A stretch of DNA of 64,000 nucleotides from an uncultured Verrucomicrobia subdivision 3 bacterium. Its GTDB lineage: Bacteria; Verrucomicrobiota; Verrucomicrobiia; Limisphaerales; UBA11358. The stretch is from assembly GCA_903850425.1 (NCBI GenBank), contig CAINLR010000141.1:171296-235295 (forward strand), read 5' to 3'. A program made the translations under genes and the position numbers. The notes under the pieces were generated by a model, which did not search any database, was not told where the DNA came from, and saw only the letters and a list, made by a program, of their open reading frames with translations. Shown here piece by piece: positions 1 to 64,000 of the stretch; positions within the stretch are counted from its first letter, which is position 1, and every line of letters begins with the position of its first letter.

Positions 1-807
1 CACGCCGGCCTCGACAATCTGGCGTGGATTGGCCGCCCGCCCGCCGCCGTTTCAGTGAAAAATGCCAGTCACATCACATTTGAAAACTGCACCTTTGAAC
101 AGCTGGCGTCCGCCGGTTTGGATTTTCAAAGCGGCACGCATGATGACCTGGTGCGAGGCTGCACCTTCCGCGACCTTGGCGGCAACGGGATCCAGCTCGG
201 CAAATTTTCGGACCCGCAGGTCGAAGCCCATATTCCTTATCAACCGGCCGACGCCCGCGAAGTCTGCGCGCAGGAGAAAATCTCCAACAATGTCCTCTCT
301 GATTGCGCCAATGAAGACTGGGGCGGCGTCGGCATCGGCGTCGGCTACGCACGAAACATTGTCATCGCGCACAACGAAATTTTCAATCTGCCTTACACCG
401 GCATCAGCGTCGGCTGGGGTTGGACAAAGACGACCAACGCTGCGCGCGACAATTTTATTTTCGCCAATCGCATCCACCGCGTCGGCCAGCGGCTGGGCGA
501 CTTGGGCGGCATTTACATCTTGTCGGCGCAGCCGGGAACGGTGGTTGCCGAAAATGCCCTGTTTGATCTGCCGCCGAGTCCGTTCGTGCCGGATCCGCAG
601 CACTGGTTTTATCTCTATCTGGACGAAGGCGCGTCCGGCACCACGGTGCGCGACAACTGGTGTCCGGCGGAAAAGTTTTTGAAAAATGCCAACGGGCCGG
701 GCAACACGTGGACGAATAACGGTCCACTGGCTTCCGCAAAAATCAAAAACGCCGCCGGCCTGGAACCGGCGTTTCAATATTTGCTCCCAAAAACCAAGGC
801 CGATTAA
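1..807 (+). CDS. Right-handed parallel beta-helix protein, C-terminal part (5' end outside window)
   Basis: The reading frame is open from base 1 and ends at TAA 805-807, leaving 268 residues of a gene that begins before the window. The sequence shows repeated beta-helix rungs of the type 'NASHITFENCTF', 'DDLVRGCTFRDLGGNGIQLG', 'NNVLSDC' and 'NIVIAHNEIFNLPYTGISVG', as in pectate-lyase-like and GH141-like carbohydrate-active proteins. The motif 'GISVGWGW' and the aromatic stretch 'HWFYLYLDEG' fit a glycan-binding groove. It lies 20 bp upstream of the GH78 rhamnosidase on the same strand, so the two are probably co-transcribed and act on the same pectin-like substrate. The enzyme class is inferred, because the N-terminal half cannot be seen. 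Confidence 0.8.
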   Translation, partial: HAGLDNLAWIGRPPAAVSVKNASHITFENCTFEQLASAGLDFQSGTHDDLVRGCTFRDLGGNGIQLGKFSDPQVEAHIPYQPADAREVCAQEKISNNVLSDCANEDWGGVGIGVGYARNIVIAHNEIFNLPYTGISVGWGWTKTTNAARDNFIFANRIHRVGQRLGDLGGIYILSAQPGTVVAENALFDLPPSPFVPDPQHWFYLYLDEGASGTTVRDNWCPAEKFLKNANGPGNTWTNNGPLASAKIKNAAGLEPAFQYLLPKTKAD

Positions 808-827
808 TCTTCAAGCTGCAACGAAAC

Positions 828-3611
828 ATGAAAACATTTCTTGGTCTCCTGTTCGCCGCGTTCACGCTGGCCGCCGCCCACGCCGCGCTGACGCCGGTTG
901 ATTTGCGCTGCGATTACGCCGTGAACCCGCTGGGCGTGGACTCACAAAATCCGCGACTGTTCTGGAAGCTGACGGGCAGCGAACGCGGCCAGCGGCAGAC
1001 GGCGTATGAAATTCTCGCCGCGTCCGCCACCGCACAGCTCGCGCGCAACACCGGTGATCTGTGGGCCAGCGGCAAAGTGGCTTCGGCTGAAACCATCCAG
1101 ATTCCATATGCGGGAAGGGAATTGACGTCGGCGGCGCGGATTTTCTGGAAGGTCCGCGTGTGGGACGAACACGGGAAAGTTTCCAAGTGGAGCCCGCCGG
1201 CGACGTGGACGATGGGCCTTTTGAACGTCACCAATGATCCAACCTCCTCGCACGGTGTGGTCGGCGGCAATTGGAAGGCGGGGTGGATCGGCGCGGATGA
1301 CACCAACCTTCCATCGCTGCTTCTGCGCCGTGAATTCGTGGTGAACACTGGACTCAAGCGCGCACTCGTGAATGTCTGCGGCCTCGGCCAATACGAGCTG
1401 ACGCTCAACGGCAAAAAAGTAGGTGAAGACTTTCTTTCGCCCGGCTGGACCAAATACGATAAGACGTGTCTTTACGACACACACGACCTCACGGCGAAGT
1501 TGCGGCGCGGTAAAAATGCCATCGGCCTCGAACTGGGTAACGGCATGTATAATGTTCTCGGCGGTGGCCGGTTCACCAAATTCAAAGGCTCGTTCGGCCC
1601 GCAGAAGGCCATCGCGCAAATCCGGCTGGAATACGAAAACGGCATGGTGGAACTCATCAGCACAGACGGAAGTTGGCGCACCGCGCCTGGCCCGATTACC
1701 TTTTCCTCGATCTATGGCGGCGAAGATTTTGACGCCCGGCTCGTGCAAACCGGTTGGAACAAACCCGATTTCGACGACTCAGAATGGCCGCACGCAAAAT
1801 TTGTGGACGGTCCCGGCGGACAATTGCGCGGGCTTTCCTGCGCCGCGCCGCCGATCCGCGAGTTTGAAATTCACCAACCGGTCGCAAAACACACGCTCAC
1901 GAATGGGGACGTGGTTTTCGACCTCGGCCAAAATGCCGCGCACGTTCCGAGAATTTCCGTGACCGGCCCGGTGGGGAGCAAAGTGCGGCTCCTGCCGGCG
2001 GAGCTGCTGGGCGACGATGGCGCAATCAATCAAAGCTCCATGGGTGCCGGCCATCGCGGCTCGCTCTGGTGCGAATTTACCAAGGCCACGGACGGCCTGG
2101 AAACGTGGTCGCCGAAATTCTTCTATGTCGGCTGCCGCTATGTGCAGGTGCATTTTGCGCCCGCCACCACCAACGGCACGTTGCCAAAAATCAAATCCCT
2201 CACCGGCGGCGTGGTGAACTCCGCCTCCGAGCCCGTTGGCGAATTTGCCTGTTCCAACCCGTTGTTCAACCGCATCCGACAACTTGTCCGTTGGGCGCAG
2301 CGCAGCAACATGGTCAGTTTGCTGACCGACTGCCCGCATCGGGAAAAGCTCGGCTGGCTGGAGGAAGACCACTTGAACGGCCCGGCGTTGCGCTACGAAT
2401 TCGACCTCGCGCAACTGTTCACCAAGACGATGAATGACATCGCCGACTCGCAGCTCACCAATGGCCTGGTGCCGACGACCGCGCCGGAATACACCATCTT
2501 CCGCGACAAGACCAACACGAACCAATTGCGCAATGCCTTCGGCGATTCGCCGGAATGGGCCGCGACGTTCATCATCGTGCCGTGGCAGCAATACGAATTC
2601 GACGGCGACGTGCAACTGCTCCGCGCGCACTACGACGCGATGAAGCATTATCTCACTTACTTCGGCAGCCGCGCGGAAAATCACATCGTCAACTACGGCC
2701 TCGGCGACTGGTATGATGTCGGCCCGAAAAAGCCCGGGGTCTCGCAACTCACCCCCATCGCGCTCACGGCCACGGCCTTTTATTTTCAAGATGCGGACAT
2801 CATGGCGCACGTCGCCGCGCTGCTCGGCAAGGACGGTGACGCAAAGCAGTATTCCGAACTCGCCGGAAAAATCCGCGCCGCGTTCAACCAACAATTTTAC
2901 GACCGGACAAATCGCTTTTACGCGACCGGTTCGCAATGCGCCAACGCCATTCCGCTCGTGCTGGGCTTGTGCGAAGCGAGCAATCGCGCCGCCGTGGTGG
3001 ACGCCATCGTGCGCGATGTGCGGGCGCGCGGCAACGCGCTGACCGCCGGCGACGTCGGCTATCGCTACCTGCTCCGCGCGCTGGCCGATGGCGGGCGCAG
3101 CGATGTGATTTTTGAGATCAACAACCAGACGAACCAGCCCGGCTACGGCATGCAACTGGCGAAAGGCAAGACCAGTTTGACCGAGGCGTGGGATGGCGGC
3201 TCGTCGCAAAACCACTTCATGCTCGGCCAGATTCAGGAATGGTTTTATCACGACCTCGCGGGCATCCGCTCGGAAGGCGACGGGTTCAAAAACATCAGCA
3301 TCAATCCGCAGCCCGTCGGCGCGGTGACGTGGGTGAAGGCCAGTTACCATTCCCGCCGCGGCAAAATCAGCTGCGATTGGCAACGCGCCGGCGAAAAATT
3401 CACACTCGCCGTGACCATCCCGCCCAACACGACGGCGACGGTTTTTGTGCCCGCCACCTCCGCCAGCGACGTGCTGGAAAGTGGCAAACCAACCGCGCCC
3501 AGCCGCCGCGTGAAATTCCTGCGGGCCGAAAATGGCCGGGTGATTTACGAAGTTGCCGCCGGCACTTACACGTTTCAGTCGCGCGGAAATGGCGGGGTGG
3601 GTTCAAAATAA
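828..3611 (+). CDS. Alpha-L-rhamnosidase, GH78 family
   Basis: This 927-residue protein should hydrolyse terminal alpha-L-rhamnose from pectins or rhamnosides outside the cytoplasm. It starts with a signal peptide (MKTFLGLLFAAFTLAAAHA). In family order it then shows an N-terminal fibronectin-like region, the rhamnosidase N domain (about 170-330), a concanavalin-like domain, an (alpha/alpha)6 barrel (about 450-800) and a C-terminal beta domain. The family's acidic catalytic block is present as 'DCPHREKLGWLEEDHL' starting at D501 (usual form DCPQRDERLGW). 'GDWYDVG' has its Asp at 627, and the second conserved acidic block 'LTEAWDGGSSQNHF' has its Glu at 786. Length is normal for GH78. It lies directly behind the beta-helix gene. 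The substrate is inferred from the family. Confidence 0.93.
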   Translation: MKTFLGLLFAAFTLAAAHAALTPVDLRCDYAVNPLGVDSQNPRLFWKLTGSERGQRQTAYEILAASATAQLARNTGDLWASGKVASAETIQIPYAGRELTSAARIFWKVRVWDEHGKVSKWSPPATWTMGLLNVTNDPTSSHGVVGGNWKAGWIGADDTNLPSLLLRREFVVNTGLKRALVNVCGLGQYELTLNGKKVGEDFLSPGWTKYDKTCLYDTHDLTAKLRRGKNAIGLELGNGMYNVLGGGRFTKFKGSFGPQKAIAQIRLEYENGMVELISTDGSWRTAPGPITFSSIYGGEDFDARLVQTGWNKPDFDDSEWPHAKFVDGPGGQLRGLSCAAPPIREFEIHQPVAKHTLTNGDVVFDLGQNAAHVPRISVTGPVGSKVRLLPAELLGDDGAINQSSMGAGHRGSLWCEFTKATDGLETWSPKFFYVGCRYVQVHFAPATTNGTLPKIKSLTGGVVNSASEPVGEFACSNPLFNRIRQLVRWAQRSNMVSLLTDCPHREKLGWLEEDHLNGPALRYEFDLAQLFTKTMNDIADSQLTNGLVPTTAPEYTIFRDKTNTNQLRNAFGDSPEWAATFIIVPWQQYEFDGDVQLLRAHYDAMKHYLTYFGSRAENHIVNYGLGDWYDVGPKKPGVSQLTPIALTATAFYFQDADIMAHVAALLGKDGDAKQYSELAGKIRAAFNQQFYDRTNRFYATGSQCANAIPLVLGLCEASNRAAVVDAIVRDVRARGNALTAGDVGYRYLLRALADGGRSDVIFEINNQTNQPGYGMQLAKGKTSLTEAWDGGSSQNHFMLGQIQEWFYHDLAGIRSEGDGFKNISINPQPVGAVTWVKASYHSRRGKISCDWQRAGEKFTLAVTIPPNTTATVFVPATSASDVLESGKPTAPSRRVKFLRAENGRVIYEVAAGTYTFQSRGNGGVGSK

Positions 3612-3727
3612 AGTCCGGCCGACAGCGAGCCAGGCGGGCGGCAACGCGTTGGGCCGCGCAGCGGGCGCTGGAACGGGGCACACCATGAGCTGCCATCGCA
3701 AGGCACCCAAGGCCGTCCCAACGGGTG

Positions 3728-5620
3728 TTACAACTGCGGCGGGCGCGGGGTGAAAACTTTCAGCGTCACGCCCTCGCCGCTGGTGTTGCCGCCGAAGACG
3801 GAGAGATAAAAATATTTCGCCACGGTGTCGTATTCCGGCAACAGGGCGAAGTCCATCCATTCGCGCACGGCGGGCGGGAACATCTTCATGGTGGTATCGG
3901 CTTCGCTGGCATTCTTCACGAGCTTGAAATAGGAACGCATGGTCTCGCGCTGGTTCTGGAATCCGAACAGGCCGCCGCCCGTGCCCACGTGCGCCGCAGC
4001 GCTCGCCAGGCCGGCGGATTCGCGCAGGGGTTTGGACTTGCCGTCCGCGCTGCGCAGATAGTCCTCGAGAATGGATGTGTCGGTGCTGAGGGCCAGATAG
4101 CCGCCGCTGGAGGATACGTTGAACGTCGGTGGTTGGCTGGCCTTGCCGTTGATCGCCGGGGACTTGGGGAGGGCGAAGGAATAAATTTTGTGGCCGACAA
4201 ATTCCCGCGGCTCCACCGAGGCATTCGCCGGCGACGCCATGGCCGCCACCACCTTGAGGCCCTGGATGACCTGTTCGGTATTGTTCACCGCCACCAGATA
4301 CAAGGTCGGCGGGCTGGACAGGGCGGCGATCGAGTCGCCGACGGGTGCTTTCTCGAAAGTAATGATGTCATCGCCGAGGTTGGCGAAAAGATTGTTGCGC
4401 AGATCAAAGCTGGGATCTTTCATCTGGGCAAAGGTGTTGGCCGTATCAATGATCGAATTGATGCCGGCCAGTCCGACCGGTGACAGGGAAGCCACCATTT
4501 TTTGAAGCTCGGCCCAGGTCTGCTTGCCGTCTAAACGGAGGCGCGAAAATTTCAGGGCTTCGGCCGGCACAAACATTGGCGCGCTGGCGTCCTTGTTGGG
4601 CAGCGCCAGCATTTTCAACAGCCCGGCCCGCCCGGATTCCGGCGCGGTCAGATGGAAAGCGACCGTGGATCCGTCCGGGGTTTCGCGCAGCGCAAAGCTC
4701 GCGGATTTCAGACCATCCAGGCCGGTCGCGGCGAGAATTTTGGTGCTGGAAAAATTCGGCATTAACGACGGCGCGGCGCTGCCGGCGCTGTCATCGGCGG
4801 CCTGGGACACGAGGTTGAAAAAGGCCTTGCCGTTGAACCAGCCGTAATACGCCGGGGCGTCGCGGAACTGCGCGAGCTTGTCCGCCGCGAAGGTGGCGTC
4901 CGCCGCCAGCGCGGGCGCGCTGCCGCCGGTCAGATGCGCGGCCACCGGTTCCACGACCTTCGGCGAATTGCCCGCGACGAGCAGCGATTGAAACTGCGTG
5001 AAATAAATCTCCGTGGGCCGCTCCGGCTTGGGCTCCTTGCCGATTTCCGAAACCGGCGCGCGTTTGGGAAAGAGCTCCGCGAAATCATTGCTCGCCAAGG
5101 TCACGACCGTGAAGGCGAGGCCGTGAAATGTTTCCGTGCGCAGCGTGCGGCCGTCCGCCGCCCATTTTTTCTGGAGCGTGGCCAGATTGGTCTTGAGCGC
5201 GTCGCTTTTGTCGCGCGCGTCCAGCAGCAGCAGCAGGCCAGGCGACACGTCTTCGTGCCCGTTCGCGCCATTGACGGTGACGGCCAGCGTGAGCTGGCCT
5301 TGCAGCAGATCGGCGAAGCCGGCCACCTTCAAGCCGAGGTCGTGTTCGAGCGGGGCGGTGAATTTTTCATTCAGCTTGGCCATGAACTTGTCATGAAACG
5401 GCTTCATCGCCGCGTCATTCCAGAACATCAACTGCGGCGACCCCTTGGCCGCAGCGCGGAACGCCGTGCCATCCGGCAGAGTGAAAAACGCGAGTGTGTC
5501 GGCCGGCAGCAGGTTTTCCGCAGGCGCAATGGCGGCGCGCACCGGCGCGGTGTGCGTGAGGAAAACAAACGTGGCGATGGCAGCAAAGCCGGCGGTGAGC
5601 CGGCGAACTCGGGGCATCAT
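3728..5620 (-). CDS. Exported protein of unknown function (DUF3352-like)
   Basis: This 630-residue protein has an N-terminal signal peptide (hydrophobic run 'LTAGFAAIATFVFLTHTAPV' followed by A-rich cleavage residues). The mature part begins 'AENLLPADTLAFFTLPDG', an opening seen in DUF3352-like proteins of Planctomycetota and Verrucomicrobiota. No catalytic motif was recognised. The body is a long alpha/beta sequence with repeated phrases such as 'FADLLQGQLTLAVTVNG' and 'GGYLALSTDTSILEDYL', typical of this assessed-threshold type of family. It converges on the rhamnosidase gene with about 116 bp between the stops, so it is a separate unit. The function is unknown, and the family link rests on pattern recall only. 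Confidence 0.75.
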   Translation of the reverse strand: MMPRVRRLTAGFAAIATFVFLTHTAPVRAAIAPAENLLPADTLAFFTLPDGTAFRAAAKGSPQLMFWNDAAMKPFHDKFMAKLNEKFTAPLEHDLGLKVAGFADLLQGQLTLAVTVNGANGHEDVSPGLLLLLDARDKSDALKTNLATLQKKWAADGRTLRTETFHGLAFTVVTLASNDFAELFPKRAPVSEIGKEPKPERPTEIYFTQFQSLLVAGNSPKVVEPVAAHLTGGSAPALAADATFAADKLAQFRDAPAYYGWFNGKAFFNLVSQAADDSAGSAAPSLMPNFSSTKILAATGLDGLKSASFALRETPDGSTVAFHLTAPESGRAGLLKMLALPNKDASAPMFVPAEALKFSRLRLDGKQTWAELQKMVASLSPVGLAGINSIIDTANTFAQMKDPSFDLRNNLFANLGDDIITFEKAPVGDSIAALSSPPTLYLVAVNNTEQVIQGLKVVAAMASPANASVEPREFVGHKIYSFALPKSPAINGKASQPPTFNVSSSGGYLALSTDTSILEDYLRSADGKSKPLRESAGLASAAAHVGTGGGLFGFQNQRETMRSYFKLVKNASEADTTMKMFPPAVREWMDFALLPEYDTVAKYFYLSVFGGNTSGEGVTLKVFTPRPPQL

Positions 5621-5957
5621 AAAATGGTGATGTTGAATAAAAATGTGGCGACATCATGCCGCAATAGCCGCCATTGCCAATTCAAAAAGCAACTGCCCGC
5701 GCCAGTTTCAGCGGACAGGAAAGGAATGGAAATGACTGAGAAGGCCGCCACCATTGCGTAACGCAAACCAGGTATTGCGGGTGAAACAACCTGCCACAAT
5801 ACCTTTGGCTGACCGGGACAGCGCCCCGAGGAGGGCAAGGCGTCTGGTGGTTCAGTTTAATGTCGCCGAGCTTTGATTTCGTTCGTAGCTGTGAAGCCTT
5901 TCAGCGTTCGATATTCACTTGCACCCCGCGTGTAGTGGTTGGCGTGTGGAGGTCTAT
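5621..5957. other. Intergenic region without a supported gene
   Basis: These 337 bp hold the upstream region of the minus-strand exported protein (start 5620) and the downstream end of the PEP-CTERM run (stop 5958). I saw no convincing coding sequence, RNA gene or strong hairpin-plus-T terminator. The short open frames here lack ribosome binding sites and recognisable proteins. Confidence 0.5.
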
Positions 5958-6602
5958 TTAGTGTTCTGATTTGTTCCAGCGCCGGAAGCAGAGAAGCAAG
6001 GTGCTCAATGCGGCCAAGACAAGCCGACTCGGTTCGGGAACGACTGATGGCGAAAATTGGATGTTATCAAGGGTGCTCGTTTCGGTGAGCGGAGCCATGG
6101 TGAAGAGCAGTTGCCCGACCTGGCCCGCATAAGCTGAAAGGTCTGCTCCATAAACCGAATAGTTGGCAGTGGTGGCAATGGCGTTAAACGAGAGGGCTTG
6201 GTTGTTAAATGTAACTTGCATCTGGCCTAAGCTGACCCAGAACGTGATAGACCGCGCCCACAGTGGAATCTGCCCAGTTTGACCGAGTGAAATTGACCCA
6301 TAGCCTGGAACGCCAGCGCTGACCAGAAAGGCATAATTTCTTCCTTGAATGGGCGGCAATGATGAGGGGGGATTGGTGTCCAACAGGCTGATTGAACCGC
6401 CACTCAGCGACGCATCGTTGTAAAACACATAGGGAGCGGTAACTGTCCAGCCAGGAAAGGCGTTGGTGGCGGGAATTACGCCAAAAACTACATTCGTAAT
6501 TTGCGCCCGTTCAAAATCCAAATTGATGAAGCCTTGGCCGAACGCCGCGCCGGTTCCGAGGAAAGAAGCGGCAGCGAGGATCATGAAGTAGGGAGTCTTC
6601 AT
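5958..6602 (-). CDS. PEP-CTERM sorting-domain protein (paralogue 3 of the run)
   Basis: This 214-residue exported protein has a signal peptide (MKTPYFMILAAASFLGTGAA, then AFGQ) and a mature start 'GFINLDFERAQI'. It ends in 'VPEPSRLVLAALSTLLLCFRRW', a PEP-CTERM tripartite tail made of the PEP motif, a transmembrane helix and an Arg cluster. Such tails are recognised by exosortase, which sorts the protein to the envelope or exopolysaccharide. The body is homologous to 6599-7268 and 7607-8263, with shared phrases such as 'YGADLSAYAGQVGQLLFTM' and 'LDNIQF'. Its ATG overlaps the stop of the upstream paralogue (ATGA at 6599-6602), suggesting translational coupling. DNA here is AT-richer than in the flanking genes. 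The molecular role is unknown. Confidence 0.85.
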   Translation of the reverse strand: MKTPYFMILAAASFLGTGAAFGQGFINLDFERAQITNVVFGVIPATNAFPGWTVTAPYVFYNDASLSGGSISLLDTNPPSSLPPIQGRNYAFLVSAGVPGYGSISLGQTGQIPLWARSITFWVSLGQMQVTFNNQALSFNAIATTANYSVYGADLSAYAGQVGQLLFTMAPLTETSTLDNIQFSPSVVPEPSRLVLAALSTLLLCFRRWNKSEH

Positions 6603-7268
6603 GATGCTTTTCTCCGTAACGTGAAGCCCAGCAAACCCGCACCCAACGCCGCCAAGGCCACAGCGCCCGGTTCAGGAACCGGGTTTGTGGAAAATTGGAT
6701 GTTATCGAGCGTTGAACTTCCAGCGAATGCAGGCAGGGTGAATAGTAGCTGCCCCGTTTGTCCCGCATAGGCGGTTACATCTGCCCCATAAACAGCATAG
6801 CTGGCCGCGTTGCTGATGGTGTTGAAGGAAAGTGGCTGGCCATTAAAAGTGCCCTGCATGCCACCGATGTCACCCCAAAAGCTGATGGTTCGTGCCCAAA
6901 CTGGAATGCGGCCGGTTTGACCGAGTGAGATGGAATAGCCTGGCCCGCCTGACCTATTTGCGGCATCAAAAAATGCATAGTATGCACCTTCAAGGGGGGG
7001 GGTAAGTAAAATGGGAATTTGTGCTCATTATGCTTATCGAGCCACCACTGAGAGAGAAGTTGTTATAAAGCACATATCGAGCCGAGACTGTCCAGAAGGG
7101 AAAAGCGTTCGTGGCAGGAACTTCAAACCCAGATGGAATGCCGGCCAGATTTGCTGCCTCAAATCCAAGATTAACGAAGCCTTGAGCGTGGCAAAGGCAT
7201 AACATTACATGCAATTGGCTTACAAGAATCATTATAAGTTTCATAGGAATTATATTTTTTTCAGGCAT
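6599..7268 (-). pseudogene. PEP-CTERM protein interrupted by a frameshift at a C9 tract
   Basis: Two frames together make one PEP-CTERM paralogue. The N-terminal frame (7268 or 7244 down to 6990) has a signal peptide and 'QGFVNLGFEAANLAG', and runs to 'TYPPP' followed by TGA. The C-terminal frame continues with 'LEGAYYAFFDAANRSGGPGY', then 'LGQTGRIPVWARTISFWG' and the tail 'VPEPGAVALAALGAGLLGF'. The break lies at a run of nine C on the minus strand (6994-7002). With eight C the frame is restored and the product aligns end to end with 5958-6602. This could be a true null allele, a phase-variable gene or a base-calling error. The likely start is 7244 (MKLIMILVSQ); an ATG at 7268 overlaps the TAA of the preceding unit. 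Confidence 0.8.
6994..7002. repeat. Homopolymer tract (G9 on +, C9 on -) at the frameshift
   Basis: Nine consecutive G on the plus strand lie inside the coding region of the middle PEP-CTERM paralogue, exactly where its two frames meet. A change of one base restores the full protein. Tracts of this length are prone to slipped-strand change in cells and to errors in sequencing. Confidence 0.9.
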
Positions 7269-7610
7269 TATCTGGTAACAAACGGGTCGCCAACCATTTG
7301 GTAGTATAATTTACCATAGGCACTCATACTACTCGAACCCCACGCACAGATTGCGAAATTTTTGCCGGCTGCCCACAAACCAAAATAAATACTATTGTCA
7401 GTGGCTTGAGCACCGGGTTCATCCACATATGACACCGCACCAACAGGCGTATTTGAATAATTTGTTCCACCGAAAGCATTGCTGGAATACCACTTTAAGA
7501 TATTCCCTTGGCCATCTTGGTGTCTTTAGGTTGATGAAGCCTTGCGTAAACCCAGGGCGCATTCCGGCGGGCAAAACCGCGATAGTTAATAGGACTCGCA
7601 GAGATTTCAT
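7268..7610 (-). pseudogene. Chimeric remnant: PEP-CTERM-type signal peptide joined to the C-terminus of the TIGR03790-type protein
   Basis: The first part (ATG at 7610) reads MKSLRVLLTIAVLPAG, then 'TQGFINL', the same signal peptide and opening as the neighbouring PEP-CTERM proteins. After about 'QGFINLK' (near 7520) the homology jumps, in another frame, to the C-terminal 85 residues of the 8274-12527 protein. Those read 'GNILKWYSSNAFGGTNYSN', 'TPVGAVSYVDEPG', 'NSIYFGLWAAGKNFAIC' and end 'VGDPFVTR' at TAA 7268-7270; the neighbour ends 'VGDPLITR'. It therefore appears to be the scar of a deletion that removed most of two paralogous genes. The expressed frame ends after a short unrelated peptide. 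Its ATG overlaps the TGA of 7607-8263. Confidence 0.75.
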
Positions 7611-8263
7611 TGGGAATGATGTTTCCGCCAGCACCGCCCGCCAACAAGCACAGCGCCCAACGCGGCTAAAGCCAGCGAGCCAGGTTCTGGAATTGGTGTG
7701 GATAAAAATTGGATGTTGTCCACGTATTGCCATTGTGCCGCATAAGCAGTGAAAAGTAATTCACCGGTTTGTCCGGCGTAGGCTGAAATATCCGCGCCAT
7801 AGATGCCATAGCTTCCTGTGGTGCCAATTCGATTCACATTCAATACCTGCCCGTTGAAGGTGACATTGGATTGGCCCGAAATACCCCAAAAGGTCAAGGC
7901 CAGGGCATCCATTGGAATTTGCCCGGTCTGACCAATGCCGGCACTGATGGGTTGGCCACCAGAGTTGCCTTGCAGCAAAACAAAGAAGCGCCCTTGGATG
8001 GGAGTAAAGCCGCTGTTGGTGCCCTGCAAATCAACCGATGCGGCCCCAAGACTCAATGTGTTGTAAAATATGTATGATTGCGGATTGCCAAAAATGTAGG
8101 CCGTCCAGCCAGGTATGCCGTTTGTGGTGGGAACACCTGTTGGCCCTGGACCATAAGCGGCAACATTTGCTGACTCAAAGTTGAGGTTTATGAAGCCTTG
8201 CGTTAATGCTGTTTGGGCTGTGAGAAGCAGCGTCGCAAACAGAATGCTATTTATAGTTTTCAT
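7607..8263 (-). CDS. PEP-CTERM sorting-domain protein (paralogue 1 of the run)
   Basis: This 218-residue intact protein has a signal peptide (MKTINSILFATLLLTAQTA), a mature start 'TQGFINLNFESANVAAYG' and a PEP-CTERM tail 'IPEPGSLALAALGAVLVGG' followed by RCWRK. It is the same family as 6599-7268 and 5958-6602, sharing 'YGIYGADISAYAGQTGELLF' and 'VDNIQF'. It lies 10 bp behind the TIGR03790-type gene on the same strand and overlaps the next unit by ATGA, so the whole block probably forms one operon. The tail predicts processing by an exosortase encoded elsewhere. The body resembles small lectin-like beta-sandwich PEP-CTERM proteins, but no function is established. Confidence 0.88.
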   Translation of the reverse strand: MKTINSILFATLLLTAQTALTQGFINLNFESANVAAYGPGPTGVPTTNGIPGWTAYIFGNPQSYIFYNTLSLGAASVDLQGTNSGFTPIQGRFFVLLQGNSGGQPISAGIGQTGQIPMDALALTFWGISGQSNVTFNGQVLNVNRIGTTGSYGIYGADISAYAGQTGELLFTAYAAQWQYVDNIQFLSTPIPEPGSLALAALGAVLVGGRCWRKHHSQ

Positions 8264-8273
8264 TTATTATCTC

Positions 8274-11200
8274 TTATCTTGTTATCAATGGGTCGCCAAC
8301 AGCTTGGAATACCGGAAGGAATGGCAGCGGAGATGAAAGTCCTCGCGAATGCCATGAGCATATTCCAAAATTTTTTCCGGTGGCCCAGAGTCCAAAATAA
8401 ATAGAATTATTATTTTTTCCTGGCAACCCAGGTTCATCCACAGTAGTGACTGCGCCTATAGGCGTGTTGGAATAATTAATACCCCCAAAAGCCGTGCTGG
8501 AAAACCAAAAATTAAATGATCCTTGCGCGCCGGGTGTGTATATTTGCTGGCCATTAAATGACTCTTCAGTGTTGATGAGCCACCAACCACTGTTTCCATA
8601 CCACTTAATGGTGCCATCTATCGTCCGACTAGGAGTAATATCGCCATGAGTTCCCCAACAAACATAGCCTGCCACATTCGTCATCGTGAGGCAGTGATTT
8701 GTCAGGGTAAACACGTTGTCTAGCAGGATGCGATCATAATAGTGGATTTCGGTCGAAGGTATTCCGAAGGCGAGCAGCCCGTTTGTCGCGGAAGAAATAA
8801 CTGTTTGCAAAGAATAATTCTCGCAGCCTTCGCAAGTCATGCCATTGCGAACATCATCAAGAATAAAGTTAGTGTTTCCATAGTTCCCGGCACTGGCGCT
8901 CAATATGGGACTATTGCTGAAAATCGGAACGCCAAGATTTGCCAATTTGTTGATGTATGCAATGCAGTCATTGGTGCGGTTCACTAAATTGCCCATACCC
9001 ATATTAAGATGGGTCACAAATGGTTGCCAGTTCGCCTGAATGTTTTGGAATTGCATGCATACACTTGAGGAAGCTGGGGCAGCAAAATAGGCGATAGGCC
9101 AAATAGGAAAGGCTGTATTAGTGCTAACCCGGCCCGGCACATCCATAAACAAAATCACAAATTGCGGGCGCTTGGTTGGGTTGCCAACCAACCAGTCATG
9201 CACGGGATTCAGGAGGTGGTTTGTCAGGTCAGTCGGCGTGATGGTTTCAAAATACCCCGGTGTTACGGAATTGGTCCACCCAATCCCCAGCACATTGGCT
9301 CCGCCGATGTTTTGGCGGTGTGCGAGGTAGTAATCCAACACAGTCTTGCTGTCCACGGAGTTGGTGTTGTAAATGAGCAGTAAGTCTTTTGGCACTTTAA
9401 CTGGATAGGAAACCAGCGGCAGGAACTTGCTGGCGAGGGTAAAGGCTCCACCGCCCGCAAAGAGCTTCACATTACTTAAACCGCTGGTGAAATTCGTCTG
9501 GCCATCCGTATTGTCGCCCCAGCAAATTACCGTGCCATTATTCTTAAGCGCGAGGCTGTGATTTTCTCCGGCCGCCACGTTCATTACGTTCGTCAGGTTT
9601 GCTGGAACATTTGTCCATGCGCCCCATGCCGCCACTGTGCCGTCAATTTTCAATGCCAGTGCGTGCGCACCACCCGCAGCAATCGCAACGACGTTCGAGA
9701 GATTTGCCGGAATATTCGTCTGGCCGTAATCGTTCGCCCCCCAAGCTACGACCGTTGAATTTTTGAGCAAGGCCAGATGAAAGTTAGTGCCGGAGGCAAT
9801 CGCCGTCACATTGGTCAGCCCAGCCGGCACCGGCGCGTTGGTTTGGCCCCATTGCAAAATCGTTCCGTCCATATTCAACGCGAGGCTTTGCGCTCCACCT
9901 GCGGAAATGGCGATAACATTGGTGGCATTGCCGGGCACGTTCGTTTGGCCGAAATCATTCCATCCCCAGGCAACCACGATGCCGTTCGCTTTCAAGGCGA
10001 GATCGTGCCGTGAACCAGCGGCAACCGCAATGGCATTGGTCAGCAACGGCGGAGCGGTGACCGCAACAAAATTGAACCCCGTCCAATACGAACCCCAACT
10101 CACCACCAGTCCGTTGTCTTGGGCCACGATGCCATGCGCTTTTCCAGCCGCCAGCGAAAGGACATTGGTGGCGTCTGTCGGCCAGACCAACTCGCCGTTG
10201 GTATTGGATCCCCAGCCGGAAATCAGCCCCGGCCCGTAGGCCGGATGGGGAACGGTCAGCGTCGCAATATTGCTCGTCACCGAGCCACTGCTGGACGAGA
10301 TGACCACTTGATAATTGCCCGCAACGGAGCTTTGAACATTGGACAAGGTCAAGGAAGAGTTGGTGGCTCCGGGAAGGTTCACGCCGTTAAGCTGCCACTG
10401 ATACGTCAGCCCCGCAACTCCGCGCGCCCGAACTGAAAAGGTCACATTGGTTCCGGGCGCAACCGTCAAGCTGTCCGGCTCGTCGTAAATGACCGGGGTC
10501 AATTGGCCGTAACGAATCGCCAAGCCATGACCGCCCCCGGCACCAATCGTTCTGACACCAGTCAGCCTGTCTGGAAAATCAAGTTGACCGGTGCGATCAT
10601 CGCCCCAAGCCGTCACCGTTCCATCCGACTGCAAGGCCAGGCTGTAAACCGTGCAGCCGGCAACCGCCACCACGTTTGACAGGCCCGCTGGCACGATGGA
10701 CTGGCCGTCATCGTCCCATGCGGTGTTGATGGCACCCGCGCCCGCACCCCAGGCTGCCACCGTTCCATCCGCTTTCAGAGCCAGCGTGTGATAGCCGCCA
10801 GCAGCAATGGAAACGACGTTGCTCAACCCGGCTGGCACATTAGTGAGACCCCAATAATAAGGATAGCCGCTGTAATTGTAGCGCGCCCACATTGCCACCG
10901 TGCCATTGGCCAACAAGGCCGCGCCTTGAACGGCACCACCGGCAACTTGCGTTGCCGCTCCGAGCGCGGGAACATTGGTCTGCCCATAATAGTTGTAGCC
11001 CCACGCTACGACGCTTCCATCGTTCCGCAAAGCGAAGCCACACCCATAACCGGCAGCAATGGTCATGACATTGGTCAACCCGATGGGCACATTCGTCTGG
11101 CCGACGTCATTCGTGCCCCACGCCACAACCGTGCCGTTGGCCAACAACGCCAGTGCGAATTCGTCACCGGCGGCAATGCTCGTCACATTCGTCAAATTGG

Positions 11201-12527
11201 CGGGAATATTTGTTACGCCACCGATGCTCTTACCCCAGGCAACCACCGTGCCGTCGGCTTTTAATGCCAGGCTAAAATCAAATCCCCCGGCCACACCTAT
11301 TGCATTGGTCAACCCTGGCGGCACGTCGCACTGACCGGCCCCATTGTCGCCCCACGCCACAACCATGGTTGGCGCAGGCGCACAAACGGCGTAAAAAACC
11401 GGCTGCCAGGGTTGGTTGATCAGGGAGACCAGCGTGCAGGTATATGTGTTTGTCAGCCAGATCCATTGTGGATTGGCCAGATTGGTGGTGCTGTAAACGC
11501 CATACCAAACGAAGTTTGTCCCGCCCGCCAGATTAAACGACACCGCCATAGTGTCGTTGGTCGTTAGCGTGGCCACCACGTTCGTGAGATAGACTTGTCC
11601 GCCAGTCGCGCAATCGCAAAGCGGCGAGAGCGGGGAATTTCCTCCGCCCAGCCCCATTGGAGATGCCCGCAGCGCCGAACGCGTGGCTGTTCGCAGTGCC
11701 AACCACCTTTGATATTCGGCCTGGCTGATTGGCCCCAAAGCCGCGTTGGAACTCAAAGCCTCGTAAATAAATGAAACCTCTTTTTGATTCAGCAGATGGC
11801 TGTATGAACATAATTCCTCAAAAGCACCATCCGCCGGATCGGTTCCGGCCAGGCCACTGCCAACCGTCACTGCGCCAACGGCGGGCGGTATGGCCAAAGT
11901 TCCACCGCCGGTGGCAACCAGCGTTCCGTCAATAAATAATGCCGTCCCTTTGGGACTAAAATTCAGAGTGACCAAATGAGATTTATCGGCCTGCCAACTA
12001 ATGCCAGTCTTGAGCAAGGCCTCCGGACCGCCATTGGCACCACCCAGCAACGCCAACATTGTTCCGTCCGAACTGACCTGCAACGACCAGGCAGCGACAG
12101 ATTCTCTATTTCCCACCACCGACAATTCAATCAGCGGAGCATTGACTCCCGGCCCATTGCCATTCGCCAGCGAAGCACTCGACCAATTCGGTTTGAACCA
12201 AAATTGTATCGCGCCGGTATTGCAGGTGAGGTTGGTATGGCCGGTCGAGTCCACCGCCGACACAACAAACGGATTCACGGGCGAGCCGGAACATTCCAGT
12301 GCGTAACCCGACCAGCTTTCAACCAGCATGAAATTATCCACCGAGATTAGCGCGTCCCGCGCACCCGAATAGTAGGCGGCATCAAAATTTTCGGAGTATA
12401 TCGGGCTTGCAATTGTAGGGAGTGGCGGCAATGGCAAGCGCGGCGCGGCATTCAATAATCCAGAAAAGTAACATTGCAAAACGCCAGCCGCCACAACCGT
12501 GCCAAGAAGACTTCTGATTGATTTCAC
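8274..12527 (-). CDS. Giant secreted protein: LamG + RCC1 repeats + Ig-like + TIGR03790-type domain
   Basis: This 1417-residue exported protein has a signal peptide (MKSIRSLLGTVVAAGVLQC onward). In order come a LamG/concanavalin-like domain (about 40-260), a 'TTNLANPQW...' beta module (about 340-390), a first RCC1 propeller (about 395-685; units like 'ALKADGTVVAWG' and 'GLTNVMTIAAG'), an Ig-like domain (about 695-770; 'YQWQLNGVNLPGATNSSLTL') and a second RCC1 block (about 775-1025). The C-terminal domain (about 1040-1417; 'LLLIYNTNSVDSKTVLDYYL', 'ANVLGI') matches TIGR03790, a family I recall as restricted to genomes with exosortase. It has no PEP-CTERM tail of its own but leads the PEP-CTERM run by 10 bp. 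A role in handling sorted proteins or in surface display is inference. Confidence 0.85.
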   Translation of the reverse strand: MKSIRSLLGTVVAAGVLQCYFSGLLNAAPRLPLPPLPTIASPIYSENFDAAYYSGARDALISVDNFMLVESWSGYALECSGSPVNPFVVSAVDSTGHTNLTCNTGAIQFWFKPNWSSASLANGNGPGVNAPLIELSVVGNRESVAAWSLQVSSDGTMLALLGGANGGPEALLKTGISWQADKSHLVTLNFSPKGTALFIDGTLVATGGGTLAIPPAVGAVTVGSGLAGTDPADGAFEELCSYSHLLNQKEVSFIYEALSSNAALGPISQAEYQRWLALRTATRSALRASPMGLGGGNSPLSPLCDCATGGQVYLTNVVATLTTNDTMAVSFNLAGGTNFVWYGVYSTTNLANPQWIWLTNTYTCTLVSLINQPWQPVFYAVCAPAPTMVVAWGDNGAGQCDVPPGLTNAIGVAGGFDFSLALKADGTVVAWGKSIGGVTNIPANLTNVTSIAAGDEFALALLANGTVVAWGTNDVGQTNVPIGLTNVMTIAAGYGCGFALRNDGSVVAWGYNYYGQTNVPALGAATQVAGGAVQGAALLANGTVAMWARYNYSGYPYYWGLTNVPAGLSNVVSIAAGGYHTLALKADGTVAAWGAGAGAINTAWDDDGQSIVPAGLSNVVAVAGCTVYSLALQSDGTVTAWGDDRTGQLDFPDRLTGVRTIGAGGGHGLAIRYGQLTPVIYDEPDSLTVAPGTNVTFSVRARGVAGLTYQWQLNGVNLPGATNSSLTLSNVQSSVAGNYQVVISSSSGSVTSNIATLTVPHPAYGPGLISGWGSNTNGELVWPTDATNVLSLAAGKAHGIVAQDNGLVVSWGSYWTGFNFVAVTAPPLLTNAIAVAAGSRHDLALKANGIVVAWGWNDFGQTNVPGNATNVIAISAGGAQSLALNMDGTILQWGQTNAPVPAGLTNVTAIASGTNFHLALLKNSTVVAWGANDYGQTNIPANLSNVVAIAAGGAHALALKIDGTVAAWGAWTNVPANLTNVMNVAAGENHSLALKNNGTVICWGDNTDGQTNFTSGLSNVKLFAGGGAFTLASKFLPLVSYPVKVPKDLLLIYNTNSVDSKTVLDYYLAHRQNIGGANVLGIGWTNSVTPGYFETITPTDLTNHLLNPVHDWLVGNPTKRPQFVILFMDVPGRVSTNTAFPIWPIAYFAAPASSSVCMQFQNIQANWQPFVTHLNMGMGNLVNRTNDCIAYINKLANLGVPIFSNSPILSASAGNYGNTNFILDDVRNGMTCEGCENYSLQTVISSATNGLLAFGIPSTEIHYYDRILLDNVFTLTNHCLTMTNVAGYVCWGTHGDITPSRTIDGTIKWYGNSGWWLINTEESFNGQQIYTPGAQGSFNFWFSSTAFGGINYSNTPIGAVTTVDEPGLPGKNNNSIYFGLWATGKNFGICSWHSRGLSSPLPFLPVFQAVGDPLITR

Positions 12528-12555
12528 AACTAATTTCCCCCGCTTGCGATCCCGT

Positions 12556-12654
12556 CTGTTCTCCCAACCAAGAGGGCGTGATTACTCACGCCCCAGAACA
12601 GGCACTGGTATGCCTTGAAAGGAACGCTTTCGGCACGCCCAGTTGTGGGCGTGC
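12556..12654 (-). promoter_or_regulatory. Tandem hairpins in the leader of the PEP-CTERM operon
   Basis: Two perfect inverted repeats lie 30 to 130 bp upstream of the giant gene's start. One is GGGCGTG/CACGCCC (12574-12580 and 12587-12593), framed by CTGTTCT/AGAACAG (12556-12562 and 12595-12601). The other is GCACGCCC/GGGCGTGC (12633-12640 and 12647-12654). The arms of the two hairpins share the same core, so alternative pairings are possible. They may be a leader control element, a terminator/antiterminator pair or repeat-derived structure. I see no ligand-riboswitch consensus. Confidence 0.4.
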
Positions 12655-12794
12655 TTCAAGCAGTGTCCTTTCATTAAAATTACCAGTTTTGTTCTGGACC
12701 GCAGCCGAAGCCGCAAATATGTGTTTTTGTTTTTCTCTGTTTCGTTTTTCCTGACGAGCGTGTTTTTTATGCGTCCGCCAAAATTGGCCAGAAT

Positions 12795-13469
12795 TTATTT
12801 CGCCGGTGTGGGCGGCGGCGTGGGGTTGTTGCCATTGCCATGTCCGCCCGGACGGTCAATGATGATCCGCGCGTTGGTGTAATCGCGATAAAAATCCGGG
12901 TGGGTGTCCTCGTATTGGAGCATCAGGTTGTCCAGGCCGTTGTTCAGAATGCCGTCAATCCGGTCCAGCGCCGCGTCAATCGCCTGCCCGACGCCTTTGG
13001 CCGAACCGATGGCCACCTGCGGCAGCGGCAGCAATTCTTCGTAGTCGTCCAGCAGTTGTTGCAAGTTGTCGAGGCCGGCCTGGGTCACGCCAAAATCCCC
13101 GAGCGCGGCGAGATTGGCGGTGGCGGCGGAGTGAATGTCTTCGCATTTGCTATGCGAGTCCTGGCCGCGTCCGCTCAACAGCAGGGTCAGGGTGGTGTCC
13201 ACGCGCACGAGGAGTTCGTGGTTGCCCGCTTCATGGGCATAGGCGGCGACGCCTCCGGCAATGATGAGCGCGGCTTTGCACAACGCCAGCCGGGCGGCCT
13301 CCTTGTCCTCGGCGCTGCCGGTTTTGCGCCGGAGGGTCTTGGGAGCGTTCTTGGTGATAAAGGCGATCTCGGTGGCGAGTTTGCCTTGCAGTTTCACGAA
13401 GCCGGGCGTGTCCTTCCAGAGGGCTTGATAAGCTTTTTCCATCAGAACCACGTTCGTAGCCTGTGCCAT
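12795..13469 (-). CDS. Hypothetical protein, mostly helical with Pro-rich tail
   Basis: This 224-residue protein begins MAQATNVVLMEKAYQALW if the ATG at 13467-13469 is used. An in-frame ATG at 13499 (MDAPKRNKF) and longer forms are also possible, and none has a strong ribosome binding site. The sequence is largely alpha-helical with no signal peptide ('AARLALCKAALIIAGGVAAY', 'GLDNLQQLLDDYEELLPL') and ends in a Gly/Asn/Pro-rich tail (GGHGNGNNPTPPPTPAK). I do not recognise a named family. The gene stands alone between the giant-gene leader and the 21-bp repeat array. A longer N-terminus would run into that array, which argues for the shorter start. Confidence 0.65.
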   Translation of the reverse strand: MAQATNVVLMEKAYQALWKDTPGFVKLQGKLATEIAFITKNAPKTLRRKTGSAEDKEAARLALCKAALIIAGGVAAYAHEAGNHELLVRVDTTLTLLLSGRGQDSHSKCEDIHSAATANLAALGDFGVTQAGLDNLQQLLDDYEELLPLPQVAIGSAKGVGQAIDAALDRIDGILNNGLDNLMLQYEDTHPDFYRDYTNARIIIDRPGGHGNGNNPTPPPTPAK

Positions 13470-13556
13470 TGCGAATTTATTTCTTTTGGGAGCATCCATG
13501 CGGCAATCAGAACACCAGTTTTCATGGCTGGCAAGCAAATAAATAAGGGCGGGCAT

Positions 13557-13829
13557 GATTATTTTGAGCCAGAGATAAACAAGGCTAACCAAGTGATGAA
13601 AACCACTGATACCGGGCAGGGTTTTATTGAGTCAGAGCAGCGGGAGATTGAAGTGGAGCAAGGTTTTGGCGACCGCGAGCAGGATTTTATTGACCAAGAG
13701 CAGTTTTTTAATGAGCCAGAGATAAGACCTATTGATGCAGAGATGAAAGCTATTAATCCAGAGCAGCGCGTTTTTGAGTCCGGGCAGTCTTTTGGCGAGA
13801 TCGAGATGCCATTTGGCCAGTCAGGGCTG
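13557..13829. repeat. Degenerate 21-bp tandem repeat array (13 clear units)
   Basis: Thirteen consecutive units of exactly 21 bp fill 13557-13829, and weaker units continue on both sides (about 13515 to 13850). The best-conserved core is TTTTATTGAG followed by CAGAGCAG. Read on the plus strand in frame, each unit is a heptapeptide of the type x-F-I-E-x-E-Q (GFIESEQ, DFIDQEQ, KAINPEQ, RVFESGQ), open without stops to TAG at 13865; an ATG at 13596 would give 89 residues. On the minus strand the units read like L-L-W-L-N-K-x but contain stops. Coding status is uncertain, because the surrounding plus-strand frame is open anyway as a shadow of the minus-strand gene. Confidence 0.8.
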
Positions 13830-13949
13830 GATGCGGGTGAGGATGATCGGGACCAAGCAAACTAGTCGGATTCTTGCACCGAACGCGACCAGACACTTCT
13901 GCGCGGCGGCCTGCAATTCGGGCAATCGTTAGGCGGTGGCCGGCAAGCC

Positions 13950-14900
13950 TTATTTCTCCACCGGCTTGGCTTTCATCCGGCTCGGCGGTTCAAGGTAGCG
14001 GAACGGATTGTTCGGATTGTCCGTCGAGTAGGCAAAGGCGTCACGGTGATCCAGGAAGTTTTTGACGAGCTCGATCGGGATCGCAAAACCGAGCCCCTCG
14101 CCGAAGGTGATTTTCATGTTGGTCACGCCCACGACTTCGCCGGCGAGGTTGAAGAGCGGGCCGCCGCTGTTGCCGGGATTGATCTGCGTGCTGGTCTGGA
14201 GATAAAGCTGGCCTTCCATCTGGCGCGTCTTGGTGCTCAAGATGCCCTGCGTCACGGTGCGTTCCAGGCCGAGCGGACTGCCGATGGCAAACACGCCGTC
14301 GCCCACGTTCAACAGGTCGGAGTTGCCCAGCGTGACCGGCTTGAATTTCGGCGCGTCCTTGTCCTCAATGTGCAGCAGCGCGAGGTCTTGAAATTTATTG
14401 ATGGCGATGATCTTGACCTGCTTGTAAGTCTCGCGGTCGAGCTGGCCATTGCGCTGATGATACACCTCGACGGAAATTTCCGATTCGCCTTCGATGACGT
14501 GGAAGTTCGTGATCAGGTAGCCATCTTCGTTCAGGAAGAAACCGGAGCCGAGGCCGCTGGGATTTTTCACCTGCACCACGGCTTCGCCGATCTGTTTGAC
14601 GAGCGAACTCACATCGCGCGCGGTGGCAGACTTGGTGGTCGCGGCGTAGAATTGGCCGCCGGTGCTGACGGGCGCGGCGACGGAAGGGTTCGTTTCCGTC
14701 GCCTTGACAACGCGGGCAATGGCGGCGCGCGGCACGACCAGCACGGTGTAGCCGACATCCACGACGACGGCCTCCGGTTTTTCGGCGAGGATTTTTCCCG
14801 TCACGGCGGACGCATCCTTCAGTTGGATGGTATCGGCGGACACGAACTGCCCGCCGCTCACGAGCAGCGCAGCCAGAACGAGATGTTTCTTGAGCACCAT
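13950..14900 (-). CDS. Trypsin-like serine protease (S1C, DegP/HtrA-type, no PDZ)
   Basis: This 316-residue exported protease starts with a signal peptide (MVLKKHLVLAALLVSGGQF, cleavage near VSA-DT). An ATG six codons upstream is less likely because it would break the signal peptide pattern. A short beta domain ('TIQLKDASAVTGKILAEKPE') precedes the protease domain. The triad is His134 in 'LITNFHVIEG', Asp172 in 'FQDLALL' and Ser245 in 'INPGNSGGPLF'. 'AIGSPLGLERTVTQGILS' is the usual HtrA loop. Unlike DegP it stops after the protease domain with a short Pro-rich tail and no PDZ domain. It probably degrades or processes misfolded envelope proteins. It is monocistronic. Confidence 0.92.
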   Translation of the reverse strand: MVLKKHLVLAALLVSGGQFVSADTIQLKDASAVTGKILAEKPEAVVVDVGYTVLVVPRAAIARVVKATETNPSVAAPVSTGGQFYAATTKSATARDVSSLVKQIGEAVVQVKNPSGLGSGFFLNEDGYLITNFHVIEGESEISVEVYHQRNGQLDRETYKQVKIIAINKFQDLALLHIEDKDAPKFKPVTLGNSDLLNVGDGVFAIGSPLGLERTVTQGILSTKTRQMEGQLYLQTSTQINPGNSGGPLFNLAGEVVGVTNMKITFGEGLGFAIPIELVKNFLDHRDAFAYSTDNPNNPFRYLEPPSRMKAKPVEK

Positions 14901-15285
14901 GGGCGGACGATAATGCAACGCCTTTGATTTGACAAGCCGCGCGCCGGTTCATACCTGGTCGGCTAATCCTTACCCTCGCTTGCTGGTCCGCGATTGTTTG
15001 ACAAACGGCGGAGGCAAACGCTGGTTCCTGCCGGAATTATTCCAAGCTCCTCGTGGCGGGCGGTAATTTGTGAATCTCACCCCGACCTATTCCAGCATCG
15101 AGGTGCGCTATCCACTGGCCATCGCCGCCGATAACCTCTGCGTGCGGCGGAAATGGCGGCTGGGAAAGCAGAAGAAACAGGAGTTAAGCAGGCGGCGCTG
15201 GCGGCGGTATGGAGCCGGCGCCTTATGCGGCCTTAGGTCGGTCAACTCAAGGGGTTTTAGAAGCAGTGCAACATCGGATTGTCTA
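14901..15285. other. Intergenic region, nothing supported
   Basis: The gap between the protease start and the stop of the 15286-15795 gene contains only short open frames without ribosome binding sites or recognisable products. I saw no RNA gene. The protease promoter should lie in its left part. Confidence 0.5.
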
Positions 15286-15795
15286 TTAACTGACATTAAT
15301 AGTTATTCGAATGATCATGTCGTTGGTGGGAATCTTGGTCATTTTAAAATGGTCCTGTTTTTTATCTTTGCCTTTACGAGTTTTAGGCACCGATGGTCGG
15401 TAGCGTAATTGAAGGAAGGATTCGCACCGTTTGCTTTTATTCAGTGCTTTTTTCTTAACGGCAAATTGTATTTTGTTGTTCTGGAAATTTTCATCACTGG
15501 CTATATCCAGTCCTCGCCATTTTTTAAGATCATCTTTGTCGTCACCGACCGAGGGATGGCCACAAATGGTTTGGTCCACGAGATCCGCCGTGGAACTCTT
15601 GTGCCAATGCGCCGCGAAATTGTGGCCAATGGAATTTAGCTGAATGATGTCGCCGTCCTGAATATCTATGTCGTTTAAGTTGAGCAGCTTTTTTTTGTTG
15701 CGGCAAATCTCTTTGAATTTTGCCTTCCATTTGGATCCGTCGGTGCTGAATCTGACCTCCCAGTTGTGATCGGGATTTGATAAAGGCGATGTCAT
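15286..15795 (-). CDS. Hypothetical protein, Lys-rich, AT-rich gene
   Basis: This is a 169-residue protein beginning MTSPLSNPDHNWEVRFSTDG. The start is well supported by a textbook Shine-Dalgarno (GGAGG seven bases before ATG). No signal peptide or membrane segment is visible. The middle reads 'LNDIDIQDGDIIQLNSIGHN' and 'AAHWHKSSTADLVDQTICGH', and the C-terminal third is very basic ('RYRPSVPKTRKGKDKKQD'). A 'DGDIIQL' turn is common in FHA or small beta-barrel domains, but I cannot assign a family. The gene is clearly AT-richer, with more Asn/Lys/Ile codons, than the genes around it, which suggests recent acquisition. Confidence 0.6.
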   Translation of the reverse strand: MTSPLSNPDHNWEVRFSTDGSKWKAKFKEICRNKKKLLNLNDIDIQDGDIIQLNSIGHNFAAHWHKSSTADLVDQTICGHPSVGDDKDDLKKWRGLDIASDENFQNNKIQFAVKKKALNKSKRCESFLQLRYRPSVPKTRKGKDKKQDHFKMTKIPTNDMIIRITINVS

Positions 15796-15890
15796 TTATT
15801 CCTCCAATGGTTGTCGTTGTGGTTGCTTGGTTGGTGGCGGGAAAAGTCACCGTCACCCGGCAGCCTGTTTCCGGGTCAATGCCGGCAACC

Positions 15891-17654
15891 TCAAGGTTTA
15901 GCCGTCAATACTTTTAGGCGCGCTTCACATTGCATCAAACGATCCGTGCGGTCAAGTATGTCGTAAGGTGATTCCAAGGCATTAATGATATTGGGCAAAA
16001 AAGGGTTCTGGTTCAGAATGCTGTCCGCATCCGCGAGCGCCAACTCATTCCACATTTTTCTTTGAGCCTCGGGCAAACCAGAGCTGGCTTCGCCCAACGC
16101 GGCTTCATAGCTGGCCAGCCGCGTGCGCACAAAAGCATTGCCGGCGGACTCCTGCAGGATGGCCTGGGCGAGCGGAATCGCTTCATCTTTCAATAGTCTG
16201 GTCCATTCCGGCGCATTCGTCCTGGACTCGAAAAGCGCGACGCCCGCGTTGCCGAAATACAAATAGTTGCGGGGGCTAAGATCGCTGGCGCGTTTGAAAG
16301 CCTGGTATGCCGGCAGATAGTTTCCGCAGCGGAGACAGACATTACCATAAACCGATAGCTTTTCCGGGTCATTGGTTTGGTTCATCAACGGACGGGCCAG
16401 CGCCAACGCCTCCGCCGTGCGTCCGGCACCACACAGAATATTTATGGCTTGTTCGGTGGAAGCCATGGCCGGTGGCGTGCTATGGGCGGCCTGGAGGAAG
16501 GCGCGCACGCTGTTGGTCAAGTTGTTTTCGCGATACCAGAAAACCCCCAGCTGATGCCAGGCCTCCCAAGCCGATCCGGCCTTCGCTTCGGCGCGCTGCG
16601 CATGCTCCAAGGCCGCTTCGCGGTGCCCGGCCGCAAGCTCCGCGTAAGCCAGCCGGGCCAGCAGCGCGCCATCCTGCAACCGCAGGTGATCGTTGGCGCG
16701 GCGAAGATGTTCGACGGCATTGGTGGCTTGACCCGTTTCCTCCGCAATCAACCCCAGCACCACGTCGGCGTAACCCACATTGGGGTTCAGCGCCAGCGCC
16801 GCATTGGCGTGCTTCTCGGATTCACCCCGCAAAAACACGTCGCCGGTGAGATTGTATTGCAGCCATTCCGCCCAAGCCAAGCCCGCCACCGCCTTGGCGG
16901 CGGCGGGATCCAGTTTTTGGGCCTGCTTAAAAAAGCTGGTGGCCTTCTCGATGTGGTGCGGCAGATCATAACGCTCAATCTGCGCCATGCCATTGGCGAC
17001 GAGGGTTTCCGGATCGGCTTCCGGCCAGGCCAGCCGCAGCCCAAACAGCAGCAACAGAAAGATCGTCACGGTGGAAGCCAGTCGGCTTAGGCGGGCGTAG
17101 CGCACCCGGAGCTGATGCCCGATTTTCCCGAGCGCCCTGGTGTGGGAACCATAGCTGTGAAAAAACACCTGCTTCGACGGCTGTGCCTTTACCGGAATCA
17201 GCCCCAGCGGGACGAAACTTTTTTGCAAGCTGGCCTCAGCCTGAAGCCAGACTTGTTCGGTGAGGCAGATCCCGTCGGGCGCGGCCAATTGCTCGGCCCG
17301 CTTGGCGACGTTCACGATGCCGCCAAACAGATCGTCACCCTCCATCGTGACTTCGCCCGAATTGATACCGATCCGCAACAGGAATTGACGCTCGCGCGGC
17401 TGGCTGGCATTGCGACGCCCGACGAGTTCCTGAAGTCTTTGGGCGAACGCAATGGCGGCGGAACCGGACCGGAACTCCACGAATATTTCATCGCCCGCCG
17501 TCTTGATGAGCCGGCCTTCGCCGGCCGCCAGACCCTGCTGAACCAGCGCCATCATTTCTCGTCGCAACTCCAAAGCCAGTCCCTGCCGACGAGACGAATA
17601 ACCCACCATGTCCGCAAACAGAACGGAGGCTAATTTGGAGGTTTCAGTGCTCAT
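15891..17654 (-). CDS. Class III adenylate/guanylate cyclase with TM helix and TPR region
   Basis: This is a 587-residue membrane protein. The N-terminal cyclase catalytic domain (about 1-165) shows the first metal-binding Asp in 'VLFADMVGYSSR', the second in 'IKTAGDEIFVEF', then 'RIGINSGEVTMEGDDLFGG' and the transition-state Asn/Arg in 'IVNVAKRAEQ'. It should make cAMP, or possibly cGMP, from the nucleoside triphosphate in the cytoplasm. A single transmembrane helix ('STVTIFLLLLFGLRL', about 190-210) is followed by a long periplasmic tetratricopeptide-like region (about 215-560). This order suggests an outside protein-binding sensor controlling or anchoring the cyclase. Members of this architecture are frequent in Verrucomicrobiota. 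The ligand is unknown. Confidence 0.88.
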   Translation of the reverse strand: MSTETSKLASVLFADMVGYSSRRQGLALELRREMMALVQQGLAAGEGRLIKTAGDEIFVEFRSGSAAIAFAQRLQELVGRRNASQPRERQFLLRIGINSGEVTMEGDDLFGGIVNVAKRAEQLAAPDGICLTEQVWLQAEASLQKSFVPLGLIPVKAQPSKQVFFHSYGSHTRALGKIGHQLRVRYARLSRLASTVTIFLLLLFGLRLAWPEADPETLVANGMAQIERYDLPHHIEKATSFFKQAQKLDPAAAKAVAGLAWAEWLQYNLTGDVFLRGESEKHANAALALNPNVGYADVVLGLIAEETGQATNAVEHLRRANDHLRLQDGALLARLAYAELAAGHREAALEHAQRAEAKAGSAWEAWHQLGVFWYRENNLTNSVRAFLQAAHSTPPAMASTEQAINILCGAGRTAEALALARPLMNQTNDPEKLSVYGNVCLRCGNYLPAYQAFKRASDLSPRNYLYFGNAGVALFESRTNAPEWTRLLKDEAIPLAQAILQESAGNAFVRTRLASYEAALGEASSGLPEAQRKMWNELALADADSILNQNPFLPNIINALESPYDILDRTDRLMQCEARLKVLTAKP

Positions 17655-17992
17655 GGGTTATGTCGAATGATGGTGCCAGCGGCCTGGGCGTCGCCATCAT
17701 GGCGAGCAATTAAGCAGCGGGCATGAGGAAAGTCCAATGAAGAAAAAGTCTTTTGGTTGCTGGCCAGTAATGGCGGTGGTTCTTGGTGTTTGCCAAAATA
17801 CCGCCATTAAGCGCTTGAGAAAACCACCGCCCTGCCCCCCGGCCATAACGACGGCATCAACCGATCCCCCCTCTGGTAACCGGCCAAAGACCGGCCCCTT
17901 GCCCACTGCTCCCCGCCTCCGCGCGGCGGACGCCGGGGCCGCGCTGCCAGCCAGTCAACCGATATTCCGTTTTTTTTACCGGGATTGTTTTT
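17655..17992. other. Gap with one doubtful small ORF
   Basis: The 338 bp between the divergent cyclase and rnd genes must hold both promoters. One plus-strand frame (17737-18000, 87 codons) starts MKKKSFGCWPVMAVVLGV behind a weak GAGGA and ends across the rnd start. Its second half is Pro/Arg-rich like translated non-coding DNA, so I do not call it a gene. Confidence 0.4.
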
Positions 17993-19111
17993 ATGTGTAA
18001 CATGAACTCGCATCAATTCTTTTCAAACGCCCGCGACTCCGGCACACTGGCACGAGTGATTGATACCGACGTAAAACTGGCGGCGCTGCTGCCGGTCATC
18101 CAAGCCGCCCCCTGGCTGGCCCTCGACACCGAGGCCGACAGCCTCCATGCCTATCCCGAAAAGGTCTGCCTCATCCAGATCAGCACCCCCGCCGGCGACG
18201 AACTGGTGGACCCGCTCGCGGCCATTGACCTCAATCCGCTCTTCGCCGTTTTCAATGCGCACGAGATGATTTTTCACGCCGCCGACTACGATCTGCGGCT
18301 CCTGCGCAAACATCACGAATTCACTCCGCTCGCCATTTTCGACACCATGCTCGCCGCGCGATTGCTGGGCGAACCGCAGTTTGGCCTGAGCAACCTGGTG
18401 GAAAAATTTCTCGGCGTGAAGCTCGACAAAGGCTCGCAAAAAGCCGACTGGGCGCGCCGGCCGCTCACCGAACGCATGGAGGTTTACGCCCGCAACGACA
18501 CGCATTACCTCAAGCCGCTGGTGGACAAGTTGAAGGCCGAACTCATCGAGAAAAACCGGCTGCCGTGGCATTCGGAAAGTTGCGCGCGGCTCATCGTGGA
18601 CTGCTCGCAGCCGGTCGTAGTGGATGAAGAAACGGTCTGGCGCATCAAAGGCAGCTCGCATCTGGGCCGCGCGGAACTCGCCGTCGTCCGCGAACTCTGG
18701 CGCTGGCGCGAACGCGAGGCCATCACCGCCAACCGGCCGCCGTTCTTTGTCCTGTCGCACGAAACCCTCGTCGCCATCGCCATCGCCGTGGCCGCCCAGC
18801 AACCCGTGGATCCGCTCGTGCCGCCGCGCATGCATCCGCGCCGCCGCGACGCGCTGATGAAAACCATCCGCGCCGCCGCCGCCGTGCCGCCGGAAAAATT
18901 TCCCGCCGTCATCCGGCACCATTCGCAGCGCCCGAGCGAGGCGGAATTCCGCCGGTTCCGCGAATTGGAGAAGCTTCGCAACCGCCACGCAGACACCCTG
19001 GGCATTGACCCCACCCTGATCGCCAGCAAAGCCACGCTGGGCGACCTCGCCCGCGATTGGGAAAAACACTCGCCGGACTTGATGAACTGGCAGCGGGAGT
19101 TGCTGAAATAA
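17993..19111 (+). CDS. rnd: Ribonuclease D
   Basis: This is a 372-residue 3'-5' exoribonuclease for tRNA and stable RNA 3'-end trimming in the cytoplasm. The DEDDy exonuclease domain (about 25-205) carries Asp45/Glu47 in 'LALDTEADSLH', Asp100 in 'IFHAADYDLRLL', and Tyr165/Asp169 in 'EVYARNDTHYL'. 'FGLSNLVEKFLGVKLDKGSQ' with 'ADWARRPL' is a family hallmark. An HRDC nucleic-acid-binding domain follows (about 215-295), and a second helical HRDC-like region ends the protein, so the length matches E. coli RNase D. Translation may start at 17993 or at the ATG three codons later (MNSHQ). It is monocistronic and divergent from the cyclase gene. Confidence 0.95.
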   Translation: MCNMNSHQFFSNARDSGTLARVIDTDVKLAALLPVIQAAPWLALDTEADSLHAYPEKVCLIQISTPAGDELVDPLAAIDLNPLFAVFNAHEMIFHAADYDLRLLRKHHEFTPLAIFDTMLAARLLGEPQFGLSNLVEKFLGVKLDKGSQKADWARRPLTERMEVYARNDTHYLKPLVDKLKAELIEKNRLPWHSESCARLIVDCSQPVVVDEETVWRIKGSSHLGRAELAVVRELWRWREREAITANRPPFFVLSHETLVAIAIAVAAQQPVDPLVPPRMHPRRRDALMKTIRAAAAVPPEKFPAVIRHHSQRPSEAEFRRFRELEKLRNRHADTLGIDPTLIASKATLGDLARDWEKHSPDLMNWQRELLK

Positions 19112-19162
19112 TTTCGGCACGCATTCATTTTACGAACGCGCCCCGGGCCAGCGCAGCGGTGG

Positions 19163-22100
19163 CTACGGGCTGGACATGACGCGATAAAAACGCTGCGGAT
19201 AATTCGTCGCCGCCCCATCGAGTAATTGAAATATCCCGGCCGGATCGGCCACGGCGTTGGTCACATAAATCCAGGCTATTGGCACGGACAGGTTAGTCGC
19301 CGCATCCAGTTCATAGTTGATGCCGGCCGCGCCGGTGCCGTTGAAAATAAAATTACCATCCCCCGCCGGCACTATGGCACTGAACTGGGGCGCGGCCGTA
19401 ACGATGACGGACACGGTGCCGTTGGCATTCAGGTTGGCCGTGCTCCAAGCCAGTCCGACGCCGAGCGGCGGAAGGTTGGACGTCGTAAAGGCAAGGCCGG
19501 CATAATTGGTCGCCGAAAAAATCTGAAAGCGGTCGCCAGCCGCGAGCGTGCCGCCGAGATTCACCACATTTAACGTGCCCGCGCCATTGACGCTACTCCA
19601 ACCCACCACGACGTCATTGGTGGCGGCCGACTTGTCCAGCTTGATGAAACAAGTCCCGTTAATCGTCACCGCGCCGTGGATGGTCAGCGTGCCGATGGCG
19701 TTGCTGCCGGGCGCTAAAGTTCCGCCGGCGGCAATATTCACCGCTCCGCCGATGCCGCCGATGCCGCCGAGTTTGCCACCATTCACCGTCACGACATTGG
19801 TGCCCAGCGCGCCATTCACCAACAGCGTGCCGGCGTTGACGGTGGTGGTGCCGCGATAGGTGTTGGCTCCCGCCAGCGTTTCGGTGGCACTGCCGTTTTT
19901 GACCAGGCTGATGGCATTGGTCGCCGCCGCGTCGGCAATGTTGCCACTAAAAGCATTGTTGAAATTTCCGTTTAGATTCAGCGTGAACGTGGCGGGGGCC
20001 GCGCCGCTGTTGGCGAGGGCGCCGCCGCCGTTGGCGTCTGACAGCGAGGCGACGGCTTGGGAGTTGCCGCCGAGATCCAGCGTCGCGCCGGACGCGATGG
20101 CGAGCGCGGTGGCCACGGGAAGCTGGCCGCCGAAATTGCCCGCCGAGGCCTTGGGCGTGTTGTTCGTGAGCGACTGAATTTCGGCGAGCGTCAACGCGCG
20201 GTTGTAGAGCGACACTTCGTCAATCAGCCCGTTAATCTTGATCGCGCCACTGTCGGAATCGGGCGCGCCGCCGATCCACAACTGATTGGCCAGCGTGGAC
20301 AGCGCCAGGCCCATCGTCGAAGTCACGGTGTCGGCGTGACCGTCCACATAAATCGTTTCGGTGCCCGCGCGATCCACCAGCGTGATGAAATGCCAGACCC
20401 CGTTGGTCAAGGCTGTCGTGCCCGCCAGGAAACCGCCGGCCCAGCGCACCGCGCCCGCCGTCGTGCCCGCCACGCTGCCGGAATTGGCGTTCAGCAAATA
20501 CGCCGTCTGGCCGCTGCTCGACCAACCGCCGTCGCCTTGATACAGGATCACCGCGCCCGCCGTGCTGGTCTTGATCCAGTAGCCGAGCGTCCAGGTGCCA
20601 GCGGCGTCGGTGGCGATGCCGCGATTGTTGACGAGCACAATGTTGGTGGCGGCGGTGCCACCCGCGCCATTGATGCTCAACGCATTTCCATACCGTCCAC
20701 CGCTGACCACGCTCGCGCCGTTGCCAACAATCGTGCCGTTCAAGAGCGCGCCCGCCGCGCCGAAGTTGGTGATGGTCGCGCCGTTGGCGCTGCCGGCAGC
20801 GTTGTTGAAGGCGAACTGGAGCACCGGGTCGCGACTCAATTTCACCGTGCCCCCATTGACGATCGTGCCACCAGTGTAAGTGTTGGAACTCGTCAGTGTG
20901 AACGTGCCGGAACCATTTTTAACCAGGCTGCCCGAGCCGCTGAGAATGCCGGAGAAGGCATTCGTATTGCCGCTGGCACCCACATTCAAAGCCACGCCGA
21001 GATTGGAACTGTTGGTCAAAACGAGGTTTCGCGCGCCGAGCAGGCCGGCGAGGTTGGCGCTCGTGATCGGGCCGAAGGTCAAGGCGCCGTCGCCGTCATC
21101 AAGATTCACGGTGACGGCTTGCAGGGCGTTGGAGTGCGCAACTTTCAAGGCGCCAGAAAGCACGCGCGCATTGCCCGTGATCGTGTTGGCATTGGACAAA
21201 ACCAACGTGCCGGAGCCGTTTTTAGCGAAACCGTTCCCGCCCGCCAAAGGAGCTGAAATCGTCGCGGTGTTCGTGACGATGACCGACGGCACCGTGGCCG
21301 AACCGGTGTCCAGCGTCAACACGCTGCCGCCGCTGGCATTGACATTCCAATTCTGCGCGCCGGCCGTGTCGCCGAATTTTAGGGTGCCAAGGCTGCGCGA
21401 GGAATCCAGCGTGACCGTGCGATCGGCGGTGATGTTCAGCGTGCTGAAATCGGCGGTGTAACCGGCGGCGCTGGCGACGAGACCGCCACTCCATTTGGTG
21501 AGATCACTCCAATTGCCGCTCGCATCAGCGCTCCAGACTCCGTTTGCACTGATGACCGTGACGCTGATTGTCACCATCGCAAATGCACTCGCGCCCGCCG
21601 CATCGGTGACGCGCACCGTGAGGTAATTCGTCCCGCCGTCCGCCGAGGTCGGCGTGCCAGTAAGAATGCCGCTGGCGCTGACGCTCAACCACGCGGGGCC
21701 GCCCGCTTTGCTGTAAATCAGCGTGTCGCCCGGGTCCGGGTCAGTGGCGGTGCCGGTGATATTATTGCTGTAGGCCAGCGCCTCCGTCGCAAAGCCGCGC
21801 GTCATGAAGTTCGTCGTGAACTGTGGGGGCGAGTTCGTTTGCAGCGCGGCGATTTGCGCCGCCGAAAAGGCGTAATCGGCGATCAGCACTTCGTCCAGCG
21901 CCCCGTGGAAGAGCGGATCGGCGAACTGACTTTTGCCGAGGTAATTGAACATCGGCGCAAAGCTCGAAGGCGCGATGGTGAAACTGCTCGAGGACGCCGC
22001 CAGCACCCCGTTCGTATAAATTTTTCCGCTGGCACCGCTCAAGGTGATGGCCACATGCGTCCACTGACCGACGGGAAGCGGAGCTGTTTCCACAATCTGT

Positions 22101-23806
22101 TCGCTGCCGCCGTTCTTAATGGCAAACCGCAACGTGCCGCTGCCCGAACTCGGCGTGAGAAAAAGGTAGTGCGACGTGTCATCGCCAAAATCAAACAGGC
22201 GCTGCCAGTTTGCGCCGCCATTCCAGTTCACCCACGCGGCAAACGTGAAATTGTTGCTGCTGGCGAGGTTCGGCGGCAACTGGACGTAGTTGTTCGCGCC
22301 ATCCAGCATGATCGCCTGGCCGCTGTGGCCGCTGGTGTAAGCGGGCGCGCTCGCCGCGAGACCATTGTTGCCGTAGCCGGAACTGTCGAGTGTGTTGGTC
22401 TCAAATGAATATTGGGCGAGGCTGCGGCTCCCGTTATCCGGCAGTGTTTGCAAATACGACAGCGCCGAAGCCTGGTCGCGATAGGTCACACCTGCGGCCG
22501 TGAGCGCGCCATTGGTGTCCACCACGGCGCGGACATCCTCGACCCAGTTGTAGATGGCGTAGCGCTCCACGAAGGGCGCGCTTTCGAGCATGGCAATCAT
22601 TTGCCCAACCGCCGCCTGCTGCTGCGCAGCGGTGGGATCGCCGCAGCCGGTCCAGTTCGCGCCGTTGTTCCACTCCGTGACCCAGAGCGGGCGCTTGACC
22701 TGGTCGTAAGTGGCTTTCAAAAAATTATACATCTGCGTCGTCGTGCCCGCTGGATCGGCCGGGTTGTAGCACCAGTAATAATGCACCGCCACGAAATCCA
22801 CGCGCAACCCGGCGGCATCGGCCTGCGCGATGAACGGATACAACCAACTGCTGCGCCCACCATCGGTCACGGCGGGCGAGCCGACGCGCAGGCCCGTGCC
22901 CAGCAAATCCGGCCACGACCAGATGGCATCGCCCACGAGAATGTTGGCCTGGCTGGAACTGTCCGGCTCGTTGTAACCCAGCACCGTGTTCGCACCGATC
23001 GTCTGCCAGTTTTGCGACAGGCCTGGCCACCAGCGCAACTGCCGGATCGGGACATACTCCAAATCGCGCGAGGAATTCTGGTTCAGGTTCCAGTTGTATT
23101 TCCAGGCGACGTTCAGGCCGGTTTCAATATCGCCCGCGATGCCTTTCTTGCTGACCCACCGCCACGGCGTGACATAGATAAAACGGATTTTGTCGTTGAG
23201 TGTAGCGGGGAGAATACTGACTTCCAGATCGCCGTCCTGCGCGACGAAACATTTGCTGAAGCTACTGCCCGTGGTGTCCAGGGCGAACACCACCATGTAG
23301 CCGCGCTTCAATTTGAAGGAGCTGATGTTCATATCCAGCGCGCCCAGTCCCGTGCCGGTGTAGTAAACGTATTGGCTATATTGCGCCGAGGAACCGTTGA
23401 AGTGCGGCCCGCTAAATACTTGCAGCGGCTTGAACGACGGTGGCTGCGGAATCACGACGGTGCCCGCGCCGTATTGAACCACGCGGACGTTGCTGTCAGC
23501 CACCGCCGCCGCCCCATTCACTTGCATCTGATTGAGGTAGCTCGCGGCGACAACGGAAGGCTTGAGGCCCGTCAGCCACAGCCAGGCGTCGGCGGAATTC
23601 AGTTTGATGGTGCAGCCGGAAATTGGATTGTTCGTGGCCGTGACGCGCAATTCGCAGCGGTTGCTCATGGTCACGATTGTATTTGTCAGCGCGGCGTAGG
23701 TTTGAACGCCGCTTGAAAAATCCAGCGTCTGCGCCGCAACCGCCAGCGGCAGCCATGGAACTGCGCCTAGCAAACCCACCAGGGCGCGGCGAAAATTAAG
23801 ATTCAT
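19163..23806 (-). CDS. Giant secreted GH128-type glycosidase with LamG, cadherin-like and beta-strand repeats
   Basis: This is a 1547-residue exported protein with a signal peptide ending near 'LAVAAQT'. After a short beta domain comes a 'Glyco_hydro_cc' (GH128-type) catalytic domain (about 200-455). Probable acid/base Glu280 is in 'VLGYNEPD' and nucleophile Glu378 in 'LWVTEWN', the family's beta-1,3-glucanase signature. Then follow a LamG domain (about 460-650), a putative Ig/cadherin-like domain (about 655-750), autotransporter-associated beta-strand repeats ('GNGFAKNGSGTLVLSNANT', 'NTYTGGTIVNGG', 'NTYRGTTTVNAG'), a second LamG (about 1040-1210) and a C-terminal 'YELDAATNLSVPIAWIYVTN...RFYRVM' module. 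There is no C-terminal beta-barrel, so it is not a classical autotransporter. It probably acts on beta-glucan outside the cell. Confidence 0.85.
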   Translation of the reverse strand: MNLNFRRALVGLLGAVPWLPLAVAAQTLDFSSGVQTYAALTNTIVTMSNRCELRVTATNNPISGCTIKLNSADAWLWLTGLKPSVVAASYLNQMQVNGAAAVADSNVRVVQYGAGTVVIPQPPSFKPLQVFSGPHFNGSSAQYSQYVYYTGTGLGALDMNISSFKLKRGYMVVFALDTTGSSFSKCFVAQDGDLEVSILPATLNDKIRFIYVTPWRWVSKKGIAGDIETGLNVAWKYNWNLNQNSSRDLEYVPIRQLRWWPGLSQNWQTIGANTVLGYNEPDSSSQANILVGDAIWSWPDLLGTGLRVGSPAVTDGGRSSWLYPFIAQADAAGLRVDFVAVHYYWCYNPADPAGTTTQMYNFLKATYDQVKRPLWVTEWNNGANWTGCGDPTAAQQQAAVGQMIAMLESAPFVERYAIYNWVEDVRAVVDTNGALTAAGVTYRDQASALSYLQTLPDNGSRSLAQYSFETNTLDSSGYGNNGLAASAPAYTSGHSGQAIMLDGANNYVQLPPNLASSNNFTFAAWVNWNGGANWQRLFDFGDDTSHYLFLTPSSGSGTLRFAIKNGGSEQIVETAPLPVGQWTHVAITLSGASGKIYTNGVLAASSSSFTIAPSSFAPMFNYLGKSQFADPLFHGALDEVLIADYAFSAAQIAALQTNSPPQFTTNFMTRGFATEALAYSNNITGTATDPDPGDTLIYSKAGGPAWLSVSASGILTGTPTSADGGTNYLTVRVTDAAGASAFAMVTISVTVISANGVWSADASGNWSDLTKWSGGLVASAAGYTADFSTLNITADRTVTLDSSRSLGTLKFGDTAGAQNWNVNASGGSVLTLDTGSATVPSVIVTNTATISAPLAGGNGFAKNGSGTLVLSNANTITGNARVLSGALKVAHSNALQAVTVNLDDGDGALTFGPITSANLAGLLGARNLVLTNSSNLGVALNVGASGNTNAFSGILSGSGSLVKNGSGTFTLTSSNTYTGGTIVNGGTVKLSRDPVLQFAFNNAAGSANGATITNFGAAGALLNGTIVGNGASVVSGGRYGNALSINGAGGTAATNIVLVNNRGIATDAAGTWTLGYWIKTSTAGAVILYQGDGGWSSSGQTAYLLNANSGSVAGTTAGAVRWAGGFLAGTTALTNGVWHFITLVDRAGTETIYVDGHADTVTSTMGLALSTLANQLWIGGAPDSDSGAIKINGLIDEVSLYNRALTLAEIQSLTNNTPKASAGNFGGQLPVATALAIASGATLDLGGNSQAVASLSDANGGGALANSGAAPATFTLNLNGNFNNAFSGNIADAAATNAISLVKNGSATETLAGANTYRGTTTVNAGTLLVNGALGTNVVTVNGGKLGGIGGIGGAVNIAAGGTLAPGSNAIGTLTIHGAVTINGTCFIKLDKSAATNDVVVGWSSVNGAGTLNVVNLGGTLAAGDRFQIFSATNYAGLAFTTSNLPPLGVGLAWSTANLNANGTVSVIVTAAPQFSAIVPAGDGNFIFNGTGAAGINYELDAATNLSVPIAWIYVTNAVADPAGIFQLLDGAATNYPQRFYRVMSSP

Positions 23807-23877
23807 AGTGGGGCAATTCTATCATGGAACCCGGAGGTGGCAAAACTCTTGCAGCCTGGTCGCGGCGGCAAACAAAA

Positions 23878-23905
23878 TTGGGCGGCAACCGGAGTCGCCG
23901 CCCAA
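23878..23905 (-). terminator. Rho-independent terminator (minus strand)
   Basis: A 9-bp perfect stem TTGGGCGGC/GCCGCCCAA with a 10-base loop is followed on the minus strand by TTTTGTTT. It lies downstream of the remnant at 23926-24110 and upstream of the giant glycosidase gene, so it probably belonged to the now decayed gene. Confidence 0.65.
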
Positions 23906-23925
23906 TCGTGTAAATTATTTTCAGC

Positions 23926-24110
23926 TTACGGCTTCTTCCGACGGTAGAACTGCCGCCGTTGAATTGATTGACGCCTGCCAGGCCGTTGGTTCCGCCCAGC
24001 GTCATCGCGCCCATGCCAAGCTTGTTGCAAGTCACGCCGCCCGCGCCAGTATTGGTAACAAAGCTGATCCAGGTGCTGCCGCGCACGGCGAGCGAAAGCG
24101 CGGGGCCGGC
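23926..24110 (-). pseudogene. 3' remnant of a beta-strand-repeat exported protein gene
   Basis: The minus strand reads 'LSLAVRGSTWISFVTNTGAG', then 'KLGMGAMTLGGTNGLAGVNQ' and 'FNGGSS', which look like autotransporter-associated beta-strand repeat text. The frame has no start codon and begins after a stop. A frame change near the end gives '...FYRRKKP' and TAA, resembling the 'RFYR' endings of other exported proteins here. A good terminator follows at 23878-23905. I read this as the surviving 3' end of a lost gene. The identity of the parent gene is uncertain. Confidence 0.5.
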
Positions 24111-24153
24111 CGGCTCGGCTTGAAAATTTTCGCGCAGGCTTTATGCTCAGCCC

Positions 24154-24375
24154 ATGCCGATCTACGAATTTCATTGCGAAAAGTGCGACCGCGACAGCGA
24201 AATCCTGGTGCGCTCTGCCGACTGGCAGGGGACGAAATGCCCGCATTGCGGCTCCGCCAAAATCTCCAAGCAGTTTTCCACCTTTGCTTCGGCCAACGCC
24301 AGCGGCAGCGCGCCGGCGGGTAAAGGCCACGGCGGCGGCGGACATTGTTGCGGCGGCGGCTGTCACGCGCATTAA
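24154..24375 (+). CDS. FmdB-family zinc ribbon protein
   Basis: This 73-residue protein has the FmdB signature: 'MPIYEFHCEKCD' with Cys8/Cys11 and 'GTKCPHCGSAKISKQFS' with Cys30/Cys33, forming a zinc ribbon. Family members are small putative regulatory or nucleic-acid-binding proteins whose function remains poorly defined. The C-terminus is an unusual metal-binding-like tail of Gly, His and Cys ('HGGGGHCCGGGCHAH'). A sigma70-like promoter candidate (TTGAAA at 24120, TATGCT at 24142, 16-bp spacing) ends only 6 bases before the ATG, and no Shine-Dalgarno is seen, so a leaderless transcript is possible. Confidence 0.88.
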   Translation: MPIYEFHCEKCDRDSEILVRSADWQGTKCPHCGSAKISKQFSTFASANASGSAPAGKGHGGGGHCCGGGCHAH

Positions 24376-24518
24376 CAACTCATGGTCGCACCCGCCGCCG
24401 GCGGCGGATTGCGAACGGCGAAAGCTATAGAATACGCGGTCGTCGCCGCCAAATGAAACCGGCCGCGGCCGCCACGCCGTTTCGGACGCGACGGGGTGCT
24501 CCCGCAAACGCCCATTCG

Positions 24519-25196
24519 TCACCGGCAAATTTCCCGCGCATGGATCTGTGTCAGATCCGCCACAGTCCAATCGGCGGCGCTCGATTTTAATTCGTCCAGC
24601 TTCGACCCGCCGGTCGCGACGGCCAGTGTTTTGGCGCCAATGAATTTGCCGCAGCGCACATCGAACGGCGTGTCGCCAATAACGACAACCTCCTGCGGCG
24701 ACAACTCCTTTCCCAAAACCCGGCGGGCGCGCTGGAACGCGGCGGCGGCGATTTGATCGCGCTCTTCATGGTCGTCGGCAAAACCGCCAAATTTGAAAAT
24801 CTCCCACAGACCGAAGTGGCGCAGCTTGATCTCCGCGCCGATCTGGACGTTGCCGGTGAGCAGGCCGAGCACCGGCGGCTGGGGCAGCGTTTGCAGGTCG
24901 TGGATAAATGCGCGCACGCCCCGGCACATCTCGCCGCCGTTGACTTCGAGAATGTGCTGCAACCAGAAAACGTAATGCTCGAAAAATTCCCGGAAATGTT
25001 CCGGCGTGGCGGTGACGTCGTGGATGCGAAAAAATTCGCGGACCAGGCTGACGTCGGTGCGGCCGGCGAACTTCATCTTTTCCGTGCCGTGATGGAGATT
25101 GAACTGCTTGGCGAATGTTTTGGTGAACGCCGCCGTGCCCGCGCCGCCCGTGTGGACGAGCGTGCCGTCAATGTCGAAGAGAACGAGCCGAATCAT
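24519..25196 (-). CDS. HAD-superfamily hydrolase, phosphoglycolate phosphatase-like
   Basis: This 225-residue cytoplasmic phosphatase has HAD motif I 'VLFDIDGTLVHTGG' (nucleophile Asp8, acid/base Asp10), motif II 'GLLTGN', and motif IV 'VVVIGDTPFDVRCG', with a helical cap domain between about 15 and 90. It resembles Gph/PgmB-type enzymes that dephosphorylate small phospho-sugars or phosphoglycolate. The exact substrate cannot be read from the sequence. It is a single gene converging with the FmdB-type gene and divergent from ribD, with about 200 bp of non-coding DNA before the ribD start. Confidence 0.88.
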   Translation of the reverse strand: MIRLVLFDIDGTLVHTGGAGTAAFTKTFAKQFNLHHGTEKMKFAGRTDVSLVREFFRIHDVTATPEHFREFFEHYVFWLQHILEVNGGEMCRGVRAFIHDLQTLPQPPVLGLLTGNVQIGAEIKLRHFGLWEIFKFGGFADDHEERDQIAAAAFQRARRVLGKELSPQEVVVIGDTPFDVRCGKFIGAKTLAVATGGSKLDELKSSAADWTVADLTQIHAREICR

Positions 25197-25399
25197 GGGG
25201 AGCGGAAAATACCAGAGCCCACGACCGGCGCCAGATTTTTAGCAGCCCACGACGCGTGCGATGCCTAATTCATGCGCCACGCCGCCCGGGTCGCCCGGCG
25301 CGCCTGTCTCAACCACAGCTGCCAAGTCAGTGCGGCGCTAATTTCTTCCGGCAAATTATTTTGAGCCGTCGCATGTCGGCTGTTACAAATTAAGGCGAC

Positions 25400-26599
25400 A
25401 TGACCACGGCCAAACTCAAAAGCGACCTCGCTGCGCTGCGCCTGGCGTTGACGCTCGCCCGGCGCGGCTACGGCTCGACGTCGCCGAATCCGCTGGTTGG
25501 CGCGGTGCTGGTGAAACGCGGAAAAATCATCGGGCGCGGCTGGCATCGGCGCGCGGGTCGGCCGCACGCGGAAATCGAGGCGCTCCGTGACGCGCAAAAG
25601 CGCGGCCATTCGCCCAGCGGCGCGACGCTTTACGTCACGCTCGAACCGTGCTGCACGCACGGTCGCACGCCGCCTTGCACGGAAGCGATCATTGCGGCGG
25701 GCATCAAACGCGTGGTCATCGGCGCAACCGATCCGAATCCGCAGCACGCGGGCAAAGGGTTCAAGATTTTGCAGCGAGCGGGAATCGAAGTTCTTGGACT
25801 GCGCCGACATGTCGGCGCTTTGGAAAGCGGTGACATGGCACCGCCCGCCAAACTGGCGGACGACTGCGCGAAGCTGAACGAAGCGTTCAACCACTGGATC
25901 GTTCACCGCACGCCGTTCGTCACGGTGAAAGCCGCGATGACGCTGGATGGAAAAATTGCGACCGCGAGCGGCGAATCCAAATGGATCACCGGCCCGGAGG
26001 CCCGCGCGCAGGGAATGAAATTGCGGCAAGGCTCCGACGCCATTCTCGTCGGCATCAACACCATTCTCGCCGACGATCCGTCGCTCACCGTGCGAGCCGG
26101 GACGGTGCCCGGCGCTCCGCGGCTGCGGCGCATCATCCTCGATTCGCTGGCGCGCACGCCGCTCAACGCCAAGGTGGTGAGCGATGAATGTGCGGGTTTG
26201 ACAACCGTAGTCGTCAGCAAGAACGCGCCAAAAAAGCGCGTTGCCGCTTTGGCGAAAAAAGTAAAAGTCATACTCGTGCCCGCAGCCAACTCAAAACTGA
26301 AAACTGAAAATTCAAAACTGCCTCTGCCCTGGCTGCTGCAAACCCTCGGCGCGGAAAACGTGACCAGCCTGCTGGTGGAGGGCGGCGGCGAGGTGAACGC
26401 GTCGTTTTTGCTCGGCGGCCTGGCGCAGCGCGTGGCGTTTTTCTACGCGCCGAAAATCCTCGGCGGCCGGGACGCTCGCAAAGGTGTGGCCGGCGACGGC
26501 GCGGCGAGTTTGGCCGAAGCGCTCCAATTGGACGAGGTCAAGTGGCGCCGGCTCGGCGCGGATCTGTTCCTGACCGCCCGCATCCAGCCCGCGACCTGA
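25400..26599 (+). CDS. ribD: Bifunctional riboflavin biosynthesis deaminase/reductase RibD
   Basis: This 399-residue enzyme carries out the deamination and side-chain reduction steps of riboflavin synthesis. The deaminase domain (about 1-150) has the zinc site 'HAEIEAL' (His56, catalytic Glu58) and 'LEPCCTHGRTPPC' (Cys84, Cys93). The reductase domain (about 160-395) begins 'PFVTVKAAMTLDGKIATASG' and includes 'WITGPEAR', 'ILVGINTILADDPSLTVR' and 'LLVEGGGEVNASFL'. A Lys/Asn-rich insertion (around 'NSKLKTENSKL', residue 295) is not typical and looks like low-complexity DNA. An AAGGCGAC precedes the ATG. No FMN riboswitch consensus is visible upstream. ribE is 5.5 kb away on the same strand. Confidence 0.95.
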   Translation: MTTAKLKSDLAALRLALTLARRGYGSTSPNPLVGAVLVKRGKIIGRGWHRRAGRPHAEIEALRDAQKRGHSPSGATLYVTLEPCCTHGRTPPCTEAIIAAGIKRVVIGATDPNPQHAGKGFKILQRAGIEVLGLRRHVGALESGDMAPPAKLADDCAKLNEAFNHWIVHRTPFVTVKAAMTLDGKIATASGESKWITGPEARAQGMKLRQGSDAILVGINTILADDPSLTVRAGTVPGAPRLRRIILDSLARTPLNAKVVSDECAGLTTVVVSKNAPKKRVAALAKKVKVILVPAANSKLKTENSKLPLPWLLQTLGAENVTSLLVEGGGEVNASFLLGGLAQRVAFFYAPKILGGRDARKGVAGDGAASLAEALQLDEVKWRRLGADLFLTARIQPAT

Positions 26600-26654
26600 C
26601 CCGCCCTGTTAAAGGGGCGCATCTCAATTTCCGGCAACCCAATTCTGGTTTCAC

Positions 26655-26805
26655 TAACCCGGCTTCAGCCGGGTGGCGGCTGCGGGCGTGAGCCAAAACG
26701 GTTTCAACCGTTTCCGGGCCGCCAGCAGGCGGAGGTCGAGCCAAGCCGTTGAAACGGCTTTGGCCGCCAGCGCTCAGTCAACACCGGGCTGAAGCCCGGT
26801 GCTAA
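26655..26805. repeat. Composite palindromic repeat, copy 1 (left of blaI-blaR1)
   Basis: This is a cluster of hairpins: CCCGGCTtcAGCCGGG (26658-26673), AAACGGtttcaaCCGTTT (26696-26713), a related 'GCCGTTGAAACGGC' and CACCGGGCTgaAGCCCGGTG (26782-26801), with a 'GCTAACG' end. Copy 2, with the same order of elements, lies at 31876-32015. It is a REP-like intergenic element. Confidence 0.8.
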
Positions 26806-26864
26806 CGATACCCGGCAAGAAAGTGCCCCGTTTCTCCCCCCGGGCAAAAAAGCTTGCCAGTTTG

Positions 26865-26902
26865 GATTACTGTTGTAATCTTCAGACAATTACACCTGTA
26901 AT
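26865..26902 (+). promoter_or_regulatory. Paired BlaI-type operators upstream of blaI
   Basis: Two palindromes sit in the promoter region: GATTACtgttGTAATC (26865-26880) and ATTACacctGTAAT (26889-26902). Their centres are 23 bp apart, about two helical turns. Both resemble the TACA-n-TGTA dyads bound by BlaI/MecI repressors, so autoregulation is likely. A possible promoter (TTGGAT at 26862, 17 bp, GACAAT at 26885) would be covered by them. Confidence 0.65.
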
Positions 26903-26911
26903 CATTACGCC

Positions 26912-27289
26912 ATGAAAAAACCGCCGCGCATTTCCGAAACTGAATGGGACGTCATGAAAATTTGCTGGAGCCAGCCGCACGCCAGCGCGCAGGAGATCAT
27001 TGACACGCTGGCCGCCCAGGACGATTGGCATCCCAAAACCGTCAAGACGTTGCTCAACCGGCTCGTCAAAAAACGCGCGCTCGGATTCAAGAAGGAGGGG
27101 CGCGCCTATCTGTATCATCCGCTGGTCATCGAGAAAGAATGCGTCGCGGCGGAGAGCCGGTCGTTTCTGGACCGCGTCTTTGGCGGCTCGCTCTCGCCCA
27201 TGCTTGCGCACTTTGTCGAGCATCGGAAACTCTCGCCAACCGAAATTGCCGAACTCAAAACACTGCTCAAACAAAAGGAAACCAAATGA
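26912..27289 (+). CDS. BlaI/MecI/CopY-family winged-helix repressor
   Basis: This is a 125-residue DNA-binding repressor. The N-terminal winged helix reads 'ISETEWDVMKICWSQPHASA', then 'QEIIDTL', 'WHPKTVKTLLNRLVKK' (recognition helix region) and 'GRAYLYHPLV'. The C-terminal helical dimerisation region ('FLDRVFGGSLSPMLAHFVEH', 'LSPTEIAELKTLL') is normal for the family. It probably binds the two dyads just upstream of its ATG and is inactivated by proteolysis triggered by the M56 sensor encoded next. Its stop overlaps that gene's ATG (ATGA at 27286-27289), the usual BlaI-BlaR1 coupling. What it regulates beyond itself is not visible, since no beta-lactamase gene is adjacent. Confidence 0.93.
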   Translation: MKKPPRISETEWDVMKICWSQPHASAQEIIDTLAAQDDWHPKTVKTLLNRLVKKRALGFKKEGRAYLYHPLVIEKECVAAESRSFLDRVFGGSLSPMLAHFVEHRKLSPTEIAELKTLLKQKETK

Positions 27290-30200
27290 ACGCGCATCCG
27301 GTTTTGGAAGGAAATCTCACCTGGCTGCTGAACCATTCGCTGCAGGCCGGCGTGCTGGTGTTGCTGGTGCTCGCGGTGCAAGGGCTGTTCCGCCGCCGGC
27401 TCGCGGGCCGCTGGCGTTTCGCGCTGTGGTGGATTGTGCTGGCGCGGCTGCTGCTGCCGTTCAGCCTGCCGAGCGCGGTGAGTCTGTTTAATTTTTTCCA
27501 GCCGACGGTGCAACTGGAAGGCCCGCGTTATTATGCGCCCGTGACATCAACAGCGATGACCGAAAGGATTCCCTCCCGCATTTCGCCGCTGATCGTTTTG
27601 CCGGCGCAAAATGAACCGTCGCAAGTTGAAAATCAGCCGGTGGTGCCGCCGCCGGCCCGCGCGGACAATTTGCCAGCGCCAGTTCAATCCGCGTCCGCCG
27701 CCGCCAGGTCTAAACATTCCTTGAGCTTCGATGATTTTCTGATTCCCGGCCTGGCCGGTTTGTGGCTGGCGGGCGTTTTGATTTTGAGCGGCGTGGTGGT
27801 TGCGCAGTTGGTCCGATTTTACCGAAAGCTCGCACGGGCTGCCGCGCCCGCAGATGCGAACCTCAAAAAAATGCTGGACGACTGCCGCCACGAGTTCGGG
27901 CTCTCGCAACGCGTTGAACTTTGGGAAACCGACGCGGTGCAAAGTCCGGCGCTGTTCGGCCTGTGGCGACTGCGGTTGCTCGTGCCGCGCGGCTTTGGCG
28001 GGCAATTTGCGCGGCGCGAACTGCGCTACATTTTTCTCCACGAACTGGCCCACGTGAAGCGCGGCGATCTCTGGCTGAACTGGCTGGTGACGGCGCTGCA
28101 AATCCTGCACTGGTTCAATCCGCTGCTTTGGTTGGGCTTTGCGCGGCTCCGCGCCGATCGCGAACTGGCGTGCGACGAACTTGCGCTGCTGCGCGCCGGC
28201 GACAACGTCGGCACGGCCTACGGCGAAACGGTGGTGAAGCTGCTGGAAAATCTGAGCCAGCCGGCGGCGATTCCTGGCCTGATCGGGATTTTGGAGGATA
28301 AGAAGCAGATGCGCCGGCGCATCGCGATGATCGCCAGCTTTCGCCGGCCCGGTCGCTGGTCGGCGTTGGCGGTCGTTTTGATTGCGGTCGTCGCAACTGC
28401 GGCATTGACGGATGCCCAGCCAAACAAGCCCGCGGACCCGCGCATCAAAGTCGAAAATGATGCCGCGAATCTTTCCGCCACCAATGCCAAGTCGGCGAAC
28501 AGCCAATACGATCCCTATTTCGTCCGCGAAAATAATTTGTCCGGCAAACTGCCGACCGTGCCCGTCGCCGCGGCACAATTCCACCCAGATTTGACCGGCC
28601 AAGTTTCAATCAAAGGCGGTGGCACGTTGCCGGTTCCGGCCACGGTGTTCATCGCCACCGCCGCACCGAAGACTGGCACCAGCACGTTTTGCCCGTCGTG
28701 TTATGCGGATTGCGTCAAACACACGCGGGCGGAGGCGCAGGGAAATTTCAAAATCGAGGCGCTGGATCCGCAGCTCACGTTTCAAGTTCTCGCCGTGGCC
28801 AAGGGCTATCAGCCGAAGTCCGTTTCCAAAGTGGACCCGACCAACGGTCCGGTGAAAATCGAGTTGGAACCGATTGAATCCGCCGATGCCGCGCCGGATC
28901 GCAGTCTGCGCGGTCGTGTGGCGGATGCGAAAGGCCAGCCGATCGAGGGCGCCGTCGTGGACATGCAAGGCATCGAGACGAAGGACGGCGGCGGCAGTTG
29001 GGGCGCGCTGGCGGGCATTGATCCGCTCGCGGTCACGGATACAAACGGAGAATTTCTCATCACCGCCAAAAAGCCATTCGACATGATGGACGTGCGGGTA
29101 TCGGCGCGGACGTTCGCCGACAAAAATTTCAGCCGACTTCCCGCCGGCAAACCGAATGAATTGGTGATGACCGAAGGTGCGGCGGTCACCGGTCGCGTGG
29201 TGGCGGATGGCCGGCCGGTGTCGGGTGTTTCCATCGGCATTTCCGGGGTGGAACGCCGGTCAGGAGTATATGCCGGACATTATGAGATCGGCACGGATGC
29301 GGAAGGAAGATTTGTCCTGGTCAACATTCCGCCGGACATTGATTTCTGGATTTATGGAAACATGAATTCGCTGAAGTCGCACGGCGCGATTCCGCTGCAG
29401 AAGTTTCGCTCGCGCACGGATGGCGAGACCACCAAGTTTGGAGATTTGTCGGTCGCTCCAGCGCATCGCTTGGCCGGCCGCGTGGTGTTATCGGATGGCC
29501 AGCCGCTGCCGTCGAAAGTGCGCCTGCTCGTTTCGCGCGAAGACGCTTGGGATTCGATGCAAATCACGCTCGACGCGAACGGCAGTTTCGACACGACCGG
29601 CATTCCCAACGAACTGGTTAATTTGAGCGCGCGGGTGAAAGGTTATCATGTTTCTGCGCGCAACCTCAGCGTGGATCAATTGAATCCCTATCGCCTCATC
29701 GGCCGCGTGGATCGCGACATCACCAACCTGTTGTTCGTGCTGGAAAAAGGCCCGGACCCACAGCCGGATTACCACAATGTGGACCCGGAATATCACCTGA
29801 TCCGCGAGCGCACTTTGCGCGGCGCAGAAGGTGTGGTGGACCATGCCCGCGAGTGGCTGATTTCCGGCCGCGTGCTGGACAGCGATACGAAGCAGCCGGT
29901 GCAAAATTTCCGCGTCACTCCGGGGCAGACGGATAATTTCAACCACACTGCGTGGAGCACGCTGCGCGCGGTGGACGGCAGCAACGGCGTTTACCTCACT
30001 TACATCAGCAAGCGCACGGCGCAACCGCTGCTCCTGGCGGAGTCGGAAGGTTATCTGCCGGCGGGCATTGAACTGCTGCCGCGCGATGCGACCAATGTGG
30101 ATTTCGTGTTGAAACATGGTTCGGGTCCGGCCGGAACAGTGGTGTTGTCCGACGGCAAACCCGCGGCGGGCGCCACGGTTGTATTGCTCAAGGATGAAAT

Positions 30201-31827
30201 GAATCAGGCGGGATTGAATTCAGCGGGCGTGCTGAACGCGTATGCAAATAGGTCCGCTGCTCAGCAGACAGACGCGAGCGGACATTTTTCCTTGAAGCCG
30301 ATCTGGGGCGCGAAATCGTTGGCAGCAGCATCGTCCAATGGTTTTGCCATCGTCAGTGTGGAAACGCTCGCCACCAATCCGGTGATCACGCTGGCACCGC
30401 TGGGAAAAATCAGCGGCACGCTCAAGCGCGCGTCCGGGCCGGGCACCAATGAAATTCTGGATCTGCGATTTGCTGATGCCGGCCTGGCGGGGCTGAGCCG
30501 AATCAATCTGCAAATAACCTCAACCACGGATGCGCAAGGCCGGTTCGCGTTTGATGGCGTGCCGCCAGGGCATTTGCACATCACCTATCGCGACATGATG
30601 CCTGACGGGCATGGCTGGTCCACGCCGTCGCTGCAGGAAGTGGAATTGAAACCGGGCGCGGCGTTGGACGTGAACATTAGTGCGCCTGACCGGCCGGCGA
30701 AAAGCGACAAAGCAGGTTGGTTGCCGCCGCTCCCGCCCAAGCCGATTCCCGGCGAACAAGTGAAGGGCGTTGTGCTGCTGCCAAACGGCAAACCGGCGGC
30801 GGATGCGGAAGTGGCGTTGCAGGTGGAGAATGAATATCTGGCCATCGGCAAGGGCGCATTTAGCGCCAGCGGCGCGCGGGAAAAAGGAATGATTGTCAAC
30901 GCCGGGCCGGATGGCAGCTTCAAATTTCCTCTGTATGAGCAGGCGCAGTCGGTCATCGCCTTGAACGAAGAGGGCTATGCGCAAGTTTCGCTGGAACAGT
31001 TAAAAGCGTCGTCGCAAATCCAATTGCAAAAATGGGGACGGATTGAAGGCACGCTGCGCGTTGGTCATCATCTCGGCACGAACGAGACGGTGGGCGTGTC
31101 CGGGGCCATGCCGCGCTGGACCAAGAAAACGATCCGTCGCGTCGGGCAAACCAACAACGTCATTGAATTCACCAATGCGGCCCCGGCGATTCTGCCGACG
31201 CCCATATATGATTCCAATGCCTTTCAAGCCCGGACCGATGCGCAGGGCAGGTTTGTCATGACGTTCGTTCCGCCGGGCGAACAGCGTCTTTGGCGGCAGA
31301 TTCCGGCGGGTGAAAATTCGTGGACACAAAGCCAGTTGGCGGACGTGGTCGTGAAGCCCGGCGCAACCATCGTGACGAATATCGGCGGCACGGGCCGCAT
31401 GGTCATTGGCAAAGCCACGTTCACGGGAGATTCGACGGTGACGTTCAAGAACGGCATGGGCGTCATCACCACGCCCACGTTCAAAATTTTTGAAAAGGCG
31501 CGGCAGTTGAAGACAGATGCGGAGCGGGCGGCGTTTTACCAATCACCCGAAGTCGAGGCGGCGACCAGCAACCAACGGGGTTTTTCCGTGCGCGTTGAAG
31601 CGGACGGAACCTTCCGCGCTGAAGATGTTCTGCCCGGCACCTACGAGTTTGATTTCCAGCCCACCTTTCAGTTGGACGAAACAAATCGCGCGTGGGTCAC
31701 GTTCGTTTCGGCTCAGGAATTCACCGTGCCGGCGGCGAAAGACGAGCACGACGACTCAGCGGTGGAACTGGGCAACATCGAATTGAAAAAACGCGTCCTG
31801 CCCATGCCAGACGTCGGCCAGCCGTAA
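27286..31827 (+). CDS. BlaR1/MecR1-type M56 membrane metalloprotease sensor with giant extracytoplasmic region
   Basis: The protein has 1513 residues, starting at the ATG overlapping the blaI stop; longer in-frame starts lie inside blaI and are rejected. The M56 part (about 1-350) has membrane helices and the zinc motif HELAH at 252-256 in 'IFLHELAHVKRGDLWLNWL', with the downstream 'RADRELACDELALLRAGD'. A further helix ('WSALAVVLIAVVATAAL', about 356-374) leads to some 1100 residues of repeated carboxypeptidase-regulatory/Ig-like beta domains ('SLRGRVADAKGQPIEGAVVD', 'LAGRVVLSDGQPLPS', 'VKGVVLLPNGKPAADAEVAL'). Classical BlaR1 has a penicillin-binding sensor of about 250 residues there instead. 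The ligand is unknown. Signalling through BlaI cleavage is inferred from the family. Confidence 0.92.
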   Translation: MNAHPVLEGNLTWLLNHSLQAGVLVLLVLAVQGLFRRRLAGRWRFALWWIVLARLLLPFSLPSAVSLFNFFQPTVQLEGPRYYAPVTSTAMTERIPSRISPLIVLPAQNEPSQVENQPVVPPPARADNLPAPVQSASAAARSKHSLSFDDFLIPGLAGLWLAGVLILSGVVVAQLVRFYRKLARAAAPADANLKKMLDDCRHEFGLSQRVELWETDAVQSPALFGLWRLRLLVPRGFGGQFARRELRYIFLHELAHVKRGDLWLNWLVTALQILHWFNPLLWLGFARLRADRELACDELALLRAGDNVGTAYGETVVKLLENLSQPAAIPGLIGILEDKKQMRRRIAMIASFRRPGRWSALAVVLIAVVATAALTDAQPNKPADPRIKVENDAANLSATNAKSANSQYDPYFVRENNLSGKLPTVPVAAAQFHPDLTGQVSIKGGGTLPVPATVFIATAAPKTGTSTFCPSCYADCVKHTRAEAQGNFKIEALDPQLTFQVLAVAKGYQPKSVSKVDPTNGPVKIELEPIESADAAPDRSLRGRVADAKGQPIEGAVVDMQGIETKDGGGSWGALAGIDPLAVTDTNGEFLITAKKPFDMMDVRVSARTFADKNFSRLPAGKPNELVMTEGAAVTGRVVADGRPVSGVSIGISGVERRSGVYAGHYEIGTDAEGRFVLVNIPPDIDFWIYGNMNSLKSHGAIPLQKFRSRTDGETTKFGDLSVAPAHRLAGRVVLSDGQPLPSKVRLLVSREDAWDSMQITLDANGSFDTTGIPNELVNLSARVKGYHVSARNLSVDQLNPYRLIGRVDRDITNLLFVLEKGPDPQPDYHNVDPEYHLIRERTLRGAEGVVDHAREWLISGRVLDSDTKQPVQNFRVTPGQTDNFNHTAWSTLRAVDGSNGVYLTYISKRTAQPLLLAESEGYLPAGIELLPRDATNVDFVLKHGSGPAGTVVLSDGKPAAGATVVLLKDEMNQAGLNSAGVLNAYANRSAAQQTDASGHFSLKPIWGAKSLAAASSNGFAIVSVETLATNPVITLAPLGKISGTLKRASGPGTNEILDLRFADAGLAGLSRINLQITSTTDAQGRFAFDGVPPGHLHITYRDMMPDGHGWSTPSLQEVELKPGAALDVNISAPDRPAKSDKAGWLPPLPPKPIPGEQVKGVVLLPNGKPAADAEVALQVENEYLAIGKGAFSASGAREKGMIVNAGPDGSFKFPLYEQAQSVIALNEEGYAQVSLEQLKASSQIQLQKWGRIEGTLRVGHHLGTNETVGVSGAMPRWTKKTIRRVGQTNNVIEFTNAAPAILPTPIYDSNAFQARTDAQGRFVMTFVPPGEQRLWRQIPAGENSWTQSQLADVVVKPGATIVTNIGGTGRMVIGKATFTGDSTVTFKNGMGVITTPTFKIFEKARQLKTDAERAAFYQSPEVEAATSNQRGFSVRVEADGTFRAEDVLPGTYEFDFQPTFQLDETNRAWVTFVSAQEFTVPAAKDEHDDSAVELGNIELKKRVLPMPDVGQP

Positions 31828-31875
31828 GCCTGAAAATGTCACAAACTTTTTGGCCTCGTGGCGGCAGCTATTATT

Positions 31876-32015
31876 AGCACCCCGCTTCAGCGGGGGGTCC
31901 CGGTCCCGGCGAATCCCGTAACCGTTTCAACGGTTTTCGGCACCCCGGGCAAACCGTTGAATCGGTTGGCCAGCCCTCCGCCAAGCCGACGCCTGGCGGA
32001 AGCCAGGTGCTAATG
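31876..32015. repeat. Composite palindromic repeat, copy 2 (right of blaI-blaR1)
   Basis: Starts with CCCCGCTtcAGCGGGG (31880-31895), then 'AACCGTTTCAACGGTT', a second 'AAACCGTTGAATCGGTT' unit, and ends with GCCTGGCggaaGCCAGGTGC (around 31991-32008) plus 'TAATG'. It has the same architecture as copy 1 at 26655-26805 but different stem bases, so pairing is conserved rather than sequence. It fills most of the 321-bp gap before ribE; no gene is seen there. Confidence 0.8.
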
Positions 32016-32148
32016 AAAAGACCATAACCGCGACCCAAAATTTTTGAAATCTGCGGGATATGAACGGGGTCTGGCTGCGCCCGGCAACGTCGGTAGCCCA
32101 GCGAAAGGCTTGCCACCAGCCGTCGAAACACGGCAACATTACTTTCCT

Positions 32149-32757
32149 ATGTTCACCGGCATCGTCGAAGAAGCGGGCGTCATTGAAAAAATCACGCCCA
32201 CCAAAAAGTCCATTGAAATGAGCGTTCGCGCCAACGTCTGCGGGCGCGGCTTGAAAGTCGGCGGGAGCGTCGCGGTCAACGGCTGTTGCCTGACGGCGGT
32301 GAAAACTTCCGCGCGCGGCGAATCCAAGTTGATCCAATTTGACCTGTTGCAGGAGAGCTGGCAGCGCACCAATTTTCAATTCGCCAAGGTCGGTTCGCTC
32401 GTGAACCTCGAGCGTTCGCTGCGCGCCAACGGCGAACTCGGCGGACACTTTGTCACCGGTCACGTGGACGGCCTCGGCAAAATCATCAAGTGGGAACGCG
32501 CCGGCAAAGACCATCTACTCGACATCGCCGCGCCGCCGGAGGTGATGAAGTATCTCGTCTTCAAAGGTTCGGTGGCCGTGGACGGCATCAGCCTGACAGT
32601 CGCCAGCGTGGCCAAGAAAAGTTTCCGCATCTGGATCATTCCGCACACGTTCGACGTGACAGTGTTGCGTGAGCGGAAGGTCGGCGACGCCGTGAATCTG
32701 GAAGCCGATTTGCTCGGAAAATATGTGGAGCGGTTCCTCGGGTCGCGAAAGCGTTGA
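32149..32757 (+). CDS. ribE: Riboflavin synthase, alpha subunit
   Basis: This is a 202-residue enzyme that dismutates two 6,7-dimethyl-8-ribityllumazine molecules to riboflavin. It has the two tandem lumazine-binding barrels typical of the family: repeat 1 'MFTGIVEEAGVIEKI' to 'VAVNGCCLTAV', and repeat 2 'LGGHFVTGHVDGLGKI' to 'VAVDGISLTVASV'. The universal N-terminus MFTGIVE fixes the start at 32149, although the frame is open further upstream into the repeat. Length is normal. It stands apart from ribD because the blaI-blaR1 pair lies between them; no ribH, ribBA or FMN riboswitch was seen in the window. Confidence 0.95.
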   Translation: MFTGIVEEAGVIEKITPTKKSIEMSVRANVCGRGLKVGGSVAVNGCCLTAVKTSARGESKLIQFDLLQESWQRTNFQFAKVGSLVNLERSLRANGELGGHFVTGHVDGLGKIIKWERAGKDHLLDIAAPPEVMKYLVFKGSVAVDGISLTVASVAKKSFRIWIIPHTFDVTVLRERKVGDAVNLEADLLGKYVERFLGSRKR

Positions 32758-32843
32758 GGGGAAGCGGTTTTCCCTGCTTGAAAAATTAACCGCCCTGACA
32801 CATAATTGTCACATTTCCCGGCTAGTCTAATGTTGTGAATTTG

Positions 32844-33593
32844 ATGAAAGAATCAGTCCGCTTGGTGGTCGGTGCCACCGCCAGTTACGCCACGCGCCTC
32901 GCCCGTTCCGCCGAAGAGGTGCGCGCGGCGCAATCGTTGCGCTTTGAGGTTTTCAACCTCGAGCTCAATGAGGGCCTGGAGCAATCCTACGCGACCCGCC
33001 TGGACGCCGACCCGTATGATACGGTGTGCGATCACCTGATCGTTGAGCACGTGGCGACCCAACAAATCGTGGGCACCTACCGTTTGCAGATGGGCGGCAC
33101 GGCGGCGCAGAAGCTCGGCTATTATTGCGCCCAGGAATTTGAGCTGGCTGTGTTCGAGCCGCTCCGCAATGAAATCGTCGAACTAGGGCGCGCGTGTGTT
33201 CATCGCCAGCACCGCAATCTCGTGGTGCTCGGCCTGCTGTGGAAGGGCATTGCCGATTACGCGAAGGAACGCGGCGGACGTTATCTCATGGGTTGCAGCT
33301 CCATCACGTCGCAAGATCCCGCGGTGGGCGCGTCGGCGTATTCTCAACTCTGCCGCAAATTTCTGGTGGAATCGGCGTTCCGCACCAAACCGTTGCCCGC
33401 TTACGAATGTGAACTGTCCGTCGTCGCCGAGGAAAAGGTGGAAATCCCCAAACTCCTGCGTGCTTATATGACCATCGGCGCAAAAATCTGCGGACCGCCC
33501 GCGCTCGACCGGCATTTTCAGACGATTGATTTTCTGACCTTCGTGGATCTGGAAACGCTTTCGTCCGCCACCCGCGCGCGGTTCTTCGGCTGA
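32844..33593 (+). CDS. olsB: GNAT-type N-acyltransferase, OlsB-like (ornithine lipid synthesis step 1)
   Basis: This 249-residue protein matches the OlsB/hemolysin-like acyltransferase family that transfers a 3-hydroxyacyl chain from acyl carrier protein to the alpha-amino group of ornithine. Visible hallmarks are 'AQSLRFEVFNLELNEGL', 'DHLIVEHVATQQIVGTYRLQ', 'ELGRACVHRQHRNLVVLGLL' and 'YLMGCSSI'. A GTG at 32835 in frame is an alternative start; neither has a clear Shine-Dalgarno. The next gene, 43 bp on, is a PlsC/OlsA-type acyltransferase, so the pair supports an ornithine-lipid pathway at the inner membrane. The specific amino acid acylated is inferred from the gene pair. Confidence 0.8.
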   Translation: MKESVRLVVGATASYATRLARSAEEVRAAQSLRFEVFNLELNEGLEQSYATRLDADPYDTVCDHLIVEHVATQQIVGTYRLQMGGTAAQKLGYYCAQEFELAVFEPLRNEIVELGRACVHRQHRNLVVLGLLWKGIADYAKERGGRYLMGCSSITSQDPAVGASAYSQLCRKFLVESAFRTKPLPAYECELSVVAEEKVEIPKLLRAYMTIGAKICGPPALDRHFQTIDFLTFVDLETLSSATRARFFG

Positions 33594-33636
33594 TTTCGCG
33601 GTTGACCTGAGTGAACTTCCCGATTGAAATCTGCGC

Positions 33637-34374
33637 ATGACGTTGCGCGCCGCTGGAAAACTCTGTTGGTTTGCCGCCCAGATTGCCGTCAATGTCGTGG
33701 ACTATTTTTTCCGCGCCGCCTTCGTTTCCAAAAATTCAAAACGCGCCGCCCGCGCCGCGTGGCTGCAGCGCGCCACGCGTCGCCATCTGAAAATTTTCAA
33801 TTTCAAAACGCAAGTGGCCGGCCCCATTCCCGCCGCCGGATTGATCGTCTCCAACCACCTGAGTTACCTCGATATTCTGGTGCTGTCGTCCGTCACCCCG
33901 GCGGTGTTTGTGTCCAAGGCCGACGTGCGGAAGTGGCCGGTCTTCGGCTGGCTGGCGGCCATCGGCGGCACGGTGTTCATCGAGCGCGAACGCCGCACGC
34001 ACGTTGGCGCCGTGAACCGTGAGATTGAATGCGCGCTCGACGAGGGCGTGCCGGTGGTCGTGTTTCCCGAAGGCACCAGCTCGGACGGCAAAACCATTCT
34101 GCCCTTTCGCTCGCCCTTGCTGGAACCGGTGGCCGGCGGCACGCACGCCATCACGACGAGTTGGATTCATTACACGCTGGGCGACGGCGACGCGGGCCAG
34201 GAGATTTGTTACTGGGGCGACCACACTTTTTTTCCGCATCTGCTGAACCTGCTGGACAAGCAGAAAATTCGGGCCCAAGTCTGTTTTGGAAAATTTGAGC
34301 GGACGACCGATGATCGCAAAGAACTCGCCAAACAACTCCAGGCGGCGGTGGAAAAATTGAAAGCCGAGAATTAG
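33637..34374 (+). CDS. olsA: 1-acyl-glycerol-phosphate acyltransferase family protein, OlsA-like (ornithine lipid step 2)
   Basis: This 245-residue membrane-associated acyltransferase has the HX4D catalytic motif 'SNHLSYLDI' (His74, Asp79) and the substrate-binding 'VVVFPEGTSSDGKTILPF'. 'ADVRKWPVFGWLAAIGGTVF' with 'IERERR' is the typical PlsC block between them. An N-terminal hydrophobic stretch (about 8-30) may anchor it to the inner membrane. Following an OlsB-like gene, it most likely O-acylates lyso-ornithine lipid, but a plain lysophosphatidate acyltransferase cannot be excluded by sequence alone. It converges with the exonuclease gene at 34384, 9 bp away. Confidence 0.85.
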   Translation: MTLRAAGKLCWFAAQIAVNVVDYFFRAAFVSKNSKRAARAAWLQRATRRHLKIFNFKTQVAGPIPAAGLIVSNHLSYLDILVLSSVTPAVFVSKADVRKWPVFGWLAAIGGTVFIERERRTHVGAVNREIECALDEGVPVVVFPEGTSSDGKTILPFRSPLLEPVAGGTHAITTSWIHYTLGDGDAGQEICYWGDHTFFPHLLNLLDKQKIRAQVCFGKFERTTDDRKELAKQLQAAVEKLKAEN

Positions 34375-34383
34375 GAACCGCGC

Positions 34384-34959
34384 TCACCACTTCACCGGCG
34401 CGGTCATTTTTTTTCCGAAGCGGTTGTTGTAATGGATCTGCCGGTGCTGCTTGCCGTATTCATAAACGAGCTTGGTGATCTTCACATCGTAGCAACAATA
34501 CTCGGCGATCTCGGCGAGTTTGCCTTCCTTCCACCAGCGGATCGCTTGCAGGCCTTCCGCCGTTTTCTCCACTCCGAAGGTCGCGGTGGCGATGGCGTCG
34601 AGCGAGAGCCGGTGGCCGAGTTCGTTCTGCAATTCCACCAGCATGTCGAGCGTCGGCAATTGGGTCAGGTCGAAGGCCGTGTAACCGTGCAATACTTCAT
34701 AATCAAACCGCAAATGATTAAAACCCACAACCAGATCGGCACGTTGCAAATCCGTGATCAAATCATTGACTTGCTTCTCGCCATAAATTTTATATTCGCC
34801 GGTCACGCTGCTACAGGTCACGCCGATACTCAGGCCCATTTTGGAAATGTTGCCCCAACCGCCGACTTCATCAGCGGACTTCTGCGTTTCCAGATCGAAA
34901 TAGAGAATGTTTTTGGCCACGGGCGATAATTTGTAGCAGCGGACGTGAGTTCGCTCCAT
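34384..34959 (-). CDS. RNase H-like 3'-5' exonuclease domain protein (YprB-like)
   Basis: This is a 191-residue single-domain protein of the ribonuclease H-like/DEDD exonuclease fold. Motif I is 'ILYFDLETQKSADEVGGW' (Asp, Glu), motif II lies in 'DLVVGFNHLRFDYEVLHG', and the last acidic residue in 'AEYCCYDVKITKLVYEYG'. Such domains occur alone or fused to DEAD/DEAH helicases. Here it is alone, with no helicase gene adjacent, so it may act with one encoded elsewhere or independently in nucleic acid trimming. It starts at ATG 34959 (MERTHVRCYKLS), although the next good hydrophobic beta strand begins about 15 residues in. It is monocistronic. Confidence 0.85.
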   Translation of the reverse strand: MERTHVRCYKLSPVAKNILYFDLETQKSADEVGGWGNISKMGLSIGVTCSSVTGEYKIYGEKQVNDLITDLQRADLVVGFNHLRFDYEVLHGYTAFDLTQLPTLDMLVELQNELGHRLSLDAIATATFGVEKTAEGLQAIRWWKEGKLAEIAEYCCYDVKITKLVYEYGKQHRQIHYNNRFGKKMTAPVKW

Positions 34960-35003
34960 CTAAAAAATTTGAGCCGGCTCACGCCGGCTGCTACCTTCGC
35001 GTT

Positions 35004-35579
35004 ATGTCCCTGACGCCTTCCACCATGCTGCCGCTCGGCACGACCGCGCCCGACTTCAGACTGCCGGACACGCACGGCAAAATGATTTCGCTCGCCGACT
35101 TCCAGGACCAGGCCGCGCTGCTGGTGATTTTCATGTGCAACCATTGCCCTTACGTCGTTCACATCCGCAGCGGACTGGCGCAACTCGCGCGCGACTACGC
35201 GCCGCGCAACGTCGGCATCGTCGGTATCAACTCGAACGACGCCAAGAATTATCCCGCCGACAGTCCGGCCAAAATGAAGGACGAAGTGAAATCCGCCGGC
35301 TACATTTTCCCGTATCTCTATGATGAGACTCAGGCGGTGGCCAAGGCTTACCGCGCCGCCTGCACGCCGGACATTTTCCTTTTTGACCGCCGTCGCCGCC
35401 TGGTTTATCGCGGACAGTTTGACGCGAGCCGGCCGGGGAATGACCTGCCCGTGACGGGAAAAGATCTGCGCGCGGCGCTCGACGCCGAGCTGGCCGGCAA
35501 GCCAGCTTCTGAATTTCAAGTCGCCAGCATTGGCTGCAACATCAAATGGCGGTCAGGCCACGAACCAGACTACTTTTAA
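35004..35579 (+). CDS. Thioredoxin-fold peroxiredoxin/TlpA-like protein
   Basis: This is a 191-residue redoxin. It opens 'GTTAPDFRLPDTHGKMISLA', typical of AhpC/TSA-redoxin proteins, and has the redox pair Cys45/Cys48 in 'VIFMCNHCPYVVHIR'. 'GIVGINSNDAKNYPADSP' and 'TPDIFLFDRRRRLVYRGQFD' are conserved in this thioredoxin-family branch. No signal peptide is seen, so it is probably cytoplasmic and reduces disulfides or peroxides. A 7-bp hairpin, AGCCGGCtcacGCCGGCT (34972-34989), of the palindromic repeat type lies just upstream of its ATG. It stands alone, divergent from the exonuclease gene. Confidence 0.88.
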   Translation: MSLTPSTMLPLGTTAPDFRLPDTHGKMISLADFQDQAALLVIFMCNHCPYVVHIRSGLAQLARDYAPRNVGIVGINSNDAKNYPADSPAKMKDEVKSAGYIFPYLYDETQAVAKAYRAACTPDIFLFDRRRRLVYRGQFDASRPGNDLPVTGKDLRAALDAELAGKPASEFQVASIGCNIKWRSGHEPDYF

Positions 35580-35861
35580 AGCCCCCCATCGCACCCGAGA
35601 TTGGAATCGTGTGTTGCCGGTCAATTCCCGACGCATCATTTCGTCGGTGAAGCGCATCAACTTCACTCGTAATATTCCGTGAGCTGTTTCCCCCGGCCTG
35701 GTCAAAACCCTGGAAGCACAATAATTATTTTTGCCATGACCGCATTTGCCTTTCCCAATCTCGACGGAGGCGGTGTCGGCGCGGATCTTTCCCTGCCCGG
35801 CGAAAAAATAATTCAAAGGATTCCGCGTCCGCGTTTGTCTGAGTTAGTAAAAGAAAGCCGC

Positions 35862-36413
35862 ATGGCCGATGCCGACGAAGAACTGGTGTTGCAAACTCAA
35901 AGTGGCAGCCCGGCGGCCTTTGAAACGCTGATTCGTAATCATCAACGCATGATTCACTCGCTGACATTTCGGATGACCGGCTCGCTCGCCGACGCGGAAG
36001 ACCTCGCGCAGGAGACGTTCATTCGCGCCTACGAGCAGATCGGTTCGTTTCGCGGCACCGCGAAATTCTCCACCTGGCTTTATCGCATCGCCGTCAACAC
36101 CTGCCTGAACTGGCGGCAAAGCGAGGCGCGGCGTTTTCAGCTCCACACGAATTGCGCCGAGGAATTATCCGCGCAACCGCTCAATGGAGAAAGTCCGGCT
36201 GCCGCCACGCAATCAAACCAGCAGGTGCAGGAAGCGCTGTTGAAACTGCCAGCCAAACAGCGCGCCGCCATCGTGCTGACCATTTACGACGGCCTCAATC
36301 ACGCCGAAGCCGCGCAGGTTTTGGGTTGCTCGGAAACCACGGTCTCCTGGCGCGTATTCGCGGCGCGGCGAAAATTGAAACGCTGGCTCACCGCCGCAGG
36401 AGGTGCGCGATGA
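35862..36413 (+). CDS. ECF-type RNA polymerase sigma factor
   Basis: This is a 183-residue sigma-70 family factor. Region 2 is visible as 'AAFETLIRNHQRMIHSLTFR', then 'DAEDLAQETFIRAYEQIGSF' and 'FSTWLYRIAVNTCLNW'. Region 4 is 'LLKLPAKQRAAIVLTIYDGL' and 'NHAEAAQVLGCSETTVSWRV'. The start at 35862 (MADADEELVLQ) follows AAAGAAAG; an upstream extension to 35679 lacks family similarity. It directs RNA polymerase to a private regulon. Its stop overlaps the start of a small membrane protein (ATGA at 36410-36413), the usual sigma/anti-sigma arrangement, and the pseudopilus operon follows 22 bp after that. Confidence 0.92.
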   Translation: MADADEELVLQTQSGSPAAFETLIRNHQRMIHSLTFRMTGSLADAEDLAQETFIRAYEQIGSFRGTAKFSTWLYRIAVNTCLNWRQSEARRFQLHTNCAEELSAQPLNGESPAAATQSNQQVQEALLKLPAKQRAAIVLTIYDGLNHAEAAQVLGCSETTVSWRVFAARRKLKRWLTAAGGAR

Positions 36414-36760
36414 ACGATTTTGATCTCGCGGCCAAACTCAAAAGCGTCCCGGTGCCGGCACGGTCGGCAGACTATTGGGAAGATTTCCCAGCGCACGTGC
36501 GCTGGCAATTGCGCCGGACCCCGCTGCGGCACGAAGTTCGCGCAAGCTGGCAGGCTGGATTTGCCTGGGGCATCGGCGTTAGTTTGACCTGCCTCGTGAT
36601 CGGGCTGCTCATGCTCCACCAACCGCTGCAGGCGGCCTCCGGCGCTATTATTCAGAAAGAACAATGCGTCCGGCACCAACTGGCGGCGATTCCCCGCCAG
36701 CTTCGCGTGCTCATGGCCAACGAACACGGCTTGCATTACCTCATCGCGGAAAAAGAATAA
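36410..36760 (+). CDS. Small single-pass membrane protein, likely anti-sigma partner
   Basis: This is a 116-residue protein translated from an ATG that overlaps the sigma gene stop and follows a strong AGGAGG. It has a cytoplasmic N-terminal part ('NDFDLAAKLKSVPVPARSAD', then 'YWEDFPAHVRWQLRR'), one transmembrane helix ('FAWGIGVSLTCLVIGLLML', about 50-69) and a short outside region. No zinc-binding anti-sigma motif (HxxxCxxC) is present. The anti-sigma role is inferred only from the coupled position and topology. The 22-bp gap to the ATPase gene suggests that it, the sigma factor and the secretion genes may be one transcript. Confidence 0.75.
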   Translation: MNDFDLAAKLKSVPVPARSADYWEDFPAHVRWQLRRTPLRHEVRASWQAGFAWGIGVSLTCLVIGLLMLHQPLQAASGAIIQKEQCVRHQLAAIPRQLRVLMANEHGLHYLIAEKE

Positions 36761-36782
36761 CCCAGCGCGCAAAATACTTTTT

Positions 36783-37886
36783 ATGTCTTCGGGGAAAATT
36801 CAACTGAATGCCGGCGGAAAAATCTCCGAGGCCGCTGCGCCGGAAGTTGTGGAAAAATTGGTCGGCCTCGCCGAGCGCGCGGGCGCGAGCGACATCCATT
36901 TGCAAATGCGCGGTAAAATGGCCGAGGTCGGATTCCGGCTCGATGGCATCATTACACCCGGCCGCGAGCTGCCCGCCGAAATCGCCGAGCGCGTTTTTGG
37001 CCGCATCAAATTTCTCGCACGGCTGAAGACGTATCAGGAAACGCTGCCGCAGGATGGCCGCATTTCGCGCGACGAACTCAAATGCCAAAACGACATCCGC
37101 GTGGCCACTTACCCGACGGTCACCGGCGAAAAAATTGTGCTCCGGCTGTTCAATTCCACGGCGGTCAAGACGCTCGACGAGATTGAATTTCCCGAAAACG
37201 CCCGCGCGGAACTGGAAACCTTTCTCCGGCAGACGAGCGGCCTGCTGTTGCTCACCGGCCCGGCGGGCAGCGGCAAAACGACCACGATTTACGCCTGTCT
37301 GCGCCATCTCGCCGAGCTCGGCGGTCGCCACATCATCACCGTCGAAGACCCGGTGGAGCAGATTGTGCCCGGCACGATGCAGACGGAAATCAACGAAGCC
37401 ATCGGGCTTGATTTCGCGCGCGCCGCGCGGCATTTACTGCGGCAGGATCCGCAGGTTTTGATTCTCGGCGAAATTCGCGACGAAGCCACCGCGCAGCTCG
37501 CCGTCCGCGCCGGTCTCACGGGGCATCTCGTCATTTCCACACTGCACGCGGGTTCATGTCGCGGCGTGTTCGAGCGCCTGCTCACCATGTGCGCCGATCA
37601 TTCCGCCGTGGCCAGCGCGGTGGAACTGGTGCTGAACCAGCGCCTCATCCGCAAGGTTTGCGCGGCCTGCGACAGCAGCGGTTGCGAAACCTGTTTGCAT
37701 ACCGGCTATCACGGCCGGGTGCCGCTGGTCGAATGGCTGCGCGTGAATGAACCGTTGCGAGAACAAATCCGCCGGCGCGAACTCTCGGCGATCGTGCCGC
37801 TGCAAACGCTCGAACTCTCGGCGCGTTCACTGGTGAATCAAGGCGTGACCAACGAAACAGAATTCAAGCGGATCTTTGGCTTATGA
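36783..37886 (+). CDS. GspE/PilB-family secretion ATPase, short form
   Basis: This 367-residue cytoplasmic ATPase powers pseudopilus or pilus assembly. The family's start of the core, 'ASDIHLQMRGKMAEVGFRLD', appears already at about residue 38, so the usual N1 domain of roughly 150 residues is absent. Walker A is 'LTGPAGSGKTTTIYA', the Asp box lies around 'HIITVEDPVEQIVPG', Walker B is 'VLILGEIRDEATAQLA', and the His box 'GHLVISTLHAGS'. A tetracysteine zinc motif ('CAACDSSGCETC') follows, as in GspE/PilB rather than PilT. It overlaps the gspF-like gene by ATGA at 37883. The missing N1 means it must contact its membrane partner differently, perhaps through a GspF-like protein. Confidence 0.92.
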   Translation: MSSGKIQLNAGGKISEAAAPEVVEKLVGLAERAGASDIHLQMRGKMAEVGFRLDGIITPGRELPAEIAERVFGRIKFLARLKTYQETLPQDGRISRDELKCQNDIRVATYPTVTGEKIVLRLFNSTAVKTLDEIEFPENARAELETFLRQTSGLLLLTGPAGSGKTTTIYACLRHLAELGGRHIITVEDPVEQIVPGTMQTEINEAIGLDFARAARHLLRQDPQVLILGEIRDEATAQLAVRAGLTGHLVISTLHAGSCRGVFERLLTMCADHSAVASAVELVLNQRLIRKVCAACDSSGCETCLHTGYHGRVPLVEWLRVNEPLREQIRRRELSAIVPLQTLELSARSLVNQGVTNETEFKRIFGL

Positions 37887-38902
37887 AAAACGACGAATTT
37901 GCCTTCTTCAACCAACAGCTTGCCGCCATGTTGCGCGACGGCCTCCCGCTCGAAGGCGCGCTGCGCCGGTTGTGCCAGGAGATGCGCGCCGGTTTATTGC
38001 GCAACGAATTGCTGGCACTGGAGACGGATCTCGCCAAAGGCACGCCCCTGGCCGACGCCCTCGCGCCGCGCCAGTTGCCCGAGCTTTACAAGCGCATGAT
38101 TTTGGTCGGTGTTAAAAGCGGCGACCTGCCCGGCGCGCTGACGATGCTCGCCGATTATTTCCAGCGCCAGAACAACATCTGGACGCGGCTGAAAAGCATG
38201 CTGGTCTATCCGCTCATTGTGATGTTCGTGGCGTTTTTGATTTCGCTGATGCTGGCATTTCTCTGGACCTGCGTCATCGGGCCGACCATGCAAGGCGTCA
38301 TTGGCGGGATGGGCATGCAGATGCCCGGCGCCACCCGTTTTGCCTTCGATACCTTGCAAGTCATCTGGGTGTTCCCGGTGGTGCTCGGGATATTATTTGT
38401 GCTCGTGGCGTGTGTGGTTTTCGTGCCGGGACTGCGCGGAAAATATCTCTGGCGGCTGCCCGCGTTCAAGGAGGCCACCGTTGCCCGCATTGCGTCGTCG
38501 CTGACACTGCTGTTGAAAAATGGCGTTAATCTGCCGGACACCATCGGCCTGGTGCAACAACTCGAAACCAGCACGGCGGCCGCCGCTGACTTGCAGCAGT
38601 GGCAGGGCAAACTCGCCGCCGGCACCGTGAAATTTTCCGAGGTGGCGGCCAGCAACCAGATGATTCCACCGCTGTTCGTCTGGGTGGTGGCGAGCGCGGG
38701 TGAGGACCTGGTCGCCGGCTTCAATCGCGCGGCAGAAATCTATTATGCGCGCGCCATTTACCGCACCGAGGTGGCACTCTATTCGGTGCTGCCCATTGCC
38801 TCGCTGTTTCTCGGCGCGGTCGTTTTGTCGCAGGCCTTTCTGGTTCTCAGCATGTTTCTGCCGTTCATCGCCATGATCAGCAATTTGAGCGGCAGCGAAT
38901 AA
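37883..38902 (+). CDS. GspF/PilC-family inner-membrane platform protein, copy 1
   Basis: This 339-residue protein has the T2SSF arrangement: a cytoplasmic helical domain ('FFNQQLAAMLRDGLPLEGAL', 'GVKSGDLPGALTMLADYFQR'), membrane helices near 110-135 and 165-190, a second cytoplasmic domain ('FKEATVARIASSLTLLLKNG') and a C-terminal helix ('LPIASLFLGAVVLSQAFLVL'). It anchors the assembly ATPase and moves pseudopilins. It overlaps the ATPase gene by 4 bp. It is followed 19 bp later by a second GspF-like gene of different sequence, which is unusual since most T2SS and pilus systems carry one. Confidence 0.9.
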   Translation: MKNDEFAFFNQQLAAMLRDGLPLEGALRRLCQEMRAGLLRNELLALETDLAKGTPLADALAPRQLPELYKRMILVGVKSGDLPGALTMLADYFQRQNNIWTRLKSMLVYPLIVMFVAFLISLMLAFLWTCVIGPTMQGVIGGMGMQMPGATRFAFDTLQVIWVFPVVLGILFVLVACVVFVPGLRGKYLWRLPAFKEATVARIASSLTLLLKNGVNLPDTIGLVQQLETSTAAAADLQQWQGKLAAGTVKFSEVAASNQMIPPLFVWVVASAGEDLVAGFNRAAEIYYARAIYRTEVALYSVLPIASLFLGAVVLSQAFLVLSMFLPFIAMISNLSGSE

Positions 38903-38921
38903 TTATCAAAATGAAAAGCTC

Positions 38922-40073
38922 ATGACTGACTTTGCCATCTTCTTAATCGGCTTGTTTTGGTATGCCGTATTCATCCTGCTGCCCGGCGGGGCCATTTCGG
39001 TGCTGATGCATTTTCTGCTCTCCCTGCCCATGCGCCGGCGCGACCGCGCGCTGTTTTTTCTCGACCTCGTGGAAACCGTCCTGCAACGCGGCCAACCGCT
39101 GGAACCGGCCATTCTCGCCGCCGCTGAAAACCACGATCGCGCCATCGGGGTCCGCTTTTACCTGATGGCAGCACACCTCGAAAGCGGCTTGCGGCTCGGG
39201 GAAGCGCTCGAAAAGGAACCGCGCTTCCTGCCGCCGCAAGTCAACGCCATGTTCCGCGCCGGCGAAAAGCTTGGGGACCTGAAAAAAGTCCTTCCCGCCT
39301 GCCGCGAAGTGTTGCGCATCGCGCCGGACACGGTCCGCAGCACGACGCATTACATGGTGGCCATCCTGCTGGTGTTCGCGCCGATTGCCGTTTTCATGAT
39401 TTTTTTGATCATGACTTTTGTGGTCCCCAAATTCAAAGAAGTGGCGGCGGGCATGGGCGTCGAGCTCTGGCCGTTGACTCAGTTTGTCTTTGCCATCACG
39501 CCGCAAATCACCGTTTTTGAAATCTTGCTTTTCCTGAGCCTGATATGCGTGGCGGTGATCTATATCGGCGGTCCGGGCCTGGTTCGCTGGTTTCAATTTC
39601 GCAGCGTGCCGGTGGTGGACTGGCTCACCTGGCGCATTCCGTGGAAACAAAAGCAACTGCAGCGCACCTTCTCCGCCATGCTCGCCGTGCTGCTGGATGG
39701 CGGCGTGCCCGAAGCCGAGGCCGTCCGACTCGCCGGCGATTCCACCGCGAACGAAATCTGCCGCCGCCGCGCGCAGCAGGTCATCGCCGCGCTCGCCCGG
39801 GGCGTCAAATTGGATGACGCCATCCGCGCGTTTGACCACACCGGGGAATTTCACTGGCGGCTCACCAACGCCACGCACGCGCACGGTGGATTTCTGAACG
39901 CGCTGCGCGGCTGGCACGAGGCACTCGATGCCAAAGCGTTTCAACAGGAGGAAGCCGCCACGCACGCCCTCACCAGCGGCTTGGTCATCCTGAACGGACT
40001 GGTGGTCGCGCTCATCGCCACAGCCATGTTCGGCATCCTGATCGCGGTCTTGAATGGAATGTTGCGCCAATGA
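38922..40073 (+). CDS. GspF/PilC-family inner-membrane platform protein, copy 2
   Basis: This 383-residue paralogue of the preceding protein has a membrane helix already at the N-terminus ('FAIFLIGLFWYAVFILLPGG'). A cytoplasmic T2SSF domain follows ('FFLDLVETVLQRGQPLEPAI', 'FRAGEKLGDLKKVLPACREV'), then helices ('MVAILLVFAPIAVFMIFLIM', 'FEILLFLSLICVAVIYIGG'), a second cytoplasmic domain ('RTFSAMLAVLLDGGVPEAEA') and a last helix ('LVVALIATAMFGILIAVLNG'). Copies 1 and 2 may form a hetero-oligomeric platform. Its stop overlaps the next pseudopilin start by ATGA at 40070-40073. Confidence 0.88.
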   Translation: MTDFAIFLIGLFWYAVFILLPGGAISVLMHFLLSLPMRRRDRALFFLDLVETVLQRGQPLEPAILAAAENHDRAIGVRFYLMAAHLESGLRLGEALEKEPRFLPPQVNAMFRAGEKLGDLKKVLPACREVLRIAPDTVRSTTHYMVAILLVFAPIAVFMIFLIMTFVVPKFKEVAAGMGVELWPLTQFVFAITPQITVFEILLFLSLICVAVIYIGGPGLVRWFQFRSVPVVDWLTWRIPWKQKQLQRTFSAMLAVLLDGGVPEAEAVRLAGDSTANEICRRRAQQVIAALARGVKLDDAIRAFDHTGEFHWRLTNATHAHGGFLNALRGWHEALDAKAFQQEEAATHALTSGLVILNGLVVALIATAMFGILIAVLNGMLRQ

Positions 40074-40549
40074 AAATTCAAATAATAAATTATCTGCGAA
40101 AAGCTGGTAGGAGCCGAGGTGACGAGGCTCAACCGAACCGCAGCCGGCGGAGCGCAGCGGGCGGAATGGAATTTGAGACTCCTCACGTCGTCTCCCACAA
40201 GGAACGAGGTTTTATGGAAGTGGATTTGATCATCGGCCTGGCCATCCTCACGCTGGCCGTTGTGCCCCTGGGCTACGCGTTTGCCAAGGAACGACAGGTG
40301 CTCAAAATCGAATATGCCCGCAGCGTGGCCAACGAGATCGTGGATGGCGAAATGGAAATTCTCGCCGCCGGCTATGGGAGAGATTTTCCGGACGGAACGC
40401 AGACTTACTCGGTTCATGCCAACGCGGCGGCCCGCCTGCCGGAAGGACATTTTCAATTGACCAAAACCGGAAACCATTTGCGGCTCGAATGGAATGCCGT
40501 TGAAAAACGCGGCATCGGTGCGGTCGTGCGCGAAGTCACCGTCAAATGA
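40070..40549 (+). CDS. Pseudopilin-like protein with a palindromic repeat in its leader
   Basis: This 159-residue protein has a prepilin N-terminal signature, 'KERGFMEVDLIIGLAILTLA': cleavage would follow Gly, and the mature protein starts F-M-E-V-D with Asp in place of the usual Glu at +5. The ATGA overlap with the upstream gene supports the start at 40070, but this gives an unusually long leader of about 47 residues, most of it encoded by an inserted palindromic element (40107-40198). An ATG at 40166 (MEFETPHVVSHKER) would give a normal 14-residue leader. The C-terminal domain is small and beta-rich. It is likely a minor pseudopilin (GspI-like position). Its stop overlaps the next ATG. Confidence 0.75.
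   Translation: MKIQIINYLRKAGRSRGDEAQPNRSRRSAAGGMEFETPHVVSHKERGFMEVDLIIGLAILTLAVVPLGYAFAKERQVLKIEYARSVANEIVDGEMEILAAGYGRDFPDGTQTYSVHANAAARLPEGHFQLTKTGNHLRLEWNAVEKRGIGAVVREVTVK
40107..40198. repeat. Palindromic element inside the pseudopilin coding region
   Basis: Imperfect inverted arms of about 26 bp (40107-40132, starting GTAGGAGCCGAGGTGACGAG, and 40173-40198, ending CCTCACGTCGTCTCCCAC) enclose a GC-rich centre. It is translated in frame as an Arg/Ser/Gly-rich stretch in the pseudopilin leader. Confidence 0.75.
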
Positions 40550-41049
40550 AACCAGCCCAAACCATTTCCCGCCAACGCCGTCAGGCCGGCATCCTGCTGA
40601 CGGAATGTCTCGTCTATATTGCCGTGTTCGCAATCCTGCTCGGCATCGGCACGGCGGCGTTTTATTTTTGCTGGGACCACACCCGGTCGGTGATTTACGC
40701 CACCGAGGACATCGCCGCCGCCCTGCGCGCGGGCGAGCAGTGGCGCGCGGACGTGCGCGCGGCGACCGGGAAAATCTCCACTGAGACTACGGCCGGCGGC
40801 GAACTGGTGCGGATTCCGGCAGCGGACAAGGAAATTGTCTATCGTTTTGAATCGGGCGAACTGCACCGCGACATTGCCACCACCAGCCAATCCCGGTTGC
40901 TGCTTTCAAAAGTCAAAACGTCGCAGATGACCGGAGAGGCGCGCGGCCCCGTCCATGCGTGGCGCTGGGAACTGCAATTGACCGAGCGCCGCAAAGAAAC
41001 CCAACTGCCGCTGCTATTCACTTTCGCGGCGGTGCCATTAAAGCCATGA
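40546..41049 (+). CDS. Pseudopilin (GspJ-like)
   Basis: This 167-residue protein has a short basic leader ('MKPAQTISRQRRQA') and the prepilin motif G-I-L-L-T-E with Glu at +5, then a hydrophobic helix 'CLVYIAVFAILLGIGTAAFY'. The soluble part includes 'LRAGEQWRADVRAATGKIST' and 'EIVYRFESGELHRDIAT', which resemble GspJ-type minor pseudopilins ('lw R.vad' and 'v.Yrl.dg.l.R' patterns). A prepilin peptidase encoded elsewhere is needed. It is coupled to both neighbours by ATGA overlaps (40546-40549 and 41046-41049). Confidence 0.85.
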   Translation: MKPAQTISRQRRQAGILLTECLVYIAVFAILLGIGTAAFYFCWDHTRSVIYATEDIAAALRAGEQWRADVRAATGKISTETTAGGELVRIPAADKEIVYRFESGELHRDIATTSQSRLLLSKVKTSQMTGEARGPVHAWRWELQLTERRKETQLPLLFTFAAVPLKP

Positions 41050-41270
41050 AAATAACCACCAACTCACTTGTCGGCGGCGGCGAACGCGGGATGGCGACGG
41101 TGGTGTTCATCGCGCTGCTGGCGATCATGATGATCCTCATCACCGCCGAAAGCCGGTCACTGTGGCAACTTCGCCGGGAAGTGAGATTTTTGGAGCAGCA
41201 GCAGATCAAGCGCTGGAATGCCCAGCCCACCAACCTCGTCGCCACCACGACCTTCACCCCGATCAAATGA
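41046..41270 (+). CDS. Very short pseudopilin-like protein (GspK/PilX-type N-terminus)
   Basis: This 74-residue protein starts with an ATG overlapping the previous stop. It has a leader ending 'GGGERG' and a hydrophobic helix 'MATVVFIALLAIMMILITAE', like GspK and PilX proteins, which lack Glu at +5. After the helix only about 35 residues remain ('SLWQLRREVRFLEQQQIKRW'), a coiled-coil-like stalk with none of the large globular domain of GspK. Either it is a minimal tip or lysis-type component, or it is a reduced GspK. It overlaps the next gene by ATGA at 41267. Confidence 0.75.
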   Translation: MKITTNSLVGGGERGMATVVFIALLAIMMILITAESRSLWQLRREVRFLEQQQIKRWNAQPTNLVATTTFTPIK

Positions 41271-41530
41271 ACGATATTCCTGCCGCCAAAATCAAGATGA
41301 TGAAGGGGTCCATTCACTGCCTCATCCTCGGGTTGCTGGGATTGTTGCCGGTCATCGGACTGTTGTTTGCGCTGGCGGCGCTGTGGCGAGCCGGCGGGGT
41401 GCGCGCCCAGGAAAAACTATTTTGGAATGCGGCCAGGCCCTATCGGCTTTGGGGCGTGGCCTGCGCCGCCGTGGGGGCCGTGGTTTGGAGCGTGGTGGAC
41501 TTGCTCCTGATTGGCCACGCGATCAGTTGA
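41267..41530 (+). CDS. Small two-helix membrane protein, last gene of the pseudopilus operon
   Basis: This is an 87-residue protein with two transmembrane helices ('IHCLILGLLGLLPVIGLLFA', about 15-38; 'LWGVACAAVGAVVWSVVDLL', about 60-82) and a short basic loop between. The start overlaps the preceding stop by ATGA. I do not recognise a family. Its place in a tightly coupled operon suggests an accessory inner-membrane part of the pseudopilus machine. No secretin, GspC/L/M-type or prepilin peptidase gene follows. Confidence 0.7.
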   Translation: MNDIPAAKIKMMKGSIHCLILGLLGLLPVIGLLFALAALWRAGGVRAQEKLFWNAARPYRLWGVACAAVGAVVWSVVDLLLIGHAIS

Positions 41531-42196
41531 TCCATTTTTTCCGGTATCGGTTGCAACCCGAGTGCCCCGGTGGTAATTGGGCGAAGCGCGATCGCCCGGG
41601 AAAGGCCCATGACCGAGCGATGCCAACCAACTCCGGTTGCTCATTTTGGCAATCTCCCCTTCTCCCCTGGTGAACCGCAACCAAGACGCAGCGCGAACTT
41701 TGGCGCATATGCACCAAAGTTCGTAATGGCGGCCACCAAAGTGCCAGCCAGAACCCATGACGCGCCTGCGCCTGGGTAAGCGGTCAATCAATATTCCGCC
41801 CCCCGGAACCACCCCCAGCCCGGGCAAGATGCAACGACTTTTTTGGCGCCAATTGCCTCGAGAATGAGGGTCCATTGTTCGTCTGGTCCGCCGCGCGTTG
41901 ACGCGCAACACGAATAATTGCCACACGCTAGCCAAGGTTGCCACCCCGATGGGAGTCTTGACGGTTAAGTCTTTGATTAGCCGGCCGGCGGTGAATCAAT
42001 TCAAATTTCCCCAGTCATTTTTTGCGGGCGTTTTTCGAGTGTTTTTCGAGTTGCGGATAATTGACTGTTTGCTAGGGTTTGCGTGGAATTCAATGCCTTG
42101 AGGCACCGGCACGCTTCCAAAAAACAAGATCCAGACAGCAAGTCGCAAGCTTTTGCGAAGCTCAACCTTCCATAAACAACCAACCAGAAAATCTAA
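41531..42196. other. Long intergenic region with a near-perfect palindrome
   Basis: The 666 bp between the pseudopilus operon and the lipoprotein gene hold no supported gene; the open frames lack ribosome binding sites and read like translated non-coding DNA. A 30-bp palindrome lies at 41694-41723. A possible promoter for the lipoprotein gene is TTGACT at about 42060 followed 17 bp later by TGGAAT. No tRNA or known small RNA was recognised. Confidence 0.5.
41694..41723. repeat. 30-bp near-perfect palindrome
   Basis: CGAACTTTGG and CCAAAGTTCG are perfect 10-bp arms, and the centre GCATATGC is itself palindromic, with one mismatched pair between. It could be an operator for a dimeric regulator or a repeat-element hairpin. 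Confidence 0.7.
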
Positions 42197-42619
42197 ATGA
42201 AAATCAAAAACGCCATGATCTCCCTCGCCGCCGGTGCGGCGGTCGTGACCTTCGCTGGCTGCAACCAGTGCGCCGCGCCCGCTGCTGGCGATACCAGCTC
42301 CACCAACGCCGCCGCCAAGGACGTGGCTGGCAAGGTGGCCGACACCGCCAAGGACGTGGCCGGGCAGGCGGTTGCCGCCGGCAAAGACGCGGTGAGCGCG
42401 GTTACCGGGCAATTTAGCGCAGGCGTCGCCAACGCCAAGAAGTTCATCGCCGACAAGAATTACCCGGGCGCGCTGGCCGAATTAACCAAGCTCTCCAACC
42501 TGAAACTCACCGACGAGCAGACCAAGGTCGCGGACAATCTCAAGGCCGAAGTGCAAGCCCTGATCGCCAAAGGCACCGGCGGGGCCGTGGACGCCGCGAA
42601 GGGCCTGCTCGGGAAATAA
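42197..42619 (+). CDS. Small lipoprotein with Ala/Asp/Lys-rich helices
   Basis: This is a 140-residue protein. Its signal peptide ends in a lipobox ('AAVVTFAGC', lipidated Cys at 22). The mature protein contains 11-residue-like amphipathic repeats ('KDVAGKVADTAKDVAGQAVA', 'AGKDAVSAVTGQFSAG') and a small helical end ('ADKNYPGALAELTKLSNLKL'). It is probably attached to a membrane facing the periplasm. The function is unknown; similar helices occur in small stress or membrane-associated proteins. It precedes the EF-hand membrane protein gene on the same strand by 87 bp, and the terminator after that gene could end a shared transcript. Confidence 0.8.
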   Translation: MKIKNAMISLAAGAAVVTFAGCNQCAAPAAGDTSSTNAAAKDVAGKVADTAKDVAGQAVAAGKDAVSAVTGQFSAGVANAKKFIADKNYPGALAELTKLSNLKLTDEQTKVADNLKAEVQALIAKGTGGAVDAAKGLLGK

Positions 42620-42706
42620 TTTCAAATTCATAACCATAAAATCTGCGGCGCTGTCGCTACCCGGCGGCCGTCCCGTTTTCAACCTGAACCCCAACTAAAT
42701 ACCACC

Positions 42707-44968
42707 ATGACCACTCCCGCGACTCCCTACAACTGGCGCTTCTTCCGCGCCGGCGGTTTTGACCAGGTAAAACTGGAAACCGGGGCCGACCTGATGCACC
42801 TCGACCAGCTCAACCAGAAGCTCTGGGTTGCCCTGGCCTGCCCGACCACGGGCCTTGAGTTTGACCCCAAGACGGCCGCATTGATTGACTCGGACAAGGA
42901 CGGCCGCATCCGCGCGCCCGAAGTCATCGCCGCCATCAAATGGGCCGGGGCCATGCTCAAAAACCCCGACGATCTCGTGAAGGGCGGCGACAGCGTCGCG
43001 CTCGCGGCCATCAGCGACGCCACGCCGGAAGGCAAGCAGCTTCTCGCCTCCGCCAAGCAGATTCTGGTTAACCTCGGCAAAAAGGAGGCCACCGCGATTT
43101 CGCTGGCCGACGCTTCCGATGCGAACAAGATTTTTGCGAACACCACGTTCAATGGCGACGGCGTCATCATCGCCGAATCCGCCACGGATGCCGCGACGAA
43201 GGCGGTCATCGCCGACATCGCCGCGTGTTTCGGCACGGTGGCGGATCGTTCCGGCAAGCCGGGCGTTGATCAGGCCAAGGCGGACGCGTTTTTCGCCGCC
43301 GCCGCCGCGTTCAGCGATTGGAATAAAAAATCCGACGCCGATAGCACCACGATTCTGCCCGCCGGAGCCGGCACGACCGCCGCGAGCGCCGCGGTGAAAG
43401 CGATCAAGGCGAAGGTGGATGATTATTTCGGCCGCTGCCGCATGGCCGCGTTTGATCCGCGCACGGTGGCGGCGCTCAACCGCACCGAGGCGGAATACGC
43501 CGCCATCGCCGGCAAGGACATTTCCATTCACGCCGGTGAAATCGCCGGTTTCCCGCTCGCGCAGATCGCGGCCGGCAAATCGTTGCCGCTGAAAACAGGC
43601 GTCAATCCCGCGCACGCGGCCGCCGTGGCGGACTTGGTGAGTGCCGCCATCAAGCCCATTCTGGGCGACAAGGCGGAATTGACCGAAGCCGACTGGGCCG
43701 CGCTGCAAGGCAAGCTGGCCGCGTTTGACGGCTGGAACGCCAGCAAGGCCGGGGCCGCCGTGGAGAAACTCGGTGTCGCCCGCGTCGGCGAAATTCTCGC
43801 GGCCAAGGCGCAGGAAAAAATCAACGCGCTCATCGCGCAGGACAAAGCGCTGGAACCGGAATCCACCTCCATCGCGAATGTGGAGAAACTCGTCCGCTTC
43901 GTGCGCGACCTGTATCTGCTGTGCATCAACTTCGTCAACTTCAAGGATCTTTACGACGGCGGCGCCCCGGCGGTGTTCCAATGCGGCACGCTGTATCTGG
44001 ATCAGCGTTCCTGCAATTTGTGCATCACGGTCGAGGATGCGGGCAAACACGCGGCGATGGCCGGCCTGGCCGGGGCCTATCTCGCCTATGTGGACTGTGT
44101 GCGCAAAGGCACCGGCGAAAAGATGAGCATCGTGGCCGTGTTCTCGCAAGGGGACGACGACAATCTCATGGTCGGCCGCAACGGTATTTTCTACGACCGC
44201 AAGGGCAAGGATTACGACGCCACGATCACCAAGATCCTGTCGAACCCGATCAGTCTGCGGCAGGCGTTCTGGTCGCCGTATAAAAAATTCGTGCGGATGA
44301 TCGAGGAACAGATTTCCAAGCGCGCGGCGGCGGCGGACAGCGCGGCCACGGAAAAGCTCCAGCAAGCGGCGACCGCCGTGGCCAATGCCAAGGCGGATGC
44401 CGCCAAATCGCCCGAAAAACCGAAGATTGACGTTGGAGCCGTCGCGGCCATGGGCGTGGCTTTCGGTGCCATCGGGGCATTTTTCACCGCCGTTGCCAGC
44501 GGTTTGATCACGGTCGCGGGGCACGGGCCGCTGGCGATTGTCGGGGTCTTGATCGCCATCATCCTGCTGATCTCCGGCCCTTCAATGCTGCTGGCCTTCA
44601 TCAAGCTGCGCAAACGCAACCTCGGCCCGATCCTCGACGCCAACGGCTGGGCCGTCAACGCCAAGGCCAAAATCAATGTGCCGTTCGGGACCAGCCTGAC
44701 AGACATCGCGACCTTGCCGCCCGGCTCGCAGCGCGACCTCGTGGATCCGTTCGCGGAAAAGAAAAGCCCGTGGCCGAAAGTCATTATCTTCGCCCTGGTG
44801 CTTTACATCATCTACGCGATGCTCAACAACCTTGGCTTCGTCTATCAATGGACCGACGGCAAGATGGGCATTGAAAAGAAGAAAGCCAGCGTTGAACAGC
44901 CCGCCAAGCCGGCAGACGCCGCCAAACCCGCCGTTGAGGCGGCGACCGCCGCCACGCCGGCAAAATAA
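42707..44968 (+). CDS. Large EF-hand membrane protein of unknown function
   Basis: This is a 753-residue protein without a signal peptide. A perfect 12-residue EF-hand loop lies at 61-72 ('DSDKDGRIRAPE': Asp61, Asp63, Asp65, Gly66, Ile68, Glu72), so calcium binding is likely. A long Ala-rich helical region follows (about 90-400), with a conserved-looking core 'RDLYLLCINFVNFKDLYDGG' and 'CGTLYLDQRSCNLCITVED'. Three membrane helices come late ('VAAMGVAFGAIGAFFTAVAS', 'PLAIVGVLIAIILLISGPSM', 'KVIIFALVLYIIYAMLNNLG'), and the tail is Ala/Lys/Pro-rich. I recall similar conserved hypothetical proteins in Verrucomicrobiota but no function. A strong terminator follows. Confidence 0.82.
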   Translation: MTTPATPYNWRFFRAGGFDQVKLETGADLMHLDQLNQKLWVALACPTTGLEFDPKTAALIDSDKDGRIRAPEVIAAIKWAGAMLKNPDDLVKGGDSVALAAISDATPEGKQLLASAKQILVNLGKKEATAISLADASDANKIFANTTFNGDGVIIAESATDAATKAVIADIAACFGTVADRSGKPGVDQAKADAFFAAAAAFSDWNKKSDADSTTILPAGAGTTAASAAVKAIKAKVDDYFGRCRMAAFDPRTVAALNRTEAEYAAIAGKDISIHAGEIAGFPLAQIAAGKSLPLKTGVNPAHAAAVADLVSAAIKPILGDKAELTEADWAALQGKLAAFDGWNASKAGAAVEKLGVARVGEILAAKAQEKINALIAQDKALEPESTSIANVEKLVRFVRDLYLLCINFVNFKDLYDGGAPAVFQCGTLYLDQRSCNLCITVEDAGKHAAMAGLAGAYLAYVDCVRKGTGEKMSIVAVFSQGDDDNLMVGRNGIFYDRKGKDYDATITKILSNPISLRQAFWSPYKKFVRMIEEQISKRAAAADSAATEKLQQAATAVANAKADAAKSPEKPKIDVGAVAAMGVAFGAIGAFFTAVASGLITVAGHGPLAIVGVLIAIILLISGPSMLLAFIKLRKRNLGPILDANGWAVNAKAKINVPFGTSLTDIATLPPGSQRDLVDPFAEKKSPWPKVIIFALVLYIIYAMLNNLGFVYQWTDGKMGIEKKKASVEQPAKPADAAKPAVEAATAATPAK

Positions 44969-44983
44969 TTGTTCGTCATCTTC

Positions 44984-45014
44984 AAGCCCGGACGCTTGCG
45001 TCCGGGCTTTTTCT
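44984..45014 (+). terminator. Rho-independent terminator
   Basis: A perfect 11-bp stem AGCCCGGACGC/GCGTCCGGGCT with a 2-base gap as loop (effectively a tetraloop) is followed by TTTTCTTTT. It lies 17 bp after the EF-hand protein stop and before nth. Confidence 0.9.
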
Positions 45015-45042
45015 TTTCCGGCAATATGAGAACATCCTTTCG

Positions 45043-45699
45043 ATGCCTCGCGAAACTGTTGCCGACAAAAAAGCCCGTGCGCAAAAAATCTGCGCCGCGC
45101 TCCAGCGGACGTATCCGAACGCGCACTGCGAATTGAATTTTGCCGATCCGCTGCAACTGCTCGTCGCCACGATTCTGTCCGCGCAATGCACCGACCAGCG
45201 CGTCAATATTGTGACGGCAGAGCTGTTCCAGAAATACCGCACCGCCAAAGATTTTGCGGCGGCCCCGCTCGCGGACATTGAAGCCGCCGTGAAGAGCACA
45301 GGCTTTTTCCGCAACAAGGCGAAGAATATCAAGGCTTGTTGCGCGGCGCTGGTGGACCAGTTTGGCGGCGAAGTCCCGCGCACGATGGACGAACTGCACG
45401 CGCTCGCCGGCGTCGGGCGCAAGACGGCGAACGTCGTTCTCGGCAATGCGTTCGGCATCAATGTTGGCGTGGTCGTGGACACGCATGTCACGCGACTCGC
45501 CAATCGCCTGGGCCTGGCGAAGGGAACGGACGCCGTCAAACTGGAGCAGGCACTGATGCCGCTTGTGCCAGAAATGGATTGGACGCGGTTCAGCCACTGG
45601 CTCATCTGGCATGGTCGCCGTCGCTGCGCCGCGCGCAAACCGGACTGTGCGAATTGCGAAATTCAAAAACTCTGCTCACAGATTGGAGTGACGAAGTGA
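45043..45699 (+). CDS. nth: Endonuclease III (DNA glycosylase/AP lyase)
   Basis: This 218-residue base-excision repair enzyme removes oxidised pyrimidines and cleaves abasic sites. The helix-hairpin-helix is 'LAGVGRKTANVVLGNAFG' with catalytic Lys127, followed by catalytic Asp146 in 'VVVDTHVTRLANRLGL'. The 4Fe-4S cluster ligands are all present: Cys195, Cys202, Cys205, Cys211 (C-x6-C-x2-C-x5-C). 'ILSAQCTDQRVN' is the usual early motif. Length and order match E. coli Nth. Its stop overlaps the start of the lipoate-ligase-like gene (TGATG at 45697-45701), suggesting co-translation. Confidence 0.97.
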   Translation: MPRETVADKKARAQKICAALQRTYPNAHCELNFADPLQLLVATILSAQCTDQRVNIVTAELFQKYRTAKDFAAAPLADIEAAVKSTGFFRNKAKNIKACCAALVDQFGGEVPRTMDELHALAGVGRKTANVVLGNAFGINVGVVVDTHVTRLANRLGLAKGTDAVKLEQALMPLVPEMDWTRFSHWLIWHGRRRCAARKPDCANCEIQKLCSQIGVTK

Positions 45700-46493
45700 T
45701 GGAGAAACATTCAACATTCAACACTCAACATTCATCGCCCAAGGTTGAAGGCGATGTGCGTTCATTGGATGTTCGAGGTTCGATGTTGAATGTTGAATGT
45801 TTCCCAGCTTCTCAAAACTGGCTTCTGTTGAACTCCGGCCAATGCGCCGCCGCCTTCAACATGGCGCTGGACGAGGCGCTGCTTGAAGCGATGCCGCGGC
45901 TGCAGCAACCAGTCCTGCGTTTTTACGGCTGGACCGAAGCGGCGGCGACCTTCGGCTATTTCCAGAAATATTCCGAGGTCGAACGCGCGACATTGTTGCG
46001 CCCGCTGCTTCGGCGACCGACCGGCGGCGGCCTCGTGCCCCATGCCGCCGACTGGACCTACAGCGCCGTTTTTCCGGCCGGCCACGAATGGCATTCGCTC
46101 AAGGCGGTGGCTAGCTACCGGCGCATCCACGACTGGCTGCGATTGGCATTTGCCGCCTTGAACGTGGCCACGGAACTCGCGCCCAGTTGCAAAAAAACAA
46201 TGCCGGGCCAGTGTTTCGTGGGCCACGAACAGTTTGACCTGCTCTGGCAGGGCAAAAAAATCGCGGGCGCGGCGCAGCGCCGGAACAAACTGGGTTTGCT
46301 GATCCAGGGCTCGGTGCAGCCGCCGTCCCTGGCGTTGGCCCGGGCCGATTGGGAAACCGCGATGGCCACGGTCGCGCAGCAAGATTTCGGGGTCGTTTGG
46401 ACCCATGGTTCGCCGGACGCGGTCCTGCATGAATGTGCGGGGAAACTGGCCTTGCGGAAATACGCTCAAGCGGAATATAGTATGGGCCGATAG
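45699..46493 (+). CDS. Lipoate-protein ligase/octanoyltransferase-like protein
   Basis: This is a member of the BPL/LplA/LipB family, 264 residues from the ATG overlapping the nth stop. Catalytic-core features are 'LLRRPTGGGLVPHAADWTYS' (usual RRTGGGAV-H-D) and the conserved Lys block 'GKKIAGAAQRRNKLGLLIQG'. The family fold starts at about 'SQNWLLLNSGQCAAAFNMAL'. The first 29 codons are made of a palindromic repeat (45706-45801) and are probably dispensable; an ATG at 45783 (MLNVECFPAS) inside the repeat's right arm may be the real start. It likely transfers lipoate, octanoate or a related acyl group to carrier proteins. Which activity applies is not decidable here. Confidence 0.83.
   Translation: MEKHSTFNTQHSSPKVEGDVRSLDVRGSMLNVECFPASQNWLLLNSGQCAAAFNMALDEALLEAMPRLQQPVLRFYGWTEAAATFGYFQKYSEVERATLLRPLLRRPTGGGLVPHAADWTYSAVFPAGHEWHSLKAVASYRRIHDWLRLAFAALNVATELAPSCKKTMPGQCFVGHEQFDLLWQGKKIAGAAQRRNKLGLLIQGSVQPPSLALARADWETAMATVAQQDFGVVWTHGSPDAVLHECAGKLALRKYAQAEYSMGR
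45706..45801. repeat. Palindromic element at the 5' end of the lipoate-ligase-like gene
   Basis: There is an 18-bp perfect inverted repeat: AACATTCAACATTCAACA (45706-45723) and TGTTGAATGTTGAATGTT (45784-45801), with a 60-bp centre. It starts 7 bp after the nth stop and is read through in frame by the following gene. Confidence 0.9.
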
Positions 46494-46569
46494 TTGGGCT
46501 TGGGTAATGCCATGTTGTGAAGCCCGGCAGGCGGGGCTGGATCGTCCGGGCTTTTGGACCAAGTCAAAC

Positions 46570-48459
46570 GTGAAACTTGTAACATGTTGTTTTTCGTTAC
46601 TGGCTGTGCTGTTTCTGGCAGCCACGCCAGCCCGTGCCTTTATTGACGTTTCCCTGCAAATGCAACTCGGCAATCCGAGCAATGCCACCGCCAACACCAA
46701 CGACCACGACCATTTCCTGATCCAGCGCTCGGTCGAGGCTTTGGACTACAACGACCACCTGGGCCAGCCGAATTGGGCGAGCTGGGATTTGACCGCTGCT
46801 GACGTCGGCGCAGCTTCCCGCTCCACCATTTTTTTCACCGACACGAATCTGCCGCCGAATTTTTACCGGGTGACCGACAATGACTACAACGGCGTCGGCA
46901 CGAATGGTCTCAACCGGGGCCATTTGTGTCCGTCGGAGGACCGCACCGACACCGAGGCCGACAACGACACAGTTTTCTTGATGTCCAACATTATGCCGCA
47001 GAATGGGACGAATAATTCCGGGGTCTGGAGCACCTTCGAAAGTTATTGCCGCGCACAAACGTCCACCAACGAGCTGCTCATCCTCTGCGGCCCCAGCGGT
47101 TTTGGCACGAACCGCATTCCCAGCGGCAAGGCCGTCATCCCGGATTACGTTTGGAAGATTGCCGTGCTGGTGCCGACCAACAGCGGCGCGGCGTTGAGCC
47201 GCATCACTCCGGCCACGCGCGTCATTGCGTTGAAAATTCCCAACAACGCCCTGGCGACGAACACCTGGCCGCACTACGTCACTTCCGCCAGCCAGATCGA
47301 GGTGGACACCGGCTTGAACTTTTTCACCGCGCTGCCGGCCGCCACCGCCACCGCCTTGCGCAATAAAGTGGATGGCCAGACGAATCCGCCGCCGGTCATC
47401 TTCGCCTTCGCGCCGCCGAGTGGCGCCACGGGCACCAACGTCGTGCTCACGGGCACCAACTTCGCCACCGCCACGGCGGTGACGTTCAACGGCGTTCCGG
47501 CGGTGTTCACGGTGAACGCCAATTCGCAGGTCACCGCCAAGGTGCCTGCGAATGCCAGCAGCGGTTTCATCAGCGTGACCACAGCGGGCGGCACCGCCAT
47601 CAGTTCCGGCAGTTTCATGGTGACCGGCAGCGCCAATGTTTACAGCGGCACCCTGGTCGGCTGGGACGTGGGCATCCTGCTGGGCGGCGCGAACAATTTC
47701 GGGCCCGCGCCGTTTGCGGCCACCACCAACGCGCCCAACCTCACGACCGTTGGCCTGACGCGCGGTTCCGGCGTGACGCAGAGCGGCACGGGGGCGGCGC
47801 GCGGTTGGGGCGGCACCGGGTTTACCAGCAGCGACGTCACAACCGCTGTGGCGGCCAATCAATTCGCCACCTTCAGCCTCACGGCCAATCCTGGTTACAG
47901 TGTCGCCTGCACCGCCGTCGGCCGTTTGGATTACCGCCGTTCCAACACCGGCCCGCCCAGCGGCGTGCTGCAATATCGGGTCGGCGCCGGCGTGTTCGTG
48001 GACATCACAAATCTGTCTTATACTGTTTCCAACAGCATTCCGGCGTCCATCGGCGCGATTGATCTCACCGGATTTGCGGCATTGCAAAACGTGGGCGCGG
48101 GCACCAACGTCACCTTTCGCATCGTCAACTGGGGCGGCGGCGCGGGTGGCACCTGGTATGTTTTTGACACGACGAACAGCGCCGCGCCGGACTTGGTGGT
48201 GCAAGGCACGGTCACGCAAATCGCGACCACGAACGCGCCGGCGATGGCACCCGCGTTCGTGCTGGCCGCGTTCACCAACCATCAATTCCAATTCACCCTC
48301 ACCGGCACGACCGGGGTGAACTATGTGATTCAGGCGGCCACCAACCTGGCCGCGCCCGACTGGATTTCCATCATCACCAACGCCGCCCCTTTTGTATTCG
48401 TCGAGACCAACGCGGACCTGCCGGCGCAGCGGTTTTATCGCGGCTTGCTCGCGCCGTGA
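46570..48459 (+). CDS. Secreted DNA/RNA non-specific endonuclease (NUC1) with IPT/TIG and C-terminal adhesion-like module
   Basis: This 629-residue exported nuclease starts at GTG 46570, which gives a clear signal peptide ('KLVTCCFSLLAVLFLAATPA'). The ATG-based longer frame overlaps the previous gene and is rejected. The beta-beta-alpha-metal nuclease domain (about 20-270) carries 'LNRGHLCPSEDRT', in which the usual D-R-G-H reads N-R-G-H with catalytic His kept, and 'LMSNIMPQNGTNNSGVWSTF' with the metal-binding Asn. An IPT/TIG domain follows ('VIFAFAPPSGATGTNVVLTG', about 275-355), then a beta domain, and the C-terminal 'YVIQAATNLAAPDW...RFYRGL' module shared with other exported proteins here. 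It probably digests extracellular DNA/RNA. Confidence 0.9.
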   Translation: MKLVTCCFSLLAVLFLAATPARAFIDVSLQMQLGNPSNATANTNDHDHFLIQRSVEALDYNDHLGQPNWASWDLTAADVGAASRSTIFFTDTNLPPNFYRVTDNDYNGVGTNGLNRGHLCPSEDRTDTEADNDTVFLMSNIMPQNGTNNSGVWSTFESYCRAQTSTNELLILCGPSGFGTNRIPSGKAVIPDYVWKIAVLVPTNSGAALSRITPATRVIALKIPNNALATNTWPHYVTSASQIEVDTGLNFFTALPAATATALRNKVDGQTNPPPVIFAFAPPSGATGTNVVLTGTNFATATAVTFNGVPAVFTVNANSQVTAKVPANASSGFISVTTAGGTAISSGSFMVTGSANVYSGTLVGWDVGILLGGANNFGPAPFAATTNAPNLTTVGLTRGSGVTQSGTGAARGWGGTGFTSSDVTTAVAANQFATFSLTANPGYSVACTAVGRLDYRRSNTGPPSGVLQYRVGAGVFVDITNLSYTVSNSIPASIGAIDLTGFAALQNVGAGTNVTFRIVNWGGGAGGTWYVFDTTNSAAPDLVVQGTVTQIATTNAPAMAPAFVLAAFTNHQFQFTLTGTTGVNYVIQAATNLAAPDWISIITNAAPFVFVETNADLPAQRFYRGLLAP

Positions 48460-48579
48460 AAACCGTTTGATCGCGTTCGCAGACTTGAATCAAAATCGAG
48501 TTGCGATAGGTTGAATGCACTGCGTTCGAATGGGCGTTCGCGTGGAGCCATTCGTGGGCACCGCTGAAGCCCGGTGGCC

Positions 48580-50019
48580 ATGCGAAAACGTGAGCCGACT
48601 CAACCCGCAGCCTTGGTTATCAAAACGCGAAGCATCAATTTCATTTTTGGCTGCCTGTTTTGGTGGGCCTCCGCCGGCCTGATGGCGACGGCTCTGGCCC
48701 AGACCCGCACTTTGCGCATCGTCACTTACAACCTCCAGGCGGACACCGGGGGCGCGACCACGCCCCTGCCCGGCTTGCTCGCGCCACCGAGCGATACGAA
48801 CAATGTGCAGGCGGGCGGAGTGCTTGCAGGGATTGGCGAAGAAATTGTCGGCAATGACCCCGCGCAACCGCTGGACATTCTGGCCTTGCAGGAGACGACC
48901 AGTAATCCGCTCACGGTGGCGCCGATTGTCAGTGGCTTAAACTCCTTCTATGGCGTGGCCGGCATGTATTCCAACAGCAGTTATCAGGCGACGGAAAGCG
49001 GCGGTTTCGTCGGCAGCGGCAACGGGCCGAACGCGCTGGTCTATAACACGAAGACGGTGCAACTGCTCGCGTCCGTGCCGGTGGATCCGCCCGGCGGCAC
49101 CGGCAACCTGGGCAAAAGCAGCGGCGAGTATCGCGAGGTCATGCGTTATCAATTTGCACCGGCCGGCGTCGCGCCCACATCCACCAATGAGTTTTACCTT
49201 TACGTCAGCCATTACAAAGCGCTGCCGAGCATCACCAACGAGACCTATCGCTTGGGCGAGGCGCGGATCATCCGCAACCACGCGGCGACGAATCTGCCCA
49301 CCACTGCTCGCATTCTTTACGTCGGCGATTACAACGTCACCAGCAGCGGGGAGGCGGGCTATCTGACGCTCTTGTCCAACCTCGCGCCCGTCGGCGTGGC
49401 CCAGGCGCAGGGCGTTGATCCGATGAATTTGACCGCGCGCACCGACTTGAACTGGAGCACCGACACTACGGACACCAATATTCTCATGCTGGAAACCGAG
49501 GCGGCCACGTCGCTCCAATACCGTGACGATCTGCAACTCATGACGACGAATGTCTATTATGGGACGGCCGGCGGATTGAAATATGTTCCCGGCACCTATC
49601 ACGTTTTCGGCAACAACGGCACAACCGCCTATTACGACCGCGTGGACGCCGATTCCAACACCGCGCTGGACCATCGGCTGGTCACGAACGGGCCGGTCTT
49701 TCTCAGCGCCGCGCAACTCGAACTCGACCTCACCTATGCCAGCGATCATCTGCCGGTGGTGGCCGATTATACCATCCCGCTGCCCGCGCCCGTCATCACC
49801 AGTTACAGTCTGGTCGGGACGAATCTGGTCCTCACGGTGGCCAACAGTATTACCGGCGGCGTCTATACCGTATGGCTGACCACCAATCTGGCGTGGCCAC
49901 TGACCAACTGGACCGCCGTGGCAACCCAGGTGCCGACCGTCGGCACCTTCACCCTCACCGCCACCAATGCCGTGAACCGCGCCGCGCCCAGGCGGTTTTA
50001 TCTGCTGCAAGGAAAGTGA
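48580..50019 (+). CDS. Secreted endonuclease/exonuclease/phosphatase-family protein
   Basis: This is a 479-residue exported protein. The EEP catalytic blocks are visible in order: 'LRIVTYNLQAD', 'LDILALQETT' (metal-binding Glu), 'FYLYVSHYKA', 'ILYVGDYNVTSSG' (Asp/Asn) and 'ASDHLPVVADY' (Asp-His). A hydrophobic signal-like segment ('INFIFGCLFWWASAGLMATA') lies about 20 residues in, so the start could be ATG 48580, GTG 48574 or a later codon. The C-terminus repeats the 'VWLTTNLAWPLTNWTAVATQ ... RRFYLL' module. It follows the NUC1-type gene by 120 bp; together they suggest extracellular nucleic-acid or phosphate scavenging. Phosphodiesterase substrate specificity is unknown. Confidence 0.85.
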   Translation: MRKREPTQPAALVIKTRSINFIFGCLFWWASAGLMATALAQTRTLRIVTYNLQADTGGATTPLPGLLAPPSDTNNVQAGGVLAGIGEEIVGNDPAQPLDILALQETTSNPLTVAPIVSGLNSFYGVAGMYSNSSYQATESGGFVGSGNGPNALVYNTKTVQLLASVPVDPPGGTGNLGKSSGEYREVMRYQFAPAGVAPTSTNEFYLYVSHYKALPSITNETYRLGEARIIRNHAATNLPTTARILYVGDYNVTSSGEAGYLTLLSNLAPVGVAQAQGVDPMNLTARTDLNWSTDTTDTNILMLETEAATSLQYRDDLQLMTTNVYYGTAGGLKYVPGTYHVFGNNGTTAYYDRVDADSNTALDHRLVTNGPVFLSAAQLELDLTYASDHLPVVADYTIPLPAPVITSYSLVGTNLVLTVANSITGGVYTVWLTTNLAWPLTNWTAVATQVPTVGTFTLTATNAVNRAAPRRFYLLQGK

Positions 50020-50259
50020 ATTGTCGCGGCACCAACCGGCGACGGCGGGAGGATTCTCCCATCAAAATGAAAGCCGGGCCGGTCGGAACGGGAACCCGGC
50101 AGCAGGCTTCGGAGTGGAACCGGCCGCCAGCCGGTCGGGCGCAGAATAAAGCAGGGAACCCGGCGCGTGGGCAGGAGAAAAATTTTCGTCGCGCCCGGAA
50201 CCAGAGCGCCAGAAGGCTGGCGCCCTCCGCCGCTTTCCGGCAGTGCAAATGGTTGCCGG

Positions 50260-51174
50260 CTACGATTCCTCAAACAACGCCTGTGCGAACTGCTTCGCGT
50301 CGAAGGGCTGCAAGTCATCCGGTTGCTCGCCGAGGCCGATGAATTTGATGGGCAGGCCGAGTTCCTTCTGGATCGCCACCACCATGCCGCCTTTGCTCGT
50401 GCCGTCCAGTTTGGTCACGATGAGGCCGGTGAGTGGGACGGCCTTGTGAAATTCGCGCGCCTGGTTCAGCGCGTTCATGCCGGTCGTCGCATCGAGCACC
50501 AGCAAAACCTCATGCGGTGCGCCGGCGAGCTGCTTGCCGATGACGCGGTGCAGCTTCTGCAATTCCTGCATCAAGTTGTGCTTGGTGTGCAGGCGGCCGG
50601 CGGTGTCGATAAACAGGTAATCCGCCTTGCGCGCCTGCGCGGCAGTGACGGCGTCGTGCGCCACGGACGCGGCATCCGAACCATATGCGCTCGCGATGAC
50701 CTCGACCTTGAGGCGGGCACCCCACAATTTGATCTGCTCAATGGCCGCCGCGCGAAACGTGTCGCACGCGGCGAGCAGCACGGATTTTTTCTGCGCCTGA
50801 AAATAATGCGCGAGCTTGGCGCTCGTCGTGGTCTTGCCCGTGCCGTTCACGCCGACGATGGAGACAACGCAGGTGCTGCCGGGGATTTCGCGGAGCTTCG
50901 GATTATTTGCGGCCAGGCTCTTCTCAATTTCCGCGCGGGCGATGGCGAGGTAGTCGAGGCCGGCGGTGCCCTGCGTTTCGTAGGCTTTCTTCACGGCCGC
51001 CACGATCTGCGAAGTCATCGGCATGCCGAGATCGGCGGCGATGAGGGCGTGTTCGATTTCTTCCAGCGACTCGGCGGTCAGCTTGGGCGAACGTGTGATG
51101 ATGCGCTTGAGTTCGTGCGTGAGCTTGGCGTGCGTCTTGGCCAGGCCGGCTTTGAATTTGGAAAAAAGTCCCAT
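50260..51174 (-). CDS. ftsY: Signal recognition particle receptor FtsY
   Basis: This 304-residue SRP GTPase docks ribosome-SRP complexes at the inner membrane. The start [15 protein letters not shown] (51174) gives the conserved amphipathic targeting helix; an ATG five codons upstream is also open. The N domain (about 1-95) precedes the G domain with P-loop 'GVNGTGKTT' (108-116), '[15 protein letters not shown]', '[13 protein letters not shown]', '[15 protein letters not shown]' and '[15 protein letters not shown]'. The acidic A domain of E. coli FtsY is absent, as in many bacteria. The gene is followed downstream by a GC-rich hairpin (GCGCCAG/CTGGCGC near 50209) and preceded by the 51184-51314 repeat. 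Confidence 0.96.
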
Positions 51175-51183
51175 GAGATTTTC

Positions 51184-51314
51184 AACCACGGATTAACCCG
51201 GATGGACACGGATAACAAAACCAAACGCAGAGCAAAAAAATCTCTGCGCCTCTTTGCGGCCTCTGCATCTCTGCGTTTGGTCCCATCCGGGTTGATCAGT
51301 GTCCATCCGTGGTT
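51184..51314. repeat. Large palindromic intergenic element supplying the PHP gene stop
   Basis: Outer arms AACCACGGAT (51184-51193) and ATCCGTGGTT (51305-51314) are perfect. They continue inward as 'AACCCGGATGGACACGGAT' against 'ATCCGGGTTGATCAGTGTCC', and inner arms ACCAAACGCAGAG and CTCTGCGTTTGGT pair perfectly. The whole fills the ftsY-PHP gap, and its right end provides the TAA (51313-51315) of the PHP gene. Confidence 0.85.
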
Positions 51315-52137
51315 ATCGTTTTCGTTCGGCGACTTTGTCTTTGAGCTTTTGAACGTGTTCGTAGGGCAGTTTGACTGTGCCGATGAGCGGCTTTTGTTTG
51401 CTGAAGCCGTGGCAATCGGAACCGCCGGTGACGAGCAGATGATATTTCTCCGCAAACTCCAGATACCGCTCCGCCATCGTGGTGGAGTGCTTGGTGTGAA
51501 AACATTCAATCCCATCCAGGCCCGCCGCCACGAGGTCGGGAATGATTTCGTCCGAGCGATTCAAACCGGGATGCGCCATCACCGCCAACCCGCCCGCCTG
51601 GTGAATCAGCTCAACCGCTTCCATCGCGGACATCTTGGTTTTGGGCACCCAGGCGGGCCGGCCTTTTTTGAGATATTTGTCGAACGCCTCATCCAGGCTG
51701 CCGATGAGCTTTTCCTTCACCAGCGCGCGGGCGACGTGCGGGCGGCCGGGCGACTGGCAATTGGCCAGCGCAAACACGGCTTCGGCCTTGAGCGGCAGGC
51801 CAAGTTTGTTCAGCGCGCCGACCATCTCGCGGATGCGGCGCTGGCGGACGGCTTGAAACCCGGCGATGCGCTGGAGCAAAACCTGGTTCTGCGTGTCCAC
51901 GAGGTAGGCGAGAATGTGGACTTCGATGTCCGCGTGTTCGGCCGTGAGTTCGGTGCCGGCAATAAATTCGATCCGCGCCGCCACGCACGCCGCCGCCGCG
52001 CGGTCGCAACCCTCGAGCGTGTCATGATCGGTCAGAGCGATGGCGCTGAACCCAAGCTGGCTCGCGCGCGCCACCAATTCTTCCGGCGTGAACGTGCCGT
52101 CGGAAAAAAACGTGTGCAGATGGAGGTCGGCGAACAT
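51313..52137 (-). CDS. PHP-domain phosphoesterase (RNase AM/YciV-like)
   Basis: This 274-residue metal-dependent phosphoesterase has the PHP motifs in order: 'MFADLHLHTFFSDGTFTPEE' (His5, His7 region), 'AIALTDHDTLEG', 'IEFIAGTELTAEH', 'GGLAVMAHPGLNR' and 'LLVTGGSDCHGFSKQKPLIG'. The family includes YciV/RNase AM, a 5'-3' exoribonuclease and 3',5'-nucleoside bisphosphatase. Cytoplasmic location is expected. The C-terminal codons run into a palindromic repeat that provides the stop. It lies behind nusB on the minus strand, 80 bp away, and before ftsY, so the three may be expressed together. Confidence 0.9.
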   Translation of the reverse strand: MFADLHLHTFFSDGTFTPEELVARASQLGFSAIALTDHDTLEGCDRAAAACVAARIEFIAGTELTAEHADIEVHILAYLVDTQNQVLLQRIAGFQAVRQRRIREMVGALNKLGLPLKAEAVFALANCQSPGRPHVARALVKEKLIGSLDEAFDKYLKKGRPAWVPKTKMSAMEAVELIHQAGGLAVMAHPGLNRSDEIIPDLVAAGLDGIECFHTKHSTTMAERYLEFAEKYHLLVTGGSDCHGFSKQKPLIGTVKLPYEHVQKLKDKVAERKR

Positions 52138-52217
52138 CGGGAACTAAAAATTAAAAAATTTCAAATGCCCGGCGTGCCGCGCACGCTCGCCCTTTTGAAT
52201 TTTGAATTTGGAATTGT

Positions 52218-52718
52218 TCATTGAACGGGTCTGGCCGGACGGAGAATTTCGCTCCGGATCTTGTCCAGAATGCCGTTCACGAATTTGCCGCTGTCCTCGG
52301 TGGAGAATTTTTTGGCGATGTCCACCGCCTCGTTGATGCTGACGGCGGGCGGGATGTCGTCGCGGTGGAGCATTTCATAAATGGCGAGCCGCATGACGTT
52401 GCGATCCACGGCGGCGATGCGATGAAAATCCCAGTTCTTGGCGTGCCCTTTGATTTTTTCGTCAATGGCGTCGCGATGCTGGATGACGCCTTTGATGAGC
52501 GGTTCGGCGAAGAGCCGCATCTCGGCCTCCTCGACGGTGGGCGGCGGCAATTCGGTCACCTCGCCCCATTTGGCGTGGCCTTTTTCATCTTCGATGGCGG
52601 CCGCGCGCTGGGAATTCCAGAACGTGGACAGCTCCAGTTCGAGATTATCCGGTGGATTCAGATCGTGCTGAAACAAAAATTGGACTGCGCGTTCGCGCGC
52701 TTCGCGTCGTTTACCCAT
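52218..52718 (-). CDS. nusB: Transcription antitermination factor NusB
   Basis: This is a 166-residue RNA-binding protein that works with NusE/S10 in rRNA antitermination. The start 'MGKRREARERAVQFLFQHDL' at 52718 carries the Arg-rich N-terminus of the family. The longer open frame upstream has no similarity and is rejected. A family core follows: 'LIKGVIQHRDAIDEKIKGHA', 'NWDFHRIAAVDRNVMRLAIY', 'EMLHRDDIPPAVSINEAVDI', 'AKKFSTEDSGKFVNGILDKI'. A 20-residue insertion ('NSQRAAAIEDEKGHAKWGEV') separates the first helices and lengthens it relative to E. coli. No ribH neighbour is present, unlike many genomes. Confidence 0.95.
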   Translation of the reverse strand: MGKRREARERAVQFLFQHDLNPPDNLELELSTFWNSQRAAAIEDEKGHAKWGEVTELPPPTVEEAEMRLFAEPLIKGVIQHRDAIDEKIKGHAKNWDFHRIAAVDRNVMRLAIYEMLHRDDIPPAVSINEAVDIAKKFSTEDSGKFVNGILDKIRSEILRPARPVQ

Positions 52719-52872
52719 ATTGAAGCATAGTGCCGCATAACCGCGGCACGGGAAATGAAAAACTACAGGCAGCAGTTTTTTCAGGCGGAAACGGAGGGAA
52801 CGGAGAAACATTTTCCGCTCCCACCTTGTTTTCTCTGTTTCCTCCTGTGAAATTATTCGTTAGTTTCCGCGC

Positions 52873-53259
52873 ATGAATAAAGTCGGCAAACTCCTGCACA
52901 CGCGCTACCGCGTGAACGATCTGGAGCGCACGGTGGCGTTTTATCGGGATGTGCTCGGCTTGGAAGAAATCAAGCGGCACAAATCGCCGCGCGGTTCGGA
53001 ACTCGTTTTCCTGAAGACGGCGGGCAGCGAGGAACTGATTGAAATCACCTGCTTTCCCGGCAGCGGCCCCGTGCAAGTGCAGCCGGACCTGACGCACTTG
53101 GCATTCGAGGTGGAAAGCCTGGCCGAATTTGAAAAACACCTGGCGCAGCACGGCCTGAAATATTCCGACGGCCCGACGACGAGTTCGAGCGGGACGACCT
53201 TCGCCTTCATTGACGCGCCCGAAGGCTATGAAATCGAATTGATCCAGAAAAAACTGTAA
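52873..53259 (+). CDS. Glyoxalase/VOC-family metalloenzyme
   Basis: This is a 128-residue vicinal-oxygen-chelate protein with two beta-alpha-beta modules: 'LLHTRYRVNDLERTVAFYRD' then 'VLGLEEI', and 'LTHLAFEVESLAEFEKHLAQ' then 'IDAPEGYEIELIQKKL'. The metal ligands expected in GloA-type enzymes are visible: His9 and a Glu in the first half, and His and Glu in the second ('THLAFEV', 'YEIELIQ'). It is most like lactoylglutathione lyase, which detoxifies methylglyoxal, but other VOC activities are possible. The gene is divergent from nusB, with 154 bp between, and a small palindrome follows it. Confidence 0.88.
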   Translation: MNKVGKLLHTRYRVNDLERTVAFYRDVLGLEEIKRHKSPRGSELVFLKTAGSEELIEITCFPGSGPVQVQPDLTHLAFEVESLAEFEKHLAQHGLKYSDGPTTSSSGTTFAFIDAPEGYEIELIQKKL

Positions 53260-53260
53260 C

Positions 53261-53298
53261 GCGGTCTGTGGCCGTCGCCGGCGCTCACAGAGCGCCGC
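53261..53298. repeat. Small palindromic element after the glyoxalase gene
   Basis: GCGGTCTGTG and CACAGAGCGCCGC form an imperfect hairpin directly behind the stop codon. It may act as a terminator-like structure, although no T-run follows. Confidence 0.5.
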
Positions 53299-53341
53299 TA
53301 CAACTCAGAATCTAAAACTCAAAACTAAAAATTATTTCACC

Positions 53342-54241
53342 ATGAGCGTATTAATTGTCGGCACCACCGCACTCGATTCCATCAAAACCCCCACTAAGGA
53401 AAACCCGCGCCTGCTGGGCGGTTCCGCCAGCCACGCCGCTGTGGCCGCGAGTTTTTTCTCGCCGGTAAAACTCGTCGGCGGCGTGGGCGAGGATTTCCCC
53501 AAGAAATACATCGAGCTTTATCGCAAGCACCAGATTGACCTGGCCGGCCTGCAAATCTTGCCCGGCAAAACGTTTCATTGGTCGGGCGAATACGAGATCA
53601 ACATGAACAACCGCCGCACGCTGGCGACGGAACTGGGCGTGATTGAAACTTTCTCGCCGGTGCTGCCCAAAGCATATCAAAACACCGCCTTCGTCTTGCT
53701 CGGCAACATCGCGCCAGCCCTGCAGCTCAGCGTGCTGGACCAGATGAAGAAGCCGAAGTTCGTCGTGGCTGACTCGATGGATTTGTGGCTGAACATCGCG
53801 CTCGCCGACCTGCTCAAGCTGCTCAAGCGCGTGGACGGCTTTGTGCTGAATGACAGCGAGGCGGAACTGCTCACGAAGGAAGACAACGTTTTCGTGGCGC
53901 TGAAGAAGATTCACAAACTCGGCCCGAAATACGTGATCATCAAAAAAGGTTCACACGGCTCCATTCTCTCCGGGCCGAAAGGCATTTTCATCTGCCCGGC
54001 ATATCCGCTACACACCGTCGAAGACCCGACGGGCGCGGGCGATTCCTTCGTCGGCGGCATGATGGGTTATCTCGCCACGGCGAAAGGGTCAGTTGATTCC
54101 AACATCCGCCGCGCCATGGTTTATGGCAGCGTCACCGCCTCGTTCTGCTGCGAAGGTTTTGGTTTGAACGCCACGACCAAGACCAAGCGCGCCGACATTG
54201 AAAAACGCGTGCGGGAACTGGAAAAACTGACCAGGTTTTAG
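53342..54241 (+). CDS. PfkB/ribokinase-family sugar kinase
   Basis: This 299-residue kinase phosphorylates a sugar or nucleoside in the cytoplasm. The N-terminal 'VLIVGTTALDSIKTPTKEN' and 'RLLGGSASHAAVAASFFS' with 'VGGVGEDFP' form the first PfkB signature. The anion-hole signature 'DPTGAGDSFVGGMMGYL' carries catalytic Asp in GAGD. 'FVLNDSEAELLT' and 'YVIIKKGSHGSIL' are conserved in the family. The GGS-A-H version of the GG-N-A motif lacks the usual Asn. The substrate cannot be predicted. It is monocistronic, with A/T-rich DNA upstream. Confidence 0.9.
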   Translation: MSVLIVGTTALDSIKTPTKENPRLLGGSASHAAVAASFFSPVKLVGGVGEDFPKKYIELYRKHQIDLAGLQILPGKTFHWSGEYEINMNNRRTLATELGVIETFSPVLPKAYQNTAFVLLGNIAPALQLSVLDQMKKPKFVVADSMDLWLNIALADLLKLLKRVDGFVLNDSEAELLTKEDNVFVALKKIHKLGPKYVIIKKGSHGSILSGPKGIFICPAYPLHTVEDPTGAGDSFVGGMMGYLATAKGSVDSNIRRAMVYGSVTASFCCEGFGLNATTKTKRADIEKRVRELEKLTRF

Positions 54242-54318
54242 TCGCGTATTTTAAGGCACTGGGGTGGCTTTGGTTGCACTGCCTCCAAGGCCATCGCCGA
54301 ACCTGTCGGCGCCAGGCG

Positions 54319-54540
54319 ATGGCGTCTTTCTTGAATGCTCACATCCACGAGCAGATCTCCGACCGCATCATCACCTTGCTCAAGCAACGAACCGTTCCCT
54401 GGCAAAAACCTTGGAAAGCCCGCACCGGGTTGCCCCGGAATCTCGTCAGTCAAAAGTCACATCGGGGCATCAATGTCATTCTGTTATTGGTCATGAGCTA
54501 TGAATCACCCTGCTGGCTCACGAGCGCTGATCCCTTTCTG
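54319..54540 (+). pseudogene. ArdC-type antirestriction/ssDNA-binding protein, N-terminal fragment
   Basis: Reading from ATG 54319, 'MASFLNAHIHEQISDRIITL', 'LKQRTVPWQKPWKARTGLPR', 'NLVSQKSHRGINVILLLVMS' and 'YESPCWLT' match the N-terminal domain of ArdC (DUF1738), which binds single-stranded DNA and protects incoming plasmids. Just after the conserved 'SPxWLT' the similarity ends abruptly and the frame reads into unrelated sequence; the C-terminal metallopeptidase domain is absent. This is therefore a truncated relic of a plasmid or integrative element. Confidence 0.75.
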
Positions 54541-54740
54541 CCGTCCAACCCGCCGAAGCGGGTTTTGCTTCGGTTGGCGGACCGTGGCTGTGAGCGCGGA
54601 CGGCGTTTTACAGCCAACAGCGCCGGCGGCAATATTCGCCCTTCGCTGGCGTGTTCCCGCAGGCGGAAGTCTGGGCAGTCAAAGCCCGCTTCCACCGAGG
54701 CTCGGCAACAACTTGAACATATCATCCGTAGGATTCCGCC

Positions 54741-54990
54741 TTCCGTTTTTTCCGGTGCAACCCGACCCCGAGCTTGGTTTTGTGCTGCATCCACTGGACG
54801 GGGCGACGAACAAGGTGTTGGCCCGGGCTGGGCGCGGCGAACGGCGCGACTATTTGGACGTGCTGTTTCTGCACCGGAACGTTTTGAGTCTGGGGGGGGC
54901 GCTGGCTTGGGCGGCCGGCGGCAAAAATGCCGGCTTCACCGTGCAATTTTTGGTCGAGGAGGCGCAACGCCTCGCTCACTATCCGGCCAT
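54741..54990 (+). pseudogene. Fragment of an AbiEii-like nucleotidyltransferase toxin
   Basis: One frame reads 'FPVQPDPELGFVLHPLDGAT', 'NKVLARAGRGERRDYLDVLF', 'LHRNVLSLGGALAWAAGGKN' and 'AGFTVQFLVEEAQRLAHYPA'. This resembles the C-terminal half of nucleotidyl-transferase AbiEii/AbiGii toxin family proteins as I recall them (LHP-D-ATNK...GR-E-RD--D). The N-terminal nucleotidyltransferase motif is missing and the end runs into the EpsI-like remnant. It is a decayed piece. The family link is by memory of the pattern and should be searched. Confidence 0.5.
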
Positions 54991-55009
54991 CCGGCTGAAG
55001 TCTCGCCAT

Positions 55010-55678
55010 CGAAACGCCGCTTGGTTCCGCTGCTGCTGACGCTGGTGGTCTGGTTCGGCGTGGTCGGAATTTCAGTCGAAGCCTGGTATCGCTGGCACGA
55101 AATACGAATGCCGTCGGCCACTCTCTGGACGATGTCGTGGCCGACTCATAATCCCACCTTCAAAACCGCTGTGTTGTCAGACCGCACCCGCAACTGCTCC
55201 GTTAAGATGAAGGCCGCAGCGTGGCTTGGGCGGCGGATGAAATTGTGTGGCAGGCGGTGTTCCTGCGGTGGAATCCGGGTCGCACGGCGCTGCATCTGGC
55301 ACAAAACCACACGCCTGAAGTATACCTGACCGCCGCCAGCCATCCGTTGACGACGATTTCCGAACCGGCGTGGTTTGGAGCCGGCGGCTTGCGGCTGCCA
55401 TTCATCGTTTACACCATCCACAACACGCTGAAACCGGTTTATGTTTTCTATTGCCTGTGGGATATGACCGCACCAGCGCCCAAGGCCGGGGCGCGCTGTC
55501 GTTGAATTACGGGAATCGCCTGGCACCCGTGTTGGCTGGTTTGCGCAATCCCGGCCAGCGCTCACTGAAAATCGCCCTGACCGGCAATTTAAATGAAGCT
55601 CAAGCTCGAACCGCCTTTCAGAACCAGCTCCAGAAAATAATCGAGCGCGAGCCAGTGCCGGCGGGCGGATTGAGATAA
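55010..55678 (+). pseudogene. Decayed exosortase-associated EpsI-like protein
   Basis: Three frames together make one protein of about 220 residues. The first part 'RRLVPLLLTLVVWFGVVGIS' and 'VEAWYRWHEIRMPSATLWTM' includes a membrane helix; its start codon appears lost (ATCGAAACGC at about 55010 where ATGAAACGC would be expected). After 'FKTAVLSDRTR' the frame shifts and a TAA follows, then 'VAWAADEIVWQAVFLRWNPG', 'RTALHLAQNHTPEVYLTAAS' and 'LRLPFIVYTIHNTLKPVYVF'. A second shift near 55460 leads to 'LNYGNRLAPVLAGLRNPGQR' and the end at TAA 55678. The text matches the EpsI-like/DUF3485 domain linked to exosortases. At least two frameshifts and one stop make it non-functional. Confidence 0.65.
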
Positions 55679-55768
55679 ATTTCTGAGATCGTATTTCAGC
55701 CGCGCGCCGAGGATGCTTCTTCGGCGCATTTTTTTATTGTCCAGCCGAAAGCCGCGCGCTCACGAGGT

Positions 55769-57328
55769 TCACAAATCAAGCGGGGGAGTCTCCGCCCTTG
55801 ACTGAATCGTATTGGGCAAAACCGTTTCACCCACCGCCGGCACTTTGGGACGGGCATCGAAACGGACCGGCAGTTGGTGGAGCTTGGTCCAATCCCCAAT
55901 GGCCTTGATCCAACCTTCGGCCAGCAGATCGGCCAGAATATCAGAAATGGAATGGGTGCTGATGGAAACCCCGGGCGTGGGTGACGTTTGTAATTCGGGT
56001 CGGCCGACGCTTAGTTCCAGAAAGCAATATTTTTGGCCAGGCAAAGGATGCTTGTAAACGTCGCAGTTTTCCTTGGCGATGGCGATCAACGACCACGTCT
56101 TCTCCTCGTCTTCCAAGCGAATCCGGACGCTGGCAAAACCCAGTTTGCGGGCGATGAAAACCACGTCCTCGGCCAGATCTTCCTGGGTTTGGGCGCGCTT
56201 GCCTTCCAAGGCGAGCCAGCGGCACAGGCAAATGGCATATTGAATGTCCGTCCGCGCCTCAAACGAATTCCCCAGCACCCCTCCGACGGAGAACCATTCG
56301 CGGCTGAAACTAAATTTTCCCGCCGCCAGGAGGATGATCAAGACCCCGGTGCCCAAACACACCGGAAAATATTGACCGCGCCAGCAAAAAGTGGAGAACC
56401 CCAACAGTAGAAAAAAGGCCGTGAACGCGTATAGACCCAACACCACCCGCCGCCGGGAATGGCCCAAAGCCAGCAAGCGGTGATGAATGTGTTTGCGATC
56501 CGGTCGGAACAAGGGCAGGCCTTTCAGCCCGCGCCGCAGAATCGCCACCGAGGTGTCAATGATGGGCAGGGCCAGCACGAATAAAGGGGCCATTAAAGCG
56601 GTCACAATCGTCCCCTTATGCGACGTTACGATCGTGCTGCAACCGATGAAGAAGCCCAAGAAATAGGCCCCGCCATCGCCCATGTAAATCCGGGCCGGTG
56701 GAAAGTTAAACCGTAGAAATCCCAACAAGGCGCCCGCCATGCCGGCGGCGACCACGGGCACCAAATCCGCCTGCAGGGAGACATACATCAGCAGCACCAT
56801 CAGCATGAGACAAATGCCGCCAGCCAAGCCATCAATGCCATCAATCAAGTTGATGAGGTTGGTCATGGCCACCAGCCAGATCACCGTGACCGGCCCGGCC
56901 CAATGGCCCAAATCAATGATTTCATACGTGATCGGAATCTTGAATTGGAAAATGCCAATGCCACAATAAAAGGTGGCGATGGCGATGAATAATTGGCCGA
57001 TAAGTTTCCGCTTGGCCCCCAACCCGAACAGATCGTCCCACAAGCCCAGCGCGAACATGGCCAGCGAAGCGGGAATGACCAGCCAGCGTTCGTTGCTGCG
57101 CAGAAAGTCCGGCCCCGACAAAAAAAAGAAGAACAAAAGCACGGCCACCATCGCGCCCGCCAATGCGATGCCGCCAATGCGTGGGATGGGAGTTTTGTGG
57201 GTATGGTGCGCCTCGCCGACCCGGCCCGGCAGGCCGTAGCGCCGACTCGCTTGCAGCACCAAAACAATCAAGCTGACGCTCGTGGCCAGCCCGATCAAAC
57301 CGCCGATGAATAGCTCAGTCCAAACCAT
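55769..57328 (-). CDS. WecA/TagO/MraY-family glycosyl-1-phosphate transferase with extra C-terminal domain
   Basis: This is a 519-residue integral membrane protein starting at MVWTELFIGGLIGLAT (57328); the longer frame adds an unlikely basic leader. It moves a sugar-1-phosphate from a UDP-sugar to undecaprenyl phosphate, starting an exopolysaccharide or O-antigen. Family motifs are 'HKTPIPRIGGIALAG', 'LGLWDDLFGLGAKRKLIGQL', 'NLINLIDGIDGLAGGICL', 'IYMGDGGAYFLGF' and 'RPDRKHIHHRLLALGHS', with 10-11 membrane helices to about residue 350. The C-terminal ~160 residues are soluble ('FEARTDIQYAICLCRWLALE', 'LAEDVVFIARKLGFASVRIR') and not part of the core fold, perhaps regulatory. It lies beside the exosortase-type relic. 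Confidence 0.9.
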   Translation of the reverse strand: MVWTELFIGGLIGLATSVSLIVLVLQASRRYGLPGRVGEAHHTHKTPIPRIGGIALAGAMVAVLLFFFFLSGPDFLRSNERWLVIPASLAMFALGLWDDLFGLGAKRKLIGQLFIAIATFYCGIGIFQFKIPITYEIIDLGHWAGPVTVIWLVAMTNLINLIDGIDGLAGGICLMLMVLLMYVSLQADLVPVVAAGMAGALLGFLRFNFPPARIYMGDGGAYFLGFFIGCSTIVTSHKGTIVTALMAPLFVLALPIIDTSVAILRRGLKGLPLFRPDRKHIHHRLLALGHSRRRVVLGLYAFTAFFLLLGFSTFCWRGQYFPVCLGTGVLIILLAAGKFSFSREWFSVGGVLGNSFEARTDIQYAICLCRWLALEGKRAQTQEDLAEDVVFIARKLGFASVRIRLEDEEKTWSLIAIAKENCDVYKHPLPGQKYCFLELSVGRPELQTSPTPGVSISTHSISDILADLLAEGWIKAIGDWTKLHQLPVRFDARPKVPAVGETVLPNTIQSRAETPPLDL

Positions 57329-57557
57329 AAATTTTGATCCCCAGACAAAGTTGCCCAAACCAAACCGTGACGACCTTAGCGGAAAGGGCCGCCGGCGACA
57401 AGCCAAGAAATCGAGCTAGATATTCCTTGCCGCGACCCATTGGAATTGCCGCCTGACCTGAGGAAAAATAAATGCGCCGAGGTAAATGTCATGACGCCTG
57501 ATACGGAGATAGGCCACTACCGCTGTTCCTGCCGCTTCTCACCGCAGCTGCGGAAAC

Positions 57558-58841
57558 TTATTGCTGCGGATGCAGCTTTGCCCATTTCTCGTAATGCTGC
57601 AACACCCGTTTGGCCGTGTCCTTGAACCAGCCATAGCCTTTCCGCCGCTCGCGCGAAAGCTCATTCACATCGTCATGAATGGTTTTATCACGATCGCCAA
57701 AAATTGCTTTGTCGCTTCCGATCTCGTAGTAGCGCGCCCAGATCGGCCCGCTGCCCGGCGCGTCCACGAGCTTGCGGCTTTCCGTGCCGACCACCTGAAA
57801 CGACTTGCCTTCGATTTTGGTTTTCTCAAACCACGCCGCGGCCGCGTGAACGGCCGCGACCACATTTGAATCCGGCTTGGGCAGTTGCATCAGAAACAAG
57901 ACAATCGTTCCACTCTCACTCGAGGCGGCGGCCGGCATCTCGTAATTTCGCGCCGACGCTGGCTGCAAAGTGAGCGCGTCGTGTTGCTGGCCCCAGACGG
58001 TGCGTTGGCCATGGGCCACAATCTGCGCGGCGAGCATGCAATCCACGCCGCGCTGCCAGCTCGCGTCGGCTTGGACGCGCAACGGCGGCGAGACAAAGGA
58101 AAATTCCTTTTGCCCGGTGGCCACTTCACTCAGAAATTTCACGATGTTGAGCATGGCATCGTCGTTGAACGTGACCGCGTCGTGATAACCGCCTTGCAAG
58201 GGCCAGACCTGCGGCCAGCCGCCGTTCGGAAATTGCGCGGCGAAAATGTAGTCCAGTCCGCGCTCAAAGGCCGGGCGCCACGCCGCGTTATTCGTGCCGT
58301 GCGCCGCAATCACCTTCGCCAGAAAGCGCAGTTCGGTCGTCGTCGCGTCATTGTCGAACGTGCCGATATAACTCCAGTTCACCTCGGCGGGCGCATCGAA
58401 ATCATTGGGGATGATAAAGCGGGAATTGCTGTCGCCGGCAAACGATTCGCCCGGCGCGCGGACGTGCTGCGCGAAATCCGTGTGCTTGCTCCAGCCGCCC
58501 GCCGGCGTCTGGAACGAGGCAACGCAGTCCGCGATGCGTCCGGCCTCCGCGCCGCCATACCAACTCGCCGTGCGGTCCAGCGGCGTGCCCTTCGGCGAAG
58601 CGGACTTGGGCGGTTCGATCGCTTGATTCAACGCGTGCGCCTTCATTTCCGCGTGCAAAAAATCCTGGTCGGCCTGCCGTTGGCGCACGGAATTTTCCAG
58701 ATAAATTTTCCACGCGGGCAGCGCCGCCACGCGCTCTGCCGTCAACGGCGTCGCCGGCACATTGGTGCCGATGACGGCGGCGAAATTTGGCGCGGCCGAT
58801 CCCAGGGCAAGCGTGGCAAAAACGGCGGTTTTGAAATTCAT
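57558..58841 (-). CDS. Pectate lyase, PL10 family
   Basis: This is a 427-residue secreted enzyme that cleaves polygalacturonate by beta-elimination. The start at 58841 (MNFKTAVFATLALGSAAPNF) gives a signal peptide; the longer frame adds 35 unrelated residues. PL10 features are 'TASWYGGAEAGRIADCVASF' with 'QTPAGGWSKHTDF', 'TFDNDATTTELRFLAKVI', 'FPNGGWPQVWPLQGGYHDAV', 'TFNDDAMLNIVKFL' and the C-terminal 'GSDKAIFGDRDKTIHDDVNE' followed by 'LSRERRKGYGWF', which contains the conserved catalytic Arg region. The (alpha/alpha)3 fold length fits. Calcium dependence is expected. It shares the pectin theme with the GH78 and beta-helix genes at the window start. Confidence 0.93.
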   Translation of the reverse strand: MNFKTAVFATLALGSAAPNFAAVIGTNVPATPLTAERVAALPAWKIYLENSVRQRQADQDFLHAEMKAHALNQAIEPPKSASPKGTPLDRTASWYGGAEAGRIADCVASFQTPAGGWSKHTDFAQHVRAPGESFAGDSNSRFIIPNDFDAPAEVNWSYIGTFDNDATTTELRFLAKVIAAHGTNNAAWRPAFERGLDYIFAAQFPNGGWPQVWPLQGGYHDAVTFNDDAMLNIVKFLSEVATGQKEFSFVSPPLRVQADASWQRGVDCMLAAQIVAHGQRTVWGQQHDALTLQPASARNYEMPAAASSESGTIVLFLMQLPKPDSNVVAAVHAAAAWFEKTKIEGKSFQVVGTESRKLVDAPGSGPIWARYYEIGSDKAIFGDRDKTIHDDVNELSRERRKGYGWFKDTAKRVLQHYEKWAKLHPQQ

Positions 58842-58937
58842 GGTTGCCAGTCCAGACGCCACGGTGACGAATAAAGTTTCGGCCGTCTGGCGGTTTAGCT
58901 GATGCCATCGGCGCACGATGGCGGCGATAAACCGCCC

Positions 58938-58997
58938 GCAGTCCAAACGCTTCGCGCAATTTGGAAACGTCCGGCCAACGCGAAGCGTCTGGACTGC
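58938..58997. repeat. Palindromic element upstream of the pectate lyase gene
   Basis: Arms GCAGTCCAAACGCTTCGCG (58938-58956) and CGCGAAGCGTCTGGACTGC (58979-58997) pair at 18 of 19 positions around a 22-base loop. It lies between the pectate lyase start and the lipid kinase stop. Confidence 0.85.
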
Positions 58998-59053
58998 GGT
59001 TGCTTCAGCACCGCTTGGTTGCGCGTGGCTCTATCCCAAGCCGCCGCCGATGT

Positions 59054-59941
59054 TCACGGCACGATGATGCGCAGCTTCTTTGGCTCGACGGAAAAAGTCG
59101 CCGGCAGGCTTCCAACCCATTCCCCGTCCAGTTCAAACGCCGCCGGCTTGGCGCTGGTTAGCGCCAGTTTCCCGGCGCTCAGTCGGCGGACCATTTTTTC
59201 TGGCAACTTTTGGCGCAGCAGAAAACCTGGCGCGCCGCGCAGCAGCGTCCACAGATTCACGCGCGGAACCACACAGACCTCCAGCACGCCGTTGGTGTAA
59301 TCGGCGGCGGGGAAAAGTTCAAACTTGCCGCCGTAGAGTTTTCCGTTGCCAAGCAAAACCAGCTCGCCCGTGATTTCCTGGTGATCCCCGCGCACGGTAA
59401 TGTGCGGCTGCCGTTCCGCGAGTGCTTGCAAGCCGGCGACGACATAGGCGAGCGGCCCCATCCTCTTCTTGAGCTGCCAGCTCACCAGTTCAATCGCCCG
59501 GGCATCAAGGCCAGCCCCCGCGAGCTGCACAAAATAACGGTGTTCCGCTTTGCCATTCGCCGAAAACTCCACGCGCGGCAGGTCTATCTTCAGTTCACGC
59601 CCGCGCTGCAGAACTTCCCAGGCCGCGGCAATTGGCGCGGGAATTTTCAGCTCCGTGGCAAAAACATTGACCGTGCCGAGCGGCAGCACGCCCAATGTTG
59701 CGCGGGCAAATCCATCCGGTGCGTCGCCGATTCCATTCAAGACTTCATTGACGGTGCCGTCGCCGCCAGCGGCCACAATCAGCTCAAAATTGCCAACGGT
59801 TTCGGCGGCCAGCCGACGCGCATCGCCGGCACAAGCGGTGGGTTTCAACGTGCATTCGGTCGCGATGCCTGCCAGCCAGCGCCGGAAGTGGCGGGCCTTG
59901 TTGCCGCGCGCGGCCGGATTAAAAATGACACAGATGCGCAC
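59054..59941 (-). CDS. Diacylglycerol/lipid kinase (DAGK/YegS family)
   Basis: This is a 295-residue lipid kinase from the likely GTG start at 59941 ('VRICVIFNPAARGNKARHFR'). A TTG two codons upstream and ATGs overlapping the next gene are alternatives. The ATP-binding signature 'LIVAAGGDGTVNEVLNGIGD' and 'LGVLPLGTVNVFATELKIP' are typical, with Asp in GGDGT as the key residue. The second domain is a beta sandwich ('RYFVQLAGAGLDARAIELVS', 'AFELDGEWVGSLPATFSVEP'). It phosphorylates diacylglycerol or a related lipid at the inner membrane. The gene is divergent from the GrpE-like gene, with fewer than 90 bp for both promoters. Confidence 0.88.
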   Translation of the reverse strand: MRICVIFNPAARGNKARHFRRWLAGIATECTLKPTACAGDARRLAAETVGNFELIVAAGGDGTVNEVLNGIGDAPDGFARATLGVLPLGTVNVFATELKIPAPIAAAWEVLQRGRELKIDLPRVEFSANGKAEHRYFVQLAGAGLDARAIELVSWQLKKRMGPLAYVVAGLQALAERQPHITVRGDHQEITGELVLLGNGKLYGGKFELFPAADYTNGVLEVCVVPRVNLWTLLRGAPGFLLRQKLPEKMVRRLSAGKLALTSAKPAAFELDGEWVGSLPATFSVEPKKLRIIVP

Positions 59942-60029
59942 GCGCAAATGATTTCCAGCGCGGCCGATTAGTCGAGGATAAACGCGCCGCCGGCTTGCGC
60001 CGCGCCCGCATTTTTCGGACACTGACAAC

Positions 60030-60905
60030 ATGAACGAAGTCTCCAACTGGAAAGTTCCCAAGTGGCCGTTTCTGGTCGCCAACGCCGTTTTGCTCGCCAG
60101 CGCCGCCACCTTGATCTACCGGGCCGCGCATCCGATTTCGCTGTGGGAAATGGTCGCCGCCAGCGCTGCGGTCGCGTTTGGTGCCTGGCTTGGCTGCCTG
60201 CCATTTATTCTGGAATATCGCGCGACCGTGAAATTGCTGGAGGCCAATGCGCTCACGACCGTGGCCGAGCAAATGCAAAATTTAAAGTCCTATTCCGCCC
60301 AGATCGCCACCGCCACCGACCAATGGGCGCGCGTTCAGGAAGTCACGAAAGGCAGCGCCGAAAAGACGGCCGCCGCCGCCAACGAAATCACCCAGCGCAT
60401 GGCCGCCGAGGTCAGTGACTTCAACGAATTCCAACAGAAGATGAACGACGCCGAGAAAGCCACGCTGCGGCTCGAAGTGGAAAAACTCCGCCGCACCGAG
60501 AGCGAATGGCTGCAAGTCGTCGCGCGCATCCTCGACCATATTTTCGCGCTGCACAACGCCGCCGCGCGTTCCGGCCAGGCGGAGCTGGCCGAGCAGATCG
60601 GCCAATTCCAAAACGCCTGTCGCGATGCCGCGCGCCGCGTCGGGGTCACCCTATTTGCGATTGAACCGGGCGAGGCGTTCGACACCGAACGGCAACGCGT
60701 CCACGGGGTGGAAAAACCACCAGCGGCTGGCATCGTCGCAGAAACCCTCGCGCCCGGTCTGACGTTTCAAGGCCGCCTCATCCGCCCCGCGCTGGTGCGC
60801 CTGAACGACGCGCCGGCGCCCGCGCCAGTCCAAGCAACGGCGGGAACCGCGACGGAAAAACCTGAGGCTGCCGCGCCCGCCCAGCTTTCGATCGAAGCGG
60901 AGTGA
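60030..60905 (+). CDS. Membrane-anchored coiled-coil protein with a GrpE-like C-terminal domain
   Basis: This is a 291-residue protein. Two transmembrane helices near the N-terminus ('WPFLVANAVLLASAATLIYR', about 12-31; 'MVAASAAVAFGAWLGCLPF', about 41-60) are followed by a long coiled coil (about 65-160: 'ALTTVAEQMQNLKSYSAQIA', 'EKATLRLEVEKLRRTESEWL'). The C-terminal part resembles GrpE: a helix 'VARILDHIFALHNAAARSG', then 'EPGEAFDTERQRVHGVEKPP', 'AAGIVAETLAPGLTFQGRLI' and 'RPALVRLN', matching GrpE's G--FDP--H-A and G-------G-V-RPA-V patterns. A DnaK exchange-factor role at the membrane is inference; no dnaK or dnaJ gene is adjacent. Confidence 0.75.
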   Translation: MNEVSNWKVPKWPFLVANAVLLASAATLIYRAAHPISLWEMVAASAAVAFGAWLGCLPFILEYRATVKLLEANALTTVAEQMQNLKSYSAQIATATDQWARVQEVTKGSAEKTAAAANEITQRMAAEVSDFNEFQQKMNDAEKATLRLEVEKLRRTESEWLQVVARILDHIFALHNAAARSGQAELAEQIGQFQNACRDAARRVGVTLFAIEPGEAFDTERQRVHGVEKPPAAGIVAETLAPGLTFQGRLIRPALVRLNDAPAPAPVQATAGTATEKPEAAAPAQLSIEAE

Positions 60906-61134
60906 ACCCGAACTTGAACCGGAGCAAACGAAGCTAACAGAGGTCGCAAGCAAGCTGCCGCGTTAACCTTCCCAAGTGGTGGAACTCGTCGCGCCGCGAC
61001 GAGCGGCGCTGCGGACTTTTCCACGGCGGAAAGTATTTGAGCGCCCAGGTGTCCGCTGCGCGGACAAAACTGCTCGCAGCGCGACAAATTCCGCCTGCCT
61101 CCGTTCGCATCGTTTGCACCAGTAAAATTTCGGA

Positions 61135-64000
61135 CTATAGCTTCTCCGTCTTTCGCGCCGCGAGAAAATGCAGGGCGCAAAGTGTGACCTTGCGCCCAAA
61201 AACCTGCTCTAGCGCCGCTGCGTAAAGCTGCACTTGCGGCGTGTAGGTTTTGATTTTCTCGGCCAGATCGTCCGCGTGAACGGCGTCGGTCTTGAAATCC
61301 ACCAGCCAGATTTCGTGCGGCAGCAGCACCACCAAATCCGCCGCGCCCTGCACCACGACAAACTCAGTCTCCAGTCCGGCGGCCGTTTTCACGCCGGTGA
61401 TTTTCTCCAACTCGGGCGGGCTGAACCGCGCGGTGAACGGCAGTTCGCGGCGCACGTTTTCGGCGTGGCTGCGAATTTTTTTGCCCAGTTCGGAATCCCA
61501 AAACGCCGCCAGCGCAGCCAAGTCCAAAACCGCGCACTCCGCCGCCGATAAATAATTCTCCTGCCTTAAACGCGCCGCTTCCGCGGCGAGGTCGGCGGTG
61601 GCCCCCAGCGCCACATGCTGGAGAAAGGTGTGGTGCGCCGCGCCGGTTTCCGCTGCGTTCAGTTTGGGATTTTGAATTTTGGATTGGCGATTGCCGGCGG
61701 CGAACCGGGGCCGTTGGAAAGCTGGGGCCGCCTCCTCGGCCCATGCTTCCGCCGCGCGCCGCAGTTCCGTGACCGACGATTTGGCCTTTTGTTTCGTGGC
61801 GGCTAGTTGTGGATATTCCCAGCTCAAAACCGCGTGCAACTTTTCCGCCGCCGCCGCGTCGAGCGCCCGGCTCGCTGGGTGGGAGCCGCCGTGGGGAGGC
61901 GCTAATTTGTTTTGAGTTTGCGCCCCGTCACCTTGGCGGCCACGAACCGATTCGCCGCTCAGTTCGGCGTCGTCCACCAACCGCCAGTGCATCCAAGGCG
62001 TTCTGCCATGGTGGGAATTCGCATTGCCCACATGGGGCGCGAACCACATCCCCAGCCAGTCGGCAAACGAACTTGCCCCCGCAATTTGGGGCCGGGTCAC
62101 CGGTTCCGGCTGCGCCCAGCGCGTCGCCCATTTTTTCTCCGCGAGCGTGGCGGTCAGCACCAGCGTGTCCCGCGCCCGGGTCAGTGCGACGTAAAGCAGG
62201 CGCAGCTCCTCGCCGCGCAGCTCCCGCTTCTGCCGCCGTTGCGCGAGCCAGTGCGGCAAGCTCGGATAACGCCGGCCCGTGTGCGGTGGCTTCACTTTCG
62301 GACAAAGACCGAATTCCTCGTCGAAAATAATTTCGCCGTGCTGATCCTGCTCGTTGAATTTTTTCGAAAGATCCGGCAGCACGACGACGGGAAATTCCAG
62401 ACCCTTGCTTTGATGAATGCTCATCAGCCGCACGGCGTTTTCCGCCGGGACGGCGGGCGTGTCCGGTTCGGTGCCCGCTTCGCGCTGGGCCTCGATGAAT
62501 TTCAGAAACCGGAAAAGTCCCTGCCGCTGAAACTGGTCGAACGACTGCGCGAGATTGAGAAAGCGCTCAATGTTGGCGGCCCGCTGCGCGCCACGCGGCT
62601 GCGCCCGCAGCCAGTCGGCGTAATAGGTTTCGCCCAGCACCGCTTCGAGACATTGCGAGAGCGAAACCTGCCGTGCCAGCTTGCGCCAGCGCGAAAAGCG
62701 TTCGAGAAATTTCGCGGCTTTCTCTCGCAGCTCATTTGTAATTTTTAATTTTTCATTTTGAATTGCATTGAGCGCCGTCCAAAAATGCTTCGCCTTCGCC
62801 GCGAGCCGGATTTCCGCCAACTCATCCAGCGCCAAGCCGACGAGCGGCGAGCGCAGCACCGCGATGCACGGCACGTCGTGCAACGGATTGTCGAGCAATT
62901 GCAGCAGGCTCAAGAGATCCAGAATTTCGCTGCCGTCAAAAAATCCGCCGCGCGTGACGACCAGCGGCACGCCGGCGAGCTCGAATTGTTTGGCGAAAAT
63001 TTCCGCCTTGCCTGACGGCGAACGCAACAGCACCGCGACATCGCGCCACTCGACGGCGCGAAACAATTTCTCTTCGTCATCCCAGATTTCATGTTTCTCC
63101 GCGACGAGTTGCTTCAGGCGCAGCGCGACCAAGCGCGCTTCCTTGTCCGCGTCGGCCAGGTCCGCCAGGTCGTCGTCCGCCGCCACGTCATCGCGACCGG
63201 GCTTGAGTCGCAGCAACAGCTCCACGCGCGGGCTCGGATTTTGGGCCACGCTGAAATCCGCGCGCGTGGCGGGCGAACCGAATCTTAATTTTGCCGCTTC
63301 GTCATACGCCACGCCGCCAACTTCCTCGCGCATCAGCGGGCTGAAAACCGAGTTCGCAAAATCCAGCAAGCCTTCGCGGCTGCGGAAATTTTCTGACAGC
63401 GCGATGACTTGGCCAGTTTCACCACGCCAATCACGGGCGTAAGCGCGGAAAATTTTTGGATCCGCCAGACGAAAACGGTAGATGCTCTGCTTCACGTCGC
63501 CGACGAGGAAGCGGTTGCCGGTAGTGGCACGGGCATCCTGCCCGTGTGATGAGGTTCTTAAACTCTCGGGCGGGCCGCCCGTGCCACGACTTAAAGCGGC
63601 GATGATTTTGTCCTGCGCGGCGTTGATGTCTTGATATTCGTCCACGAAGACAAAGCGCAATTTGTTGCGCCAGATTTCGGCCACGGCGGTGGGTTGGTCG
63701 GCGGTAAAATCCCAAAGCAGTTTGAGCGCGAACTGTTCGAGGTCGTGAAAATCCAACACGCCATCAGCACGTTTGCGTCCGGCAAAATTATTGGCGAATG
63801 CTTGCGCCAGGCGCAGCAAGGTTTCCATGTGGCCGCGAACCCAGCTCCAATCTTCGGCAAGCGGATCGGTTCCATTTTTGACGGTCGCGAGGGCGGCGAG
63901 AAACGCCGCCTCGTCGAAAAAATCTTCCAGCGGCTGGCGCAGAATGGTTTTGCGTTTTGCCGGCCAGTTGCCGTCGGCGGCCAGGATTTGCTCCAGAACT
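61135..64000 (-). CDS. UvrD/AddA-type helicase-nuclease (5' end outside window)
   Basis: The frame is open from base 64000 down to the stop at 61135, giving 954 C-terminal residues. Superfamily 1 helicase motifs are 'FVFVDEYQDINAAQDKIIAA' (DEYQD), 'NRFLVGDVKQSIYRFRLADP', 'IALSENFRS', 'VRLMSIHQSKGLEFPVVVLP' and 'LRLLYVALTRARDTLVLTAT'. The C-terminal RecB-family nuclease appears as 'VVQGAADLVVLLPHEIWLVD' and 'FKTD', with the catalytic Asp and D-F-K. This is the AddA/RecB organisation used in double-strand break repair. About 22 residues between two motifs ('TSSHGQDARATTG') are encoded by a palindromic repeat at 63526-63587. The Walker A part lies outside the window. Confidence 0.92.
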   Translation of the reverse strand, partial: VLEQILAADGNWPAKRKTILRQPLEDFFDEAAFLAALATVKNGTDPLAEDWSWVRGHMETLLRLAQAFANNFAGRKRADGVLDFHDLEQFALKLLWDFTADQPTAVAEIWRNKLRFVFVDEYQDINAAQDKIIAALSRGTGGPPESLRTSSHGQDARATTGNRFLVGDVKQSIYRFRLADPKIFRAYARDWRGETGQVIALSENFRSREGLLDFANSVFSPLMREEVGGVAYDEAAKLRFGSPATRADFSVAQNPSPRVELLLRLKPGRDDVAADDDLADLADADKEARLVALRLKQLVAEKHEIWDDEEKLFRAVEWRDVAVLLRSPSGKAEIFAKQFELAGVPLVVTRGGFFDGSEILDLLSLLQLLDNPLHDVPCIAVLRSPLVGLALDELAEIRLAAKAKHFWTALNAIQNEKLKITNELREKAAKFLERFSRWRKLARQVSLSQCLEAVLGETYYADWLRAQPRGAQRAANIERFLNLAQSFDQFQRQGLFRFLKFIEAQREAGTEPDTPAVPAENAVRLMSIHQSKGLEFPVVVLPDLSKKFNEQDQHGEIIFDEEFGLCPKVKPPHTGRRYPSLPHWLAQRRQKRELRGEELRLLYVALTRARDTLVLTATLAEKKWATRWAQPEPVTRPQIAGASSFADWLGMWFAPHVGNANSHHGRTPWMHWRLVDDAELSGESVRGRQGDGAQTQNKLAPPHGGSHPASRALDAAAAEKLHAVLSWEYPQLAATKQKAKSSVTELRRAAEAWAEEAAPAFQRPRFAAGNRQSKIQNPKLNAAETGAAHHTFLQHVALGATADLAAEAARLRQENYLSAAECAVLDLAALAAFWDSELGKKIRSHAENVRRELPFTARFSPPELEKITGVKTAAGLETEFVVVQGAADLVVLLPHEIWLVDFKTDAVHADDLAEKIKTYTPQVQLYAAALEQVFGRKVTLCALHFLAARKTEKL
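63526..63587. repeat. Palindromic element inserted in frame in the helicase gene
   Basis: Perfect 11-bp arms GTGGCACGGGC (63526-63536) and GCCCGTGCCAC (63577-63587) enclose further self-complementary text (GGGCATCCTGCCC). It lies inside the helicase coding sequence and is translated on the minus strand as '...SLRTSSHGQDARAT...'. Confidence 0.9.

Follow-up and report, generated by a model that had tools for sequence, protein, structure and literature searches.

The palindrome that lies in frame in the addA-like gene of the window, by which we mean the whole 64-kb stretch of DNA that was analysed, is, with a probability of about 0.8, a REPIN tagged with GTAG (a mobile, non-autonomous palindrome of the sort associated with RAYTs, the REP-associated tyrosine transposases) that was inserted by a RAYT and has been kept through tolerance. 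In most descriptions REPs are extragenic elements and RAYTs solitary domesticated genes. In relatives of the organism from which the window comes, REPINs of the addA type are linked to RAYTs. The coordinates of the features discussed are collected in Table 1.

Table 1 Positions of the features discussed (numbering of the window, unless a locus is named)
Feature	Position	Strand	Remarks
addA-like helicase-nuclease gene, C-terminal 954 codons	61135..63999	-	continues beyond window end; full open frame 1234 codons
DEYQD motif, residues 120-124	63628..63642	-	
VGDVKQSIYRFR motif, residues 166-177	63469..63504	-	
REPIN, two REP hairpins inverted	63521..63590	.	70 bp; one end reads GTAG, the opposite end GTCG
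First REP hairpin	63524..63546	+	8-bp perfect stem 63528-63535 / 63539-63546
Second REP hairpin, inverted	63566..63587	-	stem judged by eye
Element-encoded residues 138-159, RGTGGPPESLRTSSHGQDARAT	63523..63588	-	residues 141-159 pLDDT <50
alaS with in-frame RAYT, window's genome	L202:2373-6014		contig C4, about 71.1-74.7 kb
6S RNA (RF00013, 61.4 bits), near alaS in window's genome	L202:957-1135	-	
RAYT loci with REPIN model matches on both flanks	L203, L299, L307, L309, L310, L312, L313, L314, L316, L348, L357		

The palindrome and the AddA loop

The initial annotation described a palindrome with perfect 11-bp arms in frame in an AddA-type gene, and this description holds. The perfect arms are read at 63524-63534 and 63577-63587, and the full element has 24-nt arms that are 83% complementary, with a 22-nt gap. 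Its DNA folds at -23.4 kcal/mol, against -10.83 +/- 2.28 kcal/mol for shuffled sequences (z -5.51), and none of 200 shuffles was as good. By a rough estimate, closely spaced 11-bp arms are not rare across 64 kb; a chance palindrome is ruled out here because the element is a member of a repeat family. It is built, like a GTAG REP or REPIN, of two inverted REP hairpins and a spacer, with the GTAG tetranucleotide at the hairpin foot of one end. Identity with a Rickettsia palindromic element was also considered and is ruled out by the absence of the CGTC tag.

Regarding the host, the protein combines UvrD-type helicase motifs with a C-terminal PDDEXK nuclease (PF00580, PF13361, PF12705), as expected of AddA, and the TIGR02785 model gives 617 bits over residues 57-949 of the partial protein (curated cut-off 707.65). 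The best solved relative is 3u44, with 3u4q and others. On the coding strand the order is DEYQD..AALS-RGTGGPPESLRTSSHGQDARAT-TGNRFL-VGDVKQSIYRFR, in agreement with the earlier placing of the insert between these two motifs, in a frame that stays open and with the later motifs intact.

Orthologues of AddA were sought in 59 genomes, and the best 30 loci, 23 from the genus and 7 from other families, were taken for comparison of the loop between DEYQD and VGDVKQSIYRFR. This loop counts 23 residues in 20 of the 30 orthologues and 19, 22 and 28 residues in one each, and in the remaining seven it is enlarged by inserts, to 41 residues in the window's gene and to 40, 49, 49, 65, 32 and 42 residues in the others. 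All seven inserts occur within the genus (7/23) and none in the AddA proteins of other families (0/7). The residues are thus indeed extra, as had been proposed, and about 22 are encoded by the element; measured against the 23-residue loop, the protein has become 18 and not 22 residues longer, so that about 16 nt of the original loop appear to have been replaced or cut away.

Judged by eye, the inserts fall into at least four dissimilar types: the REPIN, GERAGVRG / PSEGRG, WGETPGEP..GSRGRS and FGVPPLGG..PEGGTP. Repetitiveness was established for the REPIN family, the other types being classed by eye. Folding energies of the inserts range from -0.60 to -0.21 kcal/mol per nt, and those of L030 and L049 fold weakly and are not clearly palindromic. 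Since inserts of at least four dissimilar types are found in 7 of the 23 orthologues of the genus, the loop is, as far as the compared sequences indicate, a tolerated insertion site. The REPIN family model also matches elsewhere in the AddA of G022, G020 and G044, and in the start region in G031.

In an AlphaFold model of AddA based on 25 sequences (mean pLDDT 78.2), residues 137-162 are without secondary structure and the insert is predicted to be disordered (Table 1); the same stretch aligns to a short loop of solved AddA. Both results are in line with the earlier suggestion that the enzyme accepts the insert in a loop. Two more disordered stretches are present in the model, residues 683-713 (61861-61953) and residues 753-777 (61669-61743), the latter containing NRQSKIQNPK, and these may be further inserts.

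With a pseudopilin and a lipoate-ligase case added, three unrelated palindromic families had been proposed to enter coding sequence in the window. This was not borne out for the lipoate-ligase case, an imperfect 39-nt inverted repeat at 45704-45803. It lies between an nth-like ORF and the lipoate-ligase gene and may be extragenic, since it begins just past the end of the preceding ORF (45699) and overlaps only the start of the next gene's frame.

The REPIN family in the window's genome and its relatives

A covariance model of the family was built from 13 copies from several genomes, the addA copy included. The consensus, GTAGTGGCACGGGC..GCCCGTGCCACTAC, forms two inverted hairpins with a variable spacer and GTAG at both ends. 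With this model, the 6.9-Mb genome of the window has at least 17 family places at E 4e-5 or better, with weaker ones beyond; this count is a lower bound, with 150 of 5755 first-look candidates scored. The element is thus repeated in the genome, as REPs and REPINs are, in few copies as compared to the hundreds of classic REPs. One family place falls within the window. When in-frame copies were counted genome-wide, as had been suggested at the outset, five of the 17 places were found in frame and bounded both before and after by 352 or more open codons, namely in addA, an SNF2 helicase gene (C157), putA (C110), a second SNF2-domain gene (C131) and dnaE (C59), and the remaining 12 appear intergenic or ambiguous. 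Among relatives, 10 of 59 genomes match the 81-bp query at E 0.001.

Some of these positions recur in relatives, as judged by eye. The REPIN in dnaE of the window's genome lies at the junction VYFAPA / RIRFGLAAIKGVGE, where G026, G035 and G193 have RAYT units; that in the SNF2 gene on C157 occupies the site of RAYT units in G198 and G292; and that on C131 has the same position as a REPIN in G026. At 11 of 51 RAYT loci (Table 1) the model of the addA family matches both flanks of the RAYT, with E up to 0.01; at the remaining 40 its match falls on a single side or elsewhere, or is absent, and the alaS locus of the window's genome has no match. Searches for Y1_Tnp and RAYT domains, set against the family matches, found no RAYT flanked by this family in the assembly of the window's genome; the three Y1_Tnp places, and a fourth, weak match, are either separated by 6 kb or more from family matches on the same contig or located on other contigs.

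RAYTs within open reading frames

In a congener (G026) three REPIN copies lie within dnaE without interrupting its frame, and a complete RAYT stands in the same frame between the second and the third. A genus search with six such RAYTs as queries in 49 genomes gave 21 RAYT places, each in an open frame 690 codons long or longer, distributed over 16 genomes. The host gene is recognisable in every case: alaS (7), priA (6), clpB (3), dnaE (2), thrS (1), a dinG-like gene (1) and an hsdR-like gene (1). Profiles were run on one example of each host type, and alaS and clpB were also scored genus-wide. Frame length alone was not accepted as proof of nesting. The host gene resumes on both sides of the RAYT in 20 of the 21 places, the RAYT being terminal in the hsdR-like case; a prepilin case (L199 in G020) was discarded because the RAYT frame merely extends into the next gene. 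Patterns of the HUH motif and the catalytic tyrosine were matched in all 21 copies, and NF047646 gave 42 to 77 bits in the 15 nested-RAYT proteins scanned (curated cut-off 80).

In the window's genome itself, the only alaS over the cut-off carries a RAYT, in one frame of 1214 codons that scores 838.6 bits across both halves, and this RAYT is bounded by 43-nt inverted repeats of a different repeat family from the addA REPIN. The same alaS has a 21-bp minisatellite encoding TPSPNVG repeats in a second loop, which is the RAYT site in G013 and G060, and a 6S RNA is found nearby (Table 1). In G006, G014 and G031 the RAYT-bearing clpB is likewise the only one over the cut-off among the matches listed. 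No Hint domain was present in the Pfam tables of eight nested-RAYT proteins and no intron family in Rfam at L202 and L203; neither an intein nor an intron was thus found around the nested RAYTs in these proteins and loci. An in-frame ATG occurs within 60 codons upstream of the RAYT domain in three of nine nested copies, the others having GTG or TTG only, and nested RAYTs may have internal translation starts.

A survey of the order covered 293 genomes, with the best candidates, up to 10 per genome, scored. All 33 matches of at least 265 bits, among them five rows that are the query itself, fall in frames 621 codons long or longer, one of which has an internal TGA. This order-wide rule that strong RAYT matches sit in long frames fails for the whole phylum: among the matches listed there, ten reach 265 bits, of which six lie in frames of at least 954 codons, one in a frame of 594 and three in frames of 275-318. 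Of the order-level loci, 14 of 15 and then 17 of 20 more were translated (in the second set L343, L349 and L355 gave no domain). Among the hosts are dinG-like helicases (seven that share one site), SNF2, dnaE, priA, hsdR-like proteins, DNA methyltransferases and a large unnamed protein, with some RAYTs located at the C-terminal end of the host. The large unnamed protein has an in-frame RAYT in five genomes of the order (L319, L338, L339, L340 and L341). From the phylum matches, many in long frames, ten stretches were inspected, and profiles run on seven of these confirmed that the hosts are ispG, priA, xseA, leuS, carB, valS and hypF, with a REP_Tyr_transpos domain within every one. One case comes from a single-contig genome, in which the only ispG found carries the RAYT. 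The leuS genes of L373, L374 and L379, of the same class, have an in-frame RAYT after what appears to be a single site, AHDERDFEFA.

In a quick tree of 50 RAYT domains, 15 stand-alone copies are separate from the 35 nested ones, which fall into a group of 12 rows and one of 23 (SH-aLRT 99 for both), with two changes between the nested and stand-alone states as compared to a mean of 13.3 after shuffling (0/500 as low). The tree left out loci lacking the HUH search pattern, including the whole L164-L193 set and L320, and since the sample was drawn with nested queries it displays clustering and is no census. Its rows mostly cluster by host gene. In alaS of G013 and G067, hosts are 92% and RAYTs 93% identical, the insertion sites differ, and the synonymous difference is larger in the RAYT (0.694) than in the host (0.355); the same holds for dnaE of G026 and G035 at one site (0.766 against 0.388) and for alaS of G000 and G026 (0.702 against 0.457). 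This excess would suit separate insertions, and faster silent change in the RAYT could also explain it. In priA of G021 and G024, the synonymous difference is smaller in the RAYT (0.199) than in the host (0.536; Fisher 7.3e-9). The tract of low divergence extends into the flanks by about 60 codons, a pattern like that left by gene conversion. No difference between RAYT and host was seen in clpB of G006/G014 or priA of G031/G035. Within nested RAYTs dN/dS is 0.02-0.21 where defined, with synonymous differences often near saturation.

Origin of the insert and comparison with known systems

Most likely, a RAYT that has perhaps since been lost from the window's genome would have pasted the REPIN into addA as hairpin-forming single-stranded DNA. 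The insertion would have survived because the element has no stops in frame, changes the net length by a multiple of three and met a short loop that accepts residues, and harmful insertions were presumably lost. We infer that a RAYT mobilised the element by transposition, that insertions which did harm disappeared and that AddA is affected little if at all. Points against this explanation are that no RAYT flanked by this family was found in the assembly of the window's genome and that one end of the addA copy reads GTCG rather than GTAG; the junctions given for the insert are approximate.

It could be argued instead that a whole RAYT unit once stood in frame in addA and that the REPIN is its scar, the transposase having been deleted between or within the flanking repeats, and the dnaE and SNF2 REPINs, at junctions where relatives have whole RAYT units, give this some appeal. 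We nevertheless hold it to be unlikely, as no RAYT-bearing addA was recognised among the 21 genus copies, the 14 + 17 translated order-level loci and the 10 phylum stretches, and REPINs also lie outside genes in the window's genome. That the insert was kept as useful, as a new surface segment or as an mRNA hairpin that tunes addA expression, would fit with the presence of such inserts in several replication and repair genes and with the speculation, in the available part of PMC3733652, that REPs in repair genes alter activity. The probability of this is very small in our view, given that the insert is predicted to be disordered and that in other species this loop has an insert of a dissimilar kind or no insert, which suits tolerance better than a shared function. 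Hardly any weight can be given to an origin without a mobile element, be it growth of the loop by replication slippage or template switching, or misassembly of the contig. The genome is a draft in 197 contigs and a 21-bp minisatellite and other low-complexity inserts do exist in its genes, but matching copies are found elsewhere in this genome and in ten relatives, the site is interior to a 275-kb contig, and in-frame units of a similar kind are present across many separate assemblies, including one that consists of a single contig.

Beyond insertion of a REPIN in addA, the data invite a wider reading, to which we give even odds: Verrucomicrobiota would carry RAYT lineages that reside in frame in essential genes at fixed sites, form on translation a domain within the host enzyme, with no known splicing device, and are sometimes spread between species by conversion at the site, with the intragenic REPINs of addA, dnaE and SNF2 as their non-autonomous satellites or scars. 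If so, a transposase that is a translated domain in alaS, dnaE, priA, clpB, leuS, carB or ispG would be hard to delete without harm to the host, a strategy otherwise linked with inteins, here without the splicing device. It would also become testable how essential enzymes accept a catalytic domain of 130-180 residues, whether the transposase remains active there, and by what route REPINs like that of AddA enter genes. In the literature searched, supplementary files and most subscription papers aside, no in-frame RAYT inside a host gene was found, and REPIN-flanked whole RAYTs in frame within essential genes are in that sense unreported. They may have been met earlier and set aside, since unexpectedly long proteins were discarded as gene fusions or annotation errors in one study, according to its available part (PMC6006769).

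The AddA insert itself is of an already described sort, since intragenic GTAG REPs are known, with most in the verrucomicrobium O. terrae. The available parts of that work describe intragenic GTAG REPs, inverted REP dimers and a link to RAYTs, with in-frame copies in DNA-repair and tRNA-synthetase genes and with REPs in recB of Xanthomonas that lie at roughly one position (Di Nocera et al. 2013, PMC3733652). The addA REPIN family shares the GTAG tag, the inverted dimers, the RAYT link (in relatives) and the in-frame copies in repair genes; different from what is described there, one loop of AddA has received dissimilar repeats in several members of a genus, and essential genes of relatives have whole in-frame RAYTs. 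REPINs were defined as two inverted REPs acting as one hairpin unit, presumed mobile in trans, and those of Pseudomonas form extragenic populations, as far as the available text describes them (Bertels and Rainey 2011, PMC3116915); the addA family has the same inverted-pair unit, in low copy number and partly intragenic. Rickettsia palindromic elements occur in frame within many protein genes (PMC10969869, PMC3733652), and the accessible portions give them a CGTC tag (PMC3733652) and no known transposase link. Both these elements and the addA family are thus found in frame in genes, the latter with GTAG and, in relatives, a link to RAYTs. Inteins are in-frame passengers at fixed sites in essential genes. 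The nested RAYTs resemble them in being in-frame passengers at fixed sites, in one pair with a conversion-like tract, and differ from them in that the Pfam tables of the eight proteins analysed show no Hint domain and the RAYT seems to stay in the protein.
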